64,000 nt of DNA, from contig JAQWXR010000030.1 in assembly GCA_029254375.1 (NCBI GenBank), positions 1-64,000 on the forward strand, in the 5' to 3' direction. Under the pieces are notes generated by a model. It was not told the origin of the DNA and did not search any database. It was given only the letters and a program-made list of their open reading frames with translations. Numbering within the stretch: the first letter of the stretch is position 1; each line of letters begins with the position of its first letter. Made by a program: the position numbers and the translations under genes. Below, piece by piece: positions 1-64,000 of this stretch. This stretch comes from Schleiferiaceae bacterium (GTDB taxonomy: Bacteria; Bacteroidota; Bacteroidia; Flavobacteriales; Schleiferiaceae).

Positions 1-536
1 GCGAAAGATTGGCCTTGTTGATCCTTTTCAGACACATTGAAGTCTTGAGCAGGCCCCCCGAAGGCGTGCTCCCAATCAATATTTAAATCGCGGTCTTGAA
101 AGTCCAAACAGCCCTCCGAATCTGGAGCATAGAAAGCGCTGCATTTGTACTGAAAAATCGTGTGATCCTCCAACGTGAGAAAACCATGGGCAAAGCCAGC
201 AGGGATGTACAGTCGTCGATGATTTTCCGCACTGAGCACGGTGCCAAAATGTTGGCCATAGCTAGGTGAGTTTTTGCGCAAATCCACGGCCACGTCATAC
301 GCGGCGCCCTGGACGACTGAAACTAACTTAGCTTGAGCATGTGGTGGACGTTGAAAGTGCATTCCACGGAGCACACCACGATGACTCATGCTCTCATTGT
401 CCTGGACCCACAAGGTCCCAGATTTGTGACGGTGGGTTTCCATGAAGTACCCCCGTTCATCTCCAAAAACCTGAGGTTCCAATAACAGGAGTCCAGGAAG
501 GGCCTCTTTCACGAGTTCAAGTCCAAAGTGCTTCAT
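1..536 (-). CDS. rfbC: dTDP-4-dehydrorhamnose 3,5-epimerase (3' end outside window)
   Basis: This enzyme (RmlC) epimerises C3 and C5 of dTDP-4-keto-6-deoxyglucose in dTDP-L-rhamnose synthesis, a precursor of surface polysaccharide. About 178 codons are visible; the last residues lie beyond base 1. Reading from the ATG at 536 gives the cupin family pattern: an N-terminal FGDERGYFMET, SHRGVLRGMHFQ with the catalytic-region His, a VVQGAAYDVAVDLR strand, then YIPAGFAHGF and FQYKCSAFYAP. The start codon overlaps the stop of the phosphatase gene upstream (ATGA), so it is the last visible gene of mtaB-suhB-like-rfbC. Other rhamnose genes are not in the window and may follow outside it. The family assignment is firm; the pathway role is inferred from the family. 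Confidence 0.93.
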   Translation of the reverse strand, partial: MKHFGLELVKEALPGLLLLEPQVFGDERGYFMETHRHKSGTLWVQDNESMSHRGVLRGMHFQRPPHAQAKLVSVVQGAAYDVAVDLRKNSPSYGQHFGTVLSAENHRRLYIPAGFAHGFLTLEDHTIFQYKCSAFYAPDSEGCLDFQDRDLNIDWEHAFGGPAQDFNVSEKDQQGQSF

Positions 537-1342
537 GTGGTAAAATGGCGTTGTGTCCACGAAACTAACGTCGACTGTGCGTGAGGATTGCCTGCCACGA
601 TTTGGCGAGCATGTATGAGTTCAAAATCAGTTTGAGCCTGCCCAGAAAAGTCAGAGACCTGACCGCCCGCTTCGCGAACAAGTAGGATTCCCGCGGCAAC
701 ATCCCAAGGGGCTAGCCCATGCTCGAAGAAGGCGGCAAATCGCCCCTGGGCGACCCAAGCCAAATCCGTGGCTGCTGAGCCAAAGCGACGCACGCCCCGT
801 GAACCCTGAAAGCATGCTCGCAGGACCTGGAGGTAGGCTTCCATGGCTTCAAAGTCATGGTAAGGGAATCCTGTAGCTACGAGGCCTTGGCTTATTTCGG
901 GTCCATCATTGATCTGAAGGCGATGGCCGTCGAGCCAGGCCCCTTGCCCGCGTTCTGCCCAGAAAAGCATGTTTTGACCTAATTCAAATACGGCTGCCCA
1001 AAGAAGTCCTTCGGAGTCCATCAAGGCGACAGATACTGCATATGGGGGAAGGTTGTGAATGAAATTCGTAGTCCCATCGAGGGGGTCAATCACCCAATTG
1101 TACCCTTGGTCCACCCATGGATAGTCACCCTCTTCCCCAATGACACCTGAGCCGGGAAGGATGGTCTGAAAGCCTGACACAAGGAATTCCTCCGCCTGAC
1201 GATCCACATAACTCACGAGGGAGTTGAGGCTTTTGCTTTCGACCTGACCGGCATCAAATTCAAGACGTTCGCCTTGGATCCAATGTCCAACTTTTTGAAC
1301 ATGGGCGAGGGCATCTTCCCGTTGACCCTGGGTCCAGGTCAT
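533..1342 (-). CDS. Inositol-monophosphatase-family phosphatase (SuhB/CysQ-like)
   Basis: This 269-residue Mg2+-dependent phosphatase belongs to the IMPase/FBPase superfamily. The metal-binding signatures are visible: GEEGDYP near residue 70, WVIDPLDGTTNF near residue 85, and the C-terminal LAPWDVAAGILLVREAGG near residue 210. Length is normal for the family. The substrate cannot be read from sequence: inositol-1-phosphate, PAP (CysQ) and sugar phosphates are all possible in this superfamily. It overlaps the mtaB stop upstream and the rfbC start downstream by four bases each. Position next to a dTDP-rhamnose gene would fit a sugar-phosphate substrate, but that is inference. Confidence 0.9.
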   Translation of the reverse strand: MTWTQGQREDALAHVQKVGHWIQGERLEFDAGQVESKSLNSLVSYVDRQAEEFLVSGFQTILPGSGVIGEEGDYPWVDQGYNWVIDPLDGTTNFIHNLPPYAVSVALMDSEGLLWAAVFELGQNMLFWAERGQGAWLDGHRLQINDGPEISQGLVATGFPYHDFEAMEAYLQVLRACFQGSRGVRRFGSAATDLAWVAQGRFAAFFEHGLAPWDVAAGILLVREAGGQVSDFSGQAQTDFELIHARQIVAGNPHAQSTLVSWTQRHFTT

Positions 1343-2682
1343 GAGGCGACGGAATTTCTCTCTTGAACCGGGTGGACATCTACGCCTTCATGGCTACCCC
1401 ATTCCCCGAGTAACACGTGTTCCACCGTTCCCGCGCGGTCCGCATGATATACGCTTTGAACGCGGATGTAATTCTCCGTATAGCCGAACATGAGACCTTG
1501 GCGATCGGCCTCTTCCCAGAGGACTCGTCGGATGCTGCCGCGGTGGCTGAGGGCAAAATTTTTCTGTTTTTGAGCGGAAAGTAGACGCAATCGATGGTTG
1601 CGTGCCTTTCGCTCCACTGGAGGGATTACGCCGTCAAAGTCGATGGCTTCCGTTCCTGGGCGCTCCGAGTAGGTGAATACATGAAGATATCCAATGGGGA
1701 GGCTCGCCAAGAATTGGTAGCTATCAAGAAAGTGTTCTTCGGTCTCTCCGGGGAAGCCTACAATGACATCCACCCCAATACAGGCGTCTGGGGTACGAGC
1801 CAAAATGGCTTCAACCCGCTGTTGATATAGTTCCCTTTGGTAACGCCGCTTCATCTTCCCTAAAATTTCATTGTTTCCACTCTGGAGCGGGATATGGAAG
1901 TGGGGGACAAAACGCTGACTTTGCGAAACAAAGTCAATTACTTCATTACTCAAGAGGTTGGGTTCAATACTAGAGATTCGAATTCGGTCCAATCCGTCCA
2001 CTTCATCTAAGCCATGTAGAAGGTCGATAAAGTGATGATCGTGGCGCTTGTTAGCAAATTCGCCTTTGCCGTAATCACCAATATTCACCCCGGTCAGGAC
2101 GACTTCTTGGACGCCGCGTTGGACCAAAGCCCGTGCTTGTGCAACTGCCTGATCTAGTGGGGCAGAGCGGCTGACACCTCTCGCCATGGGTATGGTACAG
2201 TAGCTGCATTTATAGTCACATCCGTCCTGTACTTTGAGAAATGCACGCGTGCGATCTCCCAAACTGTATGCGGCTTGGTAATTTTCTACATCTTGAATTT
2301 CACAAGAATGAATAATCGCTTCATTCTGCTTGGTTAAATCACTCAGGAATTGTCGGAGGTGTAATTTTTCTTGGGCACCAACAACCAAATCCACACCTTC
2401 CATCGCCGCGATTTCAGAAGGGCGCAATTGGGCATAACAACCCGTAACCACGATGAATGCTCCGGGATTTGCACGAAGAGCCTTGCGGACTATGCTTCGG
2501 CACTCTACATCCGCTTGATTAGTCACAGAGCAGGTGTTGATGATCACCACATCGGCTCCTGCCTTCAAATCGGTCAATGTCATTCCGGCCGACTGAAGGT
2601 CGCGCGAAATAGTGCTGGATTCTGCAAAATTTAGTTTGCAGCCCAGCGTGTGAAAAGCGACTGATTTTCCTGAAAGGCCCAT
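1339..2682 (-). CDS. mtaB: tRNA t6A37 methylthiotransferase MtaB
   Basis: This radical-SAM methylthiotransferase adds a methylthio group to C2 of N6-threonylcarbamoyladenosine at tRNA position 37. The 447-residue protein has the expected order. An N-terminal UPF0004 domain carries LGCKLNFAES, INTCSVT and VVTGCYAQ, whose cysteines hold one [4Fe-4S] cluster. A radical-SAM core follows with CDYKCSYCTIPMARG near residue 155, then a C-terminal TRAM-like region. LGCKLNFAES marks MtaB rather than MiaB. It is divergent from the peptide-binding lipoprotein gene, with only 41 bases between start codons. A promoter-like box sits 4 bases before its ATG. tsaC at 22.4-23.3 kb makes the t6A substrate. Confidence 0.94.
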   Translation of the reverse strand: MGLSGKSVAFHTLGCKLNFAESSTISRDLQSAGMTLTDLKAGADVVIINTCSVTNQADVECRSIVRKALRANPGAFIVVTGCYAQLRPSEIAAMEGVDLVVGAQEKLHLRQFLSDLTKQNEAIIHSCEIQDVENYQAAYSLGDRTRAFLKVQDGCDYKCSYCTIPMARGVSRSAPLDQAVAQARALVQRGVQEVVLTGVNIGDYGKGEFANKRHDHHFIDLLHGLDEVDGLDRIRISSIEPNLLSNEVIDFVSQSQRFVPHFHIPLQSGNNEILGKMKRRYQRELYQQRVEAILARTPDACIGVDVIVGFPGETEEHFLDSYQFLASLPIGYLHVFTYSERPGTEAIDFDGVIPPVERKARNHRLRLLSAQKQKNFALSHRGSIRRVLWEEADRQGLMFGYTENYIRVQSVYHADRAGTVEHVLLGEWGSHEGVDVHPVQERNSVAS

Positions 2683-2686
2683 CGCG

Positions 2687-2694
2687 CGAATTTA
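2687..2694 (-). promoter_or_regulatory. Candidate -7 box of mtaB
   Basis: On the minus strand this reads TAAATTCG, one base off the Bacteroidota -7 consensus TAnnTTTG. It ends 4 bases before the mtaB ATG, the spacing seen at many other starts in this window. No clear -33 TTTG partner was found. Confidence 0.45.
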
Positions 2695-2711
2695 CGGCTT
2701 TTCATCGGTGC

Positions 2712-2719
2712 TATCTTTG
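2712..2719 (+). promoter_or_regulatory. Candidate -7 box of the peptide-binding lipoprotein gene
   Basis: TATCTTTG matches TAnnTTTG fully and ends 4 bases before the ATG at 2724. The box lies in the same 41-base divergent gap as the mtaB box. Transcription from it would start at about the ATG, predicting a leaderless mRNA. Confidence 0.6.
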
Positions 2720-2723
2720 ATGC

Positions 2724-4394
2724 ATGGCCAGACAATTTCCTCGCTACCTATTTTTATTGACTCTACTTTCTATTTGGCTCATGCTTGGCTGCCAATCTCA
2801 TACAGAAGCGGGCGAAGGGATCGTATTTCGATACAATGAACCCAGTAATATTAGCTCCCTAGATCCAGCTTTTTCTAGAGATCAAGCACACTCTTGGCTT
2901 TCGAGACAACTCTTCTCGACCCTAGTCAAAAGTGATTCGCTCTTGCAGCCGGTTGCAGACCTAGCCACAGAATGGGCAGTCAGTGAGGATGGCTTGAGGT
3001 GGACCTTCACACTCAGGTCGGATGCATTCTTCCATGAAGACCCTTGCTTCCCCTCCGGAAAGGGACGACGGGTACAGCCCGAAGATGTTATTTTTTCTTT
3101 GGAGCGATTAAAGGACCCACACACAGCAAGCCCTGGCGCTTGGGTGCTCGAGAATGTAGCCCAGCTTTGCACGACGGCTGCGGGGCAAGTTCAAATTCAA
3201 CTTCATCTAGCGGATGCGGCATTTTTAGGTCGCTTAGCCATGCCCTACTGTGGAATACTACCCGCCGAAGCGCTGGCGTATTATGGGCAGGATTTCTCTA
3301 GTCATCCGGTAGGCTCCGGTCCGTTTTACCTGAAAGCTTGGGCCCGTCAAGAAAAGCTCGTGATGCGAAAGCATCCCCGCTACTTTGGTCGGGATCAGCA
3401 AGGGAATAAACTCCCATACTTGGAAGCTGTATCTGTGCGGTTTATCCCAGATCGCCAGGCCGCCTTCTTAGAGTTTGTGAAAGGCAATCTAGATTTTGTG
3501 AGCGGCGTGGACGCTTCGTATAAGGATCAATTATTCACCCAAGACGGGCTTTTGCAAACGCGTTGGCAGAAGGAATTCCATCTGCAGAAGACGCCATTCT
3601 TGAATACGGAGTTTCTAGGCATCCGTCAGCATAATCCTCAACCCGCGTACTTAGGAGATCTGCGGGTTCGCCGGGCGTTGAACTACGCTATCGATAGGAA
3701 AAGCATGATGCGCTACCTCAAAAACACCATCGGAATCCCGGGGTATGGAGGTATTTTACCAGCGGGCATGCCAGGTTTCCAATCGAAGGAGCGGTGGGAA
3801 GCCCGCGCTGCGAATCCATGGGAATTTGATCTGGAAAAGGCTCGGGCTGAACTTCAGGAAGCGGGAATTCTCGATGCCCAGGGGCACGCATCCCCTGATT
3901 TGGAACCCATCGTGATCTCAACAACTGCGAGCTATCGCGATATCTGCGAATACATTCAAAGTGCATGGGGAAGATTAGGTCTTCCCGTGCAAGTCAATGT
4001 CATGCCCTCTGCCGCCTTTCGTGAAGATAAATCTCAAGGCCGCTTGGCCGTCTACCGAGCGAGCTGGATTGCAGATTACCCTGCGGCTAGTAATTATTTT
4101 ATGCTCTTTGAATCTGGTTATGCTGCCCCGAACGGACCCAATGCGTCTCAGGTGGCCTCTGCAGAATATGATGCGCTCGTTGGCGCATTGGCAGAACAGG
4201 AGCGCAAAGGGAATGGAGAAGAGGCTGCCTTTGAAATTGATCGTTGGCTCCACAATCAGGCTCTTTTTGTCCCGCTATTTTACGATGAAAGTGTGCGGGT
4301 GTTTCGGAAAGAATGGGTAGGTATTGATGCCCACCCAATGAACATCCTTGACCTCAGTCAGGTTCGCCGTCGAATTGAGCCGTTTCCCAAGTGA
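2724..4394 (+). CDS. Peptide/oligopeptide-binding lipoprotein (SBP family 5)
   Basis: This 556-residue family 5 extracellular solute-binding protein resembles DppA/OppA. The N-terminus is a lipoprotein signal (hydrophobic run to LMLGC, lipid-modified Cys near residue 23). The mature part has family features: FRYNEPSNISSLDPAF, LATEWAVSEDGLRWTFTLR, PEDVIFSLERL, VGSGPFYLKAW and DLRVRRALNYAIDRKSMM. Such proteins capture peptides for an ABC importer, but no permease or ATPase gene lies nearby, so this one is an orphan here and could bind something other than a peptide. Its 3' end overlaps the convergent EEP-family gene by 41 bases. Confidence 0.88.
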   Translation: MARQFPRYLFLLTLLSIWLMLGCQSHTEAGEGIVFRYNEPSNISSLDPAFSRDQAHSWLSRQLFSTLVKSDSLLQPVADLATEWAVSEDGLRWTFTLRSDAFFHEDPCFPSGKGRRVQPEDVIFSLERLKDPHTASPGAWVLENVAQLCTTAAGQVQIQLHLADAAFLGRLAMPYCGILPAEALAYYGQDFSSHPVGSGPFYLKAWARQEKLVMRKHPRYFGRDQQGNKLPYLEAVSVRFIPDRQAAFLEFVKGNLDFVSGVDASYKDQLFTQDGLLQTRWQKEFHLQKTPFLNTEFLGIRQHNPQPAYLGDLRVRRALNYAIDRKSMMRYLKNTIGIPGYGGILPAGMPGFQSKERWEARAANPWEFDLEKARAELQEAGILDAQGHASPDLEPIVISTTASYRDICEYIQSAWGRLGLPVQVNVMPSAAFREDKSQGRLAVYRASWIADYPAASNYFMLFESGYAAPNGPNASQVASAEYDALVGALAEQERKGNGEEAAFEIDRWLHNQALFVPLFYDESVRVFRKEWVGIDAHPMNILDLSQVRRRIEPFPK

Positions 4395-5424
4395 GATCCG
4401 CCCACAAAGGGTGATGGTCGCTGTCTGTTTGTATCAATCGTTTCATTCCAACACAGCGGATAGGGTCCTCCAGGAGAATCCAGTCAATCCGCAGAGGGAA
4501 GCCCCAAAGCCCGTCAAATGTAGAGCCAAAGCCACGTCCACGGGCAGTAAACACATCGGTCCAGGCACTCATTCGGTAGGCAGTATTGCTACTCGGGGCG
4601 TCGTTGAAATCACCCATCCAGATCAATTCTGGTCCTTCGGAGGACTCCGCCCAAGCAAGTAATTGATCCACTTGCTGTGCGCGGATTTTGGCAGTTCGGG
4701 TGAGCCGCCATGCACTTCGAAATAGTGACGTTGAAATGCCGGCAGAATCGCTCTCTGCTTCGGCCTCTCGGGCGACAAAGGTGGTGGTCACAAGATGCAC
4801 ATTGACCACGCGAATCATCCCATGAGGCCCTTGAATATCGGCCCATACAAATCCGCGATGGCCAGGATAGCCTGCTTTGAATTCTTCAAAGTTCCAGGAT
4901 AGGATAGGATACTTTGAATAAATCTGAAGTCCCTGGTCCACATGTTTGGTATGATGGGGATAGCGCGCCTCCAAGCTTCGCTGAGGCCCAGAGTTTAAGC
5001 GATTCTCTTGAATGGCCAAAATATCGGCATGTAGGTCCAATGCGGCCTGTTGCATCCGTGCTTCGGTTAGCTCGGGTTCCGTCCAAGTAGCATTTCGCCA
5101 TTGATGCACATTCCAAGTGGCCACGCGCAAGGAACCTTCGAGTTCGGGTGCTGTATTGACGTGCACCCAGCCTCTAATTTGGGGCCAAGTGGCAGCGAGC
5201 ACGAGAAGGCCGAGCCATGCGGAAGGCCGAAATTGGCTAGCAGCTAGGATGGTCCATGCTAGATGCCACAGAAAAAATATGGGCCATGCTAAGGCTAACG
5301 GGGCTAGCCAGGGGAAGGGATTTGGGGCCATGTAGAAGCCCAATAAGGAACCCAAGGTAAAGGGTCCGGCAAGCAGGTGCGGCCAAACGGATAGCCAGCG
5401 AAGCCAGGCTTTAGTTTTTGCCAT
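4354..5424 (-). CDS. Membrane-anchored endonuclease/exonuclease/phosphatase-family protein
   Basis: This 356-residue protein has an N-terminal membrane part (about residues 10-85, two to three hydrophobic helices) and a C-terminal EEP-fold domain. Catalytic signatures are ATWNVHQWR near residue 104, ILAIQENRL near residue 135, WMGDFNDAPSS near residue 270 and TDSDHHPLWADL near the end. The fold hydrolyses phosphodiesters (nucleic acid, lipid or sphingomyelin-like substrates), and the target here is unknown. The start lies within the last codons of the rhomboid gene upstream (14-base overlap), so it is the last gene of the mutL-rhomboid-rhomboid block. The 3' end overlaps the convergent peptide-binding gene. 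Confidence 0.85.
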   Translation of the reverse strand: MAKTKAWLRWLSVWPHLLAGPFTLGSLLGFYMAPNPFPWLAPLALAWPIFFLWHLAWTILAASQFRPSAWLGLLVLAATWPQIRGWVHVNTAPELEGSLRVATWNVHQWRNATWTEPELTEARMQQAALDLHADILAIQENRLNSGPQRSLEARYPHHTKHVDQGLQIYSKYPILSWNFEEFKAGYPGHRGFVWADIQGPHGMIRVVNVHLVTTTFVAREAEAESDSAGISTSLFRSAWRLTRTAKIRAQQVDQLLAWAESSEGPELIWMGDFNDAPSSNTAYRMSAWTDVFTARGRGFGSTFDGLWGFPLRIDWILLEDPIRCVGMKRLIQTDSDHHPLWADLTWETAQFDGEPD

Positions 5425-6241
5425 AACGGGTTAAAAATTCTTTTTCCGGGACCGTCAGCCCTTCATAGCCAACCCGTGAAATCTTCTCCAGAATGTGATC
5501 TAAATCAAGGGGCGACTTTCTAACAGCGTGAAGGGCTGAGCGGCTTTGACGAAATATTTTTTTTCGCTTCAAGCGCAGTGAACTATCTAGCCACTGGGGG
5601 TTTTTGGCCAACATCCACCCCAGAGCGGCCCCGCCCAAATGGGCAATGTTGCCTCCGGCATTCGGACCTTGTAAGCCAGAAATACTGATAAGCAGTAGGA
5701 GCAGACTGATGGCCCATAGCGGCAGCCGAAGGACGCCAAACACATAGACTGCTAGCTTTGGGGACATTCGGGTCGCTGCAAAGAGCAAGGCTAAAACTCC
5801 GCCCGAGGCCCCCATCAATGGAGGCCAAGTAGGATAGAATATACTACCGAGTGCATAGGCGATTCCGCCAGCTAAGATGCCTAAGGCGAAAAGCCGGGCC
5901 ACTTGATGATCCTTCCAAAATGTTTTAAGCATGTGCCCGGCAAAGTAGAGCATCAGGGAGTTGAGCAGGATGTGCATGACCCCGTAGTGCATAAATCCAT
6001 AGCTGATTAGGGTCCAAAATTGACCAATGTTCCACGACTGGAACGCAGGAAGGGCAACATAGCGGAGTAGATTCGTCTCAACGGCGACCTGACTAAACCA
6101 GCCGAGCGCTTCTGCGATGGTTTGAATGACGAAGCATAGGAGGAGGATGAAAATCCAGCGATGAATCCAGGATTCTCTGATCCATGCTTGGATTTCGCGA
6201 ATCATGGCTGATTGATTTCTGGTCGAAAAATCAAAGTCCAT
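5411..6241 (-). CDS. Rhomboid-family intramembrane serine protease (first of a tandem pair)
   Basis: This 276-residue protein is predicted to cleave transmembrane segments of other proteins inside the membrane. The nucleophile Ser is in LMGASGGVLALL and the partner His in NIAHLGGAALGW. The conserved helix-2 segment HILLNSLMLYFAGHML is present. A soluble C-terminal tail of about 60 residues (KRKKIFRQSR, then VPEKEFLTRYGKN) follows the membrane core and resembles the tail on many Bacteroidota rhomboids. It starts 3 bases after the second rhomboid gene and overlaps the EEP-family gene. Substrates are unknown. Confidence 0.9.
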   Translation of the reverse strand: MDFDFSTRNQSAMIREIQAWIRESWIHRWIFILLLCFVIQTIAEALGWFSQVAVETNLLRYVALPAFQSWNIGQFWTLISYGFMHYGVMHILLNSLMLYFAGHMLKTFWKDHQVARLFALGILAGGIAYALGSIFYPTWPPLMGASGGVLALLFAATRMSPKLAVYVFGVLRLPLWAISLLLLLISISGLQGPNAGGNIAHLGGAALGWMLAKNPQWLDSSLRLKRKKIFRQSRSALHAVRKSPLDLDHILEKISRVGYEGLTVPEKEFLTRYGKN

Positions 6242-6244
6242 GCC

Positions 6245-6937
6245 TCAGAATCGACGAAATTGTTTTTGCTTCCAGAATCGCAAGAGCAGGAAACCAAAGA
6301 GCATGCCGCCAATGTGAGCAAAGTGAGCAATATTGCTTCCTGGGCTTGAGAAACCTGAAAACAGTTCAAAAGCCCCATAAAACATGACAAAGTACTTGGC
6401 CTTAATGGGCATCAAGAAGTATATATAAATGCGCTGGTTAGGATAGGTCATTCCGAAGCCCAGGAGCAAACCAAAGACCGCTCCAGATGCCCCCACCGTG
6501 GGGATCTTCAACATGTAATTAGCGATTTGGCCAGATTGTATGCTGCCAAGGACTTGGTATTCATTCAGGTAGCCGTAGTATTCGAACATGTTAACGCCTA
6601 AGTGGCATAGTGCCGCTCCAAGGCCCGTCACAAAATAGAACGTGAAAAATCGTTGGCTCCCCCAAAGGTTTTCGAGTGAAACCCCAAACATCCAAAGCGC
6701 GAACATATTTCCAAAAATGTGTCCCAAACTATTGATATCATGAAAAAAGAGATGGGTAACCAGTTGGTAAGGTTGAAATTCCGAAGATTGGGGCAAGTAC
6801 AAACCAAACATGCCGATGAGGTCAATGCCCATTTGAGCAAAGACGATACTAGCAAAGTAGGCCAAGCCATTAATAATCAGAAGATTTTTAATTACTGGAG
6901 GAAGGAGTGAAAAAGATCGTCTTTGGAACATAATCAT
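6245..6937 (-). CDS. Rhomboid-family intramembrane serine protease (second of a tandem pair)
   Basis: This 230-residue rhomboid has the catalytic Ser in TVGASGAVFGLLLGFGM and the His in FAHIGGMLFGFLL, with LGHIFGNMFALWMFG as the helix-2 motif. I set the start at the ATG at 6937 because it overlaps the mutL stop as ATGA. A longer in-frame version to 7006 would run deep into mutL and has no family support. A second ATG two codons in (6931) is also possible. It lacks the soluble C-terminal tail of its neighbour, so the two copies are not simple duplicates. Confidence 0.9.
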   Translation of the reverse strand: MIMFQRRSFSLLPPVIKNLLIINGLAYFASIVFAQMGIDLIGMFGLYLPQSSEFQPYQLVTHLFFHDINSLGHIFGNMFALWMFGVSLENLWGSQRFFTFYFVTGLGAALCHLGVNMFEYYGYLNEYQVLGSIQSGQIANYMLKIPTVGASGAVFGLLLGFGMTYPNQRIYIYFLMPIKAKYFVMFYGAFELFSGFSSPGSNIAHFAHIGGMLFGFLLLRFWKQKQFRRF

Positions 6938-8715
6938 TGAAATTGAGCAGAGAGGGCTTCGCCATCTAAAATACGGGCAATCGCCTTGCCTTGAGCATTC
7001 ACCCATGGATTGTCTAGGGCAAATAATTCATCGAGTAGGGCGGGTAGATCGGTCGCCTGCGGCATGGACTTTTTATACGCCCAGTTTGAAAGCCATTGAT
7101 TGATTGCCTGCTGCAAGGCGTCTTCTGTGTGCTCCGGATGGGCCGCAAGAATGGACTCCAACCATTCCATCGCTTCGGAAGGCTCTAGGAAGTATGGTCC
7201 TGCGACTAAACGACGTTCGCCTTCCTCTTCGGTCCACTGGAATCCCAGGCGTGGAAGGATATCGACCCATGCTTCCCAGCGGCTGGTAGAAGGGAGGTCT
7301 AGGACTTCGGGAAACAACCAAGTTTGTGCCGTAATACCCTCACCGAGTTGCAAAGCCGCTGCAGTTTTTTGCTGGAATATATGTCGACGAGCCCGAGGGA
7401 CATGGACCGTAACAAGTCCGTTTTTCAGCGAGGCTATGGCAAAATGCGGAGGGAGTAAGAGGCAAAAGCTTGCCGGATGCACGCCGGATTCTGGCGTTTC
7501 TTCGAGAGGTTCCCAGGCCAACGAGGCTTGGCTTGCGGCCTCGGTTCGAGGCGGTGCAAAGAAGTCAAAACTTTCCTTGGCTGTCCCGCGCTGTCCGGAA
7601 GTTGAGGGCGTCCGAAACGGATTGTAATCTGGATTGACATGAACTTTTGGGGCTTCTGGCTGGCTCGTTAAATCCCAATTCACATGGTGTTGAAGATTTG
7701 TCTCGAAGTCTAAGGTGGGTGTTACCTGATGTATACCCAGCGCACGCTTAACGGCGCTCCGAAGGATGGCGTAGATCACGCGGTCATCTTCAAACTTCAC
7801 CTCGGTTTTGGCAGGATGAACGTTTACGTCGACTCGGTCGGCAGGGACTTTCAAATAAAGGACATAGGCAGGATGATGCTCCACGGGCAAGAGACCCGCG
7901 AAGGCTTCCGTCACCGCTTTATGAAGATAGCCACTACGTATCGGTCGGCGATTGACATAGAGATATTGGTCCCCCCGTGTTTTACGCGCGTGCTCAGGCC
8001 GAAGAACAAATCCATCGCAGTGGACCACATCTGTTTTTTCCTCTATTGGCACCAAGCGCTCATTGGCTTTCCGACCCAAAATTTGCGTGACGCGTTGGCG
8101 AGGGTTTCCTGCTTCGAGTAACCAAACATCTTTCCCATTATGCTTGAGAATTAACCGTGTCTGGGGCTGGGCTAATGCAATCGAGGTAAAAGTTTCGGAG
8201 ATATGCCGAAATTCAATCGTGTCGTTTTTCAAGAACTGCCGCCGCGCGGGGACATTGAAGAATAAATTTTTCGCTGTAATTGCGGTACCGAGGGCGCCGG
8301 CTACTTTTTTCGGGGTACCGAGCTTTCCGCCCTCGCAACTTAATTCGGTGGCCGCGGGTTCATCCGCGGTTCGGCTTTTAATATTCGAATGGGACACAGC
8401 TGAAATGGAGGCCAAGGCCTCACCACGAAATCCCAGGGTATTCAGGGCAAATAAATCGTCTGCCGAACGGAGTTTGGAGGTCGCGTGCCGCGCAAATGCG
8501 GACGGTAGATCATCAGCATCTATTCCGCTACCGTTGTCAATGACTTGGATGGAGGTTCTGCCAGCATCGTGTATCAAAACAGTGATTTCCGTAGCGCCGG
8601 CATCCAAAGAATTTTCTATGAGCTCCTTGACAATCGATGCAGGCCTTTGGACGACTTCGCCCGCGGCAATTTGATTGGCAACCTCTTCAGGTAAGTGATG
8701 AATACTAGGAGGCAT
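6934..8715 (-). CDS. mutL: DNA mismatch repair protein MutL
   Basis: MutL couples mismatch recognition by MutS to strand removal. Motifs of the GHKL ATPase are LPEEVANQIAAGEVV at the N-terminus, ENSLDAGATEI, DNGSGID and TLGFRGEAL. The transducer domain has NVHPAKTEVKF near residue 300, and a C-terminal dimerisation domain follows a low-complexity linker. The endonuclease motif DQHA(x)2E(x)4E of nicking MutLs is not visible. I chose the ATG at 8715 because homologues begin with this motif; an upstream in-frame ATG at 8739 would overlap the preceding gene by 20 bases. Length 593 residues, normal. Confidence 0.94.
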   Translation of the reverse strand: MPPSIHHLPEEVANQIAAGEVVQRPASIVKELIENSLDAGATEITVLIHDAGRTSIQVIDNGSGIDADDLPSAFARHATSKLRSADDLFALNTLGFRGEALASISAVSHSNIKSRTADEPAATELSCEGGKLGTPKKVAGALGTAITAKNLFFNVPARRQFLKNDTIEFRHISETFTSIALAQPQTRLILKHNGKDVWLLEAGNPRQRVTQILGRKANERLVPIEEKTDVVHCDGFVLRPEHARKTRGDQYLYVNRRPIRSGYLHKAVTEAFAGLLPVEHHPAYVLYLKVPADRVDVNVHPAKTEVKFEDDRVIYAILRSAVKRALGIHQVTPTLDFETNLQHHVNWDLTSQPEAPKVHVNPDYNPFRTPSTSGQRGTAKESFDFFAPPRTEAASQASLAWEPLEETPESGVHPASFCLLLPPHFAIASLKNGLVTVHVPRARRHIFQQKTAAALQLGEGITAQTWLFPEVLDLPSTSRWEAWVDILPRLGFQWTEEEGERRLVAGPYFLEPSEAMEWLESILAAHPEHTEDALQQAINQWLSNWAYKKSMPQATDLPALLDELFALDNPWVNAQGKAIARILDGEALSAQFQ

Positions 8716-8719
8716 GTGA

Positions 8720-9028
8720 TCAGGTCGAAGCAATTTCACTCATGACAAGCATAGCAGGTAGGACCTTGAATACGATGTAGGCCACGACGACAGCGATGAG
8801 AATCCAAACCAATGGACTGCGCTTTGATTCGGATTTCACATTCGTGCTTCGCTTGGAAGACCAGGCTTCGCGAAGCTGTTCTCGTCGAAGTTCAGAATCC
8901 TTGCTACGCTCACCTTTTCGGGCTTGACGAAGTGATTCCATCTTCGCTTTTTTCTCGTCGTAGTAGCGATGTTGTAGGCTAAAGCCTCTCGGCTGGCGTT
9001 GTTTAGAAAATGCGGAAAAGAGTCCCAT
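8720..9028 (-). CDS. Small conserved membrane protein upstream of mutL
   Basis: This 102-residue protein begins MGLFSAFSKQ, has a charged Lys/Arg/Glu-rich middle (about residues 20-70, likely helical) and ends with one hydrophobic segment (about residues 72-95, PLVWILIAVVVAYIVFKVLP). Short proteins with an MGLF start, an RYYDEKK-type motif and a C-terminal membrane helix commonly precede mutL in Flavobacteriia. Some database entries call them riboflavin synthase subunit beta, for which I see no support. It is 4 bases upstream of the chosen mutL start, so probably co-transcribed. Function unknown. Confidence 0.8.
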   Translation of the reverse strand: MGLFSAFSKQRQPRGFSLQHRYYDEKKAKMESLRQARKGERSKDSELRREQLREAWSSKRSTNVKSESKRSPLVWILIAVVVAYIVFKVLPAMLVMSEIAST

Positions 9029-9035
9029 AGACTGT

Positions 9036-9043
9036 CAAAGGTA
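9036..9043 (-). promoter_or_regulatory. Candidate -7 box of the small membrane protein-mutL block
   Basis: The minus strand reads TACCTTTG, a full match to TAnnTTTG, ending 7 bases before the ATG at 9028. It is back to back with the box of the GH3 fusion gene at 9059-9066. Confidence 0.6.
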
Positions 9044-9058
9044 AAGCCTTTTTTGGGG

Positions 9059-9066
9059 TACATTTC
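9059..9066 (+). promoter_or_regulatory. Candidate -7 box of the GH3/beta-lactamase fusion gene
   Basis: TACATTTC is one base off TAnnTTTG and ends 4 bases before the ATG at 9071. It supports 9071, not the upstream in-frame codon at 8999, as the real start. Confidence 0.45.
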
Positions 9067-9070
9067 GGCC

Positions 9071-12001
9071 ATGGTAAAACGGTTGTGGCCCATGACGTTG
9101 GCTTTGCTTTCTTTCGGCTGGGGATCAGCGGAGTATAGGGAATCAAACCCTTTGGAAACGGGCAAGTACAGCGCCTGGATGGCCTCTGCGACGGTGGAGG
9201 ATCTGGCTGGTCAAATGATTATGGTTGCTGGCTACAGTCGCCAAGGCGAAAGCCACTTTCAACAGTTAGAGCGCTGGTCCGAAACCGGCCAAATTGGGGG
9301 TATTATTTGGATGCAAGGGGGCCCCGGTCGGCAACGAAATGCCATCGTACGAACCCAAATTGCGGCGATGTCCGGAATCGGCATTCCATTGCTAAATGCC
9401 CAAGATGCGGAGTGGGGCGCTTCAATGCGCTTGGATTCCCTTCAACGCTTGCCTTGGCCGCTCACCTTGGGAGCGACCCATAATGAGGAATTAGCTCGGG
9501 CCTACGGGAAATCTCTAGGCCAGGAATCAAGAGCTCTGGGGATACACGTCAACTTCAGCCCGGTAGTAGATCTGAACACCAATCCAGCCAATCCCATCAT
9601 TGGACAGCGTTCTTTGGGGTCAAATGTGGACCGCGTGAATCGCATGGCTACAAGCGAACTCTGGGGCTTGCAAAGCCAAGGAGTGATGGCCTGTGCCAAA
9701 CATTTTCCAGGACATGGCGACACAGATAGTGATAGCCACAAGACACTCCCCACGTTAAGTCATTCCCTGCAGACGCTCCGTCACCGGGAGATGCGCCCTT
9801 TTGAGAACGCGATTCGCAGTGGCGTAGGCGCTATCATGGTGGCGCATTTGAATATTCCTGCCCTCGACTCAACGGGCACGCCGGCCTCCATCTCCAAACC
9901 CATTGTGACCCACTGGTTGAGGGATACCTTGGGGTTTCAAGGGTTGATCTTCACCGATGCGCTCAACATGAAAGGTTTGGCGCAGGATTTGACTCCTGGG
10001 GAGATCGAAATTCAGGCCATAGAAGCAGGAAACGATGTGTTGCTCTTTGTGGCGGACCCCAAAGCAGCCGTGAAAGCTATAGCGCTCGCGGTTGAGCGCG
10101 GTCGTCTGACGCGCAGGCAATTAGAAGAGCATGTGGGCCGAATTCTGGCCGCTAAAGCCCGCTATGTGCCGGAGAATGGCGCTATTCCCTCTTCTACTGA
10201 AGCGCCTTTGCCTGATCGCCAAGCCTTGAACGCCGCCATTTACGCCGCTGCAGCCACCTTGGTTTACGATCCGGACTCTATGATTTCGCGAACATCACGT
10301 AGCTCAGTGGTCGAGGACATCCTGTTCATGGTGCCCATGGGCGAAGGGCAGGCAGATGCGGCGAGACTTCCAGGTATGCACCCTGTGGCCGATATCGATG
10401 CCTTTTTGGCATCGAGCCGAACTAGGCAAGAGGGCTTTACGAAGCCGCGCATTTGGATTTTTCATACCGCATCCTCCGCTAACCCGTGGAAGTCAGCTAA
10501 GCTACCTAGCGAAGTCCTCGCACAGGCCAAATCATGGAAGGCCAAAGGGGCGGATGTAGGCTTGGTTCATCTGGGAAATCCCTATGGCTTGCGCAATGTG
10601 GCAGAGGGCGGCCCGTTGGCTTCTGAAGAGATTCTTAGCACTTTTAATGCTTTGGTCCTTGGCTACGAGCACGTTTCCGATGCGATCCTAGCGATACAAG
10701 GTGCGTTGGAGTCCTTCAGCGCGCGCAGGTTGCCGGGGCGCATTCCCGTTTCGGGCCTGAATTTCAATCCCGCCATGCCCGTGACGACGATGGGTGAAGC
10801 TGGCTTTCAAGCCGACCTCATTAAAAATATTGATTTTATTGTGGATGAGGGCTTGCGCAATGGCGCCTACCCCGGCTGCCAGGTTTTCTTGGCGCGCCAT
10901 GGAAAAGTGGTCTTGAATGGCGTCTGGGGCACGCTGGATGGCACCAGCGCCGTAGAGCCGACGGACCGCTATGACCTAGCCAGTGTGACAAAAATTCTCG
11001 CTTCGGTCCCATTGATCATGGATTACATGGAGGGCTCTGGAGGTCCAGCTGCCTTTCTGGGAAGCCCTATGGCTGAATTTCTTCCCGAGCTTGCACATTC
11101 CCCCGTGGGCGCCCTAGAAATGGGCGACATCCTATCCCATCAGTCGGGCTTGCCTCCATGGATTCCTTTCTACCAATCCTATCTATGGAAAGATGGAAAT
11201 CTGGACAATCGGTATTTTCGAAGAATTCGGAGTGAGAACTTCCCCAACCAAGTGGCCATCGGTGTATATAGCCGGGCAGATTTGAGGGATTCGGTGCTAG
11301 CGCGCATCGCGGAGGCAGATCTAGGCGTCAAGAAGTATAAATACAGCGACTTGGGCTACTACATGCATCAACGCTGGCTGGAACGCTACTACGGAGCGGC
11401 CATGGACGAGGTGCTGGAATCCCAGTGGTACGGACCCATGGGCTTGGATTTAGAATACAATCCGTTACAAAAGGCCATGAACAAAGGCCAAGCTGGGGGT
11501 ATGGAAATAATACACATTGCTCCAACAGAGAACGATCAGATGTTCCGACGTCAACTGATACGAGGCACCGTGCATGACCAAGGTGCAGCCCTCTTAGGTG
11601 GGGTAGCGGGCCACGCAGGTCTTTTTGGTTCAGCCAAAGATGTTGGCTCTATGATGCAATTCTTCTTACAAGGGGGGCGATGGAATGGCTACCAGTACCT
11701 GGAGCCGGAGACGATTAAGGCCTTTACAGCCTGCTATGCCTGCGACGCGGGCAATCGTCGTGGTCTGGGTTTTGACCGTCCTCAAACCTCCGGTCCAGGT
11801 CCGACTTGTGGCTGTGTCAGCCCTTTGAGCTTTGGGCACACCGGATTTACCGGTACTTTTGCCTGGGCAGACCCCGAAACTGGCACCGTGCTTGTTTTTG
11901 TCTCCAACCGAGTGTACCCTGATGCAAACAACCCTCTACTTAGCAAGCTGGATATCCGAACCCGTATTCAAGAAGCCGTCCAGGTGGCTTTGGTCGATTA
12001 G
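9071..12001 (+). CDS. GH3-family glycosidase fused to a serine beta-lactamase-fold domain
   Basis: This 976-residue exported protein joins two enzymes. After a signal-like N-terminus (LWPMTLALLSFGWG) comes a glycoside hydrolase family 3 domain of NagZ type, with KHFPGHGDTDSDSHKTLP near residue 209 (catalytic His loop) and IFTDALNMKGL near residue 293 (nucleophile Asp). A C-terminal class C beta-lactamase-like domain starts near residue 575, with the SVTK tetrad near 637, YSD near 757 and HTG near 921. NagZ-type enzymes remove beta-N-acetylglucosamine from peptidoglycan fragments; the second domain is typical of D,D-peptidases and esterases. A joint role in muropeptide turnover is inference. 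This fusion is known in Bacteroidota. The start was chosen by signal peptide, promoter spacing and the divergent neighbour. Confidence 0.9.
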   Translation: MVKRLWPMTLALLSFGWGSAEYRESNPLETGKYSAWMASATVEDLAGQMIMVAGYSRQGESHFQQLERWSETGQIGGIIWMQGGPGRQRNAIVRTQIAAMSGIGIPLLNAQDAEWGASMRLDSLQRLPWPLTLGATHNEELARAYGKSLGQESRALGIHVNFSPVVDLNTNPANPIIGQRSLGSNVDRVNRMATSELWGLQSQGVMACAKHFPGHGDTDSDSHKTLPTLSHSLQTLRHREMRPFENAIRSGVGAIMVAHLNIPALDSTGTPASISKPIVTHWLRDTLGFQGLIFTDALNMKGLAQDLTPGEIEIQAIEAGNDVLLFVADPKAAVKAIALAVERGRLTRRQLEEHVGRILAAKARYVPENGAIPSSTEAPLPDRQALNAAIYAAAATLVYDPDSMISRTSRSSVVEDILFMVPMGEGQADAARLPGMHPVADIDAFLASSRTRQEGFTKPRIWIFHTASSANPWKSAKLPSEVLAQAKSWKAKGADVGLVHLGNPYGLRNVAEGGPLASEEILSTFNALVLGYEHVSDAILAIQGALESFSARRLPGRIPVSGLNFNPAMPVTTMGEAGFQADLIKNIDFIVDEGLRNGAYPGCQVFLARHGKVVLNGVWGTLDGTSAVEPTDRYDLASVTKILASVPLIMDYMEGSGGPAAFLGSPMAEFLPELAHSPVGALEMGDILSHQSGLPPWIPFYQSYLWKDGNLDNRYFRRIRSENFPNQVAIGVYSRADLRDSVLARIAEADLGVKKYKYSDLGYYMHQRWLERYYGAAMDEVLESQWYGPMGLDLEYNPLQKAMNKGQAGGMEIIHIAPTENDQMFRRQLIRGTVHDQGAALLGGVAGHAGLFGSAKDVGSMMQFFLQGGRWNGYQYLEPETIKAFTACYACDAGNRRGLGFDRPQTSGPGPTCGCVSPLSFGHTGFTGTFAWADPETGTVLVFVSNRVYPDANNPLLSKLDIRTRIQEAVQVALVD

Positions 12002-12512
12002 CCTCCTTTTTTTGGTACTGTCCATGCAAGCCCAAGTTCAGCAGGCGGCCATTGGATGGCGAACGGACTCCACCTATGTGAGCTATTTTGGAAACGGGAA
12101 ACCTCGCAGCATCGTGCATTTCAAAGATGGATTATCGGAAGGAGCGGCATTTGAGTTTCACGCCTCAGGGCAAGTGTTGATTTATAACGAATGGCTCGAG
12201 GGTCAAAAGCACGGGGAGGAAAAGGAATTTGATCAGATTGGTCGCCTAACCCATGTCACAAATTGGCGCTATGGCCGACTTCACGGTGAAGAGCGCAATT
12301 ACTACGTTACAAGCGTGATTCAGAGCCGAATTCCATGGGTTAATAATCAGAAACATGGAACGGCCCTTTGGTACCATGACAATGGACAGGTCGCGGTCGA
12401 ATTTCCATATGAGCACGGAGAAATTCAAGGCATAGCGACATATTATACGGATCAAGGCGAGGTAGAAAAGACCTTGACGTATCGCCACAACGAAGTGATC
12501 GAATCAAAATGA
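11922..12512 (+). CDS. YwqK/MORN-like repeat protein, probably exported
   Basis: This protein of about 196 residues has an N-terminal hydrophobic segment (WLWSISLLFLVLSMQA) that looks like a signal peptide. At least four degenerate repeats of about 23 residues follow, with the pattern YFGNGKPRSIVHFKDGLSEG and YHDNGQVAVEFPYEHGEIQG. Repeats of this type occur in proteins named YwqK-family antitoxin, a label that need not describe function. The start is uncertain: the ATG at 11922 lies 80 bases inside the GH3 fusion gene, and no later ATG leaves a complete signal peptide. The stop overlaps the bshA start (ATGA). Confidence 0.72.
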   Translation: MQTTLYLASWISEPVFKKPSRWLWSISLLFLVLSMQAQVQQAAIGWRTDSTYVSYFGNGKPRSIVHFKDGLSEGAAFEFHASGQVLIYNEWLEGQKHGEEKEFDQIGRLTHVTNWRYGRLHGEERNYYVTSVIQSRIPWVNNQKHGTALWYHDNGQVAVEFPYEHGEIQGIATYYTDQGEVEKTLTYRHNEVIESK

Positions 12513-13633
12513 GAATAGGGGTAGTATGCCATCCAACATATGGTGGTTCTGGGGTGATGGCCACCGAATTGGCAAATCATCTGGGGAATCAAGGGCATGA
12601 AATGCATGTGATCTCGTATGCGCAACCTGTCCGCTTGGATCCATTCAATTTACAAGTTCATTTTCACGAGGTTCAGGTTCATGACTATCCTTTATTTCTC
12701 TATCAGCCCTACGAATTGGCTTTGTCTTCGGCCATGGTCGAAACCGTTCGAAAGGAGCGCCTGGAGATACTCCATGTCCATTACGCCATTCCTCATGCGT
12801 ATGCGGCTTTTATGGCGAGACAAATTTTAGCCGATGAGGGAATTCATATTCCGGTGGTAACCACCTTGCACGGTACAGACATCACCCTGGTGGGTCGACT
12901 TCCAGCCTATAAGCCTGCGGTCTGTTTTTCAATTAACCACTCTTCAGCCGTCACGGCGGTATCTGAAAGCCTCCGTTTAGAAACGATCCAGCAGTTTGAT
13001 ATTCAACGCGACATTTTGGTGATACCCAATTTTGTCTTCTTACAGCGCTATAGCCGCGGAGATGCGGCTGCACGGAGACGCTTTGCCGAGCCAGAGGAGT
13101 CGATTTTGTGCCATGTAAGTAACTTTCGCAAAGTAAAGCGCGTATTGGATGTAGTGTTGATTTTTGCCGAAGTTCGAAAGGAGCTACCCTCCAAATTAGT
13201 CATGGTGGGTGATGGTCCGGACCGGGCTGCGGCCGAAACTTTGGTCGCTAATCTCGGAATTCAAGAAGACGTCTTATTTGTGGGTAAGACTTCCGAAGTA
13301 GAGCGGATTTTGGGCGTCTCAGATTTATTCTTATTGCCCTCCGAAACCGAAAGTTTTGGTTTAGCCGCCCTCGAGGCGATGGCTTCAGGTGTTCCTGTGG
13401 TCGCATCCCGCGTAGGAGGCTTACCGGAAGTCGTTAGCCACGGTCTGACCGGTTATCTGGAGTCAGTTGGTGATGTGGCTAGAATGTCTCAGCGTGCCAT
13501 CGATATTCTTTCGAATGAAGCTACCCATGCAAAGTTCGCTGAGCAAGCCCTTCAAGCAGCGCATCACTTTTCCATGGAGCAAATTGGACAGACGTATCTC
13601 GACCTGTATCAGCAATTGATCGATGGGAAGTAA
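12509..13633 (+). CDS. bshA: N-acetyl-alpha-D-glucosaminyl L-malate synthase BshA
   Basis: BshA is the GT4 glycosyltransferase that joins UDP-GlcNAc and L-malate in the first step of bacillithiol synthesis. The 374-residue protein begins MRIGVVCHPTYGGSGVMATE, characteristic of BshA, and continues with HVHYAIPHA, TTLHGTDITLVG and the GT4 C-terminal LPSETESFGLAALEAMASG near residue 275 with its E-x7-E. The start overlaps the previous gene by ATGA. bshB and bshC are not in this window. A ytxJ homologue at 40.3 kb supports bacillithiol use by this organism. Confidence 0.95.
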   Translation: MRIGVVCHPTYGGSGVMATELANHLGNQGHEMHVISYAQPVRLDPFNLQVHFHEVQVHDYPLFLYQPYELALSSAMVETVRKERLEILHVHYAIPHAYAAFMARQILADEGIHIPVVTTLHGTDITLVGRLPAYKPAVCFSINHSSAVTAVSESLRLETIQQFDIQRDILVIPNFVFLQRYSRGDAAARRRFAEPEESILCHVSNFRKVKRVLDVVLIFAEVRKELPSKLVMVGDGPDRAAAETLVANLGIQEDVLFVGKTSEVERILGVSDLFLLPSETESFGLAALEAMASGVPVVASRVGGLPEVVSHGLTGYLESVGDVARMSQRAIDILSNEATHAKFAEQALQAAHHFSMEQIGQTYLDLYQQLIDGK

Positions 13634-14015
13634 GCGCAAAGACAAAACCCATTCGGGCCCAGAGGAGCAGGTGAATCCTTTTGCGGCAGTCTTGGCGTCT
13701 GCCTTAGGGATCGAGGCACCCAAGGGCCCTGGTATTTCAGTTCTTCAGGAGGAGGAAGCCATGATGCTGGGCGTGAAAGAGGCTTCGTTGCGCTTTGAAA
13801 AGAAGGGGCGGAATGGCAAAATGGCTACCCTAATTGAATTCGCGGGCCTAAATTTTAGTGACCTAACGGACCTAGCCAAACAGTTAAAGCAGCAACTCGG
13901 TGTCGGGGGAAGTGCGGATGAATCAGGCTTTGTCTTGCTTCAAGGGGATGTCCGAAACAAAGTGGAGAAAATTCTTCAAAATGAAGGATGGAAAACGAAA
14001 CGTATTGGAGGATGA
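13623..14015 (+). CDS. SUI1/YciH-family translation factor homologue
   Basis: This 130-residue protein has a SUI1 (eIF1-like) domain over about residues 55-128, with LRFEKKGRNGKMATLIEF, LKQQLGVGGSADESGF, LLQGDVRNKVEKIL and a terminal GWKTKRIGG. Bacterial members (YciH) are thought to bind the 30S subunit and influence start-codon discrimination; their physiological role is poorly settled. The N-terminal 50 residues are charged and variable. It overlaps the bshA 3' end by 11 bases, and its stop overlaps the methyltransferase start by ATGA. Confidence 0.88.
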   Translation: MGSKRKDKTHSGPEEQVNPFAAVLASALGIEAPKGPGISVLQEEEAMMLGVKEASLRFEKKGRNGKMATLIEFAGLNFSDLTDLAKQLKQQLGVGGSADESGFVLLQGDVRNKVEKILQNEGWKTKRIGG

Positions 14016-14794
14016 GCTTGATAGTTGAGAGTCTTCAGAATGCCAAAGTCAAGCAAATACTGCGTTGGCGCGAAAAATCGTCGGCTCGACGAAAGGATGG
14101 AGTTTGCCTCGTCGAAGGTGCCCGAGAAGTACAGCGCGCTCTTAAATCCGGCTGGATCATTAAGGAATGTTACACGCGCCCTGAGGTCGACTTTGCCGAA
14201 CCCGGAATGCGTATGCGCCCCTTAGCCTGTAGCAATGAGGTCTTTGAAAAAATGGTTCTACGCCAGCGAGGTGTCGATGTATTGGCAGTTTTTGAGATTC
14301 AGCAATGGACCTTGGATCAGGTTGAGTTGGATGAGAATTCGATGATTCTCGTCCTTGATGGGATAGAAAAACCCGGAAATGTGGGAGCCATCTTGCGTAC
14401 AGCAAATGCAGCTGGGGTAAACCTAGTGCTTACATCGTCCCTTCAATGTGATGTTTATGCAGCCGAAGTTATTCGTAATAGTCTCGGAGGCATATTCGAC
14501 GTGCAGCTGGTGGATGGCGATCGAACAGAAATACAACAATGGCTAATGAATCAAAAAATTCCCGTACTTCAGATGCACCTTGGGGCATCGAAGAGTCCTT
14601 ATGAGATGGATCTTACGGGCCCAATAGCGGTGGTTTTTGGATCTGAAGACCGAGGTTTAGATGGCTCTTGGAATATGTTGCCTGGGGAGCGGATAAAACT
14701 ACCCATGCTGGGAATCGTCGATTCTTTGAATGTATCCGTAAGTGCTGGAGTTCTTTTGTTCGAGGCTGGACGTCAGCGGTCTATCAAAAATTAA
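14012..14794 (+). CDS. TrmH (SpoU)-family RNA 2'-O-methyltransferase
   Basis: This 260-residue SPOUT-class enzyme is predicted to methylate ribose 2'-OH in rRNA or tRNA using SAM. An N-terminal substrate-binding part (RREKDGVCLVEG-like stretch, residues 20-40) precedes the SpoU core with DGIEKPGNVGAILRTANAAG, VFGSEDRGL and IVDSLNVSVSAGVLLFE, the knot that binds SAM. The target nucleotide cannot be assigned. I set the start at 14012 because it overlaps the SUI1-gene stop as ATGA; an upstream in-frame ATG at 13988 adds eight residues without family support. A second SpoU enzyme, rlmB, lies at 37.5 kb. Confidence 0.9.
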   Translation: MSLIVESLQNAKVKQILRWREKSSARRKDGVCLVEGAREVQRALKSGWIIKECYTRPEVDFAEPGMRMRPLACSNEVFEKMVLRQRGVDVLAVFEIQQWTLDQVELDENSMILVLDGIEKPGNVGAILRTANAAGVNLVLTSSLQCDVYAAEVIRNSLGGIFDVQLVDGDRTEIQQWLMNQKIPVLQMHLGASKSPYEMDLTGPIAVVFGSEDRGLDGSWNMLPGERIKLPMLGIVDSLNVSVSAGVLLFEAGRQRSIKN

Positions 14795-14845
14795 AAATCG
14801 ATTTGTACCGGTGAAAATGGGAGGCCATATTTTGACCAAAAAGAA

Positions 14846-14869
14846 AGGCCCGAACTTTCGCTCGGGCCT
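14846..14869 (-). terminator. Hairpin terminator between the TrmH-family gene and uvrA
   Basis: An 8-bp perfect stem AGGCCCGA/TCGGGCCT encloses an 8-base loop. On the minus strand it is followed by a T-rich run (TTTCTTTTT), which fits termination of uvrA about 100 bases after its stop. It could also end the plus-strand transcript, but the T-tract is weaker on that side. The rest of the 175-base convergent gap shows nothing else. Confidence 0.6.
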
Positions 14870-14969
14870 CACACCAAACCAATAACCAAGCTTTCGCCTG
14901 TATTGGGGGTAAATTTAGTAAAAACACCGAGAATTTTTGTTGTAGTACAAAAATAAAAATGACTGTTGG

Positions 14970-17720
14970 TTAATTTCTTATTAAATATGGAGCGGTAACC
15001 GAATTTTGGCATGATAAAATCTCATCTGAGACTCCCTGGTAAATAATTTGGCCTCCATCTGAACCTCCTCCTGGACCTAGCTCGATAATCCAATCAGATT
15101 GCGAAATCACATCTGTTTGATGCTCGATGACGAGTATACTATGGCCCATGTCTAGAAGCGCATCAAACGCCCAAAGAAGTTTTTGAACATCGTCAAAATG
15201 CAGCCCTGTTGTTGGTTCATCAAAAACAAAGAAGACGGGTTCTGCACCTTGACCTTTTGATAAGAAAGAGGCTAATTTGACGCGTTGGCCTTCTCCTCCG
15301 GAAAGTGTGCTACTTGATTGCCCTAGCTGTATATATCCAAGCCCCACATCGAGGAGAGGTTGTAGCTTTTTTGCAATTTTTTCTTGCTGAATTTCTCGAA
15401 AGAATGCAATGGCCTCGTCTACGGTCATGCGAAGGATGTCAGAGATATTTTTGCCATGCACTTCTACTTCGAGCACGTCATCTTGGAAGCGCTTTCCATG
15501 GCATTGTTCACATTGCAAATGAACATCAGCCATGAACTGCATTTCGACCGTAACATAGCCATCTCCTTTACACACATCACATCGGCCACCATCGGTGTTA
15601 AACGAGAAGTGCTTTGCGCTGAATCCCCTTAGTTGAGCGTTTTTTTGATGCGCGTACAAGGCACGAACGTCGTCGTAAGCCTTTAGGTAAGTCACTGCAT
15701 TGGAGCGCGAGGATTTACCTATCGGGTTTTGATCGACTACTTCTACGGCGCTTATGGCCCGCAGATCTCCGCTAAGGGTATCGTAATACCCAGTTCTGCC
15801 GGAATATTCACCCAGGTACTTCTGAAGTGCAGGTACGAGAATGCTGCGAATGAGGGTTGTTTTGCCACTTCCGCTGACCCCACATACGGCTGTGAAGCGT
15901 TGCAGAGGGATGTCAATGTCTACAGATTGGACATTGTGAGCACGCGCTCCCCTCAGTTGAATCCACTTGTTGTGGTCCATTGGCCGAGCGTTGCGTTGTA
16001 TGCGTTTTTTTCCGTTCAGATAATTCGATGTAAGCGTCTTGGCCTGACGAACACCCTTTCCGGGTCCGACGTACACAATCTCTCCACCGTGGCGACCGGC
16101 CCCTGGACCAATGTCGATCAAGGTGTCCGCGGCGTGCATGAAGATGGCGTCGTGCTCAACAACCACTACTGTATTTCCTTGATTTCGCAAGGAAATTAAG
16201 ACCTGAAGAAGGTCATCGGCATCTTTGGCATGCAGTCCTATACTCGGTTCATCCAAGATATAGAGGGAGCCGACCAGGCTTGAGCCCAGGCTGGTTGCTA
16301 AGTGGATTCGTTGAGATTCCCCACCGCTCAGAGTGCCTGCCGGTCGGTCTAAGCTGAGGTAGTGAAGCCCCACGCGTTCCAGGACTTCCAGGCGTTTACG
16401 AATTTCAGTTAAAAGACGTTCGGCGATTTTACCCTCGCTCCCTTCCAATTCTAGGGCGTCAAACCAGGCACGTGCTTTTCGAATGGACCAGGCAGAGATT
16501 TCACCAATGTGTACCCCGTGAATCTTTACATACCGGGATTCCTTTCTGAGTCGGTGCCCACCGCAGTCACCGCAGATGGTTTTGCCGCGATACCGTGCTT
16601 GGAGGACCCGAAATTGAATTTTATATGCCTTGCTTTCGACATAAGTAAAAAAGGCGTCAATGCCTTCAAAGTGGTCACATCCCTTCCACAGGAGGTCCTG
16701 TTGAGCGGAAGATAATTTTGCGACAGGGGTATGGATAGGTAAGTCCGCTGCCTCTGCGCCCCGAATCATCTGATCCTTCCATTCAGATAATCGTTCGCCT
16801 TTCCATGGGGCAATGGCGTCTTCGAAAATACTAAGCTGCGCATTGGGTATGACTAGCTCAGGATCAATGCCTAAAACAGAGCCAAAACCTTCACAGCTGG
16901 GACAGGCGCCTTGAGGGGTATTGAAAGAAAAGAAGGCCGTAGAGGGTTCCTCAAATAGGAGTTCGCCGTCAGAAAACTGATTAGAAAAAAATTGTCTTTC
17001 GCCTCGATCCCATTGCAGAATACACGTGCCTAAGCCTTCAAAAAATGCAGTTTGAATCGAATCGGCTGCCCGGATCTCTGCATCTGCATCGCGCGCGCCA
17101 CCCGTCAATCGATCCACCACTAATTCAAAGGATGGGGCATTTTCTGGGCATTCATCCAAACGGCACACCTGCCCATCGGAGAGCATGATTCGCGCATAGC
17201 CTTGTTGGGCTAATAGTTGGCACATTTCCTCTGGGCTTCGGTCTTTAAAGTCTATCGGAGCAATAATTAAGACTCGATCCTCTTCACTGTGCTTGGAGAG
17301 GGCCAAAAGGACATCTGCGACGTGATGGCGGCGAACTTCTTCACCGGTAGTCGGGGAGAACGTCTTTCCGACTCGTGCAAATAGAACCTTGAGGTAGTCG
17401 TGTATCTCGGTGACCGTACCCACGGTGGAGCGTGGATTGCGTGAAATAACTTTTTGTTGAATAGCAATAGCCGGGGCCAATCCTTTAATGTCATCCACTT
17501 CAGGCTTGTCCAATTTCCCCATGAATTGGCGTGCATAGGAAGATAGAGATTCCACATAGCGACGCTGTCCTTCTGCATACAAGGTATCAAAGGCAAGGGA
17601 AGATTTTCCGCTACCACTCACCCCTGTAATCACGACGAGGTCGCCATGCGGAAAAGCGACCGTGAGATTTTTTAGGTTGTTGACGCGTGCGCCTTCGATG
17701 CGGAGTTCGGACTGTGCCAT
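14970..17720 (-). CDS. uvrA: Excinuclease ABC subunit A
   Basis: UvrA is the damage-sensing ATPase of nucleotide excision repair. The 916-residue protein has two ABC ATPase halves: Walker A GVSGSGKSSLAFDTLYAEGQ near residue 34 and GVSGSGKTTLIRS near residue 590, each with an LSGGE(S/G)QR signature. The C-terminal zinc module is intact (CDVCKGDGY and LQCEQCHGKRF). Two CxxC pairs found in E. coli-type UvrA are missing: after LFARVGKTF there is SPTTGEEV instead of CPxCG, and before FSFNTPQGACPSCEGFG the paired CPxC is absent. As I recall, this form is common in Bacteroidota. A promoter-like box lies 13 bases upstream. Confidence 0.95.
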   Translation of the reverse strand: MAQSELRIEGARVNNLKNLTVAFPHGDLVVITGVSGSGKSSLAFDTLYAEGQRRYVESLSSYARQFMGKLDKPEVDDIKGLAPAIAIQQKVISRNPRSTVGTVTEIHDYLKVLFARVGKTFSPTTGEEVRRHHVADVLLALSKHSEEDRVLIIAPIDFKDRSPEEMCQLLAQQGYARIMLSDGQVCRLDECPENAPSFELVVDRLTGGARDADAEIRAADSIQTAFFEGLGTCILQWDRGERQFFSNQFSDGELLFEEPSTAFFSFNTPQGACPSCEGFGSVLGIDPELVIPNAQLSIFEDAIAPWKGERLSEWKDQMIRGAEAADLPIHTPVAKLSSAQQDLLWKGCDHFEGIDAFFTYVESKAYKIQFRVLQARYRGKTICGDCGGHRLRKESRYVKIHGVHIGEISAWSIRKARAWFDALELEGSEGKIAERLLTEIRKRLEVLERVGLHYLSLDRPAGTLSGGESQRIHLATSLGSSLVGSLYILDEPSIGLHAKDADDLLQVLISLRNQGNTVVVVEHDAIFMHAADTLIDIGPGAGRHGGEIVYVGPGKGVRQAKTLTSNYLNGKKRIQRNARPMDHNKWIQLRGARAHNVQSVDIDIPLQRFTAVCGVSGSGKTTLIRSILVPALQKYLGEYSGRTGYYDTLSGDLRAISAVEVVDQNPIGKSSRSNAVTYLKAYDDVRALYAHQKNAQLRGFSAKHFSFNTDGGRCDVCKGDGYVTVEMQFMADVHLQCEQCHGKRFQDDVLEVEVHGKNISDILRMTVDEAIAFFREIQQEKIAKKLQPLLDVGLGYIQLGQSSSTLSGGEGQRVKLASFLSKGQGAEPVFFVFDEPTTGLHFDDVQKLLWAFDALLDMGHSILVIEHQTDVISQSDWIIELGPGGGSDGGQIIYQGVSDEILSCQNSVTAPYLIRN

Positions 17721-17733
17721 ATTTGGGAAAGTG

Positions 17734-17741
17734 CAAAAATA
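17734..17741 (-). promoter_or_regulatory. Candidate -7 box of uvrA
   Basis: The minus strand reads TATTTTTG, a full match to TAnnTTTG, ending 13 bases before the uvrA ATG at 17720. This implies a short untranslated leader of under 10 bases. Confidence 0.5.
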
Positions 17742-17766
17742 CCCTTTGTAGTTGAGGGAAAAATGC

Positions 17767-17774
17767 TAGATTCG
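17767..17774 (+). promoter_or_regulatory. Possible promoter of the ECF sigma gene
   Basis: TTTG at 17745-17748 and TAGATTCG at 17767-17774 (one base off TAnnTTTG) are spaced 18 bases apart, close to Bacteroidota -33/-7 geometry. They would give a leader of about 60 bases before the ATG at 17839. Weak evidence. Confidence 0.3.
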
Positions 17775-17838
17775 TTAAATAATTAAAAAAAAGCAGCCTA
17801 TAGCAAGAATCTTTACGCAATTCAATACATGTTGGACT

Positions 17839-18408
17839 ATGTCAATCGTAAGGATTTCGGATGCCGAATTGGTTTCCAAGTATGTTCAAGGTCACGAGGC
17901 CTCACTAGAACGTTTGGTTCTGCGTCATTCTGACGCGTTGCTAAAAAGAATTTATTCCAAAGTTCAAGACCCTGATGTCAGTCAGGATATACATCAAGAA
18001 GCGTGGATCAAATTCGTTCAGGTGATCAAGAAAGGGGAATACAAGGAAGAAGGTAAATTCGCTCCCTTCATTCACCGAGTAGTAAATAATCTGGCCTTAG
18101 ACCATCTCCGCAAAAAAAAGCGGAGTCGAGAAATTTCCGTAGAACGCTGCGGTGAAAGGGTACTGGGCGTTCCAGATGAACGAATGAATGCAGAAGAGTC
18201 TGCCTTGCGAAAGCAATGGTACCTGGACGTAGAGCAGGCAGTAAAGCGCCTTCCCTCTGACCAACAAGAGGTGCTTTATTTGAGAATGTATGCGGGTCTG
18301 AGTTTCAAAGAAATAGCGGAAGAAACAGGCGTTGGTATCAATACGGCCCTCGGTCGTAATCGCTATGCCTTGGGGAATTTGCGGAAAATTCTCGGGGTAG
18401 GGGTCTAA
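17839..18408 (+). CDS. ECF-type RNA polymerase sigma factor
   Basis: This 189-residue sigma-70 family protein of the extracytoplasmic-function group has region 2 at residues 25-95, with a SQDIHQEAWIKFVQVI motif and HRVVNNLALDHLRKKKR for core binding and -10 recognition. Region 4 follows near residues 125-185, with LPSDQQEVLYLRMYAGLSFKEIAEETGV as the helix-turn-helix. No anti-sigma factor gene follows. Instead a 49-codon ORF lies 61 bases downstream. The regulon is unknown. The divergent neighbour is uvrA, which does not by itself imply DNA-damage control. Confidence 0.92.
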   Translation: MSIVRISDAELVSKYVQGHEASLERLVLRHSDALLKRIYSKVQDPDVSQDIHQEAWIKFVQVIKKGEYKEEGKFAPFIHRVVNNLALDHLRKKKRSREISVERCGERVLGVPDERMNAEESALRKQWYLDVEQAVKRLPSDQQEVLYLRMYAGLSFKEIAEETGVGINTALGRNRYALGNLRKILGVGV

Positions 18409-18469
18409 GAGAGAATACGAACAGAATGTATTTGGCGTTAAGGAGTGAAATCATCCATCTAAATCGCCT

Positions 18470-18619
18470 ATGTCTGATCATACTCCTGAATTTTTAGCCG
18501 CCAAGGCTTCACCCACATTGAATCCTCAAGCACTGAAATTTATCCTGGACTATTCCATGTCTCTGTACTGCCATCGTTCCAAGTCAATGGGCCAATCCGT
18601 ACTCTTGCCAAAAAATTGA
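18470..18619 (+). CDS. Small ORF (49 residues) downstream of the ECF sigma gene
   Basis: An ATG at 18470 opens a 49-codon frame ending TGA at 18617-18619. It contains LKFILDYSMSLYCHRSK near residues 23-38 and ends VLLPKN. From memory, short proteins with an ILxYSxSL core commonly follow this kind of sigma factor in Bacteroidota, which supports a real gene; function is unknown. There is no signal peptide or membrane segment. The stop lies 2 bases before the convergent recQ stop, leaving no room for a terminator between them. Confidence 0.6.
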   Translation: MSDHTPEFLAAKASPTLNPQALKFILDYSMSLYCHRSKSMGQSVLLPKN

Positions 18620-18621
18620 GT

Positions 18622-20805
18622 TTAAACGACTCCGCAGAGGAATTTTAGGCGCACTAAGCGAAGGTCCTCTTCGGAATACGCCATTTCAAAGTCTTTTGAT
18701 GCATCGCTTATATCCCCTGTTTCAGACTCCTCACTGAAGTAATCCATGATTTCTTCAATAGAATCTTGATCGAGGTGCTCTTCAATGATATAATCTAGTG
18801 CGATTCGGGTGCCACTTTGCACGATAAGCTCCATCTCACGCAGCAAATCTTCCTCACTGATACTTTTATTTTTGGCAATTTCCTCGAGGCTTAATCGACG
18901 ATCCATAGATTGGATGATATACACTTTTAATGAACCTTTTTGTCCCGCCGATCGAATTGTAAAATCGTCGGGTCGTTCAATTTGATGCTCCTCCACATGG
19001 CGCGCAATGGCCTGAACAATGGTTCCGCCAAAACGCTTGGCTTTCGCCTCCCCAACCCCCGGAATAACTTTGAGTTCATCTTCCGTAATAGGGTAGCTCG
19101 TCGCCATTTCTTGCAGGGCCGCCTCTGAAAACAAGGCATAAGGGGGAATTCCTCGCTGCTTGGCTAATTGGCGATTCAATCCTTTAAGTGAAGTAAACAA
19201 TCCAGGATCCAACGCGGCGCCAAGTTTGGCTGCGCCCAATTCCACCATGTCATCTGCCATGGGACGGTAGGTTCGGGCTCTAAAGACCTTAGAAAGGGAC
19301 AAAAACGCTACACCTAGCTCACTTACTTTTAGAATGCCATAGCGTTCAATTTCTTTGGACATCAATCCTTGAAGAATCAATTGTCGAACTAAGTCCGTCC
19401 AGTACCCATCTGATTGATCTTTTCCAGCACCCCATTGTTCCAAGTTTCGAGCTCCGAATGTTTTTAGAACCGCCGTTTCCATTCCAATGAGGGTGTTGAC
19501 GACCTGTTGACTGCGGAAATTGTCTTTTCCCGCGAGTACCGTCTCCAGGATTAATCGCGCGGCAATAGTTGCATCATAATCAGTGGGATTCCCTTTGCAA
19601 TTGTCACACGCGCCGCAATTCGTCGTTTCGTAAACTTCTCCGAAATAATGTAAAAGGTAGTGCCTGCGACATGTTGGGGTCAAGGCGTAGCCCCGCGCTT
19701 CCTGCAGGAGTTGTCGGCCAATTTCTTGCTCCGCAACAGGTTTCCGTGCCAAAAACTTGTCTAACTTTTCTATGTCTTTTTCCGAATAGTACGTGACACA
19801 AATACCTTCGCCACCATCACGGCCTGCGCGGCCAGTCTCTTGATAATAACTTTCAAGGGACTTCGGAATGTCATGATGAATGACGAGACGAACATCGGGT
19901 TTGTCGATGCCCATTCCGAATGCAATCGTGGCCACAATGACATCTACATCCTCTTGAAGAAATGCATCTTGGTGCCTTGCGCGAGTTCCACTATCCAAAC
20001 CCGCGTGATAGGGTAGGGATGAAATGCCGTTTAATTGCAATAATTGGGCAACTTCCTCCACTTTTTGGCGTGACAGGCAATATATAATAGCCGATTTGCC
20101 TTGATGATCGCGGATTAAGCGGATCATATCCTTTTGAACGTTGTTTTTCGGTTGGACCGAATAAAAAAGGTTGGCCCGGTTAAATGAAGTGCTGAAGGTG
20201 GTCGGATTGACCAAGTCCAAATTTTTCAAAATATCAGACATCACCTTCGGGGTAGCGGTAGCCGTCAAAGCCAAAATGGGACGGCGCTGTATTGCATTGA
20301 TTGCTTGACGAAGTTGCCGGTACTCCGGGCGGAAATCATGCCCCCATTCTGAAATGCAATGGGCCTCATCTATGGCGTAAAAAGAGATGGGTAGATCCTT
20401 CAAGAAGGCGATGTTCTCCAATTTAGTCAGAGATTCTGGCGCCATGTAGAGCAATTTAGTATGACCAGATGCCAAATCTTGGCGCACTTGAACCATTTCT
20501 CGCTTGGTCAATGATGAATTCCAGACATGGGCAATACCGTCTTCCGATGCAAAACTTCGGATGGCATCCACCTGGTTTTTCATCAAGGCAATCAATGGCG
20601 AAACCACAATAGCCAAACCATCCATTTGGAGGGCAGGTAGCTGATAACAAAGCGATTTGCCACCACCCGTGGGCATCATGACAAAACAGTCATGGCCGGC
20701 AAGAACGGTGGCAACGGCATCAGCTTGATTGCCTTTGAAGTCGTCAAAGCCGAAGAATGACTTAAGAAGTTCTTTACTCTTTGCCTTAGAAAGCACAAGA
20801 TTCAT
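18622..20805 (-). CDS. recQ: ATP-dependent DNA helicase RecQ
   Basis: RecQ is a 3'-5' superfamily 2 helicase in recombination and fork repair. The 727-residue protein has Walker A MPTGGGKSLCYQLPAL near residue 44, AIDEAHCISEWGHDFRPEYR near residue 144, TATATPKV and the C-terminal helicase motif QETGRAGRDGG near residue 325. The RQC zinc site (CRRHYLLHYFGE, then CGACDNC) follows, then an HRDC domain near residues 530-610 and an extra C-terminal domain of about 100 acidic residues. Full length for the RecQ class with HRDC. It is divergent from tatC; no good -7 box was found for recQ in the 49-base gap. Confidence 0.95.
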   Translation of the reverse strand: MNLVLSKAKSKELLKSFFGFDDFKGNQADAVATVLAGHDCFVMMPTGGGKSLCYQLPALQMDGLAIVVSPLIALMKNQVDAIRSFASEDGIAHVWNSSLTKREMVQVRQDLASGHTKLLYMAPESLTKLENIAFLKDLPISFYAIDEAHCISEWGHDFRPEYRQLRQAINAIQRRPILALTATATPKVMSDILKNLDLVNPTTFSTSFNRANLFYSVQPKNNVQKDMIRLIRDHQGKSAIIYCLSRQKVEEVAQLLQLNGISSLPYHAGLDSGTRARHQDAFLQEDVDVIVATIAFGMGIDKPDVRLVIHHDIPKSLESYYQETGRAGRDGGEGICVTYYSEKDIEKLDKFLARKPVAEQEIGRQLLQEARGYALTPTCRRHYLLHYFGEVYETTNCGACDNCKGNPTDYDATIAARLILETVLAGKDNFRSQQVVNTLIGMETAVLKTFGARNLEQWGAGKDQSDGYWTDLVRQLILQGLMSKEIERYGILKVSELGVAFLSLSKVFRARTYRPMADDMVELGAAKLGAALDPGLFTSLKGLNRQLAKQRGIPPYALFSEAALQEMATSYPITEDELKVIPGVGEAKAKRFGGTIVQAIARHVEEHQIERPDDFTIRSAGQKGSLKVYIIQSMDRRLSLEEIAKNKSISEEDLLREMELIVQSGTRIALDYIIEEHLDQDSIEEIMDYFSEESETGDISDASKDFEMAYSEEDLRLVRLKFLCGVV

Positions 20806-20840
20806 TTAGAGGGTACAATTCTTGAAGTTAAGGAATAAAG

Positions 20841-20848
20841 TACTTTTG
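20841..20848 (+). promoter_or_regulatory. Candidate -7 box of tatC-lptB
   Basis: TACTTTTG matches TAnnTTTG and ends 6 bases before the ATG at 20855. It supports that start over the in-frame ATG at 20822, which would lie upstream of the promoter. Confidence 0.6.
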
Positions 20849-20854
20849 CCCATC

Positions 20855-21649
20855 ATGTCGACGATAGATTCTATGACTTTTCTTGAGCACCTCGGTGCCT
20901 TGCGTAAGCACTTGATGCGTGCGAGCCTGGCCATAATCTTGGCAGCTGGCCTGGCTTTCGCATTTCGCGGCATCTTGTTCGACGAAATCCTCCTCGCGCC
21001 AAAGTCGCCGGGTTTCATCACATATCAGTGGCTGTGCCAGCTGGGGGAGATACTTGGGAACACCTCCATGTGTGTTCAGGAGCTCAAACTGGATCTTTTG
21101 AATAGCAAAATGGCTGGGCAGTTCTCCTTGCACATCATGCTATCCTTGATGGCAGGGTTAGTGCTTGCCATCCCCTTTGTGCTTCGGGAAGTTTGGTTGT
21201 TTATCGCCCCGGGATTGACCCACAAGGAGCGCCAGAAATCTGTAGCATTCATAGGAATATCTTCCTTGCTGTTTTTCGCTGGGGCCTTTTTTGGATATTA
21301 CATTATTACCCCCTTAAGCATACAATTTTTGGCCAATTATGTCGTTTCAGATGAAATCATCAATCTGATTGAGATGAGTTCCTATCTGTCCACTGTGGCG
21401 AGTATTATTCTTGCCTGTGCTGTATTATTTCAGTTGCCCATCGTGGTCTATTTCTTGAGCCGAATGGGGATCGTGACTCCCACCGGGATGCGCACCTATC
21501 GTCGCCATTCTTGGGTAGGAATTTTAGCCTTGGCTGCCGTGATCACACCGCCAGATATTTTTTCCCAAATCATCGTGGCTATTCCCGTGGCCTTCTTGTA
21601 TGAGGCAAGTATTTTAGTAAGTAAAATGGCTCAGCCCAAAGCGTTATGA
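20855..21649 (+). CDS. tatC: Sec-independent protein translocase TatC
   Basis: TatC is the twin-arginine signal receptor of the Tat export system in the inner membrane. The 264-residue protein starts with [17 protein letters not shown], the TatC N-terminal signature, and has six hydrophobic segments (for example [49 protein letters not shown]). Between the first two segments is an insertion with two cysteines (about residues 60-85), also seen in Bacteroidota TatC. The start was set by promoter spacing. It overlaps lptB by ATGA. TatA is not in the window. Confidence 0.93.
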
Positions 21650-22386
21650 AGCTCGAGGTACAAGGCATTGTAAAAGAATACCGCCGTCGTAAAGTGGTTG
21701 ATGAGGTCAGTTTCTACGTCAATCAAGGAGAAATTGTTGGACTGCTTGGCCCCAATGGAGCGGGCAAAACAACCTCATTCTACACGGTCGTGGGTATGGT
21801 CAAACCTGATGCCGGTGAGGTGCTACTCGATGGTGAGGTCATTACCCGCCTTCCCATGTACAAAAGAGCCCAAAAGGGCATTGGATACTTGGCCCAAGAG
21901 GCCTCCGTTTTTAGGAAAATGACTGTTGAGGATAATATCGCCGCAGTACTGGAATGGCGTGGCTTTTCTAAATCTGAAATTCAACAACGCTGTGATTCCC
22001 TGTTGGGAGAATTTGGATTAGAGAAAATTCGAAAAACCCGTGGAGACCTGCTTTCCGGGGGTGAGCGTCGCCGAACGGAAATTGCCCGAGCGTTGGCATC
22101 TGATCCACATTTCATACTGTTAGATGAACCTTTTGCCGGGGTTGATCCCATTGCGGTGGAGGACATCCAATCCATCGTGGCGCAACTCGTGGATCGAAAT
22201 ATTGGCGTCCTGATCACAGATCACAACGTGCAAGAAACCCTCGCGATCACCGATCGAACCTACCTCATGTTCGAGGGTAAAATTCTCAAAAGCGGGACGG
22301 CAGAAGAGTTGGCCGCAGATCCAGTTGTTCGAAGGGTGTATTTGGGACAGAATTTTGAACTTAGGCGCGGTGCGCGGCCCGCATAA
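21646..22386 (+). CDS. lptB: LPS export ABC transporter ATP-binding protein LptB
   Basis: LptB powers extraction of lipopolysaccharide from the inner membrane with LptFG. The 246-residue ABC ATPase has Walker [20 protein letters not shown] near residue 35, [19 protein letters not shown] typical of LptB, signature [16 protein letters not shown] near residue 138 and Walker [17 protein letters not shown]. Length is normal. It is coupled to tatC by a 4-base overlap and runs 26 bases into the convergent tsaC 3' end. LptF/G are not nearby. Confidence 0.93.
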
Positions 22387-23296
22387 GCCGGTCATTCACT
22401 GCCCTTCCCAAGCCGCTTTCCGGCGCCATTTCTACATACATCTTACCCGCTTCGGGATAATCGAGTTTACGCAACAGGGCAAAAAGCCGCTGTGCAGCCG
22501 ACGTGTTTGTTCCATCTAAGCTTAAGGAATCCTTGCTTTCCGCTTGAGGCGCAAAGGGAATCCAGACTTCTCCCTTGTTCAGCGATGGGGCAGAAGCACC
22601 ATGAGGGAGCAAGGCGATGGTTCTGTGCGGGGCATAGTGGCTATCAAGCTGGCCCGGCGCGGCGGGTTGACTTTGGGAAAGAGTGCTCGGGATAGATTCT
22701 CCTAACACGGAGGTCAGGTCTTCCATGGAGATGCCGCCTAGTCGTAGCACTTTAGGAGTTCCCTCCGCAAAACTGACGATAGTAGATTCTATACCGACCT
22801 GCGAAGGACCGCCGTCTAGCACCAATGCGAGTTTTCCTTCGAGTTGATCTAAAACATGCTGTGCGGTGGTTGGGGATACGTATCCAAAGGGGTTCGCGCT
22901 GGGCGCAGCCAACGGAAAAGGAAGGGATTGCAGAAGCCTGAGAGTGAGCGGGTGCTTGGGCATTCGAATACCCACGTGAGGCAATCCAGAGGTGACAATG
23001 TCGGGAATGAGTTCGCTTTTTGGCAGAATGATCGTCAAGGGACCAGGCCAGAAGTTGTCCATGAGTTGACGCGCTTGGACAGGAACGTCAGTGACCAGGC
23101 GGGAAATTTCGGCCATTTGGCCGATGTGAACGATCAAAGGATCAAAGCTGGGACGGTTTTTGGCCTCAAAGATGCCCGCCACTGCCTCCGGATCAAGGGC
23201 ATTTGCTGCGAGCCCATAGACGGTTTCCGTTGGGATTCCTACGAGTTTGCCTGCCCTTAGCTGCCGAACAGCTTCATGTAAATCCGATGAAATCAC
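22361..23296 (-). CDS. tsaC: L-threonylcarbamoyladenylate synthase (Sua5-type)
   Basis: This enzyme makes threonylcarbamoyl-AMP from threonine, bicarbonate and ATP for t6A modification of tRNA position 37. The 311-residue protein has the YrdC domain (residues 1-195; [15 protein letters not shown] and [13 protein letters not shown], with SANPFG) plus a C-terminal Sua5 domain, so it is the long form. The start is GTG at 23296, only 4 bases after a perfect TACCTTTG box, making a leaderless GTG-initiated mRNA likely. No ATG lies nearby in frame. MtaB at 1.3 kb acts later on the same nucleotide. The 3' end overlaps lptB by 26 bases. Confidence 0.93.
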
Positions 23297-23300
23297 AGGT

Positions 23301-23308
23301 CAAAGGTA
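23301..23308 (-). promoter_or_regulatory. Candidate -7 box of tsaC
   Basis: The minus strand reads TACCTTTG, a full match, ending 4 bases before the GTG start at 23296. It sits in the 15-base gap after the T9SS plug gene, so tsaC probably has its own promoter. Confidence 0.6.
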
Positions 23309-23311
23309 GCC

Positions 23312-24601
23312 CTAGGGGGTGGCGATTTGGATGTTTAATCCCAAAATGCCGTTGGTGTGAAGGCTTGAATGCCCAAGGACGCGATCATAGCGTTGTCCCC
23401 ATTGACGGAAGTACAGGAATGCAGTGTAGTCATTGGGGCAATTCCAGTGATTCGCTTCCGTGAACTGCAGGTCCCAGCGCATCGAGGCCTCGTCCCATTC
23501 GGCTAAATGGTATTCCAAGTAGCCCTGCTTGACCAAAATACTGCCCCGATAGGCACCTTCTTTTTCGTCAAACGTTAGTCGATACTCATCAGAGGGTCGG
23601 TATTGGTTAAAGTCTCCAACGATATAGAGCGCCCGTTGCCCATTCTGTTCGATATCATTCACCCAAATATCCATCCAGATGTAATCCGCTTCGCTTTCGG
23701 CGTTAGCCCCCTGCTTTCTGGGCACGTAGGCTCCCCGGGCATCATCTTGATTGACAAATGGATCAATTCCTCTTGGCTTGTCTTGCACGACATAGGCACG
23801 CCACAAATCTTGTAAATCATATTTGGGAATGCGCAGGGTGGGCACGGGAATATTTTTACTGTCTACAAATCGAAAAATATTCGTGCCCGGGAAGGCATTT
23901 TCGCCATTGTTATAATCAAAATCGTAGTATCCGTTTCGCAAATAGCGCGGAGCTACGTTTCGCAGGCTCTGCCAGTTTCGGTTTTGGACAAGGCTGAGTT
24001 GTACGTCTTCGAATGGATTTTGCACGGAAAAATTGCTCAGATCTACCAAAGCATCGATTTCCTGATGAGTCTTGGCCAGTTCCACATTCGCCGTGCGGTG
24101 AATGGAGGTTTGAATTCCTATGAGGCTTTCATAAAAGACCACGGGGTATTTTACCAAGTAATCATTGGGGTCGCTCTCATAGATTATGAGGTAGTAATTG
24201 CCCGATATGCGGGGCATACAACTCGCTTGTGGGAGTCGATCGCTGAAATGACTGTAAGGCATGTAGGTATTGAAGGAAAGTACGCCTTGGTGCAGTTGGC
24301 CTTCGATAAAGCCTTCTAAATACTCTGCGGAGAGAAGTGGGGAGGGGGTCCAATTCCGATTGCAATGCACCCAGGTGTAGTTCAGGGCCTGGCTGTTGGC
24401 TGTGGCGTCATCGAACTGCAGCCATAGGGACGATGCTTCGCCAAGAGGAGCTACGGCAAGCGACTGGGGATTGCCATCGGGGTACAATTGAAAGCTCCGG
24501 AGATCGTCGTAAATGTAGATTTCTGGGCCAATCATTTGGGCAAAAACCGCAAAATTCCAGAAGGAAAAAAGGATAGGAAGAGAGATTTTTTTAATCACCA
24601 T
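23312..24601 (-). CDS. Type IX secretion system plug protein (DUF5103)
   Basis: This 429-residue exported protein of the DUF5103 family has members identified as the Plug that seals the SprA outer-membrane translocon of the type IX secretion system. It has an N-terminal signal peptide (LPILFSFWNFAVFAQ), IYIYDDLRSFQLYPDGNP near residue 30, an N-terminal Ig-like region with FDDATANSQALNYTWVHCNRNW, and a C-terminal half with YIVGDFNQYRPSDEYRLTFD and YLEYHLAEWDEA. The T9SS cargo protein at 41.6 kb shows the system is used. It is divergent from nqrA with 85 bases between starts. Confidence 0.88.
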   Translation of the reverse strand: MVIKKISLPILFSFWNFAVFAQMIGPEIYIYDDLRSFQLYPDGNPQSLAVAPLGEASSLWLQFDDATANSQALNYTWVHCNRNWTPSPLLSAEYLEGFIEGQLHQGVLSFNTYMPYSHFSDRLPQASCMPRISGNYYLIIYESDPNDYLVKYPVVFYESLIGIQTSIHRTANVELAKTHQEIDALVDLSNFSVQNPFEDVQLSLVQNRNWQSLRNVAPRYLRNGYYDFDYNNGENAFPGTNIFRFVDSKNIPVPTLRIPKYDLQDLWRAYVVQDKPRGIDPFVNQDDARGAYVPRKQGANAESEADYIWMDIWVNDIEQNGQRALYIVGDFNQYRPSDEYRLTFDEKEGAYRGSILVKQGYLEYHLAEWDEASMRWDLQFTEANHWNCPNDYTAFLYFRQWGQRYDRVLGHSSLHTNGILGLNIQIATP

Positions 24602-24642
24602 CTAAAGTTGAGGAAAAACTTTTTAGCCCCGTGTATGCTTTG

Positions 24643-24650
24643 TACCTTTG
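24643..24650 (+). promoter_or_regulatory. Candidate -7 box of the nqr operon
   Basis: TACCTTTG matches TAnnTTTG, 36 bases before the nqrA ATG at 24687, giving a leader of about 30 bases. A weak TTTT at 24621-24624 is 18 bases upstream. It is the only good box ahead of the six nqr genes. Confidence 0.55.
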
Positions 24651-24686
24651 CAGCGAATTTTTTTCGAGACCATTTTAACCTTGGAC

Positions 24687-26027
24687 ATGTCGAAAACCCA
24701 TACCATCCGCAAAGGCTTGAACCTACCCATGGTAGGAGCACCCTCTACGCAGGTGGAGGATTTCCCCCTCGGGACTTCCTTCGCAGTAAATCCAGATGAA
24801 TTTGTGGGCGTTGCCCCAAAACTTTCCGTTAAAGAAGGAGACACGGTGAAAGCTGGTCAAGCCATTTTCTTTGACAAAAAGGATGCCCGCATCCAAATTA
24901 CCTCCCCGGTGAGCGGAACCGTTCGCGCCATTGTGCGTGGAGCCAAACGCCGTTTGGATCAAATTCAGATAGAAGCGGATGCGACCACGAGCTACCACGA
25001 TTTTGGCAAAGGATTACCCAAGGATGCGGAAGCAGCGAAAGCCACCCTGCTGGCTTCGGGAGCATGGACCCTTTTGGAAATGCGCCCATTTGCACGTGTG
25101 GCCAACCCAGACGATGCGCCCAAAGCCATTTTTGTCAATGGAATGTCCAGCGCGCCTTTTGCCACGGAGGCTTCCATCGCCATCGCGGGCCGTGAAGAAG
25201 CCTTCACCGCTGGCTTGAAAGTACTTAATCTTCTGGCTCCCAAAACAGTTTTGAGCCTCCACGCCGAAGAGAGCGCTCCTGTCTTGACGCAAGCGACTGG
25301 TGTGGAAATCCATCGTTTTTCGGGAAAGCATCCCGCAGGAAACACTTCGGTGCACATTGCCGCGCTGTCTCCATTGAACAAAGGAGAAGTTATTTGGGCG
25401 ATTTCTGCACAAGATGTCGCGATTATAGGTGATCTGTTCCTAAAAGGGCATTATTGCTTAGATCGCATCCTCTCGGTGGCGGGTAGTGGAATCAATGCTC
25501 CTCACTACTTCCGCCTGCGTGGTGGTATGAACTTGGCCACTTTCTTTGCGGCCAATGGCAAAAAAGGCGCCTACCGCTACATTTCTGGATCGGTTCTAAG
25601 CGGACAGAGCATTGGTGCTGAGGGCTATCTCCAGTTGAACTCCCAACAGCTAACGGTCATTCCTGAGGGTCAAGGCACCGACTTCATGGGTTGGGTCCTT
25701 CCCGGCTTTGGGAAATTTTCGAATAGCCGCACCTTCATGAGCTGGTTAAGCCCAGGGAAGAAATACGATCTAACTACCAAGTTGCACGGTGAAGAACGGG
25801 CATTTGTAGTGACGGGTCAGTACGATCAGGTCTTCCCATTTGATATCTATCCCAACCAATTGCTCAAAGCTGTATGGGCCAAAGATTTGGAAAGAATGGA
25901 AGCTCTGGGCATATATGAGTTAGCCCCTGAGGACTTTGCCCTGTGCGAAGTCATTTGTACGTCCAAGCAGCCATTGCAGCACATGGTGCGCGAGGCTTTG
26001 GATCTCCTTCATACCGAAATGAACTAA
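24687..26027 (+). CDS. nqrA: Na+-translocating NADH:quinone reductase subunit A
   Basis: NqrA is a soluble subunit of Na+-NQR, the pump that oxidises NADH, reduces quinone and exports sodium. The 446-residue protein opens IRKGLNLPMVGAPS, the NqrA signature, followed by a barrel-sandwich-like part with LSVKEGDTVKAGQAIFFDK near residue 50 and GTVRAIVRGAKRRLDQIQI. VLPGFGKFSNSRTFMSWL is near residue 345. The start was set at 24687 by family alignment; the in-frame ATG at 24648 falls inside the promoter box. It is the first gene of nqrABCDEF. Confidence 0.95.
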   Translation: MSKTHTIRKGLNLPMVGAPSTQVEDFPLGTSFAVNPDEFVGVAPKLSVKEGDTVKAGQAIFFDKKDARIQITSPVSGTVRAIVRGAKRRLDQIQIEADATTSYHDFGKGLPKDAEAAKATLLASGAWTLLEMRPFARVANPDDAPKAIFVNGMSSAPFATEASIAIAGREEAFTAGLKVLNLLAPKTVLSLHAEESAPVLTQATGVEIHRFSGKHPAGNTSVHIAALSPLNKGEVIWAISAQDVAIIGDLFLKGHYCLDRILSVAGSGINAPHYFRLRGGMNLATFFAANGKKGAYRYISGSVLSGQSIGAEGYLQLNSQQLTVIPEGQGTDFMGWVLPGFGKFSNSRTFMSWLSPGKKYDLTTKLHGEERAFVVTGQYDQVFPFDIYPNQLLKAVWAKDLERMEALGIYELAPEDFALCEVICTSKQPLQHMVREALDLLHTEMN

Positions 26028-26042
26028 CTGCGGAAGAAGACT

Positions 26043-27239
26043 ATGAAATTCATTCAAAATATTTTTGACGCGACCCGCCCTGCGGTCACAACAGGAAAGC
26101 TGAAGCCCTTATATCCATTGTACAATGCTTTGGAGACGATGATGTTCGTTCCTGATCATAATGCACACAGTGGCGCTCACGTTCGCGATGCGATTGACTT
26201 GAAGCGTACCATGGTGACGGTTATTTTCGCCTTGGTTCCCGCGTTACTTTTCGGCATTTTTAACGGTGGATACCAACACTACAAGGCCTTGGGCCTACTC
26301 AATGAAGCCATGGGTTGGGGACAATTCTTCACCTTGGACAATTTTATTTTTGGGGCTTGGAAAATTGTTCCGATGATTGCGGTGACCTACATGGCTGGTT
26401 TGGGCGTGGAGATCTACTTCGCAGGCATCAACAAGCATCCCGTAAACGAAGGCTTCTTGGTCTCAGGCCTCTTGATTCCGATGACTATGCCGATCGACAT
26501 GCCTTTGTGGATGGTGGCCATTTCAACCATCTTCGCCGTCCTGATTGGCAAAGAGGTTTTTGGCGGCACGGGAATGAACATACTGAACCCAGCCTTAACA
26601 GCGCGGGCCTTTGCCTTCTTCGCTTATCCTTCATTTATGTCGGGTGACAAGGTGTGGGTCAATACTACGGTTGAAGCAGGTCAAACTGTGGTAGATGGAT
26701 TCTCTGGTGCCACGGCCTTGGGGCAATATGCGACCACGGGTTCGACGAGCTTCGGCGCATGGGATGCCTTTCTTGGGCTCATTCCCGGTTCTATTGGAGA
26801 AACGAGCACCCTACTCATCGTCTTAGGTGGCGTTTATCTCATTGCAACGGGTATCGGCTCGTGGAAGATTATGCTGGGCTCTACCCTGGGAGCAGTAGCC
26901 ATGGGATTGCTGTTCAACTGGGCGGCTCCTCACATGATTACCGAATCGCAGCAGCAGTTCATGAGCATTCCTTTTTACTACCATCTCGTTTTTGGTAGCT
27001 GGGCATTTGCTACCATCTTTATGGCAACGGATCCGGTGTCTGCCGCTCACACTGAGCGTGGTAAGTGGATTTATGGCTTCCTAGTTGGCTTTTTGGGTAT
27101 CATGATCCGGGTATTCAACCCAGCCTACCCTGAGGGCATGATGCTTGCTATCCTCTTTATGAACGTAATGGCTCCGATGATTGACCATTATGTGGTTAAT
27201 GCGAATATTCAACAGCGTCTCAAGCGCTCAAAAGCCTAA
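26043..27239 (+). CDS. nqrB: Na+-translocating NADH:quinone reductase subunit B
   Basis: NqrB is a large membrane subunit holding riboflavin and covalent FMN, and lies on the sodium path. The 398-residue protein has about ten hydrophobic segments. The FMN attachment motif is visible as DGFSGATALGQ near residue 220, where the Thr is flavinylated by ApbE. GGTGMNILNPALTARAF and FMATDPVSAAHTERGKWIYG are family signatures. It starts 15 bases after nqrA and ends 3 bases before nqrC. Confidence 0.95.
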   Translation: MKFIQNIFDATRPAVTTGKLKPLYPLYNALETMMFVPDHNAHSGAHVRDAIDLKRTMVTVIFALVPALLFGIFNGGYQHYKALGLLNEAMGWGQFFTLDNFIFGAWKIVPMIAVTYMAGLGVEIYFAGINKHPVNEGFLVSGLLIPMTMPIDMPLWMVAISTIFAVLIGKEVFGGTGMNILNPALTARAFAFFAYPSFMSGDKVWVNTTVEAGQTVVDGFSGATALGQYATTGSTSFGAWDAFLGLIPGSIGETSTLLIVLGGVYLIATGIGSWKIMLGSTLGAVAMGLLFNWAAPHMITESQQQFMSIPFYYHLVFGSWAFATIFMATDPVSAAHTERGKWIYGFLVGFLGIMIRVFNPAYPEGMMLAILFMNVMAPMIDHYVVNANIQQRLKRSKA

Positions 27240-27242
27240 GTC

Positions 27243-27992
27243 ATGAATATCAATTCGAACAAATACACGTATGTCTTCGCGGTGGTCATGGTGGTCCTCG
27301 TGGCAACCCTGCTCTCTATTGCTGCGACGTCCTTGAAACCCTTTCAAGACAAGAACGTTGAACTCGAGAAGAAGTCCGACATCCTTCGCTCCATTGGGAT
27401 TGAAGGTGAGGATGTCGAAAGTCTTTTTGACCAATACATCCAAGAGCAGTTGGTCATTCAAAATGGCGAAGCCATCGAATCTGAGATCACGGCATTTGAT
27501 ATCGACATGGCATCGGCTGTCGCGCTTGCAGCGGATAAGCGTCAGGTACCTCTTTTCAAAGCAGCAGTTGAAGGAAACACCTACTATGTTCTGCCCGTTC
27601 GTGGCAAAGGACTTTGGGGTCCCATCTGGGGCTATGTGGCCCTGAAGGGCGATGGCAATACCATCTTAGGTGCCACTTTTGGTCACAAAACAGAAACTCC
27701 CGGTTTGGGCGCGGAAATCGCTACGCCCATCTTCCAGGATCAGTTCCCAGGGAAGAAACTCTTCACTACGACCTATGAAGGTATCGAAGTCCGCAAAGGG
27801 GATGCTTCCGGGGATCAGCAGGTAGACGGAATCTCCGGTGGAACCATCACATCTGTCGGGGTTCAAGACATGATCTCTGATTGCTTGAAGCCCTACAAAC
27901 CCTATTTAATGAGCATCGCCGATGCTGCTTTAGTCCCTGCAGTTCAACTGGCGCCTATTGTTGATTCCACTCTAATTACGGCTGCGTTATGA
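27243..27992 (+). CDS. nqrC: Na+-translocating NADH:quinone reductase subunit C
   Basis: NqrC carries a second covalent FMN on the periplasmic side. The 249-residue protein has one N-terminal membrane segment (YVFAVVMVVLVATLLSIAATSL), then a periplasmic FMN-binding domain. The ApbE target motif is DGISGGTITSVGVQDM near residue 198. GLWGPIWGYVAL and FGHKTETPGLGAEI are family signatures. The stop overlaps nqrD by ATGA. The C-terminal 20 residues, rich in Ala, Val and Pro, extend beyond the conserved domain. Confidence 0.95.
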   Translation: MNINSNKYTYVFAVVMVVLVATLLSIAATSLKPFQDKNVELEKKSDILRSIGIEGEDVESLFDQYIQEQLVIQNGEAIESEITAFDIDMASAVALAADKRQVPLFKAAVEGNTYYVLPVRGKGLWGPIWGYVALKGDGNTILGATFGHKTETPGLGAEIATPIFQDQFPGKKLFTTTYEGIEVRKGDASGDQQVDGISGGTITSVGVQDMISDCLKPYKPYLMSIADAALVPAVQLAPIVDSTLITAAL

Positions 27993-28651
27993 GCAATGAA
28001 CAGAAACCCGCACAAGAAGGATTGTTCTCTAAGAAGAACCGCCGTCTTCTGATCGACCCAATGAACGCCAATAACCCAGTTACCGTTCAGGTATTGGGAA
28101 TTTGTAGTGCTTTAGCGATCACCGTCAAATTGAAGCCCGCCATCGTCATGGGCTTGTCCGTGATCGTGGTAACTACGATGGCGAACTTGATCACCTCCTT
28201 GATGCGCAATATGATTCCGAATCGTATCCGTATCATCGTCCAGCTTGTCGTGGTAGCCGCCTTGGTTATCCTCGTGGACCAGGTACTTAAGGCCTTCGTA
28301 TATGACGTATCCAAGCAGCTGTCCGTATTTGTGGGCCTGATCATCACCAACTGTATCATCATGGGTCGAATTGAGGCCTTCTCTCTCGGGAATACCCCGT
28401 GGAAGTCGGTACTTGACGGTTTGGGTAATGGTGCGGCCTATGGCGGCATCCTGATTATTGTCGCTTTCTTCCGAGAATTGCTCGGAAACGGGACACTATT
28501 GGACTACCCAGTGGTCGAATGGATGGGATTGTACGATGTGGGTTACAAGAACAACGGAATGATGTTGTTGCCTCCCATGGCCTTGATTGTGGTGGCCATG
28601 ATCATCTGGGTGCAACGCGCCAAGACTCCTTCATTGATTGAAAAAGACTAA
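27989..28651 (+). CDS. nqrD: Na+-translocating NADH:quinone reductase subunit D
   Basis: NqrD is an integral membrane subunit that pairs with NqrE around the intramembrane iron centre. The 220-residue protein has six hydrophobic segments. The two cysteines that are cluster ligands in the family are visible in GICSALAITVKLKPA near residue 37 and TNCIIMGRIEAFSLGN near residue 119. The start overlaps nqrC by four bases, with nqrE 12 bases downstream. Confidence 0.95.
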   Translation: MSNEQKPAQEGLFSKKNRRLLIDPMNANNPVTVQVLGICSALAITVKLKPAIVMGLSVIVVTTMANLITSLMRNMIPNRIRIIVQLVVVAALVILVDQVLKAFVYDVSKQLSVFVGLIITNCIIMGRIEAFSLGNTPWKSVLDGLGNGAAYGGILIIVAFFRELLGNGTLLDYPVVEWMGLYDVGYKNNGMMLLPPMALIVVAMIIWVQRAKTPSLIEKD

Positions 28652-28663
28652 GCCATAGAAGCC

Positions 28664-29281
28664 ATGCAAGATTTACTCAACATTTTTGTCAAGAGCATCT
28701 TTATTGACAACATGATTTTTGCCTACTTCCTAGGCATGTGTTCGTACTTGGCCGTTTCCAAAACGGTAAAGACGGCCATGGGCCTTGGATTGGCCGTGAC
28801 CTTTGTATTGACCATCACATTGCCGGTGAACTATCTCTTGGAGACCAAGGTTCTAAAGCAAGGAGCACTAGCTTGGCTAGATCCTTCTTTTGCTGATCTG
28901 GATTTGAGCTTCCTAAGCTTCATCATGTTTATCGCCGTGATTGCGGCCATGGTCCAATTGGTAGAAATGGTTGTAGAAAAATTTGCTCCTGCATTGTACT
29001 CTGCCTTGGGAATCTTCTTGCCTCTAATCGCGGTCAACTGTTCCATTTTGGGCGGTTCTCTTTTCATGCAAGAGCGTGCCTATGCGAACATTGGCCAAGC
29101 TACGGTGTTTGGATTTGGGTCGGGTATTGGTTGGTTGTTGGCGATTGTGGCCATCGCAGCCATTCGCGAGCGATTGAAGTATAGCCATGTGCCTGCCCCA
29201 TTGCGCGGTCTTGGTATCACGTTTATCATTACTGGCTTGATGGGCATGGCCTTTATGAGCTTCATGGGAATTAAACTCTAA
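28664..29281 (+). CDS. nqrE: Na+-translocating NADH:quinone reductase subunit E
   Basis: NqrE is the inverted structural partner of NqrD. The 205-residue protein has six hydrophobic segments and the two matching cysteines in [14 protein letters not shown] near residue 26 and [18 protein letters not shown] near residue 126. With NqrD these hold a single iron or small cluster in the membrane. It sits 12 bases after nqrD and 15 before nqrF. Confidence 0.95.
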
Positions 29282-29296
29282 TTTGACATAGAAACT

Positions 29297-30604
29297 ATGT
29301 TTTTAGCTGCTTCATCTACGGTTCTTCTGCTGAGCATTCTGGTGTTCACCTTGGTTATTTTGGCTTTGGTTACCATTTTATTGCAAGCCAAAGCCCGTCT
29401 GAGCCCATCGGGCCCTGTTAAACTTGAAATCAATGGTGACACCGTTGAGGTGGAATCTGGAAGTACGCTTCTTGGCACCTTGAGCAACCAAAAAATCTTC
29501 CTTCCCTCAGCCTGTGGCGGAGGCGGTACCTGCGGAATGTGTAAGTGCCAAATCATGGATGGCGGTGGTGAAATTTTACCCACCGAAACCGGATTCTTTA
29601 ATCGCAAGCAAATTGCTGACAACTGGCGCTTGGGATGCCAAGTGAAGGTGAAGAATGACATGAAGGTTAAAGTACCTGATGAGATTTTTGGCATCAAGAA
29701 GTGGGAGTGCGAAGTGGTTTCGAACTACAACGTGGCCTCCTTCATTAAAGAATTCGTCGTGAAATTGCCCGAAGGAGAAAGTCTCGATTTTCTTGCAGGC
29801 GGATACATTCAGGTGGATGTTCCATCTATCGATGTCGACTTCAAGAATATGGACGTCACAGCCCATCCGCGCTTGGGCAAGAAGCCGGATGAATTCCAAT
29901 CTGAATGGGACAAATTTGGCCTTTGGAATCTCAAGATGAGCAATCCAGAGCCTCTTTTCCGTGCCTATTCCATGGCCAACCACCCAGCGGAAGGCAACAT
30001 CATCATGTTAAACATCCGTATTGCGACCCCACCATGGGATCGCTCCAAAAATGCTTGGATGGACGTCAACCCTGGCGTATGTTCTTCTTACGTGTTTGAT
30101 TTGAAACCTGGAGACAAGGTGACGATTTCAGGGCCTTATGGCGAGTTCCACATTAAGGATACGGAGTCAGAGATGATTTACATCGGCGGTGGCGCAGGTA
30201 TGGCCCCCATGCGTTCGCATTTATTCCACTTGTTTCACACCTTGAAGACAGGCCGAAAAGTATCCTATTGGTACGGTGGTCGCTCACGTCGCGAGCTGTT
30301 CTACATCGATGACTTTTTGAACATCGAGAAGGAATTCCCCAACTTTAAGTTCAATATGGTACTTTCTGAGCCTCTACCCGAGGACAATTGGACCGCTAAA
30401 TCTAGCATGGATGATTCAGGCGACGGTTTCGTAGGCTTCGTACACCAGGCCTTGATTGACAACTATCTGTCTAAGCACGATTCACCCGAAGATATTGAGT
30501 ACTATTTCTGTGGCCCGCCCATGATGAATGCAGCGGTATTGAAGATGGTCGATGATCTTGGAGTTCCACCAGAAAATGTCGCCTTTGATGACTTTGGAGG
30601 CTAA
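29297..30604 (+). CDS. nqrF: Na+-translocating NADH:quinone reductase subunit F
   Basis: NqrF is the NADH entry subunit. The 435-residue protein has an N-terminal membrane segment (residues 8-30), a [2Fe-2S] domain with [15 protein letters not shown] near residue 75 and LGCQ for the fourth Cys, then FAD- and NADH-binding domains with RAYSMANHP near residue 225, [15 protein letters not shown] near residue 296 and [13 protein letters not shown] near the end. It ends the structural operon. A strong hairpin begins 13 bases after its stop, within the overlapping apbE reading frame. Confidence 0.95.
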
Positions 30605-31625
30605 ATTTTTAAAAGAAAAAAAAGCGGCTTTGGCCGCTTTTTTTGGCGCCTTGTTGTCGATAGTTGGGTGTCAAAGTTCAGAGAATGCCCTCTACTTTGA
30701 AGGTCAAGCACAAGCAACCACCTTCCACATCACTGTATATGGCGATGCAAATGTTGAGGTGGATGATATTCATCGATGGTTGGCCGACTACAACCATGTG
30801 GCTTCCCCTTGGGACAGCGCCTCGCTGATTTCTGCATTAAATGGACCTGGGATGCTAGCCCCGGACCATCCTTACTTATGCGAAATGTTGAAACTTGGCC
30901 GGGAGCTTTACCACCTGACAGACGGGGTTTTGGATCCCACCTTGGGCCCCATAATTGAAGCCTGGGGCTTCGGGGTCGGGCCTGCTACCCTGAGTCCAGG
31001 GGATACTGCGGGGCTTAGCCAAGTCATGTTGGCTGTAGGCGATACAGCGTGGTTCCGATTGGCAAATGATTGTACGGGGCATTCTGCCATCAAAATGTAC
31101 CTAGAACGGCAGGATATGGAGCTGAATTTCATGAGCTTCTCCCAAGGCCATTCCGTGGATATTGTTGTGGATTCCCTGAAAGCCCGCGGGGCCACGGCGG
31201 CCTTCGTAGAAATAGGAGGGGAGTTGCGTACGTTTGGCGTCAAGCCGAATGGAACGCCTTATGCAGTCGGTATTGAATTGCCCCAAGAAGGAAAGACTTC
31301 AGGTTTTGCCTACACCTTGACCATCGAAGAACGAGCCCTGGCCACCAGCGGAAACTACCGGAATTTCAGAGTAGATGCCCGCACCGGCGGGCACTACGGG
31401 CACACTTTGGATGCTAGAACGGGTTGGCCGATTAAGACGGATGTCCTGAGTGCAACCATGCTTGGCCCTACGTGTGCCACCGCCGATGGAATGGCCACTG
31501 CGGCGATGGCGATGGGACTCGAAAAAACGAAACAGTGGCTTAGTATGCACCCAGAATGGGATGCCCTGCTAATCTACGGTAATGAAAAGGATGGCCTGCA
31601 GGTCTGGTCTTCGTTGGACTTGTGA
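30588..31625 (+). CDS. apbE: FAD:protein FMN transferase (ApbE) lipoprotein
   Basis: ApbE attaches FMN covalently to Thr in the SG(A/G)T motifs of NqrB and NqrC outside the inner membrane. The protein of about 345 residues has a lipoprotein signal ending in LLSIVGC (lipid-modified Cys28) and family motifs [12 protein letters not shown] near residue 212, [25 protein letters not shown] and [16 protein letters not shown] with the metal-binding Asp. I chose the ATG at 30588, which overlaps nqrF by 17 bases, because it gives a normal signal peptide. The terminator-like hairpin at 30617-30644 lies inside this reading frame and encodes residues 11-19, so expression may be set by read-through. Confidence 0.9.
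30617..30644 (+). terminator. Intrinsic terminator after nqrF, inside the apbE 5' coding region
   Basis: A perfect 12-bp inverted repeat, seven A then GCGGC paired with GCCGC then seven T, encloses the loop TTTG. It has the exact form of an intrinsic terminator and sits 13 bases after the nqrF stop. The same bases encode KKAALAAFF of the ApbE signal peptide. It probably reduces, rather than blocks, apbE expression. Confidence 0.75.
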
Positions 31626-31713
31626 TGGAGTAGAAGGGTCAAAGGCCCCAAGGAATTAATGCCAAAAGAGAATAAACGTTAAAGTAGCCTTAAACCCCTG
31701 GGCTATTAAACCT

Positions 31714-31926
31714 TTACTCCTCCGCGCCTTCCTTCTGGCATTGCTGTTCGGGAAGTGCTCCGCAGAGAGAACAAGCATCCCCATCCTTGTTTAAAAATGG
31801 AGAATTGGAAGCGCAGGTTCCGGCGAATTCACCATCTTTTTTGGCCCATATTTTCACCGCCATTCCAAGCAGGCCGAGGCCCAAAAGCACGACGGCGACT
31901 AGAATGAGTTTTAGCGATACAATCAT
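31714..31926 (-). CDS. Small Cys-rich membrane protein, NqrM-like candidate
   Basis: This 70-residue protein has one N-terminal membrane helix (about residues 4-26), then four cysteines: C38 in FAGTCAS, C52 and C55 in ACSLC, and C63. NqrM (DUF539), needed to insert the iron centre between NqrD and NqrE, has the same plan: one membrane helix, a G-S/T-C motif just after it, and further paired cysteines. Placement beside nqrABCDEF-apbE, although on the opposite strand, supports the link. Similar Bacteroidota proteins are usually annotated only as membrane or secreted protein. The NqrM role is inference. The start is fixed by a TACCTTTG box 4 bases upstream. Confidence 0.6.
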   Translation of the reverse strand: MIVSLKLILVAVVLLGLGLLGMAVKIWAKKDGEFAGTCASNSPFLNKDGDACSLCGALPEQQCQKEGAEE

Positions 31927-31930
31927 AAGA

Positions 31931-31938
31931 CAAAGGTA
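31931..31938 (-). promoter_or_regulatory. Candidate -7 box of the NqrM-like gene
   Basis: The minus strand reads TACCTTTG, a full match, ending 4 bases before the ATG at 31926, in the 45-base gap after murB. Confidence 0.6.
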
Positions 31939-31971
31939 GGGTCAAAGCTCAAATCCGCAAGGTGATTCAGA

Positions 31972-32991
31972 TCACCCGATAAGGTTAACTTCAGCCTCTA
32001 AGTCGATTCCGAAAAGTTCTGAGACACTGGCTTGCACGTGTTGTGCATATGCCCAAATTTCCGGACCGCTTGCCCCCCCATAATTCACCAAAACAAGGGC
32101 TTGCCGGGCGTGCATTCCCACATTGCCTACACGCTTTCCCTTCCAACCAGCTTGTTCAATTAGCCAACCGGCAGCGACCTTCACTGTGCCATTGGCCTGA
32201 GGGTACTGGGGGATCTCCGGATAACGCTGAGCCAATGCGCTGACTTGAGCCGAAGGGAGGGCGGGGTTTTTGAAAAAACTCCCTGAATTTCCCAAAACTT
32301 TTGGATCCGGAAGTTTGCTTTGTCGGATGGCCATGACCGCATCCGAAATGCTTTCCACGGAAGGCTGCAGACCCCGAGATGACAATTCTTCCTGGATGGC
32401 TCCGTAGGTGGTTTGAAAAGTGTGATTTCGCTTGGTCAAGCGGAAGGTCACTGAGAGAATCACTCCTTGGCCTTTAAGTCGATTTTTGAAGACACTATCT
32501 CGGTAGCTAAAGCCACAATCCACCGCATCCATGGGATGAATTTCACCATTTTCCCAGTCAAAAAAACGCAGGCAATCAAAGGAATCGGATAATTCTACCC
32601 CATAGGCTCCTATGTTTTGGACGGGTGCGGCGCCCACAAGTCCAGGAATAAGTGAAAGATTCTGAAGGCCGCTCCAATCCTTCCCTACACAGAATCGAAC
32701 CGTTTCATGCCATGATTCCCCAGCAGCGACCTCCAACCACACGTGGTCTTCCGTTTCGCGAATGACTTTCCGACCTTTCCACGCAATCCGAGCCGTAGTC
32801 CCCGGGACATCGGCGCATAAGAGCATGTTGCTGCCTCCGCCTAGAAGCAATCGTTGTTGCCTCAAACCTTCAGGATGCTGCGCATAGTGAGCTACATCGG
32901 CTTCTGTTTCCAAATGCACTAAGCGCTCCGCCTTGGCATCAATGCCAAAGGTGTTGTAAGGGGCCAGTGAGACATTTGATTCCCAGATCAT
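31972..32991 (-). CDS. murB: UDP-N-acetylmuramate dehydrogenase MurB
   Basis: MurB reduces UDP-GlcNAc-enolpyruvate to UDP-MurNAc with NADPH and FAD, a cytoplasmic step of peptidoglycan synthesis. The 339-residue protein has the N-terminal NTFGIDAKAERLV, the FAD site LLGGGSNML near residue 48, LSLIPGLVGAAPVQNIGAYG near residue 112, CGFSYRDSVFK and GNSGSFFKNP with the catalytic Ser, plus a C-terminal substrate-binding domain. This is the longer type I (E. coli-like) form. The start overlaps the aminotransferase stop by ATGA. Confidence 0.95.
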   Translation of the reverse strand: MIWESNVSLAPYNTFGIDAKAERLVHLETEADVAHYAQHPEGLRQQRLLLGGGSNMLLCADVPGTTARIAWKGRKVIRETEDHVWLEVAAGESWHETVRFCVGKDWSGLQNLSLIPGLVGAAPVQNIGAYGVELSDSFDCLRFFDWENGEIHPMDAVDCGFSYRDSVFKNRLKGQGVILSVTFRLTKRNHTFQTTYGAIQEELSSRGLQPSVESISDAVMAIRQSKLPDPKVLGNSGSFFKNPALPSAQVSALAQRYPEIPQYPQANGTVKVAAGWLIEQAGWKGKRVGNVGMHARQALVLVNYGGASGPEIWAYAQHVQASVSELFGIDLEAEVNLIG

Positions 32992-34184
32992 GTGCGATGC
33001 GGGTATGCTTTTAGTCCGGCCTCCAGGGCATTCATGGCGCGCTCTAATTGATCAACCTCCACGACATAGGCGATTCGCACTTGCTGCTTGCCATGTGCGG
33101 CGTGGGTATAGAAGCCTGAGGCAGGAGCCATCATGACGGTTTCACCCTCGTGTTCAAAGGATTCAAGTATCCATTGGCAGAAGTGGTCTGCATCTTGGAC
33201 GGGCAATTTAGCCACCGCATAAAAGGCGCCAGATGGTTTAGGGCAGAAAACGCCTGGGATGGCATTCAAACGTCCAATGACATAGTCTCTTCGGCTGCAG
33301 TATTCCTTATTTACTTCGACAAAATAGCTATCGGGCGTTTCAAGGGCCGCTTCGGCTGCGATTTGCTCAAATGTTGGTGGGGAGAGTCTAGCCTGAGCAA
33401 ACTTCATGGCTGCGGCCATAAAGGCTTCGTTTTTGGATGCCAGCAAGCCAATGCGCGCGCCACACATACTGTAGCGCTTTGATACGGAATCAATTAGGAC
33501 GGCATGCTGATCCATGCCTTCTAAATTGAGCACAGAGGTATGTGTGGCGCCATCGTAGGTAAACTCCCGATATACTTCATCGGCTACCACATACAAATCA
33601 TGCTTTAAGGCCATGTCGCGCACTTGCTCCAATTCGCTGCGGTCGTAGAGTTTTCCCGTTGGATTTCCGGGATTGCACAAGAGAATGGCTTTCGTCTTAG
33701 GAGTGATCAATGCCTCAAGGTCTGACATGGGAGGGAGGGCGAAGCCATCTTCAATCCGGCATGGCACAGGAACTACAACGGCTCCAGTTGAGGTGGCAAA
33801 ACCCAAGTAATTGGCGTAGTAAGGCTCAGGAATGATGATTTCGTCGCCTGGATCAACGATGCTACCCATGGCGATAGCTAGGGCTTCAGATCCTCCAGTG
33901 GTGACAATCATATCGGAGGTGCTCAGCGCGATGCCATGCTTTTGATAATAGCCGACGAGTTTCGCTCGGTAACTCTCAAAGCCCGCAGAATGCGAGTAGG
34001 CGAGCACTGTGACTTCATGCCGTTTCAGTGCTTCCATGGCCACAACGGGACTTGGAATGTCTGGCTGGCCGATGTTGAGGAAGTGAACTTTTACTCCCTT
34101 TTTTTGGGCGCCTTCGGCATAGGGAACCAATTTTCGAATAGGGGAGGCAGGCATGGACTGTCCGCGGGAAGAGACGTTGGGCAT
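32988..34184 (-). CDS. Class I/II PLP-dependent aminotransferase
   Basis: This 398-residue fold-type I aminotransferase is of the aspartate-aminotransferase group. The PLP lysine is in DSVSKRYSMCGARIG near residue 235, where the usual F/Y-S-K-x-x-x-M-x-G-x-R-x-G frame is recognisable. LLCNPGNPTGKLYDR near residue 165 and VADEVYREFTYDG near residue 195 carry conserved cofactor contacts. N-terminal HFLNIGQPDIPSP is the class start. Substrates (aspartate, aromatic or branched-chain amino acids) cannot be told apart here. It is coupled by ATGA to murB downstream. Confidence 0.9.
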   Translation of the reverse strand: MPNVSSRGQSMPASPIRKLVPYAEGAQKKGVKVHFLNIGQPDIPSPVVAMEALKRHEVTVLAYSHSAGFESYRAKLVGYYQKHGIALSTSDMIVTTGGSEALAIAMGSIVDPGDEIIIPEPYYANYLGFATSTGAVVVPVPCRIEDGFALPPMSDLEALITPKTKAILLCNPGNPTGKLYDRSELEQVRDMALKHDLYVVADEVYREFTYDGATHTSVLNLEGMDQHAVLIDSVSKRYSMCGARIGLLASKNEAFMAAAMKFAQARLSPPTFEQIAAEAALETPDSYFVEVNKEYCSRRDYVIGRLNAIPGVFCPKPSGAFYAVAKLPVQDADHFCQWILESFEHEGETVMMAPASGFYTHAAHGKQQVRIAYVVEVDQLERAMNALEAGLKAYPHRT

Positions 34185-34188
34185 GGCA

Positions 34189-34196
34189 CAAATTTC
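34189..34196 (-). promoter_or_regulatory. Possible -7 box of aminotransferase-murB
   Basis: The minus strand reads GAAATTTG, one base off TAnnTTTG, 4 bases before the ATG at 34184. It directly follows the terminator of the DUF1573 gene. Confidence 0.35.
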
Positions 34197-34203
34197 AACA
34201 AAA

Positions 34204-34227
34204 AACCCGCTGCTTTCGCAGCGGGTT
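34204..34227 (-). terminator. Intrinsic terminator of the DUF1573 gene
   Basis: A perfect 10-bp stem AACCCGCTGC/GCAGCGGGTT with a 4-base loop is followed on the minus strand by a run of T. It lies 27 bases after the stop of the DUF1573 gene and just before the next promoter box. Confidence 0.85.
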
Positions 34228-34254
34228 TAATCGATTCAATGGGATAGTGACGAT

Positions 34255-34701
34255 TTACTTAGAAACCTTAGACGTTCCCGTTGTCGTATTTACGGGAGTC
34301 GTGTTCGCTGCGGCAGGCGCAAGAATTTCTCCCTTGATGGTCAAGACCTCTGTGGCATTGGCTGCGTTACTCTGAACAGTTACCGTCTTTTGGAAACGAC
34401 CAACACGACGGGTGTCATACTTGACCTTGATGGCGGCAGTAGCCCCTGGAGCGATCGGAGTGCGGGGCCATTGTGGCACAGTGCATCCGCATGAACCTAC
34501 ACAGTTAGAGATAATCAAAGGCTCTTTACCGTTGTTCTTGAAGGTGAATTCACGCTCTCCATTCGCGTCTTTTTCTAGTTTGCCATAATCAATGGTCTTG
34601 TTCTCAAACGTGATGTTCGCGGCATTAGGATTGGCTTCTTGGGCGAGCATAGCCAGGCTGGAAGCAAATGCCAGTGCGGCGGTGGCGAGGAATTTATTCA
34701 T
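34255..34701 (-). CDS. DUF1573-domain exported protein
   Basis: This 148-residue secreted protein has an N-terminal signal peptide (LATAALAFASSLAMLAQ) and one DUF1573 domain, an Ig-like fold common in Bacteroidota. Conserved features are IDYGKLEKDANGEREFTFKN near residue 37 and the Cys-containing SNCVGSCGCTVPQWP near residue 65. A low-complexity Ala/Thr tail follows. Function in the family is not established. It is a single-gene unit: own promoter-like box with a leader of about 30 bases, own terminator. Confidence 0.88.
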   Translation of the reverse strand: MNKFLATAALAFASSLAMLAQEANPNAANITFENKTIDYGKLEKDANGEREFTFKNNGKEPLIISNCVGSCGCTVPQWPRTPIAPGATAAIKVKYDTRRVGRFQKTVTVQSNAANATEVLTIKGEILAPAAANTTPVNTTTGTSKVSK

Positions 34702-34735
34702 GGTTTTAGGCTTGAATTTTGTTTGTCTACGACGG

Positions 34736-34743
34736 CAAATGTA
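34736..34743 (-). promoter_or_regulatory. Candidate -7 box of the DUF1573 gene
   Basis: The minus strand reads TACATTTG, a full match, 34 bases before the ATG at 34701. Unlike most boxes here it leaves a normal leader of about 30 bases. Confidence 0.5.
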
Positions 34744-34781
34744 ACCGCCAATTTGGATACGGCAAAAAAAGTGCCAACTCC

Positions 34782-34789
34782 TACCTTTG
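34782..34789 (+). promoter_or_regulatory. Candidate -7 box of valS
   Basis: TACCTTTG ends 6 bases before the ATG at 34796. The in-frame ATG at 34787 overlaps the box, which argues for 34796 as the start. Confidence 0.6.
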
Positions 34790-34795
34790 TGCTCT

Positions 34796-37408
34796 ATGAA
34801 AATCGCCTCAAAATATGCTCCCGGTCAGGTTGAGCGACTTTGGTATGCACGTTGGCTGGATGGAAAAGCATTTTCGTCAACCCCTGATTCGCGTCCTGCT
34901 TATACCATTGTCATTCCTCCGCCCAACGTGACAGGGGTCCTGCACATGGGGCATATGCTGAATAACACCATTCAAGATGTTCTAGTGCGACGTGCACGTA
35001 TGCGCGGCTACAATGCCTGCTGGGTGCCTGGTACAGATCATGCTTCCATCGCTACAGAAGCCAAAGTGGTGCAGAAGTTGCGCGAATCCGGAATTAAAAA
35101 GTCGGACCTCAGCCGTGACGCTTTCTTAGAGCATGCCTGGGAATGGACCCACAAGCACGGGGGCATTATCCTAGAGCAGTTGAAAACCCTTGGTGCATCT
35201 TGCGATTGGGATCGCACGGCGTTCACCATGGATGAGACGCGCAGTGAAAGCGTTTTAAAAGTTTTTGTCGATCTCTTCGAAAAAGGGCATATTTACCGAG
35301 GTCAGCGCATGGTCCACTGGGATCCTGAAGCGAAGACTTCCCTCAGTGATGAAGAGGTGCTTCACAAAGATGTCCAGGCGAGGCTCTACTACGTTCGCTA
35401 CGAAGTGGTGGAAAAGCCTGGCACCTACTTGACTGTAGCCACGTCACGCCCTGAAACTATTATGGCCGACCGAGCCATCGCTATCAATCCCAAAGATGAT
35501 CGTTACGCCGCCTTACATGGCTTGCACGTCCGTGTTCCTCTGGGCGGCCTAGAAATTCCCATCATCTTGGATGAGTATGTGACACCTGATTTTGGAACGG
35601 GATGTTTGAAGGTGACCCCTGCACATGACTGGAATGATTTTGCTATTGGCCAAAAGCACGGTCTTGATGTCATTGATGTCCTCAACGAGGATGGCACCTT
35701 AAACGAATACGGCCTCGAATGGGCAGGCATGGATCGCTTCGCGGCCAGAAAAGCCACAGCGGCTTTCATGGAGGAGCGAGGCGATTTGGTCAAAGTGGAA
35801 ACTTACGCTTCCACCGTTGGAACTTCTGAGCGCACCGGTGCCGTTGTCGAACCCCGCTTGTCCCTCCAATGGTGGATTCGCATGCCTAAGCTAGCCAAGC
35901 CTGCCTTGGACGCGGTGATGAGCGATGAAATCCAGCTCATCCCCGAAAAATTCAAAAATACCTACCGCCACTGGATGGAAAACGTCAAAGACTGGTGCAT
36001 TTCGCGTCAGCTTTGGTGGGGCCACCAAATTCCTGCCTACTTCTATGGCGAAGGTGAGGAAGACTTTGTCGTGGCGTTGTCCATAGAAGAAGCGCTCGAA
36101 AAGGCTCGAAAAGCGAGTGGAAATGCCCAGCTCGAAGCAAGTGATTTGCGCCAGGATGAAGATTGTCTAGACACCTGGTTCTCTAGTTGGCTATGGCCCA
36201 TTTCTGTGTTTGATGGTATTAACCGACCGGACAACTCGGAGATGGCCTATTACTACCCGACACAAGATCTGGTAACCGCCCCTGAAATTCTCTTCTTCTG
36301 GGTAGCGCGTATGGCCATGGCGGGCTACGAATACACGGGCAGTAAACCTTTTGAGAAAGTATACCTCACAGGGATAGTCCGCGATAAGCAGGGCCGCAAA
36401 ATGTCCAAATCCCTGGGCAATTCACCCGATCCTTTAACATTGATTGAGTATTACGGGGCAGACGGAGTTCGAATGGGCATGCTCATGAGTTCTCCGGCCG
36501 GAAACGACTTGCCTTTTGACGAAGATTTATGTCTCCAAGGCCGAAACTTCTCCAACAAAGTTTGGAACGCACTACGCCTCGTAAAAGGGTGGGAGTCCGA
36601 TGATGTGACACCAGACGAAGCTTCTATTTGGGCGATGGATTGGTTTGAGCAGGTGCTTTCTGAGACTTTGATTCAACTGGAAGACGACTTCCAAAAATAC
36701 CGCCTTTCTGACGCCTTGATGCGCTTGTACAAGTTGATTTGGGACGATTTCTGTTCGTGGTACTTGGAGATGGTAAAGCCAACGTATGGCACGCCCATTG
36801 CGGCGCCCGTCCTGGCAAAAACCGTAGATTTCTTTGAGGCCCTCATGAAAGCCTTGCATCCTTTTATGCCCTTCATTACGGAAGAGGTTTGGCATGTGCT
36901 TCGCGAGGTGGATTCGGATAGTTTCTTAAATCTGCAGGCGTGGCCCGAAGGCAGCACGGAACAACGCGACCAACTTGCCGCCTTTGCTCACGTCGAAGAA
37001 CTCATTGTGGCTCTCCGCAATGTCCGCAAAGAGCGCAATATCGCCTTTAAACAGCCTCTTGATCTTCGATTTAAGGACGAAGCACCCTCTGGACTCGCCG
37101 TCGTTGAGAAGTTGGTAAATGCCCCCGGGGCTAGCCTAGAAGCACCTGACGGTGCGCTTGCCATCCTGGCCGGAACCCGCGAGTATTTCGTCGTATTCTC
37201 TTCCGAGGAATCTACTTTAAGTGAAGAGGACCGAAGCCAAATTGAAAAGGAAATCGCCTACTATACCGGCTTCATCGCTTCGATTGAAAAGAAATTGAGC
37301 AACCCAGGGTTTGTGAACAACGCTCCTCCGGCGGTCATAGACATCGAACGTAAAAAAGTGAGCGATAGCCAGGCTAAATTGTCTGCGCTACAGGCACGGC
37401 TGGGATAA
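34796..37408 (+). CDS. valS: Valyl-tRNA synthetase
   Basis: ValS charges tRNA-Val. The 870-residue class I synthetase has the HIGH motif as VTGVLHMGHMLNN near residue 45, the KMSKS loop in RDKQGRKMSKSLGNSPDP near residue 535, a CP1 editing domain with TSRPETIMADRAIAINP near residue 220, an anticodon-binding domain, and a C-terminal coiled-coil arm (SIEKKLSNPGFVNNAPP, then VIDIERKK). Complete and of normal length. It is transcribed alone, converging on rlmB across a hairpin. Confidence 0.96.
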   Translation: MKIASKYAPGQVERLWYARWLDGKAFSSTPDSRPAYTIVIPPPNVTGVLHMGHMLNNTIQDVLVRRARMRGYNACWVPGTDHASIATEAKVVQKLRESGIKKSDLSRDAFLEHAWEWTHKHGGIILEQLKTLGASCDWDRTAFTMDETRSESVLKVFVDLFEKGHIYRGQRMVHWDPEAKTSLSDEEVLHKDVQARLYYVRYEVVEKPGTYLTVATSRPETIMADRAIAINPKDDRYAALHGLHVRVPLGGLEIPIILDEYVTPDFGTGCLKVTPAHDWNDFAIGQKHGLDVIDVLNEDGTLNEYGLEWAGMDRFAARKATAAFMEERGDLVKVETYASTVGTSERTGAVVEPRLSLQWWIRMPKLAKPALDAVMSDEIQLIPEKFKNTYRHWMENVKDWCISRQLWWGHQIPAYFYGEGEEDFVVALSIEEALEKARKASGNAQLEASDLRQDEDCLDTWFSSWLWPISVFDGINRPDNSEMAYYYPTQDLVTAPEILFFWVARMAMAGYEYTGSKPFEKVYLTGIVRDKQGRKMSKSLGNSPDPLTLIEYYGADGVRMGMLMSSPAGNDLPFDEDLCLQGRNFSNKVWNALRLVKGWESDDVTPDEASIWAMDWFEQVLSETLIQLEDDFQKYRLSDALMRLYKLIWDDFCSWYLEMVKPTYGTPIAAPVLAKTVDFFEALMKALHPFMPFITEEVWHVLREVDSDSFLNLQAWPEGSTEQRDQLAAFAHVEELIVALRNVRKERNIAFKQPLDLRFKDEAPSGLAVVEKLVNAPGASLEAPDGALAILAGTREYFVVFSSEESTLSEEDRSQIEKEIAYYTGFIASIEKKLSNPGFVNNAPPAVIDIERKKVSDSQAKLSALQARLG

Positions 37409-37428
37409 GTGATAAAGGATAGAATAGT

Positions 37429-37456
37429 TTAAGCGCTTGAGAGATCAAACGCTTAA
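37429..37456. terminator. Hairpin between convergent valS and rlmB
   Basis: TTAAGCGCTTGA and TCAAACGCTTAA pair at 11 of 12 positions around the loop GAGA. It has no clear T-tract on either side, so it may be a 3'-end-protecting or bidirectional terminator hairpin rather than a classic one. Confidence 0.45.
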
Positions 37457-37480
37457 TCGTCTCTATGAATTTTACAAGGT

Positions 37481-38215
37481 TCAAGCCTTCAACCCTCGCT
37501 GCCTCAGTGCCTCATACAAAGCCATTCCGGCAGCTACGGAAACGTTGAGAGAGCCGAGTGTGCCGACGGTGGGAATTTTCGCATGGGAGCGACAGCCTTT
37601 CCAGACTGCAGGGGATATACCGTCCTCTTCAGAGCCCAGTACTAGGGCCAAAGGAAGGGTAAAATCTGTTTCCGCCAGCAAGGAATCCCCTTTTTCAGTG
37701 CAGCCTACAATGGACAGGCCGCTATTTTCAAGATCAGCGAGGGCATGGGACAGATTCTTAACCCGGCAAATAGGCAGTCGGAGCAGGGCACCGGCAGAAG
37801 ATTTGACGGCATCGGCATTCATGGGTGCAGATTGCTGCTCAGGGATGACGAGTGCATGGGCGCCACAACATTCAGCACTACGGGCGATGGCTCCAACGTT
37901 GCGAACGTCAGTGACGCGGTCGAGCACAACAATTAGCGGCGTTTCACCGCGTTCGTAGCAGTCACTGACGACGTTGTCCAATTCTGCAAAGCCGACCGCA
38001 CTCAGGAAAGCAATCACGCCTTGGTGGTTCTTTTTGGTGAGGCGTTGTAGTTTTTCGACGGGGACAAACTTGACATGTATGCCGCGTGCTTTAGCGGCCT
38101 CCAACACAGGGTCCACAGAGTCTTGGCGTCCTCGTGTGACAAAAATGCGGTCTACTTCTTGGCCCGATTCGAGCGCTTCAAGAACGGGGTGTACCCCGTA
38201 AATCATACCTTCCAT
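37481..38215 (-). CDS. rlmB: 23S rRNA (guanosine-2251-2'-O)-methyltransferase RlmB
   Basis: RlmB methylates G2251 ribose in the peptidyl-transferase P loop. The 244-residue SpoU protein starts with IYGVHPVLEALES, the RlmB N-terminal signature, and has DRVTDVRNVGAIARSAECCG near residue 97, VLGSEEDGISP near residue 194 and LGSLNVSVAAGMALYEALRQ at the C-terminus. Its ATG directly follows the rmuC stop with no gap, so it is the third gene of ung-rmuC-rlmB. Confidence 0.93.
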   Translation of the reverse strand: MEGMIYGVHPVLEALESGQEVDRIFVTRGRQDSVDPVLEAAKARGIHVKFVPVEKLQRLTKKNHQGVIAFLSAVGFAELDNVVSDCYERGETPLIVVLDRVTDVRNVGAIARSAECCGAHALVIPEQQSAPMNADAVKSSAGALLRLPICRVKNLSHALADLENSGLSIVGCTEKGDSLLAETDFTLPLALVLGSEEDGISPAVWKGCRSHAKIPTVGTLGSLNVSVAAGMALYEALRQRGLKA

Positions 38216-39481
38216 TTAACTAGGGGTGTCGCTGGATACTTCCTCCGAAGGGGCTGCGTCCATGGCGCGATCCACTAAGTTTGGATGCACCGTTTTACTG
38301 TTTTTGAGGCCAAGTACCCGCAGGTTTTCAGTGCGTCGTACGAGGTTGCCTTTTCCTTCCACCAACATTTTCATGCTGTTTTCATAGCTCCGCTTGGCGG
38401 TATCCATTTGGCTGCCCACCTTGATCAACTCCTCAGAGAAGCCAACAAATTTGTCATAAAGTTCCGAAGCTTGACGGATTATTTCTTGAACATTGGTGTT
38501 CTGACGCTCTTGACGCCACAGGGTGCCCACAGTGCGTAGGGTAGACCAGAGGCTGGTGGCGCTAACTAGGGCGATATTTTTGTCGAAGGCTTCCTGATAT
38601 AGGCCGGGTTCGGCCTGTAAAGCCACCGAATAGGCGCCTTCAATGGGTACAAAAAGGATGACAAAATCTAAGGAGACCCCATAGAGGTTCTGATAATTTT
38701 TCTCGCTCAGACCTCGAATGTGGTTCTTCAAAGATTGAATGTGTTCTTTCAGGGCCACGGCCTGATCTTCTGGGTTTTCGGCATTGACAAAACGCTCATA
38801 AGCGACCAAGGAAACTTTAGAGTCAATGATAATATTTTTACTCTCAGGTAAGTGAAGAACCACATCAGGCTGAAAGCGCTTCCCGTCTTCCTTGGTTACG
38901 CTTTCTTGAACGGAATATTCTTGACCTTTTGTTAAACCGGTCCGTTCTAAAAGGCGTTCCAGGACCATTTCGCCCCAATTTCCTTGCATTTTAACATCCC
39001 CTTTGAGGGCTTTGGTCAATTGATTTGCTTCGTTTTTAAGTTTTTCGTTTTGCTCAACGAGTTTAATTACCTCAGTCTTTAGTTCAATCCGTTCTTTTTG
39101 CCCTTTCTCATGACTGTCCTGCACACGTTGACCAAAGATGTCTAGTTTTTCACGGAAGGGAGCTAGTATGACTGAAAGTTGAGCCGAATTGGCTTCCTTC
39201 ATTTGCTTCTGCAACGCCTCGGTCTGCGCTTGCAGCGCCTCATGGGCCATGAGCTTAAACTCTTGACTCATTTGTTCTTTTTGTCCCTCGAGCAGGTCGA
39301 GACGTTCTTGCAATCGAGCCCCATGGATTTCTGCTGCACGCAGAGCGTCCTCTAATTCACGGATACGAAGTTGCAGGGCGCTCGACCCATCGTTCTCACC
39401 TTTTTGGCGTTGCAACCAAACCAAATAAACCGAAGCAGCCGCAGCCACCGCAAGAAGTACTAGAATGAGGGTGTTGGTCAT
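38216..39481 (-). CDS. rmuC: DNA recombination protein RmuC
   Basis: RmuC-family proteins limit sequence inversions and are predicted to contain a nuclease-like core. The 421-residue protein has an N-terminal membrane helix (LILVLLAVAAAASVYLVWLQ), a long coiled coil (about residues 30-170) and the RmuC domain, with MQGNWGEMVLERLLERTGL near residue 175, FQPDVVLHLPESKNIIIDSK near residue 207 and VALVSATSLWSTLRTV near residue 308. The start overlaps the ung stop by ATGA, and a promoter-like box lies inside the ung 3' end. Confidence 0.93.
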   Translation of the reverse strand: MTNTLILVLLAVAAAASVYLVWLQRQKGENDGSSALQLRIRELEDALRAAEIHGARLQERLDLLEGQKEQMSQEFKLMAHEALQAQTEALQKQMKEANSAQLSVILAPFREKLDIFGQRVQDSHEKGQKERIELKTEVIKLVEQNEKLKNEANQLTKALKGDVKMQGNWGEMVLERLLERTGLTKGQEYSVQESVTKEDGKRFQPDVVLHLPESKNIIIDSKVSLVAYERFVNAENPEDQAVALKEHIQSLKNHIRGLSEKNYQNLYGVSLDFVILFVPIEGAYSVALQAEPGLYQEAFDKNIALVSATSLWSTLRTVGTLWRQERQNTNVQEIIRQASELYDKFVGFSEELIKVGSQMDTAKRSYENSMKMLVEGKGNLVRRTENLRVLGLKNSKTVHPNLVDRAMDAAPSEEVSSDTPS

Positions 39482-40170
39482 AGGGTCAAAGGTAAGCCCT
39501 CTAAGCGCCAGTTGATGGGTTCACAGCCCTGGGCTTGGAAGAATTGATTCGTTTTTGAAAAGGGTTTGGAGCCAAAAAAACCACGATAAGCCCCTAGGGG
39601 AGAGGGGTGGGCGCTGCGTAGAATTAACTGCCGGTCCATAGGTAGCGAGGCTCCCACCTGTTGCGCATCATTGCCCCAGAGCCAAAATGCTCTTTGGCCA
39701 GGAAGCGAAGCCAGATTTTTGAGGATACCCTGAATCATCGGAGCATAGGGCAGGTCCCGATGACTGCCTGCGGAACCCGCGCGCACACTCAAGGAGCTGT
39801 TTAGAAGTAAAACCCCTTCGCGCTTCCATGGATTCAAGTCCCCGCTCTTGGGGAGGGCAAATCCGGTGTCGTGATGGTATTCCTTGAAGATATTCCGCAG
39901 GGAGGGAGGGATTTTTTGTCCCTGTGGGACCGAAAAAGCGAGCCCATTCGCTTGATGCTCCCCGTGGTAGGGGTCTTGCCCTAAGATCACAACGCGTACC
40001 TGATCGGGTGGTAGTCCATCCAATGCGGCCCACAGTAGATGGGCGGGAGGGTAGCAGGTCTCGGAACCATAACGGTCCTGTATTTGCGCCATCACATCCC
40101 TCCAACTGCCGTCGGGAAAGCTTTGAACGAGGATGTTTTTCCATGACTCGGGAGGATGAGGAAGCTGCAT
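39478..40170 (-). CDS. ung: Uracil-DNA glycosylase (family 1)
   Basis: Ung removes uracil from DNA to start base-excision repair. The 230-residue protein has the water-activating motif VVILGQDPYHGEHQANGLAF near residue 62 and the Leu-intercalation motif SAHPSPLGAYRGFFGSKPF near residue 187. I chose the ATG at 40170, which gives the standard length and an N-terminus (MQLPHPPESW) like known Ung; the in-frame extension to 40326 would cross the divergent lipoprotein gene. Only a poor -7 match (GACTTTCG, two mismatches) lies before it. Confidence 0.93.
   Translation of the reverse strand: MQLPHPPESWKNILVQSFPDGSWRDVMAQIQDRYGSETCYPPAHLLWAALDGLPPDQVRVVILGQDPYHGEHQANGLAFSVPQGQKIPPSLRNIFKEYHHDTGFALPKSGDLNPWKREGVLLLNSSLSVRAGSAGSHRDLPYAPMIQGILKNLASLPGQRAFWLWGNDAQQVGASLPMDRQLILRSAHPSPLGAYRGFFGSKPFSKTNQFFQAQGCEPINWRLEGLPLTL
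39487..39494 (-). promoter_or_regulatory. Candidate -7 box of rmuC inside the ung 3' coding end
   Basis: The minus strand reads TACCTTTG, ending 5 bases before the rmuC ATG at 39481. In the ung frame it supplies LPL of the last residues GLPLTL. Confidence 0.5.
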
Positions 40171-40183
40171 ACCACGAAAGTCG

Positions 40184-40191
40184 TACTTTTG
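40184..40191 (+). promoter_or_regulatory. Candidate -7 box of the lipoprotein-ytxJ-lipA unit
   Basis: TACTTTTG matches TAnnTTTG and ends 15 bases before the ATG at 40207. It lies in the 36-base divergent gap with ung. Confidence 0.55.
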
Positions 40192-40206
40192 AACAAATTC
40201 CTTGGA

Positions 40207-40335
40207 ATGAAACGTGTACTTGCTTTTGCCCTCGTGGTGTTGTTTGTAGTAGGCTTGGCCTCCTGCGGATCTGCGGAAAAGTGCCCTGCCTTTATCGGTG
40301 CGGTGCCCGGAGGTACTCCAACCCAAACGGCATAA
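40207..40335 (+). CDS. Very small lipoprotein (42 residues)
   Basis: An ATG at 40207 opens a 42-codon frame: MKRVLAFALVVLFVVGLASC is a clear lipoprotein signal peptide with the lipobox Cys at residue 20, leaving a mature peptide of only 23 residues (GSAEKCPAFIGAVPGG, then TPTQTA). The stop TAA touches the ytxJ ATG, so the two are probably coupled. The signal peptide and promoter box argue for a real gene. The second Cys, in KCPAF, could act in redox or metal binding, but this is speculation. No family recognised. Confidence 0.7.
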   Translation: MKRVLAFALVVLFVVGLASCGSAEKCPAFIGAVPGGTPTQTA

Positions 40336-40692
40336 ATGAATTGGACCGTCCTAGAAGGGTCGGCGGAATTGCATGCCTTAGAGGCAGCCTCGGGAGACCG
40401 GGGCTTCTTGGTTTTCAAGCATAGCACCCGCTGTCCTATATCGAGTCAAGCTCAGCTCTCCCTTCAGCGATGGGAAGCCAAAGCAGATGCCCCCGAGATC
40501 TACCTTCTTTATGTGGTGGAAAATCGGGCACTTTCCCTGGATTTAGCCGATCGATGGGGCGTTTGGCATGAGAGTCCCCAGCTGCTTTGGTGGCGTCAGG
40601 GATCGGTCCAAAAGCACTGTAGTCATTTCGAGGTGCGAGGCAGCACAATTGATGTCTGGCTAGAGCGAACAAATTTGTCGACCGTCGGTTAA
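40336..40692 (+). CDS. ytxJ: YtxJ-family bacillithiol-system redox protein
   Basis: This 118-residue thioredoxin-fold protein has the YtxJ signature FKHSTRCPISSQAQL near residue 27. It has one active-site Cys where thioredoxins have two, so it is of monothiol type. YtxJ proteins are predicted to reduce protein-bacillithiol mixed disulphides, and bshA at 12.5 kb supplies the first step of bacillithiol synthesis. The neighbouring LESPQLLWWRQGSV-like stretch fits the family's cis-Pro region. It follows the small lipoprotein without a gap, with lipA 10 bases downstream. Confidence 0.88.
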   Translation: MNWTVLEGSAELHALEAASGDRGFLVFKHSTRCPISSQAQLSLQRWEAKADAPEIYLLYVVENRALSLDLADRWGVWHESPQLLWWRQGSVQKHCSHFEVRGSTIDVWLERTNLSTVG

Positions 40693-40702
40693 ACAAAAAC
40701 TC

Positions 40703-41569
40703 ATGTTAGAAGTCAGTTCCCCCACTCCCGTCCGAAAGCCGAAATGGCTTCGAGTCAAATTGCCTACGGGAGAAAATTACAAGCATGTTCGTTCCCTGGT
40801 GGATCAATACAAGCTTCACACCATCTGTGAATCTGGTCATTGCCCAAATATGGGAGAATGCTGGGGTGAGGGCACGGCTACCTTTATGATTTTGGGAAAC
40901 ATTTGCACACGTTCTTGTGGATTTTGCAACGTGGCGACGGGTCGTCCACTTCCCGTGGATTGGGACGAACCAGACCGCGTGGGCCGCTCTATCAAGCTGA
41001 TGAAGGTGAAGCATGCTGTTTTGACTTCGGTAGATCGAGATGATCTGCCCGACGGAGGTTCTATACTATGGTCCGAGACTATTAAAGCGGTTCGTCGCAT
41101 CAGTCCGGGCACCACGATGGAGACCCTCATTCCGGACTTCCGAGGGAATGAGTCACAGCTCGATCGCATTCTCGAGGCAGCCCCTGAAGTCATTTCTCAT
41201 AACATGGAAACAGTTCGGCGCCTTACACGACAGGTTCGTATTCAAGCGCAATATGACCGCAGTCTAGCTGTTTTGAAGTACCTCAAGGACCATGGAGCCC
41301 ATCGTACAAAAACAGGAATCATGCTTGGATTAGGCGAATCGATCGATGAGGTGCGCGAGTCGCTGCTTGAACTCCGCGAAGCGCGCGTTGATGTGGTCAC
41401 CTTAGGCCAATATTTGCAGCCAACTCCAAAGCATTTGCCTGTTCAAAATTTTGTCGAACCTGAGGTTTTTGAAATGCTCGAAAAGGAAGCAAAAGCCCTC
41501 GGATTCATCCATGTGGAGTCGGGTCCGCTGGTTAGATCCTCCTATCATGCGGAAAAACACATTCTGTAA
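40703..41569 (+). CDS. lipA: Lipoyl synthase
   Basis: LipA inserts two sulphurs into protein-bound octanoyl groups, making the lipoyl cofactor of 2-oxoacid dehydrogenases. The 288-residue radical-SAM protein has the auxiliary cluster motif CESGHCPNMGECWGEGT near residue 40, the radical-SAM motif CTRSCGFC near residue 68 and the C-terminal RSSYHAEK whose Ser is a cluster ligand. PNPEEP-like spacing is normal and the length is standard. It follows ytxJ closely, so probably shares its transcript. Confidence 0.96.
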   Translation: MLEVSSPTPVRKPKWLRVKLPTGENYKHVRSLVDQYKLHTICESGHCPNMGECWGEGTATFMILGNICTRSCGFCNVATGRPLPVDWDEPDRVGRSIKLMKVKHAVLTSVDRDDLPDGGSILWSETIKAVRRISPGTTMETLIPDFRGNESQLDRILEAAPEVISHNMETVRRLTRQVRIQAQYDRSLAVLKYLKDHGAHRTKTGIMLGLGESIDEVRESLLELREARVDVVTLGQYLQPTPKHLPVQNFVEPEVFEMLEKEAKALGFIHVESGPLVRSSYHAEKHIL

Positions 41570-41582
41570 GCGATTTACGCTG

Positions 41583-41590
41583 TATTTTTA
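41583..41590 (+). promoter_or_regulatory. Possible -7 box of the T9SS cargo gene
   Basis: TATTTTTA is one base off TAnnTTTG and lies 23 bases before the ATG at 41614. Weak on its own because the stretch is AT-rich. Confidence 0.25.
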
Positions 41591-41613
41591 ACGAATTGAA
41601 AAACATCCGAACG

Positions 41614-44600
41614 ATGCAAACACGTACGAAAATCTATATCCTCAGTTCTCTCGGTGCGGCCGCTATTACGGCCTTCACTTTACTTCCAAGTGCAACTCCC
41701 AGCGCAAATTATAGTCCACGGCATGCCGAGGAGGATAGGGCGATTGCAGGGACTCAAGACTACTTAAACATGCTTCGCATGAACGGTGTGACGGGCGAAA
41801 TCGACCCTTCTGACGTCGAACAAGCGTGGCAATCGCTTCAAAATATGTCTTCTGCCAAGACAAGTACTCTGATGTGGGATTCCAAAGGTCCGGACAACTT
41901 TGGTGGCCGTACCCGCGCCCTGTTGGTAGACAAAGGGAACTCAGCTCATGTGTTCGCTGGTTCCGTTGGAGGTGGCTTATTTAAATCGACGAACGGTGGC
42001 GCCACGTGGAACGTAGTGAGTGATCCAGGCGCGAACCAATCGGTGGTTAGTCTTACTCAATCATCCAATGGCGACATCTATTATGGCACAGGAGAGATTT
42101 TCTTGGGCTACGGAGGAACGGGTCAAAACACGACCCCCAGTTTCGCTGGTGGGGGCATTTACAAATCCACCGATGGTGGCAACACATTTACATTATTAGC
42201 CGCTACACAGCCAGCTTCGGTGTCCGGTTCTGGAGATTGGGCCGCTGTAGCTGATATTGCTGCTCATCCGAGCGATGCCAATACAATCTATGCAGCGACC
42301 AATAGCGGTTTCAAAAAGACCACCGATGGTGGGGCTACATGGAGCACCTTGGTGACAGGCGGGATTACAGACTTTGCCATTTCTCAAACTGGTAAAATAT
42401 TCTTGAATCGCTCTGGTCAAACGATGTTTTCGTCAGATGGCACGTCCTTCTCAGAGATTTCTACTCCTGTGGTAACGAGCACAAGCCTGCCACGCCGCAC
42501 AGGAAGCCGTATGCGTTATGCCATCAGTCCTCAGGATGAGAATTACGTATATGTGATTCAAACCAACGGAAGTAAGTTGGCCGCTGTTTATCGTTCTATG
42601 GACGGTGGAGCCACCTGGGGCAAGATTGGCCAACGCGGAAATAACTTCGATCCCTTATGCAACGGATCAGGCACTGGTCAGTACTGTCAGGGAACTTATG
42701 ATTTACTCTTTGCCATTTCACCTACCGATAAAAACCATATTTGGTTAGGAGGAATCACAGTTTGGCAGTGGCAGGAAACCCAAGGATGGAGCCAAGTCAG
42801 CACCTTAAACAACTTTGGTGGAGGCAATCCGTATTACTTGCATGCAGATAGCCACGAATTGATCTTTGATCCAAACAACGGCAGCATTGCTTATACCTCA
42901 AATGATGGTGGTGTTTTCAAATCTACTGACGGTGGACAGACTTGGACCGAACGCAATTTGGGATATACGACGTTCCAATACTTTGGTTTCGGCGTCGGAA
43001 AAGATCGGAAGCTCATCGGCGGCTGTCAAGACAACGGAACGTCTTATCTAGATGGAACCTTGGTGTCTGCGAATGGCGCCAAAGATGTATTTGGGGGCGA
43101 TGGTGGTCATTCGGATATCTCTTGGTTGCGCCCCAAAGTCATGTTTGCTGAAACTCAAAGTGGAAACTTCTACCGTTCGGATAACGAAGGGCAGTCTTGG
43201 AGCTCTTTTGCTTCGCCTGTAATGAGTCTTGCTAGCCAGCGCGGCTTCCCATTGTCTAACTGGATGATGCCATTTGAATTATGGGAGACAAGCAATGATG
43301 TAAACTCGGAGGATACCGTAGTTTTTGAGCTTCTTCCAGCCCTGCGTTCCATGGGATATGGGGATGGAATTAAAAAGATTTTTAAAGGCAAAATGCGTCA
43401 TGGTCAGGATGCCGCGGAATACTTAGCAGGCAGCTTTGAAGTGGTTGCGGGTCCTGTTACCTTGACGGCGGATGCCCAAGGCAATATTAGCGGTCCAGGC
43501 GGTACGGGAACCTTCGTTGCGGATTCTGGATATTTTGAAGTCACTTTCACATCAGCTCCCCTAGCGGAGGTGATCATGACCTGTGATGTCTTCTTGCCGG
43601 CCGCCTCCAACTTGACCTTGCCTTCAGCTATCGGTGGTTTGCCCATCGAGGTGACGACGACCGGGGTAATGAATGTGGGAGACATATACAAAACGCAAGA
43701 CCCCGTTCAATCGATGTTTTTTGCAGGGCTGAGCTCATGGAGTGATGCCGCATTCCCAACTATTGGGGGCATTTGGATGACCCGTGAAGTGCACCAGTTT
43801 GGCAGCACAGAATGGTGGCAAGTAGCGCACTTGGGCTATGGCACCACGCCTCAGTACATGAAGATTTCCAATGACGGCAATACCTTATTCGTGGGTACAA
43901 CCAATGGCCGACTCTATCGCATATCGAACCTTCAAAATGCACGCACTAAGAACGAGGCAAGCATTGACTCTGCGAATACGTATGTCGTTACAGTCAACCA
44001 AATTGGAACGTTCTCGAATCGTGTTGTTACTGGAATTGATGTAGACCCTAACGATGCAAATCGCGTAGCGGTATCCTTGGGTAACTATGGAAACACCAAC
44101 TTCGTCTATGTATCTACCAATGCACTTTCGGCCGCTCCGACGTTCACGCCGAAGCAAGGAAACTTGCCCAACGTGCCTGCTTATGCCGTGTCATTCGACA
44201 AAGGCAACGCTGGTCGTCTCGTGGTGGGTACCGAGTGGGGAGTCTTCATGACCGATAACCTAAGCTCAGGGGCTCCGACGTACTCAGAGGAAAATGATGG
44301 TATGGCACGTATTCCAGTTTTTGAGATTGAGCAGTACCGTACCAATGAGAACTATGACCCGAATGCAGCTGGTAGCAGTGAGACGGAAGGTGACTTCTTT
44401 ATCGCGACCCACGGCCGTGGCCTTTTCCATACAACGACCACCTCATCGAGTCGACCTGTGAGTATTGCAGAACGTCCAGCAGACCAAAAAGGCTTGGCCC
44501 TTGGGGTCTACCCAAATCCTTCAACAGACCGTATCCAAGTGCCTTTGGATGGACAGGGCGAGGTACATATTTCCGTTCGCACAGTCGATGGTCGTATTGT

Positions 44601-44739
44601 GCGCCGAATGGACCTGAAGCGTGTACCAACAGGTTTTGAGACCATGACGGTAGATGTATCAGGCTTGGCCAAAGGAAGTTATGTGGTGACTCGTACTCAA
44701 AACGGAGAAGCCGTCAGCGAAATCATTGTGATTCGCTAA
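41614..44739 (+). CDS. Secreted Asp-box beta-propeller protein with type IX sorting domain
   Basis: This protein of about 1041 residues has an N-terminal signal (IYILSSLGAAAITAFTLLPS). A sortilin/BNR-type propeller follows, with at least five Asp-box repeats: FKSTNGGATW near residue 125, YKSTDGGNTF, KKTTDGGATW, YRSMDGGATW and FKSTDGGQTW. A middle region (about residues 560-690) has no repeats and may be an inserted domain; a second propeller part follows. The C-terminus (LGVYPNPSTDRIQVPL, through LAKGSYVV to VIR) is a T9SS type A sorting domain, which directs export and surface attachment. Possible ligand or glycan binding is inferred from propellers in general. The start is the ATG at 41614; a TTG at 41596 is in frame but less likely. 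Confidence 0.88.
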   Translation: MQTRTKIYILSSLGAAAITAFTLLPSATPSANYSPRHAEEDRAIAGTQDYLNMLRMNGVTGEIDPSDVEQAWQSLQNMSSAKTSTLMWDSKGPDNFGGRTRALLVDKGNSAHVFAGSVGGGLFKSTNGGATWNVVSDPGANQSVVSLTQSSNGDIYYGTGEIFLGYGGTGQNTTPSFAGGGIYKSTDGGNTFTLLAATQPASVSGSGDWAAVADIAAHPSDANTIYAATNSGFKKTTDGGATWSTLVTGGITDFAISQTGKIFLNRSGQTMFSSDGTSFSEISTPVVTSTSLPRRTGSRMRYAISPQDENYVYVIQTNGSKLAAVYRSMDGGATWGKIGQRGNNFDPLCNGSGTGQYCQGTYDLLFAISPTDKNHIWLGGITVWQWQETQGWSQVSTLNNFGGGNPYYLHADSHELIFDPNNGSIAYTSNDGGVFKSTDGGQTWTERNLGYTTFQYFGFGVGKDRKLIGGCQDNGTSYLDGTLVSANGAKDVFGGDGGHSDISWLRPKVMFAETQSGNFYRSDNEGQSWSSFASPVMSLASQRGFPLSNWMMPFELWETSNDVNSEDTVVFELLPALRSMGYGDGIKKIFKGKMRHGQDAAEYLAGSFEVVAGPVTLTADAQGNISGPGGTGTFVADSGYFEVTFTSAPLAEVIMTCDVFLPAASNLTLPSAIGGLPIEVTTTGVMNVGDIYKTQDPVQSMFFAGLSSWSDAAFPTIGGIWMTREVHQFGSTEWWQVAHLGYGTTPQYMKISNDGNTLFVGTTNGRLYRISNLQNARTKNEASIDSANTYVVTVNQIGTFSNRVVTGIDVDPNDANRVAVSLGNYGNTNFVYVSTNALSAAPTFTPKQGNLPNVPAYAVSFDKGNAGRLVVGTEWGVFMTDNLSSGAPTYSEENDGMARIPVFEIEQYRTNENYDPNAAGSSETEGDFFIATHGRGLFHTTTTSSSRPVSIAERPADQKGLALGVYPNPSTDRIQVPLDGQGEVHISVRTVDGRIVRRMDLKRVPTGFETMTVDVSGLAKGSYVVTRTQNGEAVSEIIVIR

Positions 44740-44763
44740 ACGCGGCGAATCGCTTAATTGAAC

Positions 44764-44790
44764 AAAGCCCCGGCCATCGGCCGGGGCTTT
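44764..44790 (+). terminator. Strong intrinsic terminator after the T9SS cargo gene
   Basis: A perfect 12-bp stem AAAGCCCCGGCC/GGCCGGGGCTTT with a 3-base loop is followed by further T. It separates the cargo gene from the convergent lipoprotein gene. Confidence 0.92.
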
Positions 44791-44808
44791 TTTATGTGTT
44801 TTAAAAAA

Positions 44809-45549
44809 TTATCGAATCTCGGTGCTTGTCGCTCCCATGGCCAAGCGCTCCGTTTCTTGAGCAAAAATCTGCGCCAAGGGATGACTAGGGTAGGCTTTTA
44901 TGAGTGCGGCCGAATAAGTCTGCATTAGATCCAAGTCTGTGCTTGGACGAAAGAGAGGTACTTGGCCAACCTGCTGGAAAAAGCCAAAGACATTCGATAG
45001 GTTGCTGGAGTCTTGCGCCATGATTGCTTGTACCTCTTCGCGGTGGGTGAAATAGCGAGCTTCTAAGAGCTCAAAATGCCGCTGTTCCCGGGCCAAAGCT
45101 GTGATCGTGGAATCACTGTGATGTTCTTGGCGATAGCCGTCCAATGAATCAAGTAGGTGTGAAGACCTTAAAACTGGCCGATAGAGTGCAAGCAACTGCT
45201 CGCTTAGGATGGACCCTTGAACGTTATACTCCGTCATAGGATTGCGGGCATCTACGTTTCCTTCAATGTTGTCCCCAGGTTGGATACCCAGACGCAAACT
45301 TCCCCCCGTGTCGAAAAGCAAAAAGTAAAAGGTTTGTAAGGTGCTATCAAGCGGGAGGTTCAAGTTCAATTGTCCATTCGCAATGGCGATGGTATCCCAT
45401 GGTATGGAATGGTCTCCCTCAATACGCACAACAATGGCTTCAGAGGCCCCGTCTACCTTCAGGTGGATCGTGGCATGGTCTGAACTGCAGGCGACTGACG
45501 CGAAGAGCGCAGAAGCCCAGAAGGCTGCACGCACAAAAGGTTTTCTCAT
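44809..45549 (-). CDS. Lipoprotein with a DUF4369-like N-terminal region
   Basis: This 246-residue protein has a lipoprotein signal (AAFWASALFASVAC). The mature N-terminus (IHLKVDGASEAIVVRIEG, then WDTIAIANGQLNLNLPLDS) and the following LGIQPGDNIEG resemble DUF4369, the domain that precedes a thioredoxin domain in many Bacteroidota TlpA-like proteins. A helical middle with LREQRHFELLEARYF-like heptads follows. The frame stops (ATSTEIR) about where the thioredoxin domain would begin, and no thioredoxin motif is present. It starts 21 bases after gatB, so it is probably the last gene of miaA-lpxK-gatB. Confidence 0.75.
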   Translation of the reverse strand: MRKPFVRAAFWASALFASVACSSDHATIHLKVDGASEAIVVRIEGDHSIPWDTIAIANGQLNLNLPLDSTLQTFYFLLFDTGGSLRLGIQPGDNIEGNVDARNPMTEYNVQGSILSEQLLALYRPVLRSSHLLDSLDGYRQEHHSDSTITALAREQRHFELLEARYFTHREEVQAIMAQDSSNLSNVFGFFQQVGQVPLFRPSTDLDLMQTYSAALIKAYPSHPLAQIFAQETERLAMGATSTEIR

Positions 45550-45570
45550 ACGACTATTAGATGATCTGAC

Positions 45571-47028
45571 TTAGGATCTTAAGCGTTGCTCAATTAATTT
45601 ACTCGTGACTTTAGGGTCTGCAGCACCTCGACTTCGCTTCATCACTTCGCCCATAAACAATCCTATGAGACCTTTTTTGCCCGCTTTGTATTCCTCGACC
45701 TTATCTGGGAAGGCAGCCAAAGCCGCATCAACGTGGGTAAGTAGCGCTGATTCATCGGACTCTTGAAGGAGTCCGTTTTCTTCGGCGAGCACTTTGGGGT
45801 CTGCCCCGGGGGAAGCGAGTAGCAGAGGGAATAATTGTTGCGCTGCTGCGCTAAAACTTACGGTATTAGACTCTACTAAAGCAATCAGTCCAGTGAGTGA
45901 AGCGGCAGGAAAGGTCCATTGGCTCCAATCCAAAGCGCGTTCATTCAACCACCCTTGTACAGGCCCCATGAGCCAATTGACACCGGCTTTGGCCGGGCAT
46001 CCTGCCGCCAAGAGGGCTTCATAGTAGAGGGCGGTTTCCTTGTACTCGGTCAGGAGCTGCGCATCGTAGCGACTCAAGCCAAGTTCCTCTTGGTACCGTT
46101 TTACGAGTGCTTGAGGAAGGGGCGGCATGGATGAGGCAATCGAAGCTTTGAAATCATCACTTACCCGCACAGGGGCTAAATCTGGCTCGATGAAATAGCG
46201 ATAATCATTTGCATCTTCCTTTGAGCGCATAGCGATGGTATGGCCTTTGGTCGCATCGAAAGTGCGTGTTTCTTGGGAGAGAGTTCCTCTGGCTTTGAGC
46301 ACGTTACACTGGCGTTCATACTCATAATCTATGGCGCGTTGGACGTTTCGGAAAGAGTTGAGGTTTTTAACCTCGACTTTTGTGCCGAATTTTTCACGAC
46401 CCACCGGCCGAATAGAAATATTCACATCGCAACGCAAGGAGCCTTCTTCCATATTGCCATCTGAAATATCCAAATAGCGCACCAATTTGCGAATTTCTTG
46501 AAGGTAGAGGTAGGCCTCCTCGCCGCTACGAAAATCTGGTTCTGAGACGATTTCCAATAAGGGAACGCCCGCGCGATTGAGGTCCAATAAAGTATGGAAG
46601 GGGTCCAAATCGTGAATTGATTTGCCCGTGTCTTCTTCCATATGAATCCGAGTCAGCCCAATGGTTTTGGGCGCCAAAGTTTCCGATGAAATTAGAATTC
46701 CACCACCGGTGCAAATGGGTGTCTCATCTTGGGTAATCTGGTATCCTTTGGGAAGGTCAGGATAGAAGTAGTTTTTTCGAGCGTAGGCATTGAATTCTCG
46801 GATCGTACAGCCGCAAGCAAGGCCTAGGCGAACGGCATTGCGAACCACGCCAGCATTGGCTTTGGGCAGCGTACCCGGGTGACCCAAGGTGATCGGGGAA
46901 ACTTGGCTATTTGGGGAGGCCCCGTAATCATATCCATCCGAAGAATATGCTTTGGAGCGCGTGTTCATCTGCACGTGCACTTCCAGTCCAATCACTGCCT
47001 CATAGGCGGTCACTACTGCTTCGCTCAT
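45571..47028 (-). CDS. gatB: Asp-tRNA(Asn)/Glu-tRNA(Gln) amidotransferase subunit B
   Basis: GatB activates mischarged Glu-tRNA(Gln) or Asp-tRNA(Asn) for amidation with GatA and GatC. The 485-residue protein has YEAVIGLEVHVQMNTRSKAYS at the N-terminus, GHPGTLPKANAGVVRNAVRL near residue 48, RKNYFYPDLPKGYQITQ near residue 83, and a C-terminal YqeY-like tail domain with FMGEVMKRSRGAADPKVTSK. I chose the ATG at 47028: it overlaps the lpxK stop by ATGA and has a TACCTTTG box 5 bases upstream. An upstream in-frame codon at 47079 lacks family support. Confidence 0.95.
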   Translation of the reverse strand: MSEAVVTAYEAVIGLEVHVQMNTRSKAYSSDGYDYGASPNSQVSPITLGHPGTLPKANAGVVRNAVRLGLACGCTIREFNAYARKNYFYPDLPKGYQITQDETPICTGGGILISSETLAPKTIGLTRIHMEEDTGKSIHDLDPFHTLLDLNRAGVPLLEIVSEPDFRSGEEAYLYLQEIRKLVRYLDISDGNMEEGSLRCDVNISIRPVGREKFGTKVEVKNLNSFRNVQRAIDYEYERQCNVLKARGTLSQETRTFDATKGHTIAMRSKEDANDYRYFIEPDLAPVRVSDDFKASIASSMPPLPQALVKRYQEELGLSRYDAQLLTEYKETALYYEALLAAGCPAKAGVNWLMGPVQGWLNERALDWSQWTFPAASLTGLIALVESNTVSFSAAAQQLFPLLLASPGADPKVLAEENGLLQESDESALLTHVDAALAAFPDKVEEYKAGKKGLIGLFMGEVMKRSRGAADPKVTSKLIEQRLRS

Positions 47029-48101
47029 AAGGGCAAAGGTACGCGGTATCCGTGGGCCTTCCATTGACTTTGAAGCCAAAGCAAGAAGGGATTTCGGTCT
47101 GTGCCAAAATCAACTTCATGTGGTAGGCAATAGATATGTAAGTCGTCCCATTCGGAAGGTTTTTCCTCGAGTCGCGCCAAGTCTTTTGCCGTCGTAATCA
47201 CCGCATTGCATGCGCTTTGGTAGGCGTCCGAAGCTATTTGGGCGCGTCGAGGCGGATCTAATGGGGTATGATCCGGAAACCGCAGGGTGGTAGCGGCCAC
47301 TCCTCCTTGCTTAAATCGATCGGAATGGCACGCAAACTGCTCAAATCGTTCAGGGTCTCCGATTCCTGAAAAAACCAAAGCGGTTTCATCTCCGCACCAC
47401 GCTGGCGCTCCCCACATAGGTCGTGGCTCGCCCATTACTTCTTGAGCGGTGAAGAGTTGCTGATCTTTTGTTAAGCCCAAACGCTTGCTGATTGCCAAAC
47501 GCTCGTGAGCATTAATGGGGTGTGGGCATTTGCTAATCAGAATTGCTGAGGCGCGCTGTGCTGCGGATGCGGCCTCACGTAATGGTCCAGCGGGCAACAC
47601 CAGAGCCTCATTGTACCAATCGCCATAGGGGCAGATGAGCAAGGAAATGGGGCTTTGAAGATCCCAATGTTGGAAGGCATCATCTAAGATGACTGGACAT
47701 TTTTGAGGAAGGTGAGCAAAGGCCTCTCTCCGCTTCCTCGCTACGAAGACATGCACATCAGGGCAGTGACCAAAGACGTGACGCACCAATCGTGCCTCAT
47801 CGCCAACTTCGTCGGCAGAATCGTCGAGTTCAACGCGCCGACATTCTTTTGTTTTTCGGCCGTATCCCCTAGAAACATAAGCGATATCCTCGACATGCGG
47901 TTGCAATTGCTCAAGGATCCATAGAGCAATGGGTGTTTTTCCGGTCCCCCCTGCGTGTAAGTTTCCCAAACTAAGCGTGGGCTGGCTTGGGAGATAGGGA
48001 ACGATGATTTTCCACTCGTAGATGCTGCGATGGAGCGCTACTGCGAATAGGTAAATAGGGCTCAAGAAACGCCAACGGGGGCGAGGTTGACGCAGGTTCA
48101 T
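47025..48101 (-). CDS. lpxK: Tetraacyldisaccharide 4'-kinase LpxK
   Basis: LpxK phosphorylates the lipid A precursor at the 4' position at the inner membrane. The 358-residue protein has an N-terminal hydrophobic helix (LSPIYLFAVALHRSIYEW), the P-loop SLGNLHAGGTGKTPIALWIL near residue 44, YVSRGYGRK near residue 77, GDEARLV and VILDDAFQHW near residue 135. It is coupled by ATGA to miaA upstream and gatB downstream. With lptB, this is the second LPS gene in the window. Confidence 0.94.
   Translation of the reverse strand: MNLRQPRPRWRFLSPIYLFAVALHRSIYEWKIIVPYLPSQPTLSLGNLHAGGTGKTPIALWILEQLQPHVEDIAYVSRGYGRKTKECRRVELDDSADEVGDEARLVRHVFGHCPDVHVFVARKRREAFAHLPQKCPVILDDAFQHWDLQSPISLLICPYGDWYNEALVLPAGPLREAASAAQRASAILISKCPHPINAHERLAISKRLGLTKDQQLFTAQEVMGEPRPMWGAPAWCGDETALVFSGIGDPERFEQFACHSDRFKQGGVAATTLRFPDHTPLDPPRRAQIASDAYQSACNAVITTAKDLARLEEKPSEWDDLHIYCLPHEVDFGTDRNPFLLWLQSQWKAHGYRVPLPL
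47034..47041 (-). promoter_or_regulatory. Candidate -7 box of gatB inside the lpxK 3' coding end
   Basis: The minus strand reads TACCTTTG, ending 5 bases before the gatB ATG at 47028. In the lpxK frame it encodes VPL of the terminal VPLPL. The arrangement mirrors ung/rmuC. Confidence 0.5.
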
Positions 48102-48988
48102 GAGGTGAGGATTTTTTCAATGGAACTACCCAAAGGCAGGGCGGTAATCCTAGCTTGTTTTTTGAGCCATGTGAGCTGTCTCTTGGCATATTGACGCGTA
48201 TGCGTAGCAATCAGGTTAGTTATGTGATCGTCATCTTCATCTGGATAGGCATAAAATTCTCGATAGCCGACGGTTTGCATCGCCGTTAAGTCTTTTAAAG
48301 GGGCGAGGTGTTCGGCTTCTGCCCGCAGACCTTGTTCCATCATTTGCTGGCATCGGAGCTGAATTCGCTCTGTCAGCATGTTCATTTCTGGCCAAAGGGC
48401 AAATTCATGCAATGTTGCATCAAAATGTCCTGTGGGTTCCTTTTCCATGGTGCGCTGAGCGGAATAGGGCTGACCGCTGAGCGCAATCACTTCGAGGGCG
48501 CGAATCACCCGCCTTGAATTACTTAGGTCTGCCGTGGAGGCATAGGTTGGATCACGCAAGCACAACTCATCAACAAGCTCTTCGGGGTTGGCCTGCCACC
48601 GGGCTTCCAACTGTTGCCGAAGTATCGGGTCGGCAGCAGGCAGCACATCGGTTTCAAAGAGCAAGGCTTTGGCATATAGACCTGAACCCCCGACGATGAC
48701 AAGATGGCCCTGTTCGCTAAGTTCTTTTTTCACGAGGGGTCGTGCCCATTGAGCATAAGACATGGCCGTCAGTGGGGCATGAATCGAATGGCTCGCAATT
48801 CCGAAATGTTTGGCCGAGGCAAGTTCCTCTACTTGGGGTCGAGCCACGCCGATTTTTAGTTCCTGATAAATTTGCCTCGCGTCACAATTCAAAATGTTGG
48901 CTTGTAGTCGCTTAGCCAGCGCAATGGCCAACGCGGTTTTACCGGAAGCCGTAGGTCCGTGAAGCATCCATATGTGAGGGCGAGACAT
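48098..48988 (-). CDS. miaA: tRNA dimethylallyltransferase MiaA
   Basis: MiaA adds the isopentenyl group to N6 of A37 in tRNAs reading UNN codons. The 296-residue protein begins SRPHIWMLHGPTASGKTALA (P-loop), followed by NCDARQIYQELKIGVARP, VGGSGLYAKALL near residue 95 and a C-terminal ARRQLTWLKK-like segment (YAKRQLTWLKKQA). I set the start at 48988 by family alignment and the TACCTTCG box 4 bases upstream; the longer frame to 49165 would overlap the divergent gene. It is the first gene of miaA-lpxK-gatB-lipoprotein. Confidence 0.94.
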   Translation of the reverse strand: MSRPHIWMLHGPTASGKTALAIALAKRLQANILNCDARQIYQELKIGVARPQVEELASAKHFGIASHSIHAPLTAMSYAQWARPLVKKELSEQGHLVIVGGSGLYAKALLFETDVLPAADPILRQQLEARWQANPEELVDELCLRDPTYASTADLSNSRRVIRALEVIALSGQPYSAQRTMEKEPTGHFDATLHEFALWPEMNMLTERIQLRCQQMMEQGLRAEAEHLAPLKDLTAMQTVGYREFYAYPDEDDDHITNLIATHTRQYAKRQLTWLKKQARITALPLGSSIEKILTS

Positions 48989-48992
48989 GCTA

Positions 48993-49000
48993 CGAAGGTA
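48993..49000 (-). promoter_or_regulatory. Candidate -7 box of miaA-lpxK-gatB
   Basis: The minus strand reads TACCTTCG, one base off TAnnTTTG, ending 4 bases before the miaA ATG at 48988. The TTCG variant also appears before mtaB. Confidence 0.5.
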
Positions 49001-49037
49001 AATCCTCTGAGAGTTCTTCGTAACTTGGATAGCAGGC

Positions 49038-49337
49038 ATGGAAAAGATTATCTCGATACTTCGCAAAGAATTGAGCCAATGTACATTGGGGAAGGCCCCT
49101 ATGATTGGCGATGAGGCACTCCAAGCCCGCTGGAAATCCTTACATAGAGCGACATTTGTCGGCAACCTTCGCGAAGAAAAAGTGCTCGTATATCTGCAAG
49201 GCCAAGGAGAGGACGTGTTCCGCCTGGAGACGACACTTTGGGCCTGTACGGCGGAATGGGCGGTATTTAAGGAGGGGATTCGGATTCCCGTGGATGCAAT
49301 TTTGAGGGTGGAATTCTACCAGGCGTCGGAGGAATAA
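49038..49337 (+). CDS. Hypothetical protein (99 residues), divergent from miaA
   Basis: I do not recognise a named family. The 99-residue protein has no signal or membrane segment. After a short helical N-terminus it appears mostly beta: RATFVGNLREEKVLVYLQG, VFRLETTLWACTAEWAVFK and IRIPVDAILRVEFYQ, which suggests a small barrel. The ATG at 49038 lies 49 bases from the miaA start; a poor box TAACTTGG ends 9 bases before it. The C-terminus overlaps the convergent pRiA4b-like gene by 22 bases. The ordered amphipathic pattern and divergent promoter spacing favour a real gene. Confidence 0.65.
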   Translation: MEKIISILRKELSQCTLGKAPMIGDEALQARWKSLHRATFVGNLREEKVLVYLQGQGEDVFRLETTLWACTAEWAVFKEGIRIPVDAILRVEFYQASEE

Positions 49338-49834
49338 CCATCGAGGTCTTCTTCGTCGAAGCCGTATTCGTCTTCTTCCTCCTGGTCATCATCATCGGCA
49401 TAGGCAAGACCTCCTTCCCCTGCGAATTCGGGGTCTGGTGCTTCTTTGGGGCGGTCTCCGTAGGATAAGGTGACCTGGGCGGACGGTTGCTCCCCCTCGT
49501 CTTGACGAACAAATTCGATCATGAACGTCCACATCGCTAAGAAGTCATAGATAAAAATCAAACGCTTGCCAGGTTCCCCCAAGATGCTTTCTAAACTATG
49601 ATCCCCCATCGCTCCCAAACCATTTGAATCCATGGCGACCAAAGGAATCTCATCTAGTTGTGACCATTGGTCATCCGTGGTGTAAAAAGAAGCCATTTGG
49701 CCCACTTCCAATTGGTAGGCGGCAGCGACGGCATGGTGCAAGTCTACAAGGCTTGCGGCACTGTCAATAGCGATGTCTCTAAAAACATCTGTGGGACAAT
49801 GTAAAATGGCGCGAATGGTTAAGCGTGTTTTCAT
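49316..49834 (-). CDS. pRiA4b ORF-3-like protein (IS1096 passenger TnpR-type family)
   Basis: This 172-residue protein matches the plasmid pRiA4b ORF-3 family by LTIRAILHCPTDVFRDIAID, LHHAVAAAYQLEVGQMASFY, LESILGEPGKRLIFIYDF and WTFMIEFV. Despite the family's mobile-element name, there are no transposase genes, inverted repeats or other transposon traces here. The last 45 residues are very acidic (runs of Asp and Glu between residues 135 and 172). It overlaps the stop of the CCA-adding enzyme gene by ATGA, so it is the last gene of yqgF-dapD-cca. Function unknown. Confidence 0.82.
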   Translation of the reverse strand: MKTRLTIRAILHCPTDVFRDIAIDSAASLVDLHHAVAAAYQLEVGQMASFYTTDDQWSQLDEIPLVAMDSNGLGAMGDHSLESILGEPGKRLIFIYDFLAMWTFMIEFVRQDEGEQPSAQVTLSYGDRPKEAPDPEFAGEGGLAYADDDDQEEEDEYGFDEEDLDGYSSDAW

Positions 49835-51246
49835 AAGGCAATCTGTGGTTCAATGCCCATCGATCGGGCAATTTCATAGGCCAGACGACGAGCGTCTTCA
49901 AAGGTATTCGGGATTTCCCCATCCAAAACGGCTTCTCGGATAGCTAGTTTTAATTGGCCAATTTCACGGCCAGGCGCTAGGCCAAACCACTCCATGAGCT
50001 GGTTTCCGTCGACGGGTGGTTGCCAGTTGCGAAGATGGTCCCGGGCTTCCACTTCGACAAGTCTTGCTCGAACTTTCTTAAAATTTGTGAGATACTTTTT
50101 CTTCTTCTTGGGGTTTTTGGTGGTAATATCTGCCTCGCACAACTCCATGAGATCATCAATCGCTTCGCCTGCATCAAAAAGCAAGCGCCGAACGGCTGAA
50201 TCGGTCGCCAAATCACTCGCCACAGCAATCGGTCGCGAAGACATTTGAATCAATTTGACCACAAAGTTCATCCGGGCATCCAAAGGGAGTGAGAGCCGTT
50301 TAAAAATTTTCTTGGCCATTTTTCCGCCTAAATACTCGTGGCCATAGAAGGTCCAGCCAATACCCTGGACGAATCGCTTGGTTGGTGGCTTGCCGATATC
50401 ATGCAATAGCGCGGCCCATCGATGCCAAAGATTCGTGGAAACCTGAGAAAGATTGTCAAGAACCTCGAGGCTGTGCCAAAAATTATCCTTGTGCAAGTGG
50501 CCTTCCACTTCATCCACTCCGGCAAGGTCAGAAACCTCTGGGAGTATATGGGGAAGTAGGCCTGAAGTAAACATCAAACCAAAACCCAAACTCGGTTTGG
50601 CTGTTTCCATGATTTTATTGAGTTCCGTGGCGATTCGGTCTTCGGAGAGAATCTCCAGTCTCCCAGCGCAGTGCCGAATACCCGCTAGGGTGTCGGGATG
50701 TAGCTCAAAATTCAATTGACTGGCAAAGCGCACGGCACGCAGCATGCGAAGCGGGTCGTCTTCAAACGTCTTAATCGGGTCAACAGGGGTTTTTAAAATC
50801 CCTTGTTTCAAATCCTCCTGGCCGTTGAATGGGTCCAGCAAAGCACCAAAATTGGCTGAATTGACGGAATAGGCCATCGCGTTGATGGTGAAATCTCTTC
50901 GAAGTTGATCTTCTTCTAGACTTCCCGGCGCGACAGTTGGATTTCGGCTGAGCGCATTATAGCTCTCTGATCGTGCCGTCACAAACTCAATATCCCAATC
51001 TTTCCAACGAAATTGTGCAGTTCCGAAATTCTTAAAAACGGTCACTTTTCCCGCCTTGAGCCGGCGAGCAGACTCGTGGGCCAATGCCAAGGCATCGCCG
51101 ACCACCACGAAATCAACGTCTTTGGAAGGACCTTTGTCGAGTAGTCGATCGCGGACCCATCCTCCGACCACATAGCAAGGCACACCGGCGTCATCCGCCA
51201 CGGCGCCAATCGTCTCAAATACAGGGTGATGAAGCGCTTCGCTCAT
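49831..51246 (-). CDS. CCA tRNA nucleotidyltransferase / poly(A) polymerase family with HD domain
   Basis: This 471-residue class II nucleotidyltransferase probably adds or repairs the 3' CCA of tRNAs. The active site is YVVGGWVRDRLLDK and SKDVDFVVVGD near residues 26-50, then RRDFTINAMAYSV near residue 115 and DPLRMLRAVRFASQL near residue 165. An HD phosphohydrolase domain follows with WAALLHDIGKPPTKRF near residue 285. CCA-adding versus poly(A) activity cannot be told by eye; CCA is likelier for a single copy in this phylum. I chose the ATG at 51246, 2 bases after the dapD stop; an in-frame TTG at 51252 is possible. Confidence 0.9.
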   Translation of the reverse strand: MSEALHHPVFETIGAVADDAGVPCYVVGGWVRDRLLDKGPSKDVDFVVVGDALALAHESARRLKAGKVTVFKNFGTAQFRWKDWDIEFVTARSESYNALSRNPTVAPGSLEEDQLRRDFTINAMAYSVNSANFGALLDPFNGQEDLKQGILKTPVDPIKTFEDDPLRMLRAVRFASQLNFELHPDTLAGIRHCAGRLEILSEDRIATELNKIMETAKPSLGFGLMFTSGLLPHILPEVSDLAGVDEVEGHLHKDNFWHSLEVLDNLSQVSTNLWHRWAALLHDIGKPPTKRFVQGIGWTFYGHEYLGGKMAKKIFKRLSLPLDARMNFVVKLIQMSSRPIAVASDLATDSAVRRLLFDAGEAIDDLMELCEADITTKNPKKKKKYLTNFKKVRARLVEVEARDHLRNWQPPVDGNQLMEWFGLAPGREIGQLKLAIREAVLDGEIPNTFEDARRLAYEIARSMGIEPQIAL

Positions 51247-51248
51247 GG

Positions 51249-52070
51249 TCAAACGGCCACATTATAGGTTCGTAAGGCGTCGTTCAAGGAGGTCTTTTTG
51301 TCTGTACTTTCCTTGCGTTGCCCGATGATTAATGCACAGGGGACCTGGTAGCTCCCGGCCGGGAAGGTCTTGCTTTGACTGCCTGGGATCACCACGCTAC
51401 GGGCCGGAATCCGTCCCTTGTATTCGACGGGTACATCCCCAGTGACGTCAATAATTTTTGTGCTAGCCGTCAAAACGACATTGGCACCGAGTACCGCTTC
51501 CTTTTCGACATGAACCCCTTCCACAACGATGCAGCGCGATCCGATGAAGGCTCCATCTTCAATAATAACAGGAGATGCTTGAAGGGGTTCTAATACCCCT
51601 CCGATGCCGACCCCACCGCTCAGATGGACATCTTTTCCAATCTGAGCACAGCTGCCGACTGTGGCCCAGGTGTCTACCATGGTGCCTGCACCGACATAGG
51701 CGCCAATATTCACATAGGAGGGCATCAAAATGACGCCACGATCGATGAACGCTCCATAGCGCGCAATGGCATGAGGGACGACGCGAATGCCTTTTTCGGC
51801 ATAGCCTGTTTTGAGGGCCATTTTATCATGAAACTCCATGGGCCCAGCCTCGAATGTTTCCATCTTTCGTATGGGAAAGTAGAGAACCACCGCCTTTTTT
51901 ACCCATTCATTGACTTTCCAGCCGGACTCAGTGGGTTCAGCCACTCGTAAGGCACCGGAGTCAATCGCTGCAATCACCTTGTCGATGGCCTCTACCGTGC
52001 TGGCTTGGCTAAGTAAATCGCGATGTTCCCAGGCGGATTCAATGATGGTCTGGAGAGGAGCGTAGTTCAT
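51249..52070 (-). CDS. dapD: 2,3,4,5-tetrahydropyridine-2,6-dicarboxylate N-succinyltransferase
   Basis: DapD succinylates tetrahydrodipicolinate in lysine and diaminopimelate synthesis. The 273-residue protein has a helical N-terminal domain and a left-handed beta-helix made of hexapeptide repeats from about residue 105 (VILMPSYVNIGAYVGAGTMV, WATVGSCAQIGKDVHLSGGV, IEDGAFIGSRCIVVEGV). PARSVVIPGS near residue 225 is typical. It is coupled by ATGA to yqgF upstream. The pathway feeds peptidoglycan, as does murB at 32 kb. Confidence 0.95.
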   Translation of the reverse strand: MNYAPLQTIIESAWEHRDLLSQASTVEAIDKVIAAIDSGALRVAEPTESGWKVNEWVKKAVVLYFPIRKMETFEAGPMEFHDKMALKTGYAEKGIRVVPHAIARYGAFIDRGVILMPSYVNIGAYVGAGTMVDTWATVGSCAQIGKDVHLSGGVGIGGVLEPLQASPVIIEDGAFIGSRCIVVEGVHVEKEAVLGANVVLTASTKIIDVTGDVPVEYKGRIPARSVVIPGSQSKTFPAGSYQVPCALIIGQRKESTDKKTSLNDALRTYNVAV

Positions 52071-52486
52071 GATCTATTTTTTTGAGTCAAAAAGCTATCT
52101 AAAATGAGGCTTGCAGCTGCCGCATCCAACATGCCCTTATCTTTTTTGACACGGGCTTTGGCCCCGGCTTGGTGGGCTGCTTGGGCCGCGATTTTGGAGG
52201 TGTATCGTTCATCGACCCAATGAATGGATACATCGGACCAAAGGGCTTGAATCTTTTCAGCTAACTCACGTGCATGGCTGCTTCCTTCAGTTTCCCGTCC
52301 TTGGAGATCTTTAGGGAGGCCGATGACGATGCCTGCTAGGTTTTGAATTGGGTATGTGCGCGTCAGGTGCGCTATGATTTCGGTTGTGCGGTGGCAACCC
52401 ACAGGAAAGGCCATGCTGTGTAATGGGTCCGATTCGGCCAAACCCGTTCGCACCGCGCCTACATCTAAACCAAGCCAAATTCCCAT
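52067..52486 (-). CDS. yqgF: YqgF/RuvX-family pre-16S rRNA nuclease
   Basis: YqgF is an RNase H-fold protein implicated in processing the 16S rRNA 5' end; older annotation calls it a putative Holliday junction resolvase. The 139-residue protein has the catalytic Asp in WLGLDVGAVRTGLAESD at the N-terminus, VIGLPKDLQGRETEGS near residue 54, HWVDERYTSKIA near residue 90 and the final Asp in KGMLDAAAASLILDSFL. The ATG at 52486 is set by this motif and by a TACCTTTG box 4 bases upstream. It is divergent from def. Confidence 0.93.
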   Translation of the reverse strand: MGIWLGLDVGAVRTGLAESDPLHSMAFPVGCHRTTEIIAHLTRTYPIQNLAGIVIGLPKDLQGRETEGSSHARELAEKIQALWSDVSIHWVDERYTSKIAAQAAHQAGAKARVKKDKGMLDAAAASLILDSFLTQKNRS

Positions 52487-52490
52487 TCTG

Positions 52491-52498
52491 CAAAGGTA
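52491..52498 (-). promoter_or_regulatory. Candidate -7 box of yqgF-dapD-cca
   Basis: The minus strand reads TACCTTTG, ending 4 bases before the ATG at 52486. The yqgF and def boxes are only 11 bases apart and face away from each other. Confidence 0.6.
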
Positions 52499-52509
52499 AG
52501 TCAGGGCTG

Positions 52510-52517
52510 TATCTTTG
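52510..52517 (+). promoter_or_regulatory. Candidate -7 box of def-DUF5606-mazG
   Basis: TATCTTTG ends 15 bases before the def ATG at 52533. It excludes the in-frame TTG at 52515, which lies within the box. Confidence 0.55.
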
Positions 52518-52532
52518 TCCCAAAGAAAACGC

Positions 52533-53108
52533 ATGGTTTACCCGATAGTTGCATTTGGCTCCCCAGTTCTAAAGCGCGTTGCGCAGGATGTTGAGGTACC
52601 TAGCGATGAAACAGTTCAGTTCATCGAAGATTTATTCGAGACGATGTACGCCTCCAAAGGTGTGGGGCTTGCGGCACCGCAAGTAGGGCTGTCCTCGCGC
52701 ATCTTTGTCGTAGACGGTTCTCCTTTTTCCGAGGATGCAGCTAGCCCAGAAGAAGCCGAGGTGCTCAAGACGTTTAAGCGTGCCTTTATTAATCCGGTAA
52801 TTCTTGAGGAGTCTGGCGAAGCGTGGGGCTTTGAAGAAGGCTGCTTGAGCATACCAGATATCCATGAAACGGTCCAGCGCAAGCCAAGCATCCTTATAGA
52901 ATATCAAACCCCCGAGGGGGAATTCATTGAAGAAACGTTTACCGGATTGCCTGCTCGGATTATTCAACACGAATACGATCATATCGAAGGCATCCTCTTT
53001 CTAGATCGACTTACCCCTCTTAAACGCCGCATGCTCCGAGGTCGACTCTCAGATATTTCTTCTGGAAAAGTGAGCGCATCGTATCGGATGGTATTTAATG
53101 TGAAATGA
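52533..53108 (+). CDS. def: Peptide deformylase
   Basis: Def removes the formyl group from nascent proteins using a metal ion. The 191-residue protein has all three motifs: KGVGLAAPQVGL near residue 42, WGFEEGCLSIPDI near residue 105 with the metal Cys, and IIQHEYDHIEGILFLDRL near residue 150 with the two His and the catalytic Glu. Length is normal. The stop overlaps the next gene by ATGA. It heads def-lipoprotein-DUF5606-mazG, an order I recall in Flavobacteriia. Confidence 0.96.
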   Translation: MVYPIVAFGSPVLKRVAQDVEVPSDETVQFIEDLFETMYASKGVGLAAPQVGLSSRIFVVDGSPFSEDAASPEEAEVLKTFKRAFINPVILEESGEAWGFEEGCLSIPDIHETVQRKPSILIEYQTPEGEFIEETFTGLPARIIQHEYDHIEGILFLDRLTPLKRRMLRGRLSDISSGKVSASYRMVFNVK

Positions 53109-53644
53109 AAAAGATACTCCTTTCCCTTTGCTCCTTGGTAGCGATTTCGGCATGCCAAGGCCCCGCCGAGGAAGCCGAAGCCGCGATTGAAATGTTGTTA
53201 GCGGATGCGAGCAATCCACTTTCCTTGACGTTGGAAGATACCAGCGGCTGGCGTTCGACCTTGAGCCTGATAGAGCGTGCCTCTGCTTCGGTCGAGAGCG
53301 ACTCCCTATGGGCGCGCTACACCCTTGTATCGGCCGATGTCCAAGCTCAAATTCCCGGTGGAGCTTTGTATGCCGTACGGAACTATTTGTCCGTCTACGA
53401 TTCCTTGCCAAAACGAGTAGAAGGGGCTTTGGGTCTGCTCGGAGCAGCCATTGTATTTGAAGAAAAGCTACAGGATCACGGACGCGCCATCCAAACCCTA
53501 ACGATACTTACAGACGCATATCCTAATACCGCAATTTCGCGCACCGCGATGGAGCTCCGAGATGTTATCACTTTTGAAACCGAGGCCAGCCTTTTGGATA
53601 AAATCCATCAATGGAAGGCCCAAGACTTACCCCAACAACCATGA
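53105..53644 (+). CDS. Lipoprotein with TPR-like helical repeats, function unknown
   Basis: This 179-residue protein has a lipoprotein signal peptide (ILLSLCSLVAISAC, lipid Cys near residue 17). The mature part is mainly helical. Segments such as ALYAVRNYLSVYDSLPKRVE and KLQDHGRAIQTLTILTDAYP look like tetratricopeptide repeat pairs in spacing, which suggests protein binding at the membrane surface. It overlaps def upstream and the DUF5606 gene downstream by ATGA, so it is embedded in the operon. No named family recognised. Confidence 0.75.
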   Translation: MKKILLSLCSLVAISACQGPAEEAEAAIEMLLADASNPLSLTLEDTSGWRSTLSLIERASASVESDSLWARYTLVSADVQAQIPGGALYAVRNYLSVYDSLPKRVEGALGLLGAAIVFEEKLQDHGRAIQTLTILTDAYPNTAISRTAMELRDVITFETEASLLDKIHQWKAQDLPQQP

Positions 53645-54096
53645 AATCAATTAAAACCATTTTGGCCATTGCCGGCCGACCAGGTTTGTACAACCTCACT
53701 GCGCAAACCCGCACAGGTATTCTCGTAGAGTCCCTAGATGACCAAAAGCGAATTACCGTTTCTGCCCAGCAGCAAGTGCATGCCTTGGATGAAATCGCGA
53801 TGTACACTATCGAAGGGGAGGTGCCCTTGCGGGAGCTCTATGAATCTACGGGGAAGGCCTTGAAAGGTGCCAAAACAGTTTCTCACAAAGCCGAGCCATC
53901 AGAAATTTTAGCAGCTTTTCAGAGCCACGTGCCAAATTATGATGAAACGCAGGTGTATATCAGCGACATGAAGAAGTTCGTTAGCTGGTACAATCTGTTA
54001 GTAGACTATGGATTCTTTGCGGAGGAGGCCAAGCCGGCCAAAGTGACAAAGCCCAAGAAAACGGCGGAAAGGTCAGCGGATGGCGAATCTGAGTGA
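53641..54096 (+). CDS. DUF5606-domain protein
   Basis: This 151-residue protein carries DUF5606 in its N-terminal 130 residues: KTILAIAGRPGLYNLTAQT, GILVESLDDQKRITVSAQQQ and HALDEIAMYTIEGEVPL, with VYISDMKKFVSWYNLLVDYG near residue 105. The tail is Lys/Ala/Glu-rich. The family is largely restricted to Bacteroidota and lacks a known function. I set the start at 53641, which overlaps the previous stop as ATGA; the upstream ATG at 53611 has no family support. It overlaps mazG by 17 bases. Confidence 0.9.
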   Translation: MKSIKTILAIAGRPGLYNLTAQTRTGILVESLDDQKRITVSAQQQVHALDEIAMYTIEGEVPLRELYESTGKALKGAKTVSHKAEPSEILAAFQSHVPNYDETQVYISDMKKFVSWYNLLVDYGFFAEEAKPAKVTKPKKTAERSADGESE

Positions 54097-54859
54097 TGCC
54101 CAAGCGGCCTTTCAGCGTTTGCTCGGCATCATGGACGATCTGCGAACGCAGTGTCCATGGGATCGCGAGCAAACCGCCGAATCGCTTCGGAAACTGACCA
54201 TAGAAGAGACCTATGAATTGGCGGACGCCATCGATGCGGGAGATTGGGAGGAACTCAAAAATGAACTAGGGGACCTTTTCCTTCACCTCGTTTTTTACAG
54301 TAAGCTCGGCGAAGAACGCGGGGCCTTTGATGTTACGGATGTCTTGCATGGCGTCTGTGAAAAATTAATCCGACGCCATCCTCATATCTATGGAGACGTA
54401 GAGGCGACAGACTCCAAGGCCGTCAAAGCCAATTGGGAAGCGATCAAGCTTAAAGAAAAAGGGGCGAAGCTGAAATCGGTTTTGGAAGGGGTGCCCAAGG
54501 CCTTGCCTGCGATGGTCAAGGCATATCGCATGCAAGAAAAAGTCCAGGGGGTTGGTTTTGACTGGCCCGATGGGGAAGGAGTTTGGGCTAAAGTCCAAGA
54601 AGAACTTCAAGAAATGCGCGAAGCCACCACGGTGGAGGATGAAACCATGGAATTAGGCGATGTCCTATTTGCCTTGGTCAATTACGCAAAGCACCGAGGC
54701 TTGGATCCGGAGCAGGCCCTCGCCCTGAGTAACGCCAAATTCGCTCGCCGTTTTAAAGCGATGGAAACGCTCGTTTTGAAGGAAGGTGGCGCTGTTTCGG
54801 AAATGGATCTCGATGCCTGGGAAGCCCTTTGGCAGCGTGTAAAAGCAACGGAATATTGA
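54080..54859 (+). CDS. mazG: Nucleoside triphosphate pyrophosphohydrolase MazG
   Basis: MazG hydrolyses NTPs and dNTPs to monophosphates and may clear damaged nucleotides. The 259-residue protein has two MazG domains. The first has CPWDREQTAESL near residue 29, EETYELADAI and ELGDLFLHLVFY; the second has GVGFDWPDGEGVWAKVQEEL near residue 155 with ELGDVLFALVNYAKHRG. The E-x-x-E and E-x-x-D metal sites are complete in both. The start lies inside the DUF5606 gene, consistent with coupling. Confidence 0.95.
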   Translation: MANLSDAQAAFQRLLGIMDDLRTQCPWDREQTAESLRKLTIEETYELADAIDAGDWEELKNELGDLFLHLVFYSKLGEERGAFDVTDVLHGVCEKLIRRHPHIYGDVEATDSKAVKANWEAIKLKEKGAKLKSVLEGVPKALPAMVKAYRMQEKVQGVGFDWPDGEGVWAKVQEELQEMREATTVEDETMELGDVLFALVNYAKHRGLDPEQALALSNAKFARRFKAMETLVLKEGGAVSEMDLDAWEALWQRVKATEY

Positions 54860-54923
54860 ACTTGGCTTAATGTTGACTTAATAGCTGATTTCGATCTTGC
54901 CAATCTCACTATCCAGACTTCCC

Positions 54924-55421
54924 ATGAAAACGGTTTACCTCGTTCGCCACGCGAAATCCTCCTGGGATTATCCCCACCTGGATGATCGGGATCGTCCATT
55001 GAAAGGCCGGGGAATGCGTGATGCCCATTTGATGGCCGATTATGTGACCCAGCAGAGCGATGTTACGCCTAGGCTCTATTCTAGTCCTGCGACGCGGGCA
55101 GTGCACACCGCCATGATTTTTGCCCGGCATTTTCAGATTCCTTTGGATTCTGTGAGCGTCAAAGAAGAATTGTATGAGTCGAGCTCAGATCAGATCCGAG
55201 ATTTTTTACAAGGCATGCCGCTTAGAGATGATTCCGTGATGATTTTTGGCCATAACCCAACATTTGAAGAGTTCATTGACCGATGCCTGCATCAGCCTTT
55301 GGGTAGGGTGCCCACGGCCGCGGTAGCCTGTCTGCACTTCCCGGTGGCAGATTGGAAGGACCTTGATTTTGAGGCAGAGTTGCTCTTCTTTGATTTTCCT
55401 AAAAATCTTAAGGCCACATAG
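54924..55421 (+). CDS. SixA-like histidine phosphatase
   Basis: This 165-residue protein belongs to the small histidine phosphatase family (RHG motif VYLVRHAKSSWDYPHLDDRD at the N-terminus). The second His is in MIFGHNPTFEEF near residue 112. E. coli SixA dephosphorylates a phosphohistidine phosphotransfer protein; the target here is unknown. I chose the ATG at 54924 because the RHG motif normally sits a few residues from the start; an in-frame TTG at 54897 is the alternative. It lies 64 bases after mazG and 14 before ppk. Confidence 0.87.
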   Translation: MKTVYLVRHAKSSWDYPHLDDRDRPLKGRGMRDAHLMADYVTQQSDVTPRLYSSPATRAVHTAMIFARHFQIPLDSVSVKEELYESSSDQIRDFLQGMPLRDDSVMIFGHNPTFEEFIDRCLHQPLGRVPTAAVACLHFPVADWKDLDFEAELLFFDFPKNLKAT

Positions 55422-55435
55422 CCGAACTTTAGGCT

Positions 55436-57517
55436 ATGATTCAAGGTGCGCGTAGCCGGTTTGTGAACCGTGATCTCAGTTGGTTGCATTTTAATGCCCG
55501 GGTATTGCAAGAGGCTCAAGATGAGCGAAATCCGCTGATCGAACGCCTGCGTTTTTTGGGAATTTTCTCCAACAATATGGATGAATTTTTCCGTGTTCGA
55601 TATGCTAGTATTCAGCGCCTTTCCAAACTCCCTAATCAAAAGAAAGTAAAGGAACAGTTGGGAGGCTGGGATCCCTATGATTTAATGCATAGCATCCAAG
55701 AAGAAGTCCACAAACAAACCCAGCAGGTCGAAACAACCTATGAGCGATTGATGGTAGCCTTGGAACAGGAAGGCATCGTCCTAATTACAGAAAAGGAGCT
55801 TTCAAAGGGTCAAGAAGAGTTTGTACGCAACTATTATATTGAAAAGGTCAGTCCATCGGTCTTTACGATGATCCTACGGGATGATCTTCGCTTCCCCGAA
55901 TTGAATGACGGTTCGATTTACCTCGCCATTCGCTTGTTCGCTGAGTCTATGACGGAGCCAATCCAGTCTTTAATCGAAATCCCGACGGATCTCCACGGTC
56001 GCTTTGTCACCTTGCCTAAGTATGGCAAGAACTATCTGATGTATTTGGATGATGTTTTGCGCTACAATTTGCGCTATGCGTATTTCATCTTTCCGTCGGA
56101 TCGAATTGAGGCACATTCCTTCAAGATTTCTCGCGATGCCGAATTGGACATGGACCACCATGATGTGTCCAAAACCATGCTGGACCGCGTTCGCCGAGGC
56201 TTAGAAGATCGAATGGGCGGGGACCCTGTGCGCATGGCCTACGATCAAGAAATGGATCCGGGCTTCTTGGAGTCCTTGGCGGCACGCATTGGATTTGAGG
56301 ATACGGATGCCTTGAATCCTGGAGGGCGTTACCATAGTAAGCGCGATTTGATGCGTTTTCCTAATGTGGGAGGACCCCATTTAGAGTACCTTCCTTTGCC
56401 GCCATTAAACCATCCGGATTTGGATTTGGAGCGTTCCTTATTGCAAGTGATTAGGCAAAAGGATGTTCTCATTTTTACCCCATACCATAGCTTTTCATAC
56501 GTCATCCGCTTCTTGCGTGAAAGTGCCATGGATCCCGAAGTGGAGTCCATTTCGATCACTTTGTATCGACTGGCCTCTCAGTCGCGAATCATTTCTGCCT
56601 TGATCAACGCCGCAAAGAATGGGAAGCGTGTCCGCGTGGTGATTGAACTTCAGGCGCGATTCGATGAGCAAAATAATATCCATTATTTGGAGAAGATGCG
56701 AAAAGAAGGCATCGAGGTCCAAACTGGGGTAGTAGGCCTTAAAATTCATAGCAAAATCATTTCTGTGGAGCGTCGTACCAGCAAGGGAAGGGAGCTTTTC
56801 TCGGTGATAGGGACCGGTAACTTTCATGAAGGCACAGCGCGGGTATACACGGACTACTTCCTCTTCACGGCCGATAAGCAGATTTCCAAAGAGGTGGCTA
56901 AGGTCTTTCAGTTTTTGGCTGAGCCGTATCGGGTTCAAAAGTATAAGCACTTGCTTGTTAGCCCTCACTTCACCCGGAATGGACTCATCAAGTGTATTGA
57001 TCGCGAAATCGCCAACGCCAAGGCCGGTAGCTCTGCGGAGATTTGGATGAAGTGCAATAGCCTATCCAGCTATGACTTGGGCCAAAAACTTTACGAGGCT
57101 AGCCAGGCTGGGGTGAAGGTGAAACTAATCGTTCGAGGGCTATGCTGTGTCAAGCCGGGAGTTCCAGGACTCAGTGAAAATATTGAAGTCATATCCGTGG
57201 TGGATCGTTTTCTGGAGCACAATCGAGTGTATGCCTTTCGAAATAGTGGCCAATGGGCGATGTACATCGCCTCGTTCGATTTGATGACGCGAAACTTAGA
57301 CCTCCGAGTCGAGGTGGGTGCCCCCATCTATAGTCCATCTGTGCAAGCAGAAATATTGGATCATTTGGCCTGCATGTGGAAAGACAATGTGAAGGCGCGA
57401 TTGATCGGAGAATTGAACATAAATGCCTATCGAAAAATCCCTGGACCGCGCATTCGCAGTCAAGAGGAGCTCTACCGCTATGCCAAAAATCAACTCAAAA
57501 CAGGGCGTCGTCCATGA
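55436..57517 (+). CDS. ppk: Polyphosphate kinase 1
   Basis: Ppk1 makes polyphosphate reversibly from ATP through phosphohistidine. The 693-residue protein has FVNRDLSWLHFNARVLQEA at the N-terminus, LGIFSNNMDEFFRVRYASI near residue 38, VIELQARFDEQNNI near residue 400, VGLKIHSKIISVERR near residue 432 with the phosphorylated His, and GTGNFHEGTARVYTDYFLFT near residue 460. Length is normal. It overlaps ppx by ATGA, so the organism couples synthesis and degradation genes. Confidence 0.96.
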   Translation: MIQGARSRFVNRDLSWLHFNARVLQEAQDERNPLIERLRFLGIFSNNMDEFFRVRYASIQRLSKLPNQKKVKEQLGGWDPYDLMHSIQEEVHKQTQQVETTYERLMVALEQEGIVLITEKELSKGQEEFVRNYYIEKVSPSVFTMILRDDLRFPELNDGSIYLAIRLFAESMTEPIQSLIEIPTDLHGRFVTLPKYGKNYLMYLDDVLRYNLRYAYFIFPSDRIEAHSFKISRDAELDMDHHDVSKTMLDRVRRGLEDRMGGDPVRMAYDQEMDPGFLESLAARIGFEDTDALNPGGRYHSKRDLMRFPNVGGPHLEYLPLPPLNHPDLDLERSLLQVIRQKDVLIFTPYHSFSYVIRFLRESAMDPEVESISITLYRLASQSRIISALINAAKNGKRVRVVIELQARFDEQNNIHYLEKMRKEGIEVQTGVVGLKIHSKIISVERRTSKGRELFSVIGTGNFHEGTARVYTDYFLFTADKQISKEVAKVFQFLAEPYRVQKYKHLLVSPHFTRNGLIKCIDREIANAKAGSSAEIWMKCNSLSSYDLGQKLYEASQAGVKVKLIVRGLCCVKPGVPGLSENIEVISVVDRFLEHNRVYAFRNSGQWAMYIASFDLMTRNLDLRVEVGAPIYSPSVQAEILDHLACMWKDNVKARLIGELNINAYRKIPGPRIRSQEELYRYAKNQLKTGRRP

Positions 57518-58419
57518 ATATCATAAAACTTGCAGCGATTGACATCGGATCGAACTCGCTTCGGTTGTTAGTGAGTAATGTCATTCCCACACCGGATTAC
57601 ACCCACTATAAAAAGGCTTCGATGACCCGTCTACCTGTGCGCCTGGGCGAGGATGTCTTTAAAACAGGGCGCATTTCTAAAGAGACTGGAGACCGACTTG
57701 TCGAATCGATGCGGGCCTTCTCGGCGATTATGAAAGTAAATGGGGTCGAATCCTATCGAGCCTGCGCGACGAGCGCGATGCGTGAAGCCAAAAATAAGGG
57801 GCGTTGGATTCGGAAGATTCGACGAGTAACGGGTATTCAAATCGAAGTGATTGAAGGGGATGAGGAAGCGCATCTTATTTACAATGCGAAACTTTTTGAC
57901 AAAATCCATCCAGTAGAATCGAGCCTATTATTCATCGACGTAGGCGGCGGCTCTACGGAGTTGACTTTTTTCAGTGATGGTCAGGCAGGAGAATCTCGGT
58001 CTTTCCCCATCGGAACGGTTCGAAGTTTAAACGCCATGGATAGCGAGCGAGAATGGCAGACGATGCAAGCGTGGGTCGAAGGCCAGGTCCGTTCTTTAGC
58101 GGCTTCCGTGGCCTTGGTAGGATCAGGAGGAAATATCAACAAGGCGCATAAACTTTCTGGTCGGCCACTGAGTGAGCCCTTATCCCGGCAGTACTTGGAT
58201 CGATTGAGCAATCAAATTTCGGCCCTCAGTACAGAAGAACGCGTCATGCAGATGGGATTGAACCTAGATCGAGCCGATGTGATTGTTCCCGCCTTACAGA
58301 TTTATCGCCGTACTATGAAATGGGCGGGTGCGACACGGATCTATGTGCCCAAAATTGGAGTTTCCGACGGCATGATTCGTGAATTGTATCACCGAGATTT
58401 TAAAAAACTCCTTGAATGA
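57514..58419 (+). CDS. ppx: Exopolyphosphatase (Ppx/GppA family)
   Basis: Ppx releases phosphate from polyphosphate ends, and related GppA enzymes hydrolyse pppGpp. The 301-residue protein has the ASKHA-fold motifs KLAAIDIGSNSLRLLVSN at the N-terminus and LLFIDVGGGSTELTFF near residue 138, and lacks the extra HD domain of E. coli Ppx. Pairing with ppk favours polyphosphate as substrate. I chose the ATG at 57514, which overlaps the ppk stop; the in-frame ATG at 57376 lies deep inside ppk. It overlaps the next gene by ATGA. Confidence 0.93.
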   Translation: MNIIKLAAIDIGSNSLRLLVSNVIPTPDYTHYKKASMTRLPVRLGEDVFKTGRISKETGDRLVESMRAFSAIMKVNGVESYRACATSAMREAKNKGRWIRKIRRVTGIQIEVIEGDEEAHLIYNAKLFDKIHPVESSLLFIDVGGGSTELTFFSDGQAGESRSFPIGTVRSLNAMDSEREWQTMQAWVEGQVRSLAASVALVGSGGNINKAHKLSGRPLSEPLSRQYLDRLSNQISALSTEERVMQMGLNLDRADVIVPALQIYRRTMKWAGATRIYVPKIGVSDGMIRELYHRDFKKLLE

Positions 58420-59618
58420 ACACCGTTCCCTACCGACTTGGCACAGGCCTGATCATTTGTCTTATTGCTTTTCAGGCATGTGTTCCTAAGAATCAGGTGG
58501 ACCATGCGGTCCACATTGCGGTGGAAACGCAGGAGCCGCTTCCCGAAGGCGATACGATGTTTCTCACGGGGAATATTCCCGAATTGGGCTCTTGGAACGG
58601 CCGAGGAATCGCTATGATCCGCGTACAGCCGAATCGATGGGAAGCTCACTTTAGCCCAAAGGACTCTGCCTTTGCATACAAACTCACTCTTGGCGATTGG
58701 TCCCAAGAAGCTGAGTTAGAAGAGGGCATGGCATACCGTGATCTTGGAGGCTGGCATGGATTGGACACGTTGCTGCACGCAATCAAATTCGGTGCAGCGC
58801 AGCGCCACAATGACGGCCAGGTTAGCGGCTTCCTCCATGTGATGGATGCGCCTGTAGATCCTGAAGGAATCATTCCTTCCCGTAAGATGTGGGTATGGAC
58901 GCCCTATGATCTGAAGCAGACCGAGCTAGCCGGACCGCTTGACTTGCTCATTATGTCTGATGGCCAGAACTGCATCGATCCAGCGACCAGCACCTTTGGG
59001 GTGGACTGGGCCGTGGATGAGGCCATTCTTTCCCTCATGGAAGCAGGCCAAATTCGACCTACCATGGTTGTCGCCCTAGAATGCGCCACCGAAGGCGGGA
59101 ATCGACGTCGAATGGAATACGGACCGGGTGAATTGGGTGAATCCTTCACGGACTACTTGGTGCATACCGTTTTGGCCCAGGCGTTAGAAGATCCTTATTT
59201 AACAGAAGAAAGTCATGTTTACTTTGCCGGTTCCAGTATGGGCGGCGTTTTGGCTTTTCGCTTACTCACAGAATATCCTGGCGTATTTGACGGTGCGTTG
59301 GCCTTTTCCCCTGCCGTGTATGTGGAGACAAGTACGGGTCTAGCGGTGGATGCTATCAGTCCTTGGAAAGTCAAAGGGCGACCTATGCCTTCCGGAACCT
59401 TGTACATGGACAATGGGGGCATTGGGCTAGATGCTCAACTTCAGCCAGGGATTGACCTATTGAAAGCGGAACTACGGTCCATCGGTTTTATGGACCAAAA
59501 GGATTCTTTCAAGTGGGTAGTGGACAAAAAAGCAGATCATAGCGAAGTGGCCTGGCGTCAACGTTTTCCAGAGGCCTTTGCCTGGCTTTCAAGTCGAAGT
59601 TCGGTATCAGAGGAATAA
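58416..59618 (+). CDS. Lipoprotein esterase with an N-terminal CBM20-like domain
   Basis: This 400-residue protein has a lipoprotein signal (LIICLIAFQAC). Residues 30-110 resemble a CBM20-type starch-binding fold, with MFLTGNIPELGSWNGRGIAM, a WEAHFS strand and YKLTLGDW. The C-terminal part is an esterase D-like alpha/beta hydrolase: SRKMWVWTPYDLK near residue 155, LLIMSDGQN, the nucleophile elbow VYFAGSSMGGVLAFRLL near residue 270 and a final His in KKADHSEVAWRQRFPEAF. Related hydrolases act on feruloyl, glucan or siderophore esters. The substrate here is unknown. It is the last gene of ppk-ppx by ATGA overlap. Confidence 0.83.
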   Translation: MNTVPYRLGTGLIICLIAFQACVPKNQVDHAVHIAVETQEPLPEGDTMFLTGNIPELGSWNGRGIAMIRVQPNRWEAHFSPKDSAFAYKLTLGDWSQEAELEEGMAYRDLGGWHGLDTLLHAIKFGAAQRHNDGQVSGFLHVMDAPVDPEGIIPSRKMWVWTPYDLKQTELAGPLDLLIMSDGQNCIDPATSTFGVDWAVDEAILSLMEAGQIRPTMVVALECATEGGNRRRMEYGPGELGESFTDYLVHTVLAQALEDPYLTEESHVYFAGSSMGGVLAFRLLTEYPGVFDGALAFSPAVYVETSTGLAVDAISPWKVKGRPMPSGTLYMDNGGIGLDAQLQPGIDLLKAELRSIGFMDQKDSFKWVVDKKADHSEVAWRQRFPEAFAWLSSRSSVSEE

Positions 59619-59620
59619 AA

Positions 59621-59643
59621 AAACCCGCGTAAGCGGGCTTTTT
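59621..59643. terminator. Bidirectional terminator between the esterase gene and tpx
   Basis: CCCGC/GCGGG with loop GTAA is flanked by a run of A on the left and a run of T on the right, so each strand reads hairpin then T-tract. It serves both convergent genes. Confidence 0.8.
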
Positions 59644-59659
59644 TATTTCGATTTTCGTC

Positions 59660-60157
59660 TTACAGTGCGGCTAAAACGTTTTCATAATTGGGCTCCTGAC
59701 CCGTCTCCGAGACTTGCTCGCTATGCACGATTTTACCCGCAGCATCCAGCACTAGCACCGCACGGCTAAACAAGCCAGCGAATTTGCTATCTGCAAACGT
59801 CACCCCGTAGTCGCCGCCAAAAGACGGCGCCTTGAACGCGGACAAGAATGCCACATTTTCTAAGCCTTCAGCAGCGCAAAAGCGCGCTCCGGCAAAGGGC
59901 AAGTCCATGCTGATATTTAAGAGTTGCACGCCGTCTATAGCATTCAGTTTTTCGTTGAAGGCACGGACACTTTTTTGGCATACGCCGGTGTCAATGGATG
60001 GGAAAATATTCAGGACGACTTTCTTGCCCGAGTAATCGGATAAAGAAGCGTCACTCAAGTTCTGCGCCGTCAAAGTAAATGCAGGAGCAACGGAACCAAC
60101 TGGGGGTAATTCGCCAACCGTTATACAGCGGGATCCCCCAAGGGTAATGTGTGCCAA
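59660..60157 (-). CDS. tpx: Thiol peroxidase (Tpx)
   Basis: Tpx is a periplasmic or cytoplasmic atypical 2-Cys peroxiredoxin that reduces peroxides. The 165-residue protein has the peroxidatic Cys in FPSIDTGVCQKSVRAFN near residue 60 and the resolving Cys in ARFCAAEGLENV near residue 94. The N-terminal AHITLGGSRCITVGELPPVG matches the family start. The initiation codon is TTG at 60157, as no ATG is in frame nearby. It follows the ZIP-family gene by 12 bases, so both are probably on one transcript. Confidence 0.94.
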   Translation of the reverse strand: MAHITLGGSRCITVGELPPVGSVAPAFTLTAQNLSDASLSDYSGKKVVLNIFPSIDTGVCQKSVRAFNEKLNAIDGVQLLNISMDLPFAGARFCAAEGLENVAFLSAFKAPSFGGDYGVTFADSKFAGLFSRAVLVLDAAGKIVHSEQVSETGQEPNYENVLAAL

Positions 60158-60169
60158 GGTTAAATAGTT

Positions 60170-60880
60170 TTAATGAATAAATTGGGAAAGGCCAAATCCC
60201 GAAAGCAGGCCGATAATGACAATAATCCACAACCCCGGAGCGAGGCGGTGGTCTTTTTGAAGTTCAAATAAGATCGTACTAGATACATGCAAAAAGATAC
60301 CCACCACGAGGCCGCCGATGAAGCCTTCCATTCCTGGCAAATCCAAAGGAAGGACAGCTCCAAAGGCAGCGCCCAAAGGCGCAGCCAAGCTCATGCCTAG
60401 CAAGGCAAGGAGGACATGACGGATTGGAATGCCACATTGACGTAACCAAAAGGCTAGCAGAGCGGCAATGGGAAGATTGTGCACGCCCAGAGAGAGGGCA
60501 AAGGCTAATTGTTCAGATTCAGGCAAACGGAGCAAAGGAATACCTTCTACCACAGAGTGGATCAGCAAACCAATGTAGGCAGGCCATGGATTTGGATCCT
60601 TGTGATGAATATGTCCATGCTCCAATCCCTTGGACCGGCTGTCTAAGGCAAATTGCAGAAAGTAGCCCAAAACAATCCACAGACCCCAAGGCAAACTGCG
60701 ATCAGTTTCTACATGGGCCAACTCAGGGATCCACAAAAAAACGGTGACTGCAAAAAGAAAGGCCCCAGAGAAGGCGTTGCTTTTGGCCAACCACGCACTA
60801 GGGATGGATCTAAATCCCGCCAAGCCCCCCAAAAAAATGGGAAACATCAAAATGAAAATGGCAAGTAAAGAGTTGGACAT
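60170..60880 (-). CDS. ZIP-family metal transporter
   Basis: This 236-residue membrane protein has about eight hydrophobic segments. The ZIP metal site is recognisable as LLIHSVVEGIPLL near residue 107 (helix 4, H-S-V-x-E-G) and LGVHNLPIAALLAFWL near residue 133 (helix 5, H-N-x-P). A His-rich loop (EHGHIHHKDPNPW) near residue 90 precedes the core, as in zinc and iron importers. Metal specificity is unknown. A TAACTTTG box 4 bases upstream overlaps the stop of the preceding TSUP gene. tpx follows. Confidence 0.87.
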   Translation of the reverse strand: MSNSLLAIFILMFPIFLGGLAGFRSIPSAWLAKSNAFSGAFLFAVTVFLWIPELAHVETDRSLPWGLWIVLGYFLQFALDSRSKGLEHGHIHHKDPNPWPAYIGLLIHSVVEGIPLLRLPESEQLAFALSLGVHNLPIAALLAFWLRQCGIPIRHVLLALLGMSLAAPLGAAFGAVLPLDLPGMEGFIGGLVVGIFLHVSSTILFELQKDHRLAPGLWIIVIIGLLSGFGLSQFIH

Positions 60881-60884
60881 TCGG

Positions 60885-60892
60885 CAAAGTTA
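60885..60892 (-). promoter_or_regulatory. Candidate -7 box of the ZIP gene-tpx
   Basis: The minus strand reads TAACTTTG, a full match, ending 4 bases before the ATG at 60880. Its TAA is also the stop codon of the upstream TSUP gene. Confidence 0.55.
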
Positions 60893-61657
60893 GGTCATCG
60901 CTTTATAGATGGACTGCAATGCGCCAAAAAGGATGACGGCAATTAATACCCAGCGCACATATGGTTGGGCTTGAGGAATGCGCACGATATACCGCCCACC
61001 GATCCAGGCGCCTAAAGTAGAGCCCAGGGCAAGAATGAGGGCTGGCCGCCATTCGACTAAACCACTTTGGATGTATAGAATCCCAGCGGGTACGGCAAGG
61101 ACTAGCGCCATGAGTAGCTTAATCACATTGGCGTCTCGCAAGCTCCAACGATCTGCGAGTACCAATACGGAAAGCATTATAACCCCGATACCCATTTGGA
61201 TGTAGCCCCCGTAGAACCCAATGAAAAAGAAGAGAATAGCACTCTGCCAGGGTTTGAGCTTGCGTTCAATTTCGGAAGATGCCCCCCAGGAGGCGGGCTT
61301 CCAAAACAAGGTGACGAGCATAGAGAGCATGACGATGGCTATGGACCATTCCATGCCATCCGCCGATATCATCGTACCAAGCCAGCCCCCCGCCAAGGAA
61401 CCAAGTAATGTCGGTATGATGAGTCCTTTTCCCCGATGCAAGAGATAGCGCTTGCGGGAGCTCCGCCGCACACTGGCGATGCTGGTAAAGGTCTGCGTGA
61501 TAACACCTACCCGATTGGTGGCATTTGCCACGGCCCCATCGAGGCCCCCAAACATCAATAGGCTAACGGTAATGGCTGAACCATTTCCGGCTAGAGTATT
61601 CACGATGCCCGCCACCAGGCCACCGAGAAAAAAAAGGAGGTCCATTTCCCACGTCAT
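60890..61657 (-). CDS. TSUP-family (TauE/SafE) membrane transporter
   Basis: This 255-residue protein has eight hydrophobic segments and the TSUP pattern LLFFLGGLVAGIVNTLAGNG at the N-terminus and IGFYGGYIQMGIGVIMLSVL near residue 150, an internal repeat of the same glycine motif. The family is linked to export of sulfite, sulfonates or other organic anions; the substrate here is unknown. I chose the ATG at 61657 because a TATCTTTG box ends 6 bases upstream and the in-frame TTG at 61666 would overlap that box. Confidence 0.86.
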   Translation of the reverse strand: MTWEMDLLFFLGGLVAGIVNTLAGNGSAITVSLLMFGGLDGAVANATNRVGVITQTFTSIASVRRSSRKRYLLHRGKGLIIPTLLGSLAGGWLGTMISADGMEWSIAIVMLSMLVTLFWKPASWGASSEIERKLKPWQSAILFFFIGFYGGYIQMGIGVIMLSVLVLADRWSLRDANVIKLLMALVLAVPAGILYIQSGLVEWRPALILALGSTLGAWIGGRYIVRIPQAQPYVRWVLIAVILFGALQSIYKAMT

Positions 61658-61663
61658 GCCCCC

Positions 61664-61671
61664 CAAAGATA
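61664..61671 (-). promoter_or_regulatory. Candidate -7 box of the TSUP gene
   Basis: The minus strand reads TATCTTTG, a full match, ending 6 bases before the ATG at 61657. It is divergent from the box at 61683-61690. Confidence 0.55.
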
Positions 61672-61682
61672 GGGGAGGGTTG

Positions 61683-61690
61683 TACCTTTG
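61683..61690 (+). promoter_or_regulatory. Candidate -7 box of lipoprotein-methyltransferase-pfkA
   Basis: TACCTTTG, a full match, lies 18 bases before the ATG at 61709. It heads three closely packed genes. Confidence 0.55.
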
Positions 61691-61708
61691 AATGGATTCT
61701 AAAAAGCA

Positions 61709-62089
61709 ATGAAAAAAATAGCCACTCGCTTGATTTTAGCCAGTTCGACCCTGGTCATGGCCTGTAGCCAAACCAATGTGGTCGATGTCACCCCCGATGA
61801 AACCCATGAAGTCCCATTTGAAATGGCTTCTCGTCTGGATACGGTAGAACTTGGCGAGAGCCGAGTATACGCCGTGCATTACACTTGGGTCGGAGGTATT
61901 CAGGATACCAGCGTCGTCTATTATTTGAGTTTGTATGCAGGCTCTACCTCGGAATCCGATACCTTGTATGAATTCCTAAACGCGGGTGACACCGTTGAAG
62001 GAGATTATATTTTCATCAACGTCCCCGTAAGCTCTGGCGTGGCGGCGTATAAATCGCATTTAGCAACACATACTACGCATGGCAAATAA
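61709..62089 (+). CDS. Small lipoprotein, function unknown
   Basis: This 126-residue protein has a lipoprotein signal (LILASSTLVMAC, lipid Cys near residue 19). The mature part contains FEMASRLDTVELGESRVYAV and a run of predicted beta strands (YAVHYTWVGGIQDTSVVYYL, then TVEGDYIFINVPV), with many Ser, Thr and Val. No named family recognised. It overlaps the methyltransferase start by 11 bases. Confidence 0.78.
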   Translation: MKKIATRLILASSTLVMACSQTNVVDVTPDETHEVPFEMASRLDTVELGESRVYAVHYTWVGGIQDTSVVYYLSLYAGSTSESDTLYEFLNAGDTVEGDYIFINVPVSSGVAAYKSHLATHTTHGK

Positions 62090-63221
62090 TCATGCCCCCG
62101 ATGAGGTTTTCATCGCCAAGACCCTTATGGGCCTCGAAGATGTACTTCGCGATGAATTACTCAAACTTGGAGCACGTGATTTGACCCCTATGACTCGGGC
62201 GGTGAAGTTTAAGGGAGATTTAGGTTTCCTCTATAAAGCAAACCTATGCCTCGGGACGGCGGCTAGAATATTGCGCCCGATCAAATATATTGAAGCCAAC
62301 ACACCCGATGAATTACTCATGGGCGTTCAAAAAATCCCCTGGGAGAAGTGGTTTCATCCGGATAAGACCTTTGCTGTCTATGCTTCAGGGAGTCATCCCG
62401 CGTTTTCACACACCGGATATGCGGCCTTAGTCGTAAAAGATGGTATTGTCGACCGTTTTCGCATTAAAACGGGAAAAAGGCCTTCTGTGGATCGTGAAAA
62501 TGCCATGGTTCGCATTGAATTGCACTTAAATAAGCGCCATTGTACCGTCAGCTTGGATGCTTCCGGGGAATCGTTGCACAAACGGGGCTATCGTCAAGAA
62601 ATGACCATGGCACCCATGAGCGAAGTGTTGGCGAATGGACTCATTCGTCTCACGGGGTACCGAGGAGATCGCGCCTTGTATGACCCCATGTGTGGCTCTG
62701 GCACACTGGCTATTGAAGCGGCCATCATAGCCGATCGCCTCCCCGCAGGAATTTATCGTAAGAGCTTTGGCTTTATGCATTGGTTGGATTATGACAAGGA
62801 ATTGCACGCACTCATTGAAGCCGCGGCGCTCAAGCGAATTTCAGAATCTCCGATGCCCATTTTTGCTTCAGATATCGACCGGCGCGCGATGGATGTTGCC
62901 GAGAACAATGCCGTATCAGCCTTGGTCGATGAACGAATCACTTGGTCGGTGGAGGCATTTGAATCCACTCGGCCACCGGCAGAACGCGGTATCCTCGTCA
63001 TCAATCCCCCGTATGGTCGTCGCTTAGAAACCGATATTGAAGAAACCTATAGCCGAATTGGAGCGCACTTGCGTGAATATTATATAGGATGGACAGCCTG
63101 GGTCGTTGTGCCTAGTGCCGCCGCAAACAAGGCATTACAAATGAAGGCCGCCCAGCGCATCCCATTTCAAAATGGGGATTTGGATTGCATGTGGCAACAG
63201 TTCGATATTTATGCTTCATGA
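62079..63221 (+). CDS. THUMP-domain RNA methyltransferase (RlmL N-terminal-like)
   Basis: This 380-residue SAM-dependent enzyme resembles the N-terminal half of RlmKL, which makes m2G2445 in 23S rRNA. An N-terminal ferredoxin-like and THUMP region (residues 1-155) is followed by a Rossmann methyltransferase: ALYDPMCGSGTLAIEAAIIA near residue 205, FASDIDRRAMDVAENN near residue 262 and VINPPYGRRL near residue 308, the N-P-P-Y site of N-methylation. The RlmK half is absent. The exact target is inferred. It overlaps pfkA by ATGA. Confidence 0.9.
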   Translation: MANNHAPDEVFIAKTLMGLEDVLRDELLKLGARDLTPMTRAVKFKGDLGFLYKANLCLGTAARILRPIKYIEANTPDELLMGVQKIPWEKWFHPDKTFAVYASGSHPAFSHTGYAALVVKDGIVDRFRIKTGKRPSVDRENAMVRIELHLNKRHCTVSLDASGESLHKRGYRQEMTMAPMSEVLANGLIRLTGYRGDRALYDPMCGSGTLAIEAAIIADRLPAGIYRKSFGFMHWLDYDKELHALIEAAALKRISESPMPIFASDIDRRAMDVAENNAVSALVDERITWSVEAFESTRPPAERGILVINPPYGRRLETDIEETYSRIGAHLREYYIGWTAWVVVPSAAANKALQMKAAQRIPFQNGDLDCMWQQFDIYAS

Positions 63222-64000
63222 AACACATTGGCGTATTAACCTCAGGGGGTGATTCTCCCGGAATGAATGCCTGCGTGCGCGCAGTGGTGCGTACCGCTAC
63301 CTTGAATGGAATGGAGGTTACCGGTTTTTACCGTGGCTATGAAGGCCTGATGGAAGATGACGGAGTAGCGCTTAGCCGATATGACGTTCGCAATATCATT
63401 CACCGAGGAGGCACCTTTCTTCAGACCGCACGCAGCCAAGAGTTCCGTCAACCCGAAGGCCGCAGTAAGGCCGCTCAGAACCTCAAAAACCGTAAAATTG
63501 ATGGCCTGGTTGTCATCGGTGGAGACGGCTCGTTTACAGGAGCTAAATATTTGTCGGAAGAACATGACATTGCGGTGATGGGCTGTCCTGGGACTATTGA
63601 CAATGACCTTTTTGGAACGGACTACACCATTGGGTATCAAACCGCTGTTGACACTGCCGTAGAAGCCGTAGACAAAATCCGCGATACTGCTGCCTCGCAT
63701 AACCGCCTCTTTTTTGTAGAAGTCATGGGTAGGGACGCTGGATTCATTGCACTTAGAACGGGTATTGCTGCCGGTGCCGAAGGGGTTCTTATTCCCGAAA
63801 CACCGACGGACATACATCGCCTGGTAAAGTACCTCAGAACGGACTTCCAAAAGAAGCGCCGTAGCGGAATCATTATCGTGGCCGAAGGCGATGATGGCGG
63901 CGGGGCCTATGATGTCGCCCAAAAAGTACAAGCGGAATTCCCAGAATGGGAAACCAAAGTAACGGTCTTAGGTCACATCCAACGTGGGGGAAAGCCCAAT
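63218..64000 (+). CDS. pfkA: 6-phosphofructokinase (3' end outside window)
   Basis: PfkA phosphorylates fructose 6-phosphate with ATP, the committed step of glycolysis. The first 261 codons are present, about 80% of a normal 320-residue enzyme. Visible motifs are GVLTSGGDSPGMNACVRAVV at the N-terminus, VVIGGDGSFTGA near residue 100, PGTIDNDLFGTDYTIGYQTA near residue 125 with the catalytic Asp, EVMGRDAGFIAL near residue 167 and VLGHIQRGG at the cut end. GGDGS with Gly after GD favours ATP rather than pyrophosphate use. The start overlaps the methyltransferase stop by ATGA. Confidence 0.95.
   Translation, partial: MKHIGVLTSGGDSPGMNACVRAVVRTATLNGMEVTGFYRGYEGLMEDDGVALSRYDVRNIIHRGGTFLQTARSQEFRQPEGRSKAAQNLKNRKIDGLVVIGGDGSFTGAKYLSEEHDIAVMGCPGTIDNDLFGTDYTIGYQTAVDTAVEAVDKIRDTAASHNRLFFVEVMGRDAGFIALRTGIAAGAEGVLIPETPTDIHRLVKYLRTDFQKKRRSGIIIVAEGDDGGGAYDVAQKVQAEFPEWETKVTVLGHIQRGGKPN

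Follow-up and report, generated by a model that had tools for sequence, protein, structure and literature searches.

A divergent NqrM-type protein encoded beside nqrABCDEF-apbE is a probable NQR biogenesis factor of Bacteroidota

The window, by which we mean the whole 64,000-nucleotide stretch of Schleiferiaceae DNA analysed here, carries on its forward strand the genes nqrA to nqrF followed by apbE, and on its reverse strand a small NqrM-like gene (31714..31926) that converges on them. Family profiles identify nqrA (24648..26027; TIGR01936, 425.9 bits, above the cut-off), nqrD (27989..28651; TIGR01939, 287.5 bits, above the cut-off), nqrE (28664..29281; TIGR01940, 311.4 bits, above the cut-off) and nqrF (29297..30604; TIGR01941, 598.7 bits). 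The two remaining genes are named from position and from the gene order at other loci: nqrB (26043..27239) is the open reading frame between nqrA and nqrC, and nqrC (27243..27992) that between nqrB and nqrD; a tblastn search with the nqrC product recovers the corresponding neighbour, in the order seen here, at 29 of 95 loci. The TTG start of nqrA was assigned mechanically, and an ATG 13 codons downstream is the likelier start. The FMN transferase gene apbE (30552..31625; PF02424, E = 9.7e-58) has a reading frame that overlaps the end of nqrF, and its annotated start codon is provisional. Between the end of apbE at 31625 and the stop codon of the convergent small gene lie 88 bp; on the other side, 45 bp upstream of the small gene and on the same strand, is murB (31972..32991; NF000755, 425 bits). 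The two reverse-strand genes are perhaps co-transcribed in this window, where a scan for promoters and terminators found nothing beyond chance.

Read from an ATG, the small gene encodes a protein of 70 residues, MIVSLKLILVAVVLLGLGLLGMAVKIWAKKDGEFAGTCASNSPFLNKDGDACSLCGALPEQQCQKEGAEE, with the landmarks G36-T37-C38, C52-x2-C55-G56 and C63; the assignment draws on the open reading frame and its translation, on conserved columns, on an AlphaFold2 model and on co-occurrence with nqrE. The model, built from a 29-row alignment (mean pLDDT of 71.5), predicts a single helix spanning residues 2–27, mostly at high confidence, followed by an unordered tail in which the cysteine site has no order. The first-pass annotation had proposed an NqrM-type factor from this plan, that is, 70 residues, one helix, cysteines at 38, 52, 55 and 63 and a GTC motif just past the helix, and each of these elements is confirmed by reading frame, translation and model. 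It was also correct that the four ligand cysteines of the NqrD/NqrE centre are intact in the window, namely C39 and C122 of NqrD and C26 and C126 of NqrE.

The gene belongs to a well-populated family. At least 195 relatives were confirmed in genome contigs, the best 80 of which were kept, and every one of the 41 genomes in the window's own family has the gene, which rules out a chance open reading frame. Among 25 chosen relatives, the invariant residues are G21, K25, K29, K30, G32, F34, G36, T37, C38, A39, S40, P43, G49, C52, C55, G56 and C63. The pattern GTCAS..C..CG..C recurs at fixed spacing in 93 of 95 loci, a set that includes a few genomes counted twice through two collections, and the other two loci keep the same four cysteines with a longer last gap. 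The ligand cysteines of the proposed partners are equally constant, being retained in 22 of the 22 NqrE and 22 of the 22 NqrD sequences compared. No match to the 70-residue protein was found in the plasmid collection, and a sequence search for solved structures returned none of NqrM or of the window protein, the best matches being unrelated chains. Two genomes carry the gene in duplicate: G010 has copies at 11793-11984 and 13206-13328 of contig 13, the second a shorter match, and G631 has two full-length copies, on contigs 4 and 2.

The distribution of the gene across the phylum follows that of the NQR. The same 395 genomes were searched with a profile of the gene (A1), for nqrE (TIGR01940 above the cut-off) and with PF04400, the NqrM family model. 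A1 matches 55 genomes and nqrE is found in 67; the two sets share 53 genomes. Both A1 matches without nqrE (G369, E = 0.007; G409, E = 0.004) are weak, lack the cysteines and on reading do not have the motif; they are chance matches, and convincing matches among the 328 genomes without nqrE number zero. Wide occurrence of the gene in genomes that have no nqr, which would have spoken against an NQR function, is thus not what the sample contains, all 53 convincing carriers among the 395 having nqrE. In 50 of these 53 the arrangement G[ST]C...C-x1/2-C...C is kept, and in three (G387, G391 and G270) the protein is cysteine-poor. Of 14 genomes with nqrE and no A1 match, 12 fall in a single family (f18) and the others are G278, which nevertheless carries the cysteine-poor form, and G308. 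The expectation that genomes with nqr and no classical NqrM would carry the gene is accordingly borne out in 54 of 67 (50 with four cysteines, 4 cysteine-poor) and fails in the other 13, 12 of which encode a different cysteine-rich protein by nqr. In G308, nqrE lies on contig 25 (around 12467-13072), with none of the three small protein types considered here found; its genus-mates G055, G335 and G363 are absent from the list of genomes with nqrE, so this nqrE may be on a stray contig.

This association is not mere linkage, because in only 15 of the 50 four-cysteine genomes do the gene and nqrE share a contig at a distance of up to 10 kb (2.4-6.2 kb apart); the other 35 show no such proximity, and nqrE is always present. 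Within one genus (g21), three genomes (G124, G194 and G329) have both nqrE and the gene, and at least 14 others have neither. In a second sample, 296 genomes of the window's order scored with profile A4 at E <= 1e-4 and nqrE above its cut-off, both genes occur in 142, the gene only in 8, nqrE only in 15 and neither in 131 (Fisher p = 2e-55, a value that, the genomes being related, is not a probability of independence). The 23 discordant genomes range in completeness from 58 to 98%, and several are incomplete. At completeness of 95% or above there are four: G480, G482 and G492, with nqrE only, which count against a strict requirement for the gene unless they reflect assembly gaps, and G455 (96%), with the gene only, as a weak match (E = 6.5e-7). 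In the window's own family nqrE is found in 40 of 41 genomes, the exception (G040) being 92% complete and divided into 340 contigs. A contrasting search for rnfB matched 2 genomes out of 45, and each of these has nqrE. Because the gene is almost confined to NQR-making genomes in the phylum, it very probably encodes the missing assembly helper of this enzyme; the specificity for the NQR rests on co-occurrence, and the role in assembly is inferred.

Gene neighbourhoods point the same way. Fractions from the 80 named loci are not unbiased, because these are the best-matching loci and their contigs are often short; in the DNA available, at least one nqr gene is present at 31 of the 80, and apbE lies less than 2 kb from the gene at 38, convergent in every case. 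The six loci whose titles name Balneola or Balneolaceae (L003, L004, L007, L009, L013 and L041) all show a convergent apbE with nqr beyond it and no murB. The gene murB is directly upstream at 12 of the 80 loci, and is missing from that place in 22 of the 31 nqr-linked ones; on these frequencies the recurrent partner is nqr-apbE and not murB. These counts bear on the suggestion that the protein serves metal or redox chemistry in general, as a FixS-like, FeoB-associated or zinc-ribbon protein, and stands beside nqr by chance or belongs to a murB operon. FixS/CcoS and FeoB-associated cysteine-rich proteins are small single-helix membrane proteins found in metalloenzyme or metal-transport settings, and the window protein gives sub-threshold Pfam matches to FixS (12.5 bits; cut-off of 23.1), FeoB_associated (12.3 bits; cut-off of 27) and a zinc ribbon (13.8 bits; cut-off of 27), while in the window itself murB is a close upstream neighbour. 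All of these matches fall far under their cut-offs, however, those to FixS and FeoB_associated being weak and driven by the helix, and the gene tracks nqrE even where the two are unlinked. We therefore reject a murB-operon protein, given the rarity of that arrangement, and regard a general metal or redox function as very improbable.

Known family models do not recognize the protein. The first-pass annotation had proposed a search with the DUF539/NqrM profile, and this was negative: Pfam-A gives the window protein no PF04400 match up to E 10, and 0 of 23 diverse relatives match PF04400 up to E 1. Against NCBIfam the window protein is likewise unmatched, and the 23 relatives give scattered chance matches only. 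The PF04400 search does recover authentic family members, matching all three of the plasmid records searched in which nqrM is annotated, and three authentic NqrMs score 30.9, 24.0 and 80.4 bits against a curated cut-off of 22 bits. With no match to the profile, the window protein is not formally a member of PF04400. The same model finds no separate, classical NqrM. There are 0 matches in the window's own genome, which is 88.5% complete, and among the 395 genomes of the phylum none has a match above the cut-off, 20 having sub-threshold rows, so we reject a genuine PF04400 NqrM at another place in the genome, or in the phylum, in agreement with the earlier proposal.

To describe the relation to NqrM we used 12 proteobacterial NqrMs from plasmid-collection records (set A2), located either through tblastn searches that used annotated nqrMs as queries or from their position beside apbE-nqr; six of the 12 are named nqrM in their records, four have no annotation at the site and two are labelled 'hypothetical'. 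NqrM (PF04400, formerly DUF539) and the window-type protein share a length of around 70-80 residues, one N-terminal helix, a G-[ST]-C motif just after it, a later CxC or CxxC and a last cysteine, as well as occurrence with nqr and encoding near apbE-nqr. They differ in that NqrM has GSCGG, invariant across the 12, whereas the window protein has GTCAS, with A-S or similar in its relatives; in the CG that is conserved after the CxxC of the window type; and in that the window-type gene frequently lies at a great distance from nqr or on the other strand. The later cysteine pair of the NqrMs is itself variable, C-x-x-C in seven alphaproteobacterial proteins and C-x-C in the five others, and a GTC-type protein with C-x-C occurs in G336, a genome of the window's order.

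Aligned by hhalign, profile A4 and set A2 give a probability of 95.8%, with helix, GTC/GSC and CxxC in the same order and register; the control with the helix alone gives 94.0% and that with the tail alone 0.3%. When the NqrM tail columns are permuted, the score falls to a mean of 38.0 (sd 2.2), and one of 150 decoys reaches the real 46.06; when the NqrM helix is permuted, the mean is 18.0 and the maximum of 150 is 27.3. The 12 NqrMs receive 12.1-24.1 bits from the HMM of the gene, above the 95th percentile of 600 tail-shuffled decoys (11.9 bits) in all 12 cases and above the 99th (14.9 bits) in 10, and one decoy, at the maximum of 25.3 bits, outscores every real NqrM. The similarity is carried mostly by the helix, the cysteine tail adding a modest signal that is better than that of decoys. 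One reading of these results is that the protein is an independent analogue of NqrM, a single-helix cysteine protein recruited to the same job and not a homologue. It would account for the silence of PF04400 and for a tail-only alignment that is not significant, and another family shows a third, apparently unrelated tail type (described below). Shared ancestry better explains why the elements keep the same order and register and why 149 of the 150 tail-permuted decoys score below the real alignment; the loss of score on permuting the NqrM helix likewise argues against an analogue, and we consider recruitment of this kind the less likely origin. Homology to NqrM, suggested by the whole layout more than by the tail, is on these sequence comparisons probable, not proven, and the protein works like NqrM with high likelihood while falling outside PF04400 as it is defined.

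A different possibility is that the Bacteroidota NQR keeps the protein permanently as a small accessory subunit, with a stabilizing or electron-transfer role, and that it is not a maturation factor. Co-occurrence and linkage would look the same for such a subunit, and the strong conservation of the tail beyond its cysteines (K25, K29, K30, G32, F34 and P43) would suit one. The plan and profile of the protein, however, fit a known maturation factor, and its gene is often apart from nqr (not within 10 kb in 35 of the 50 four-cysteine genomes), on the opposite strand or elsewhere, which would be unusual for a stoichiometric subunit. In the part of the source available, moreover, the NQR of Prevotella bryantii is modelled with six subunits (PMC10739449). 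An accessory subunit is thus an improbable identity for the protein, and an NqrM-type helper in assembly is the reading that we carry forward.

Natural variants qualify how such a helper might act. In four genomes (G270, G391, G387 and G278; loci L209-L212, respectively), relatives of the gene have NTH or NGH in place of GTC, C38 being replaced by histidine, and retain one or two cysteines in the tail. A profile of three cysteine-poor members (A5) also picks out the four-cysteine loci of ten further genomes, at identical positions, which makes the two forms one family; it matches 0 of 21 nqrE-negative genomes. The ligand cysteines of NqrD and NqrE are intact in all four cysteine-poor genomes, which weakens any mechanism that needs iron on all four cysteines of the helper. 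In G387 we also observed a rubredoxin-like domain (PF21349; 55.5 bits) at the N terminus of NqrC, ahead of its membrane helix and FMN-binding domain (L191, 7683-8495); the same fusion is present in a Parabacteroides distasonis record of the plasmid collection (L168, 7526-8338; 54.3 bits). The fusion possibly gives an NQR subunit an additional iron site; as a replacement for the lost cysteines it was rejected, the NqrC proteins of the cysteine-poor genomes G270, G391 and G278 being without it.

Family f18, from the same phylum, has another small protein beside nqr. Each of its 12 genomes with nqrE encodes, at a distance of 2.5-3.6 kb from that gene, a one-helix protein bearing the motif CCGGGxC and further cysteine or histidine residues, placed after apbE where apbE was found (L197-L208, one locus per genome; it was also read at L146, L147, L148 and L192-L196). 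It resembles the window protein in being small, with one helix and a cysteine-rich tail, and in occurring in nqr genomes; it was absent from all 22 nqrE-negative genomes and from all 5 further nqrE genomes searched. The alignment with the window gene covers the helix only; that with NqrM reaches 93.3% over the helix and CGG, with HMM scores inside the decoy range, and one member searched against Pfam and NCBIfam received no name. CCGGGxC appears to be a third tail type, apparently unrelated to the other two. Together these variants admit a further reading, to which we give limited credence: the NQR would employ three or more assembly proteins (NqrM, the GTC type and the CCGGGxC type) that are interchangeable or have diverged deeply, and the core job of the GTC type, given that its cysteine-poor members accompany intact NQR genes in four genomes, would not be four-cysteine iron donation and might instead be a membrane-helix function in the assembly or insertion of NqrD/NqrE, with the cysteines optional.

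Our preferred interpretation is that the gene is probably a divergent, Bacteroidota-type NqrM that takes part in NQR biogenesis, likely bringing iron to NqrD/NqrE while ApbE attaches FMN. We place it at the cluster-assembly step of NqrD/NqrE because of the role in NQR maturation that Kostyrko et al. are said to have described for NqrM in Vibrio and Klebsiella. As proposed, a membrane protein with a single helix would present four conserved cysteines on its tail, on what is predicted from Lys 29-30 after the helix to be the cytoplasmic side. These cysteines would most likely bind iron or a nascent cluster, which could then pass to the four cysteines of NqrD and NqrE, ApbE meanwhile attaching FMN. 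In the hhalign alignment, C38 pairs with the cysteine of the NqrM GSC motif, and this first cysteine is reportedly essential in NqrM of V. harveyi. According to the portions of the literature available, current models place between NqrD and NqrE a [2Fe-2S] cluster with two cysteine ligands from each subunit (PMC10739449), NqrM seems to be required for insertion of that centre in Vibrio (PMC12174285), and NqrM has been predicted to deliver Fe (PMC6209661).

In open-licence PMC text, as far as it was available, the second maturation factor of the NQR is described from proteobacteria only. We found no published description of the Bacteroidota-type gene in that same body of text, to which neither the primary report on NqrM (J Bacteriol 198:655) nor the study of nqrM in V. 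cholerae belongs; the available parts of papers on the Prevotella NQR contain no mention of NqrM or of maturation that we could find, and the terms searched are absent from PMC6560451. The Na+-NQR itself, according to the part of one study available, is thought to have originated in the Chlorobi/Bacteroidetes group (PMC4014512). Naming its assembly factor in these organisms would fill a missing annotation model and would aid production of the Bacteroidota NQR in a foreign host. It also raises a testable question, namely whether the tail supplies iron or the helix assembles NqrD/NqrE, for which the cysteine-poor and CCGGGxC versions are natural variants.
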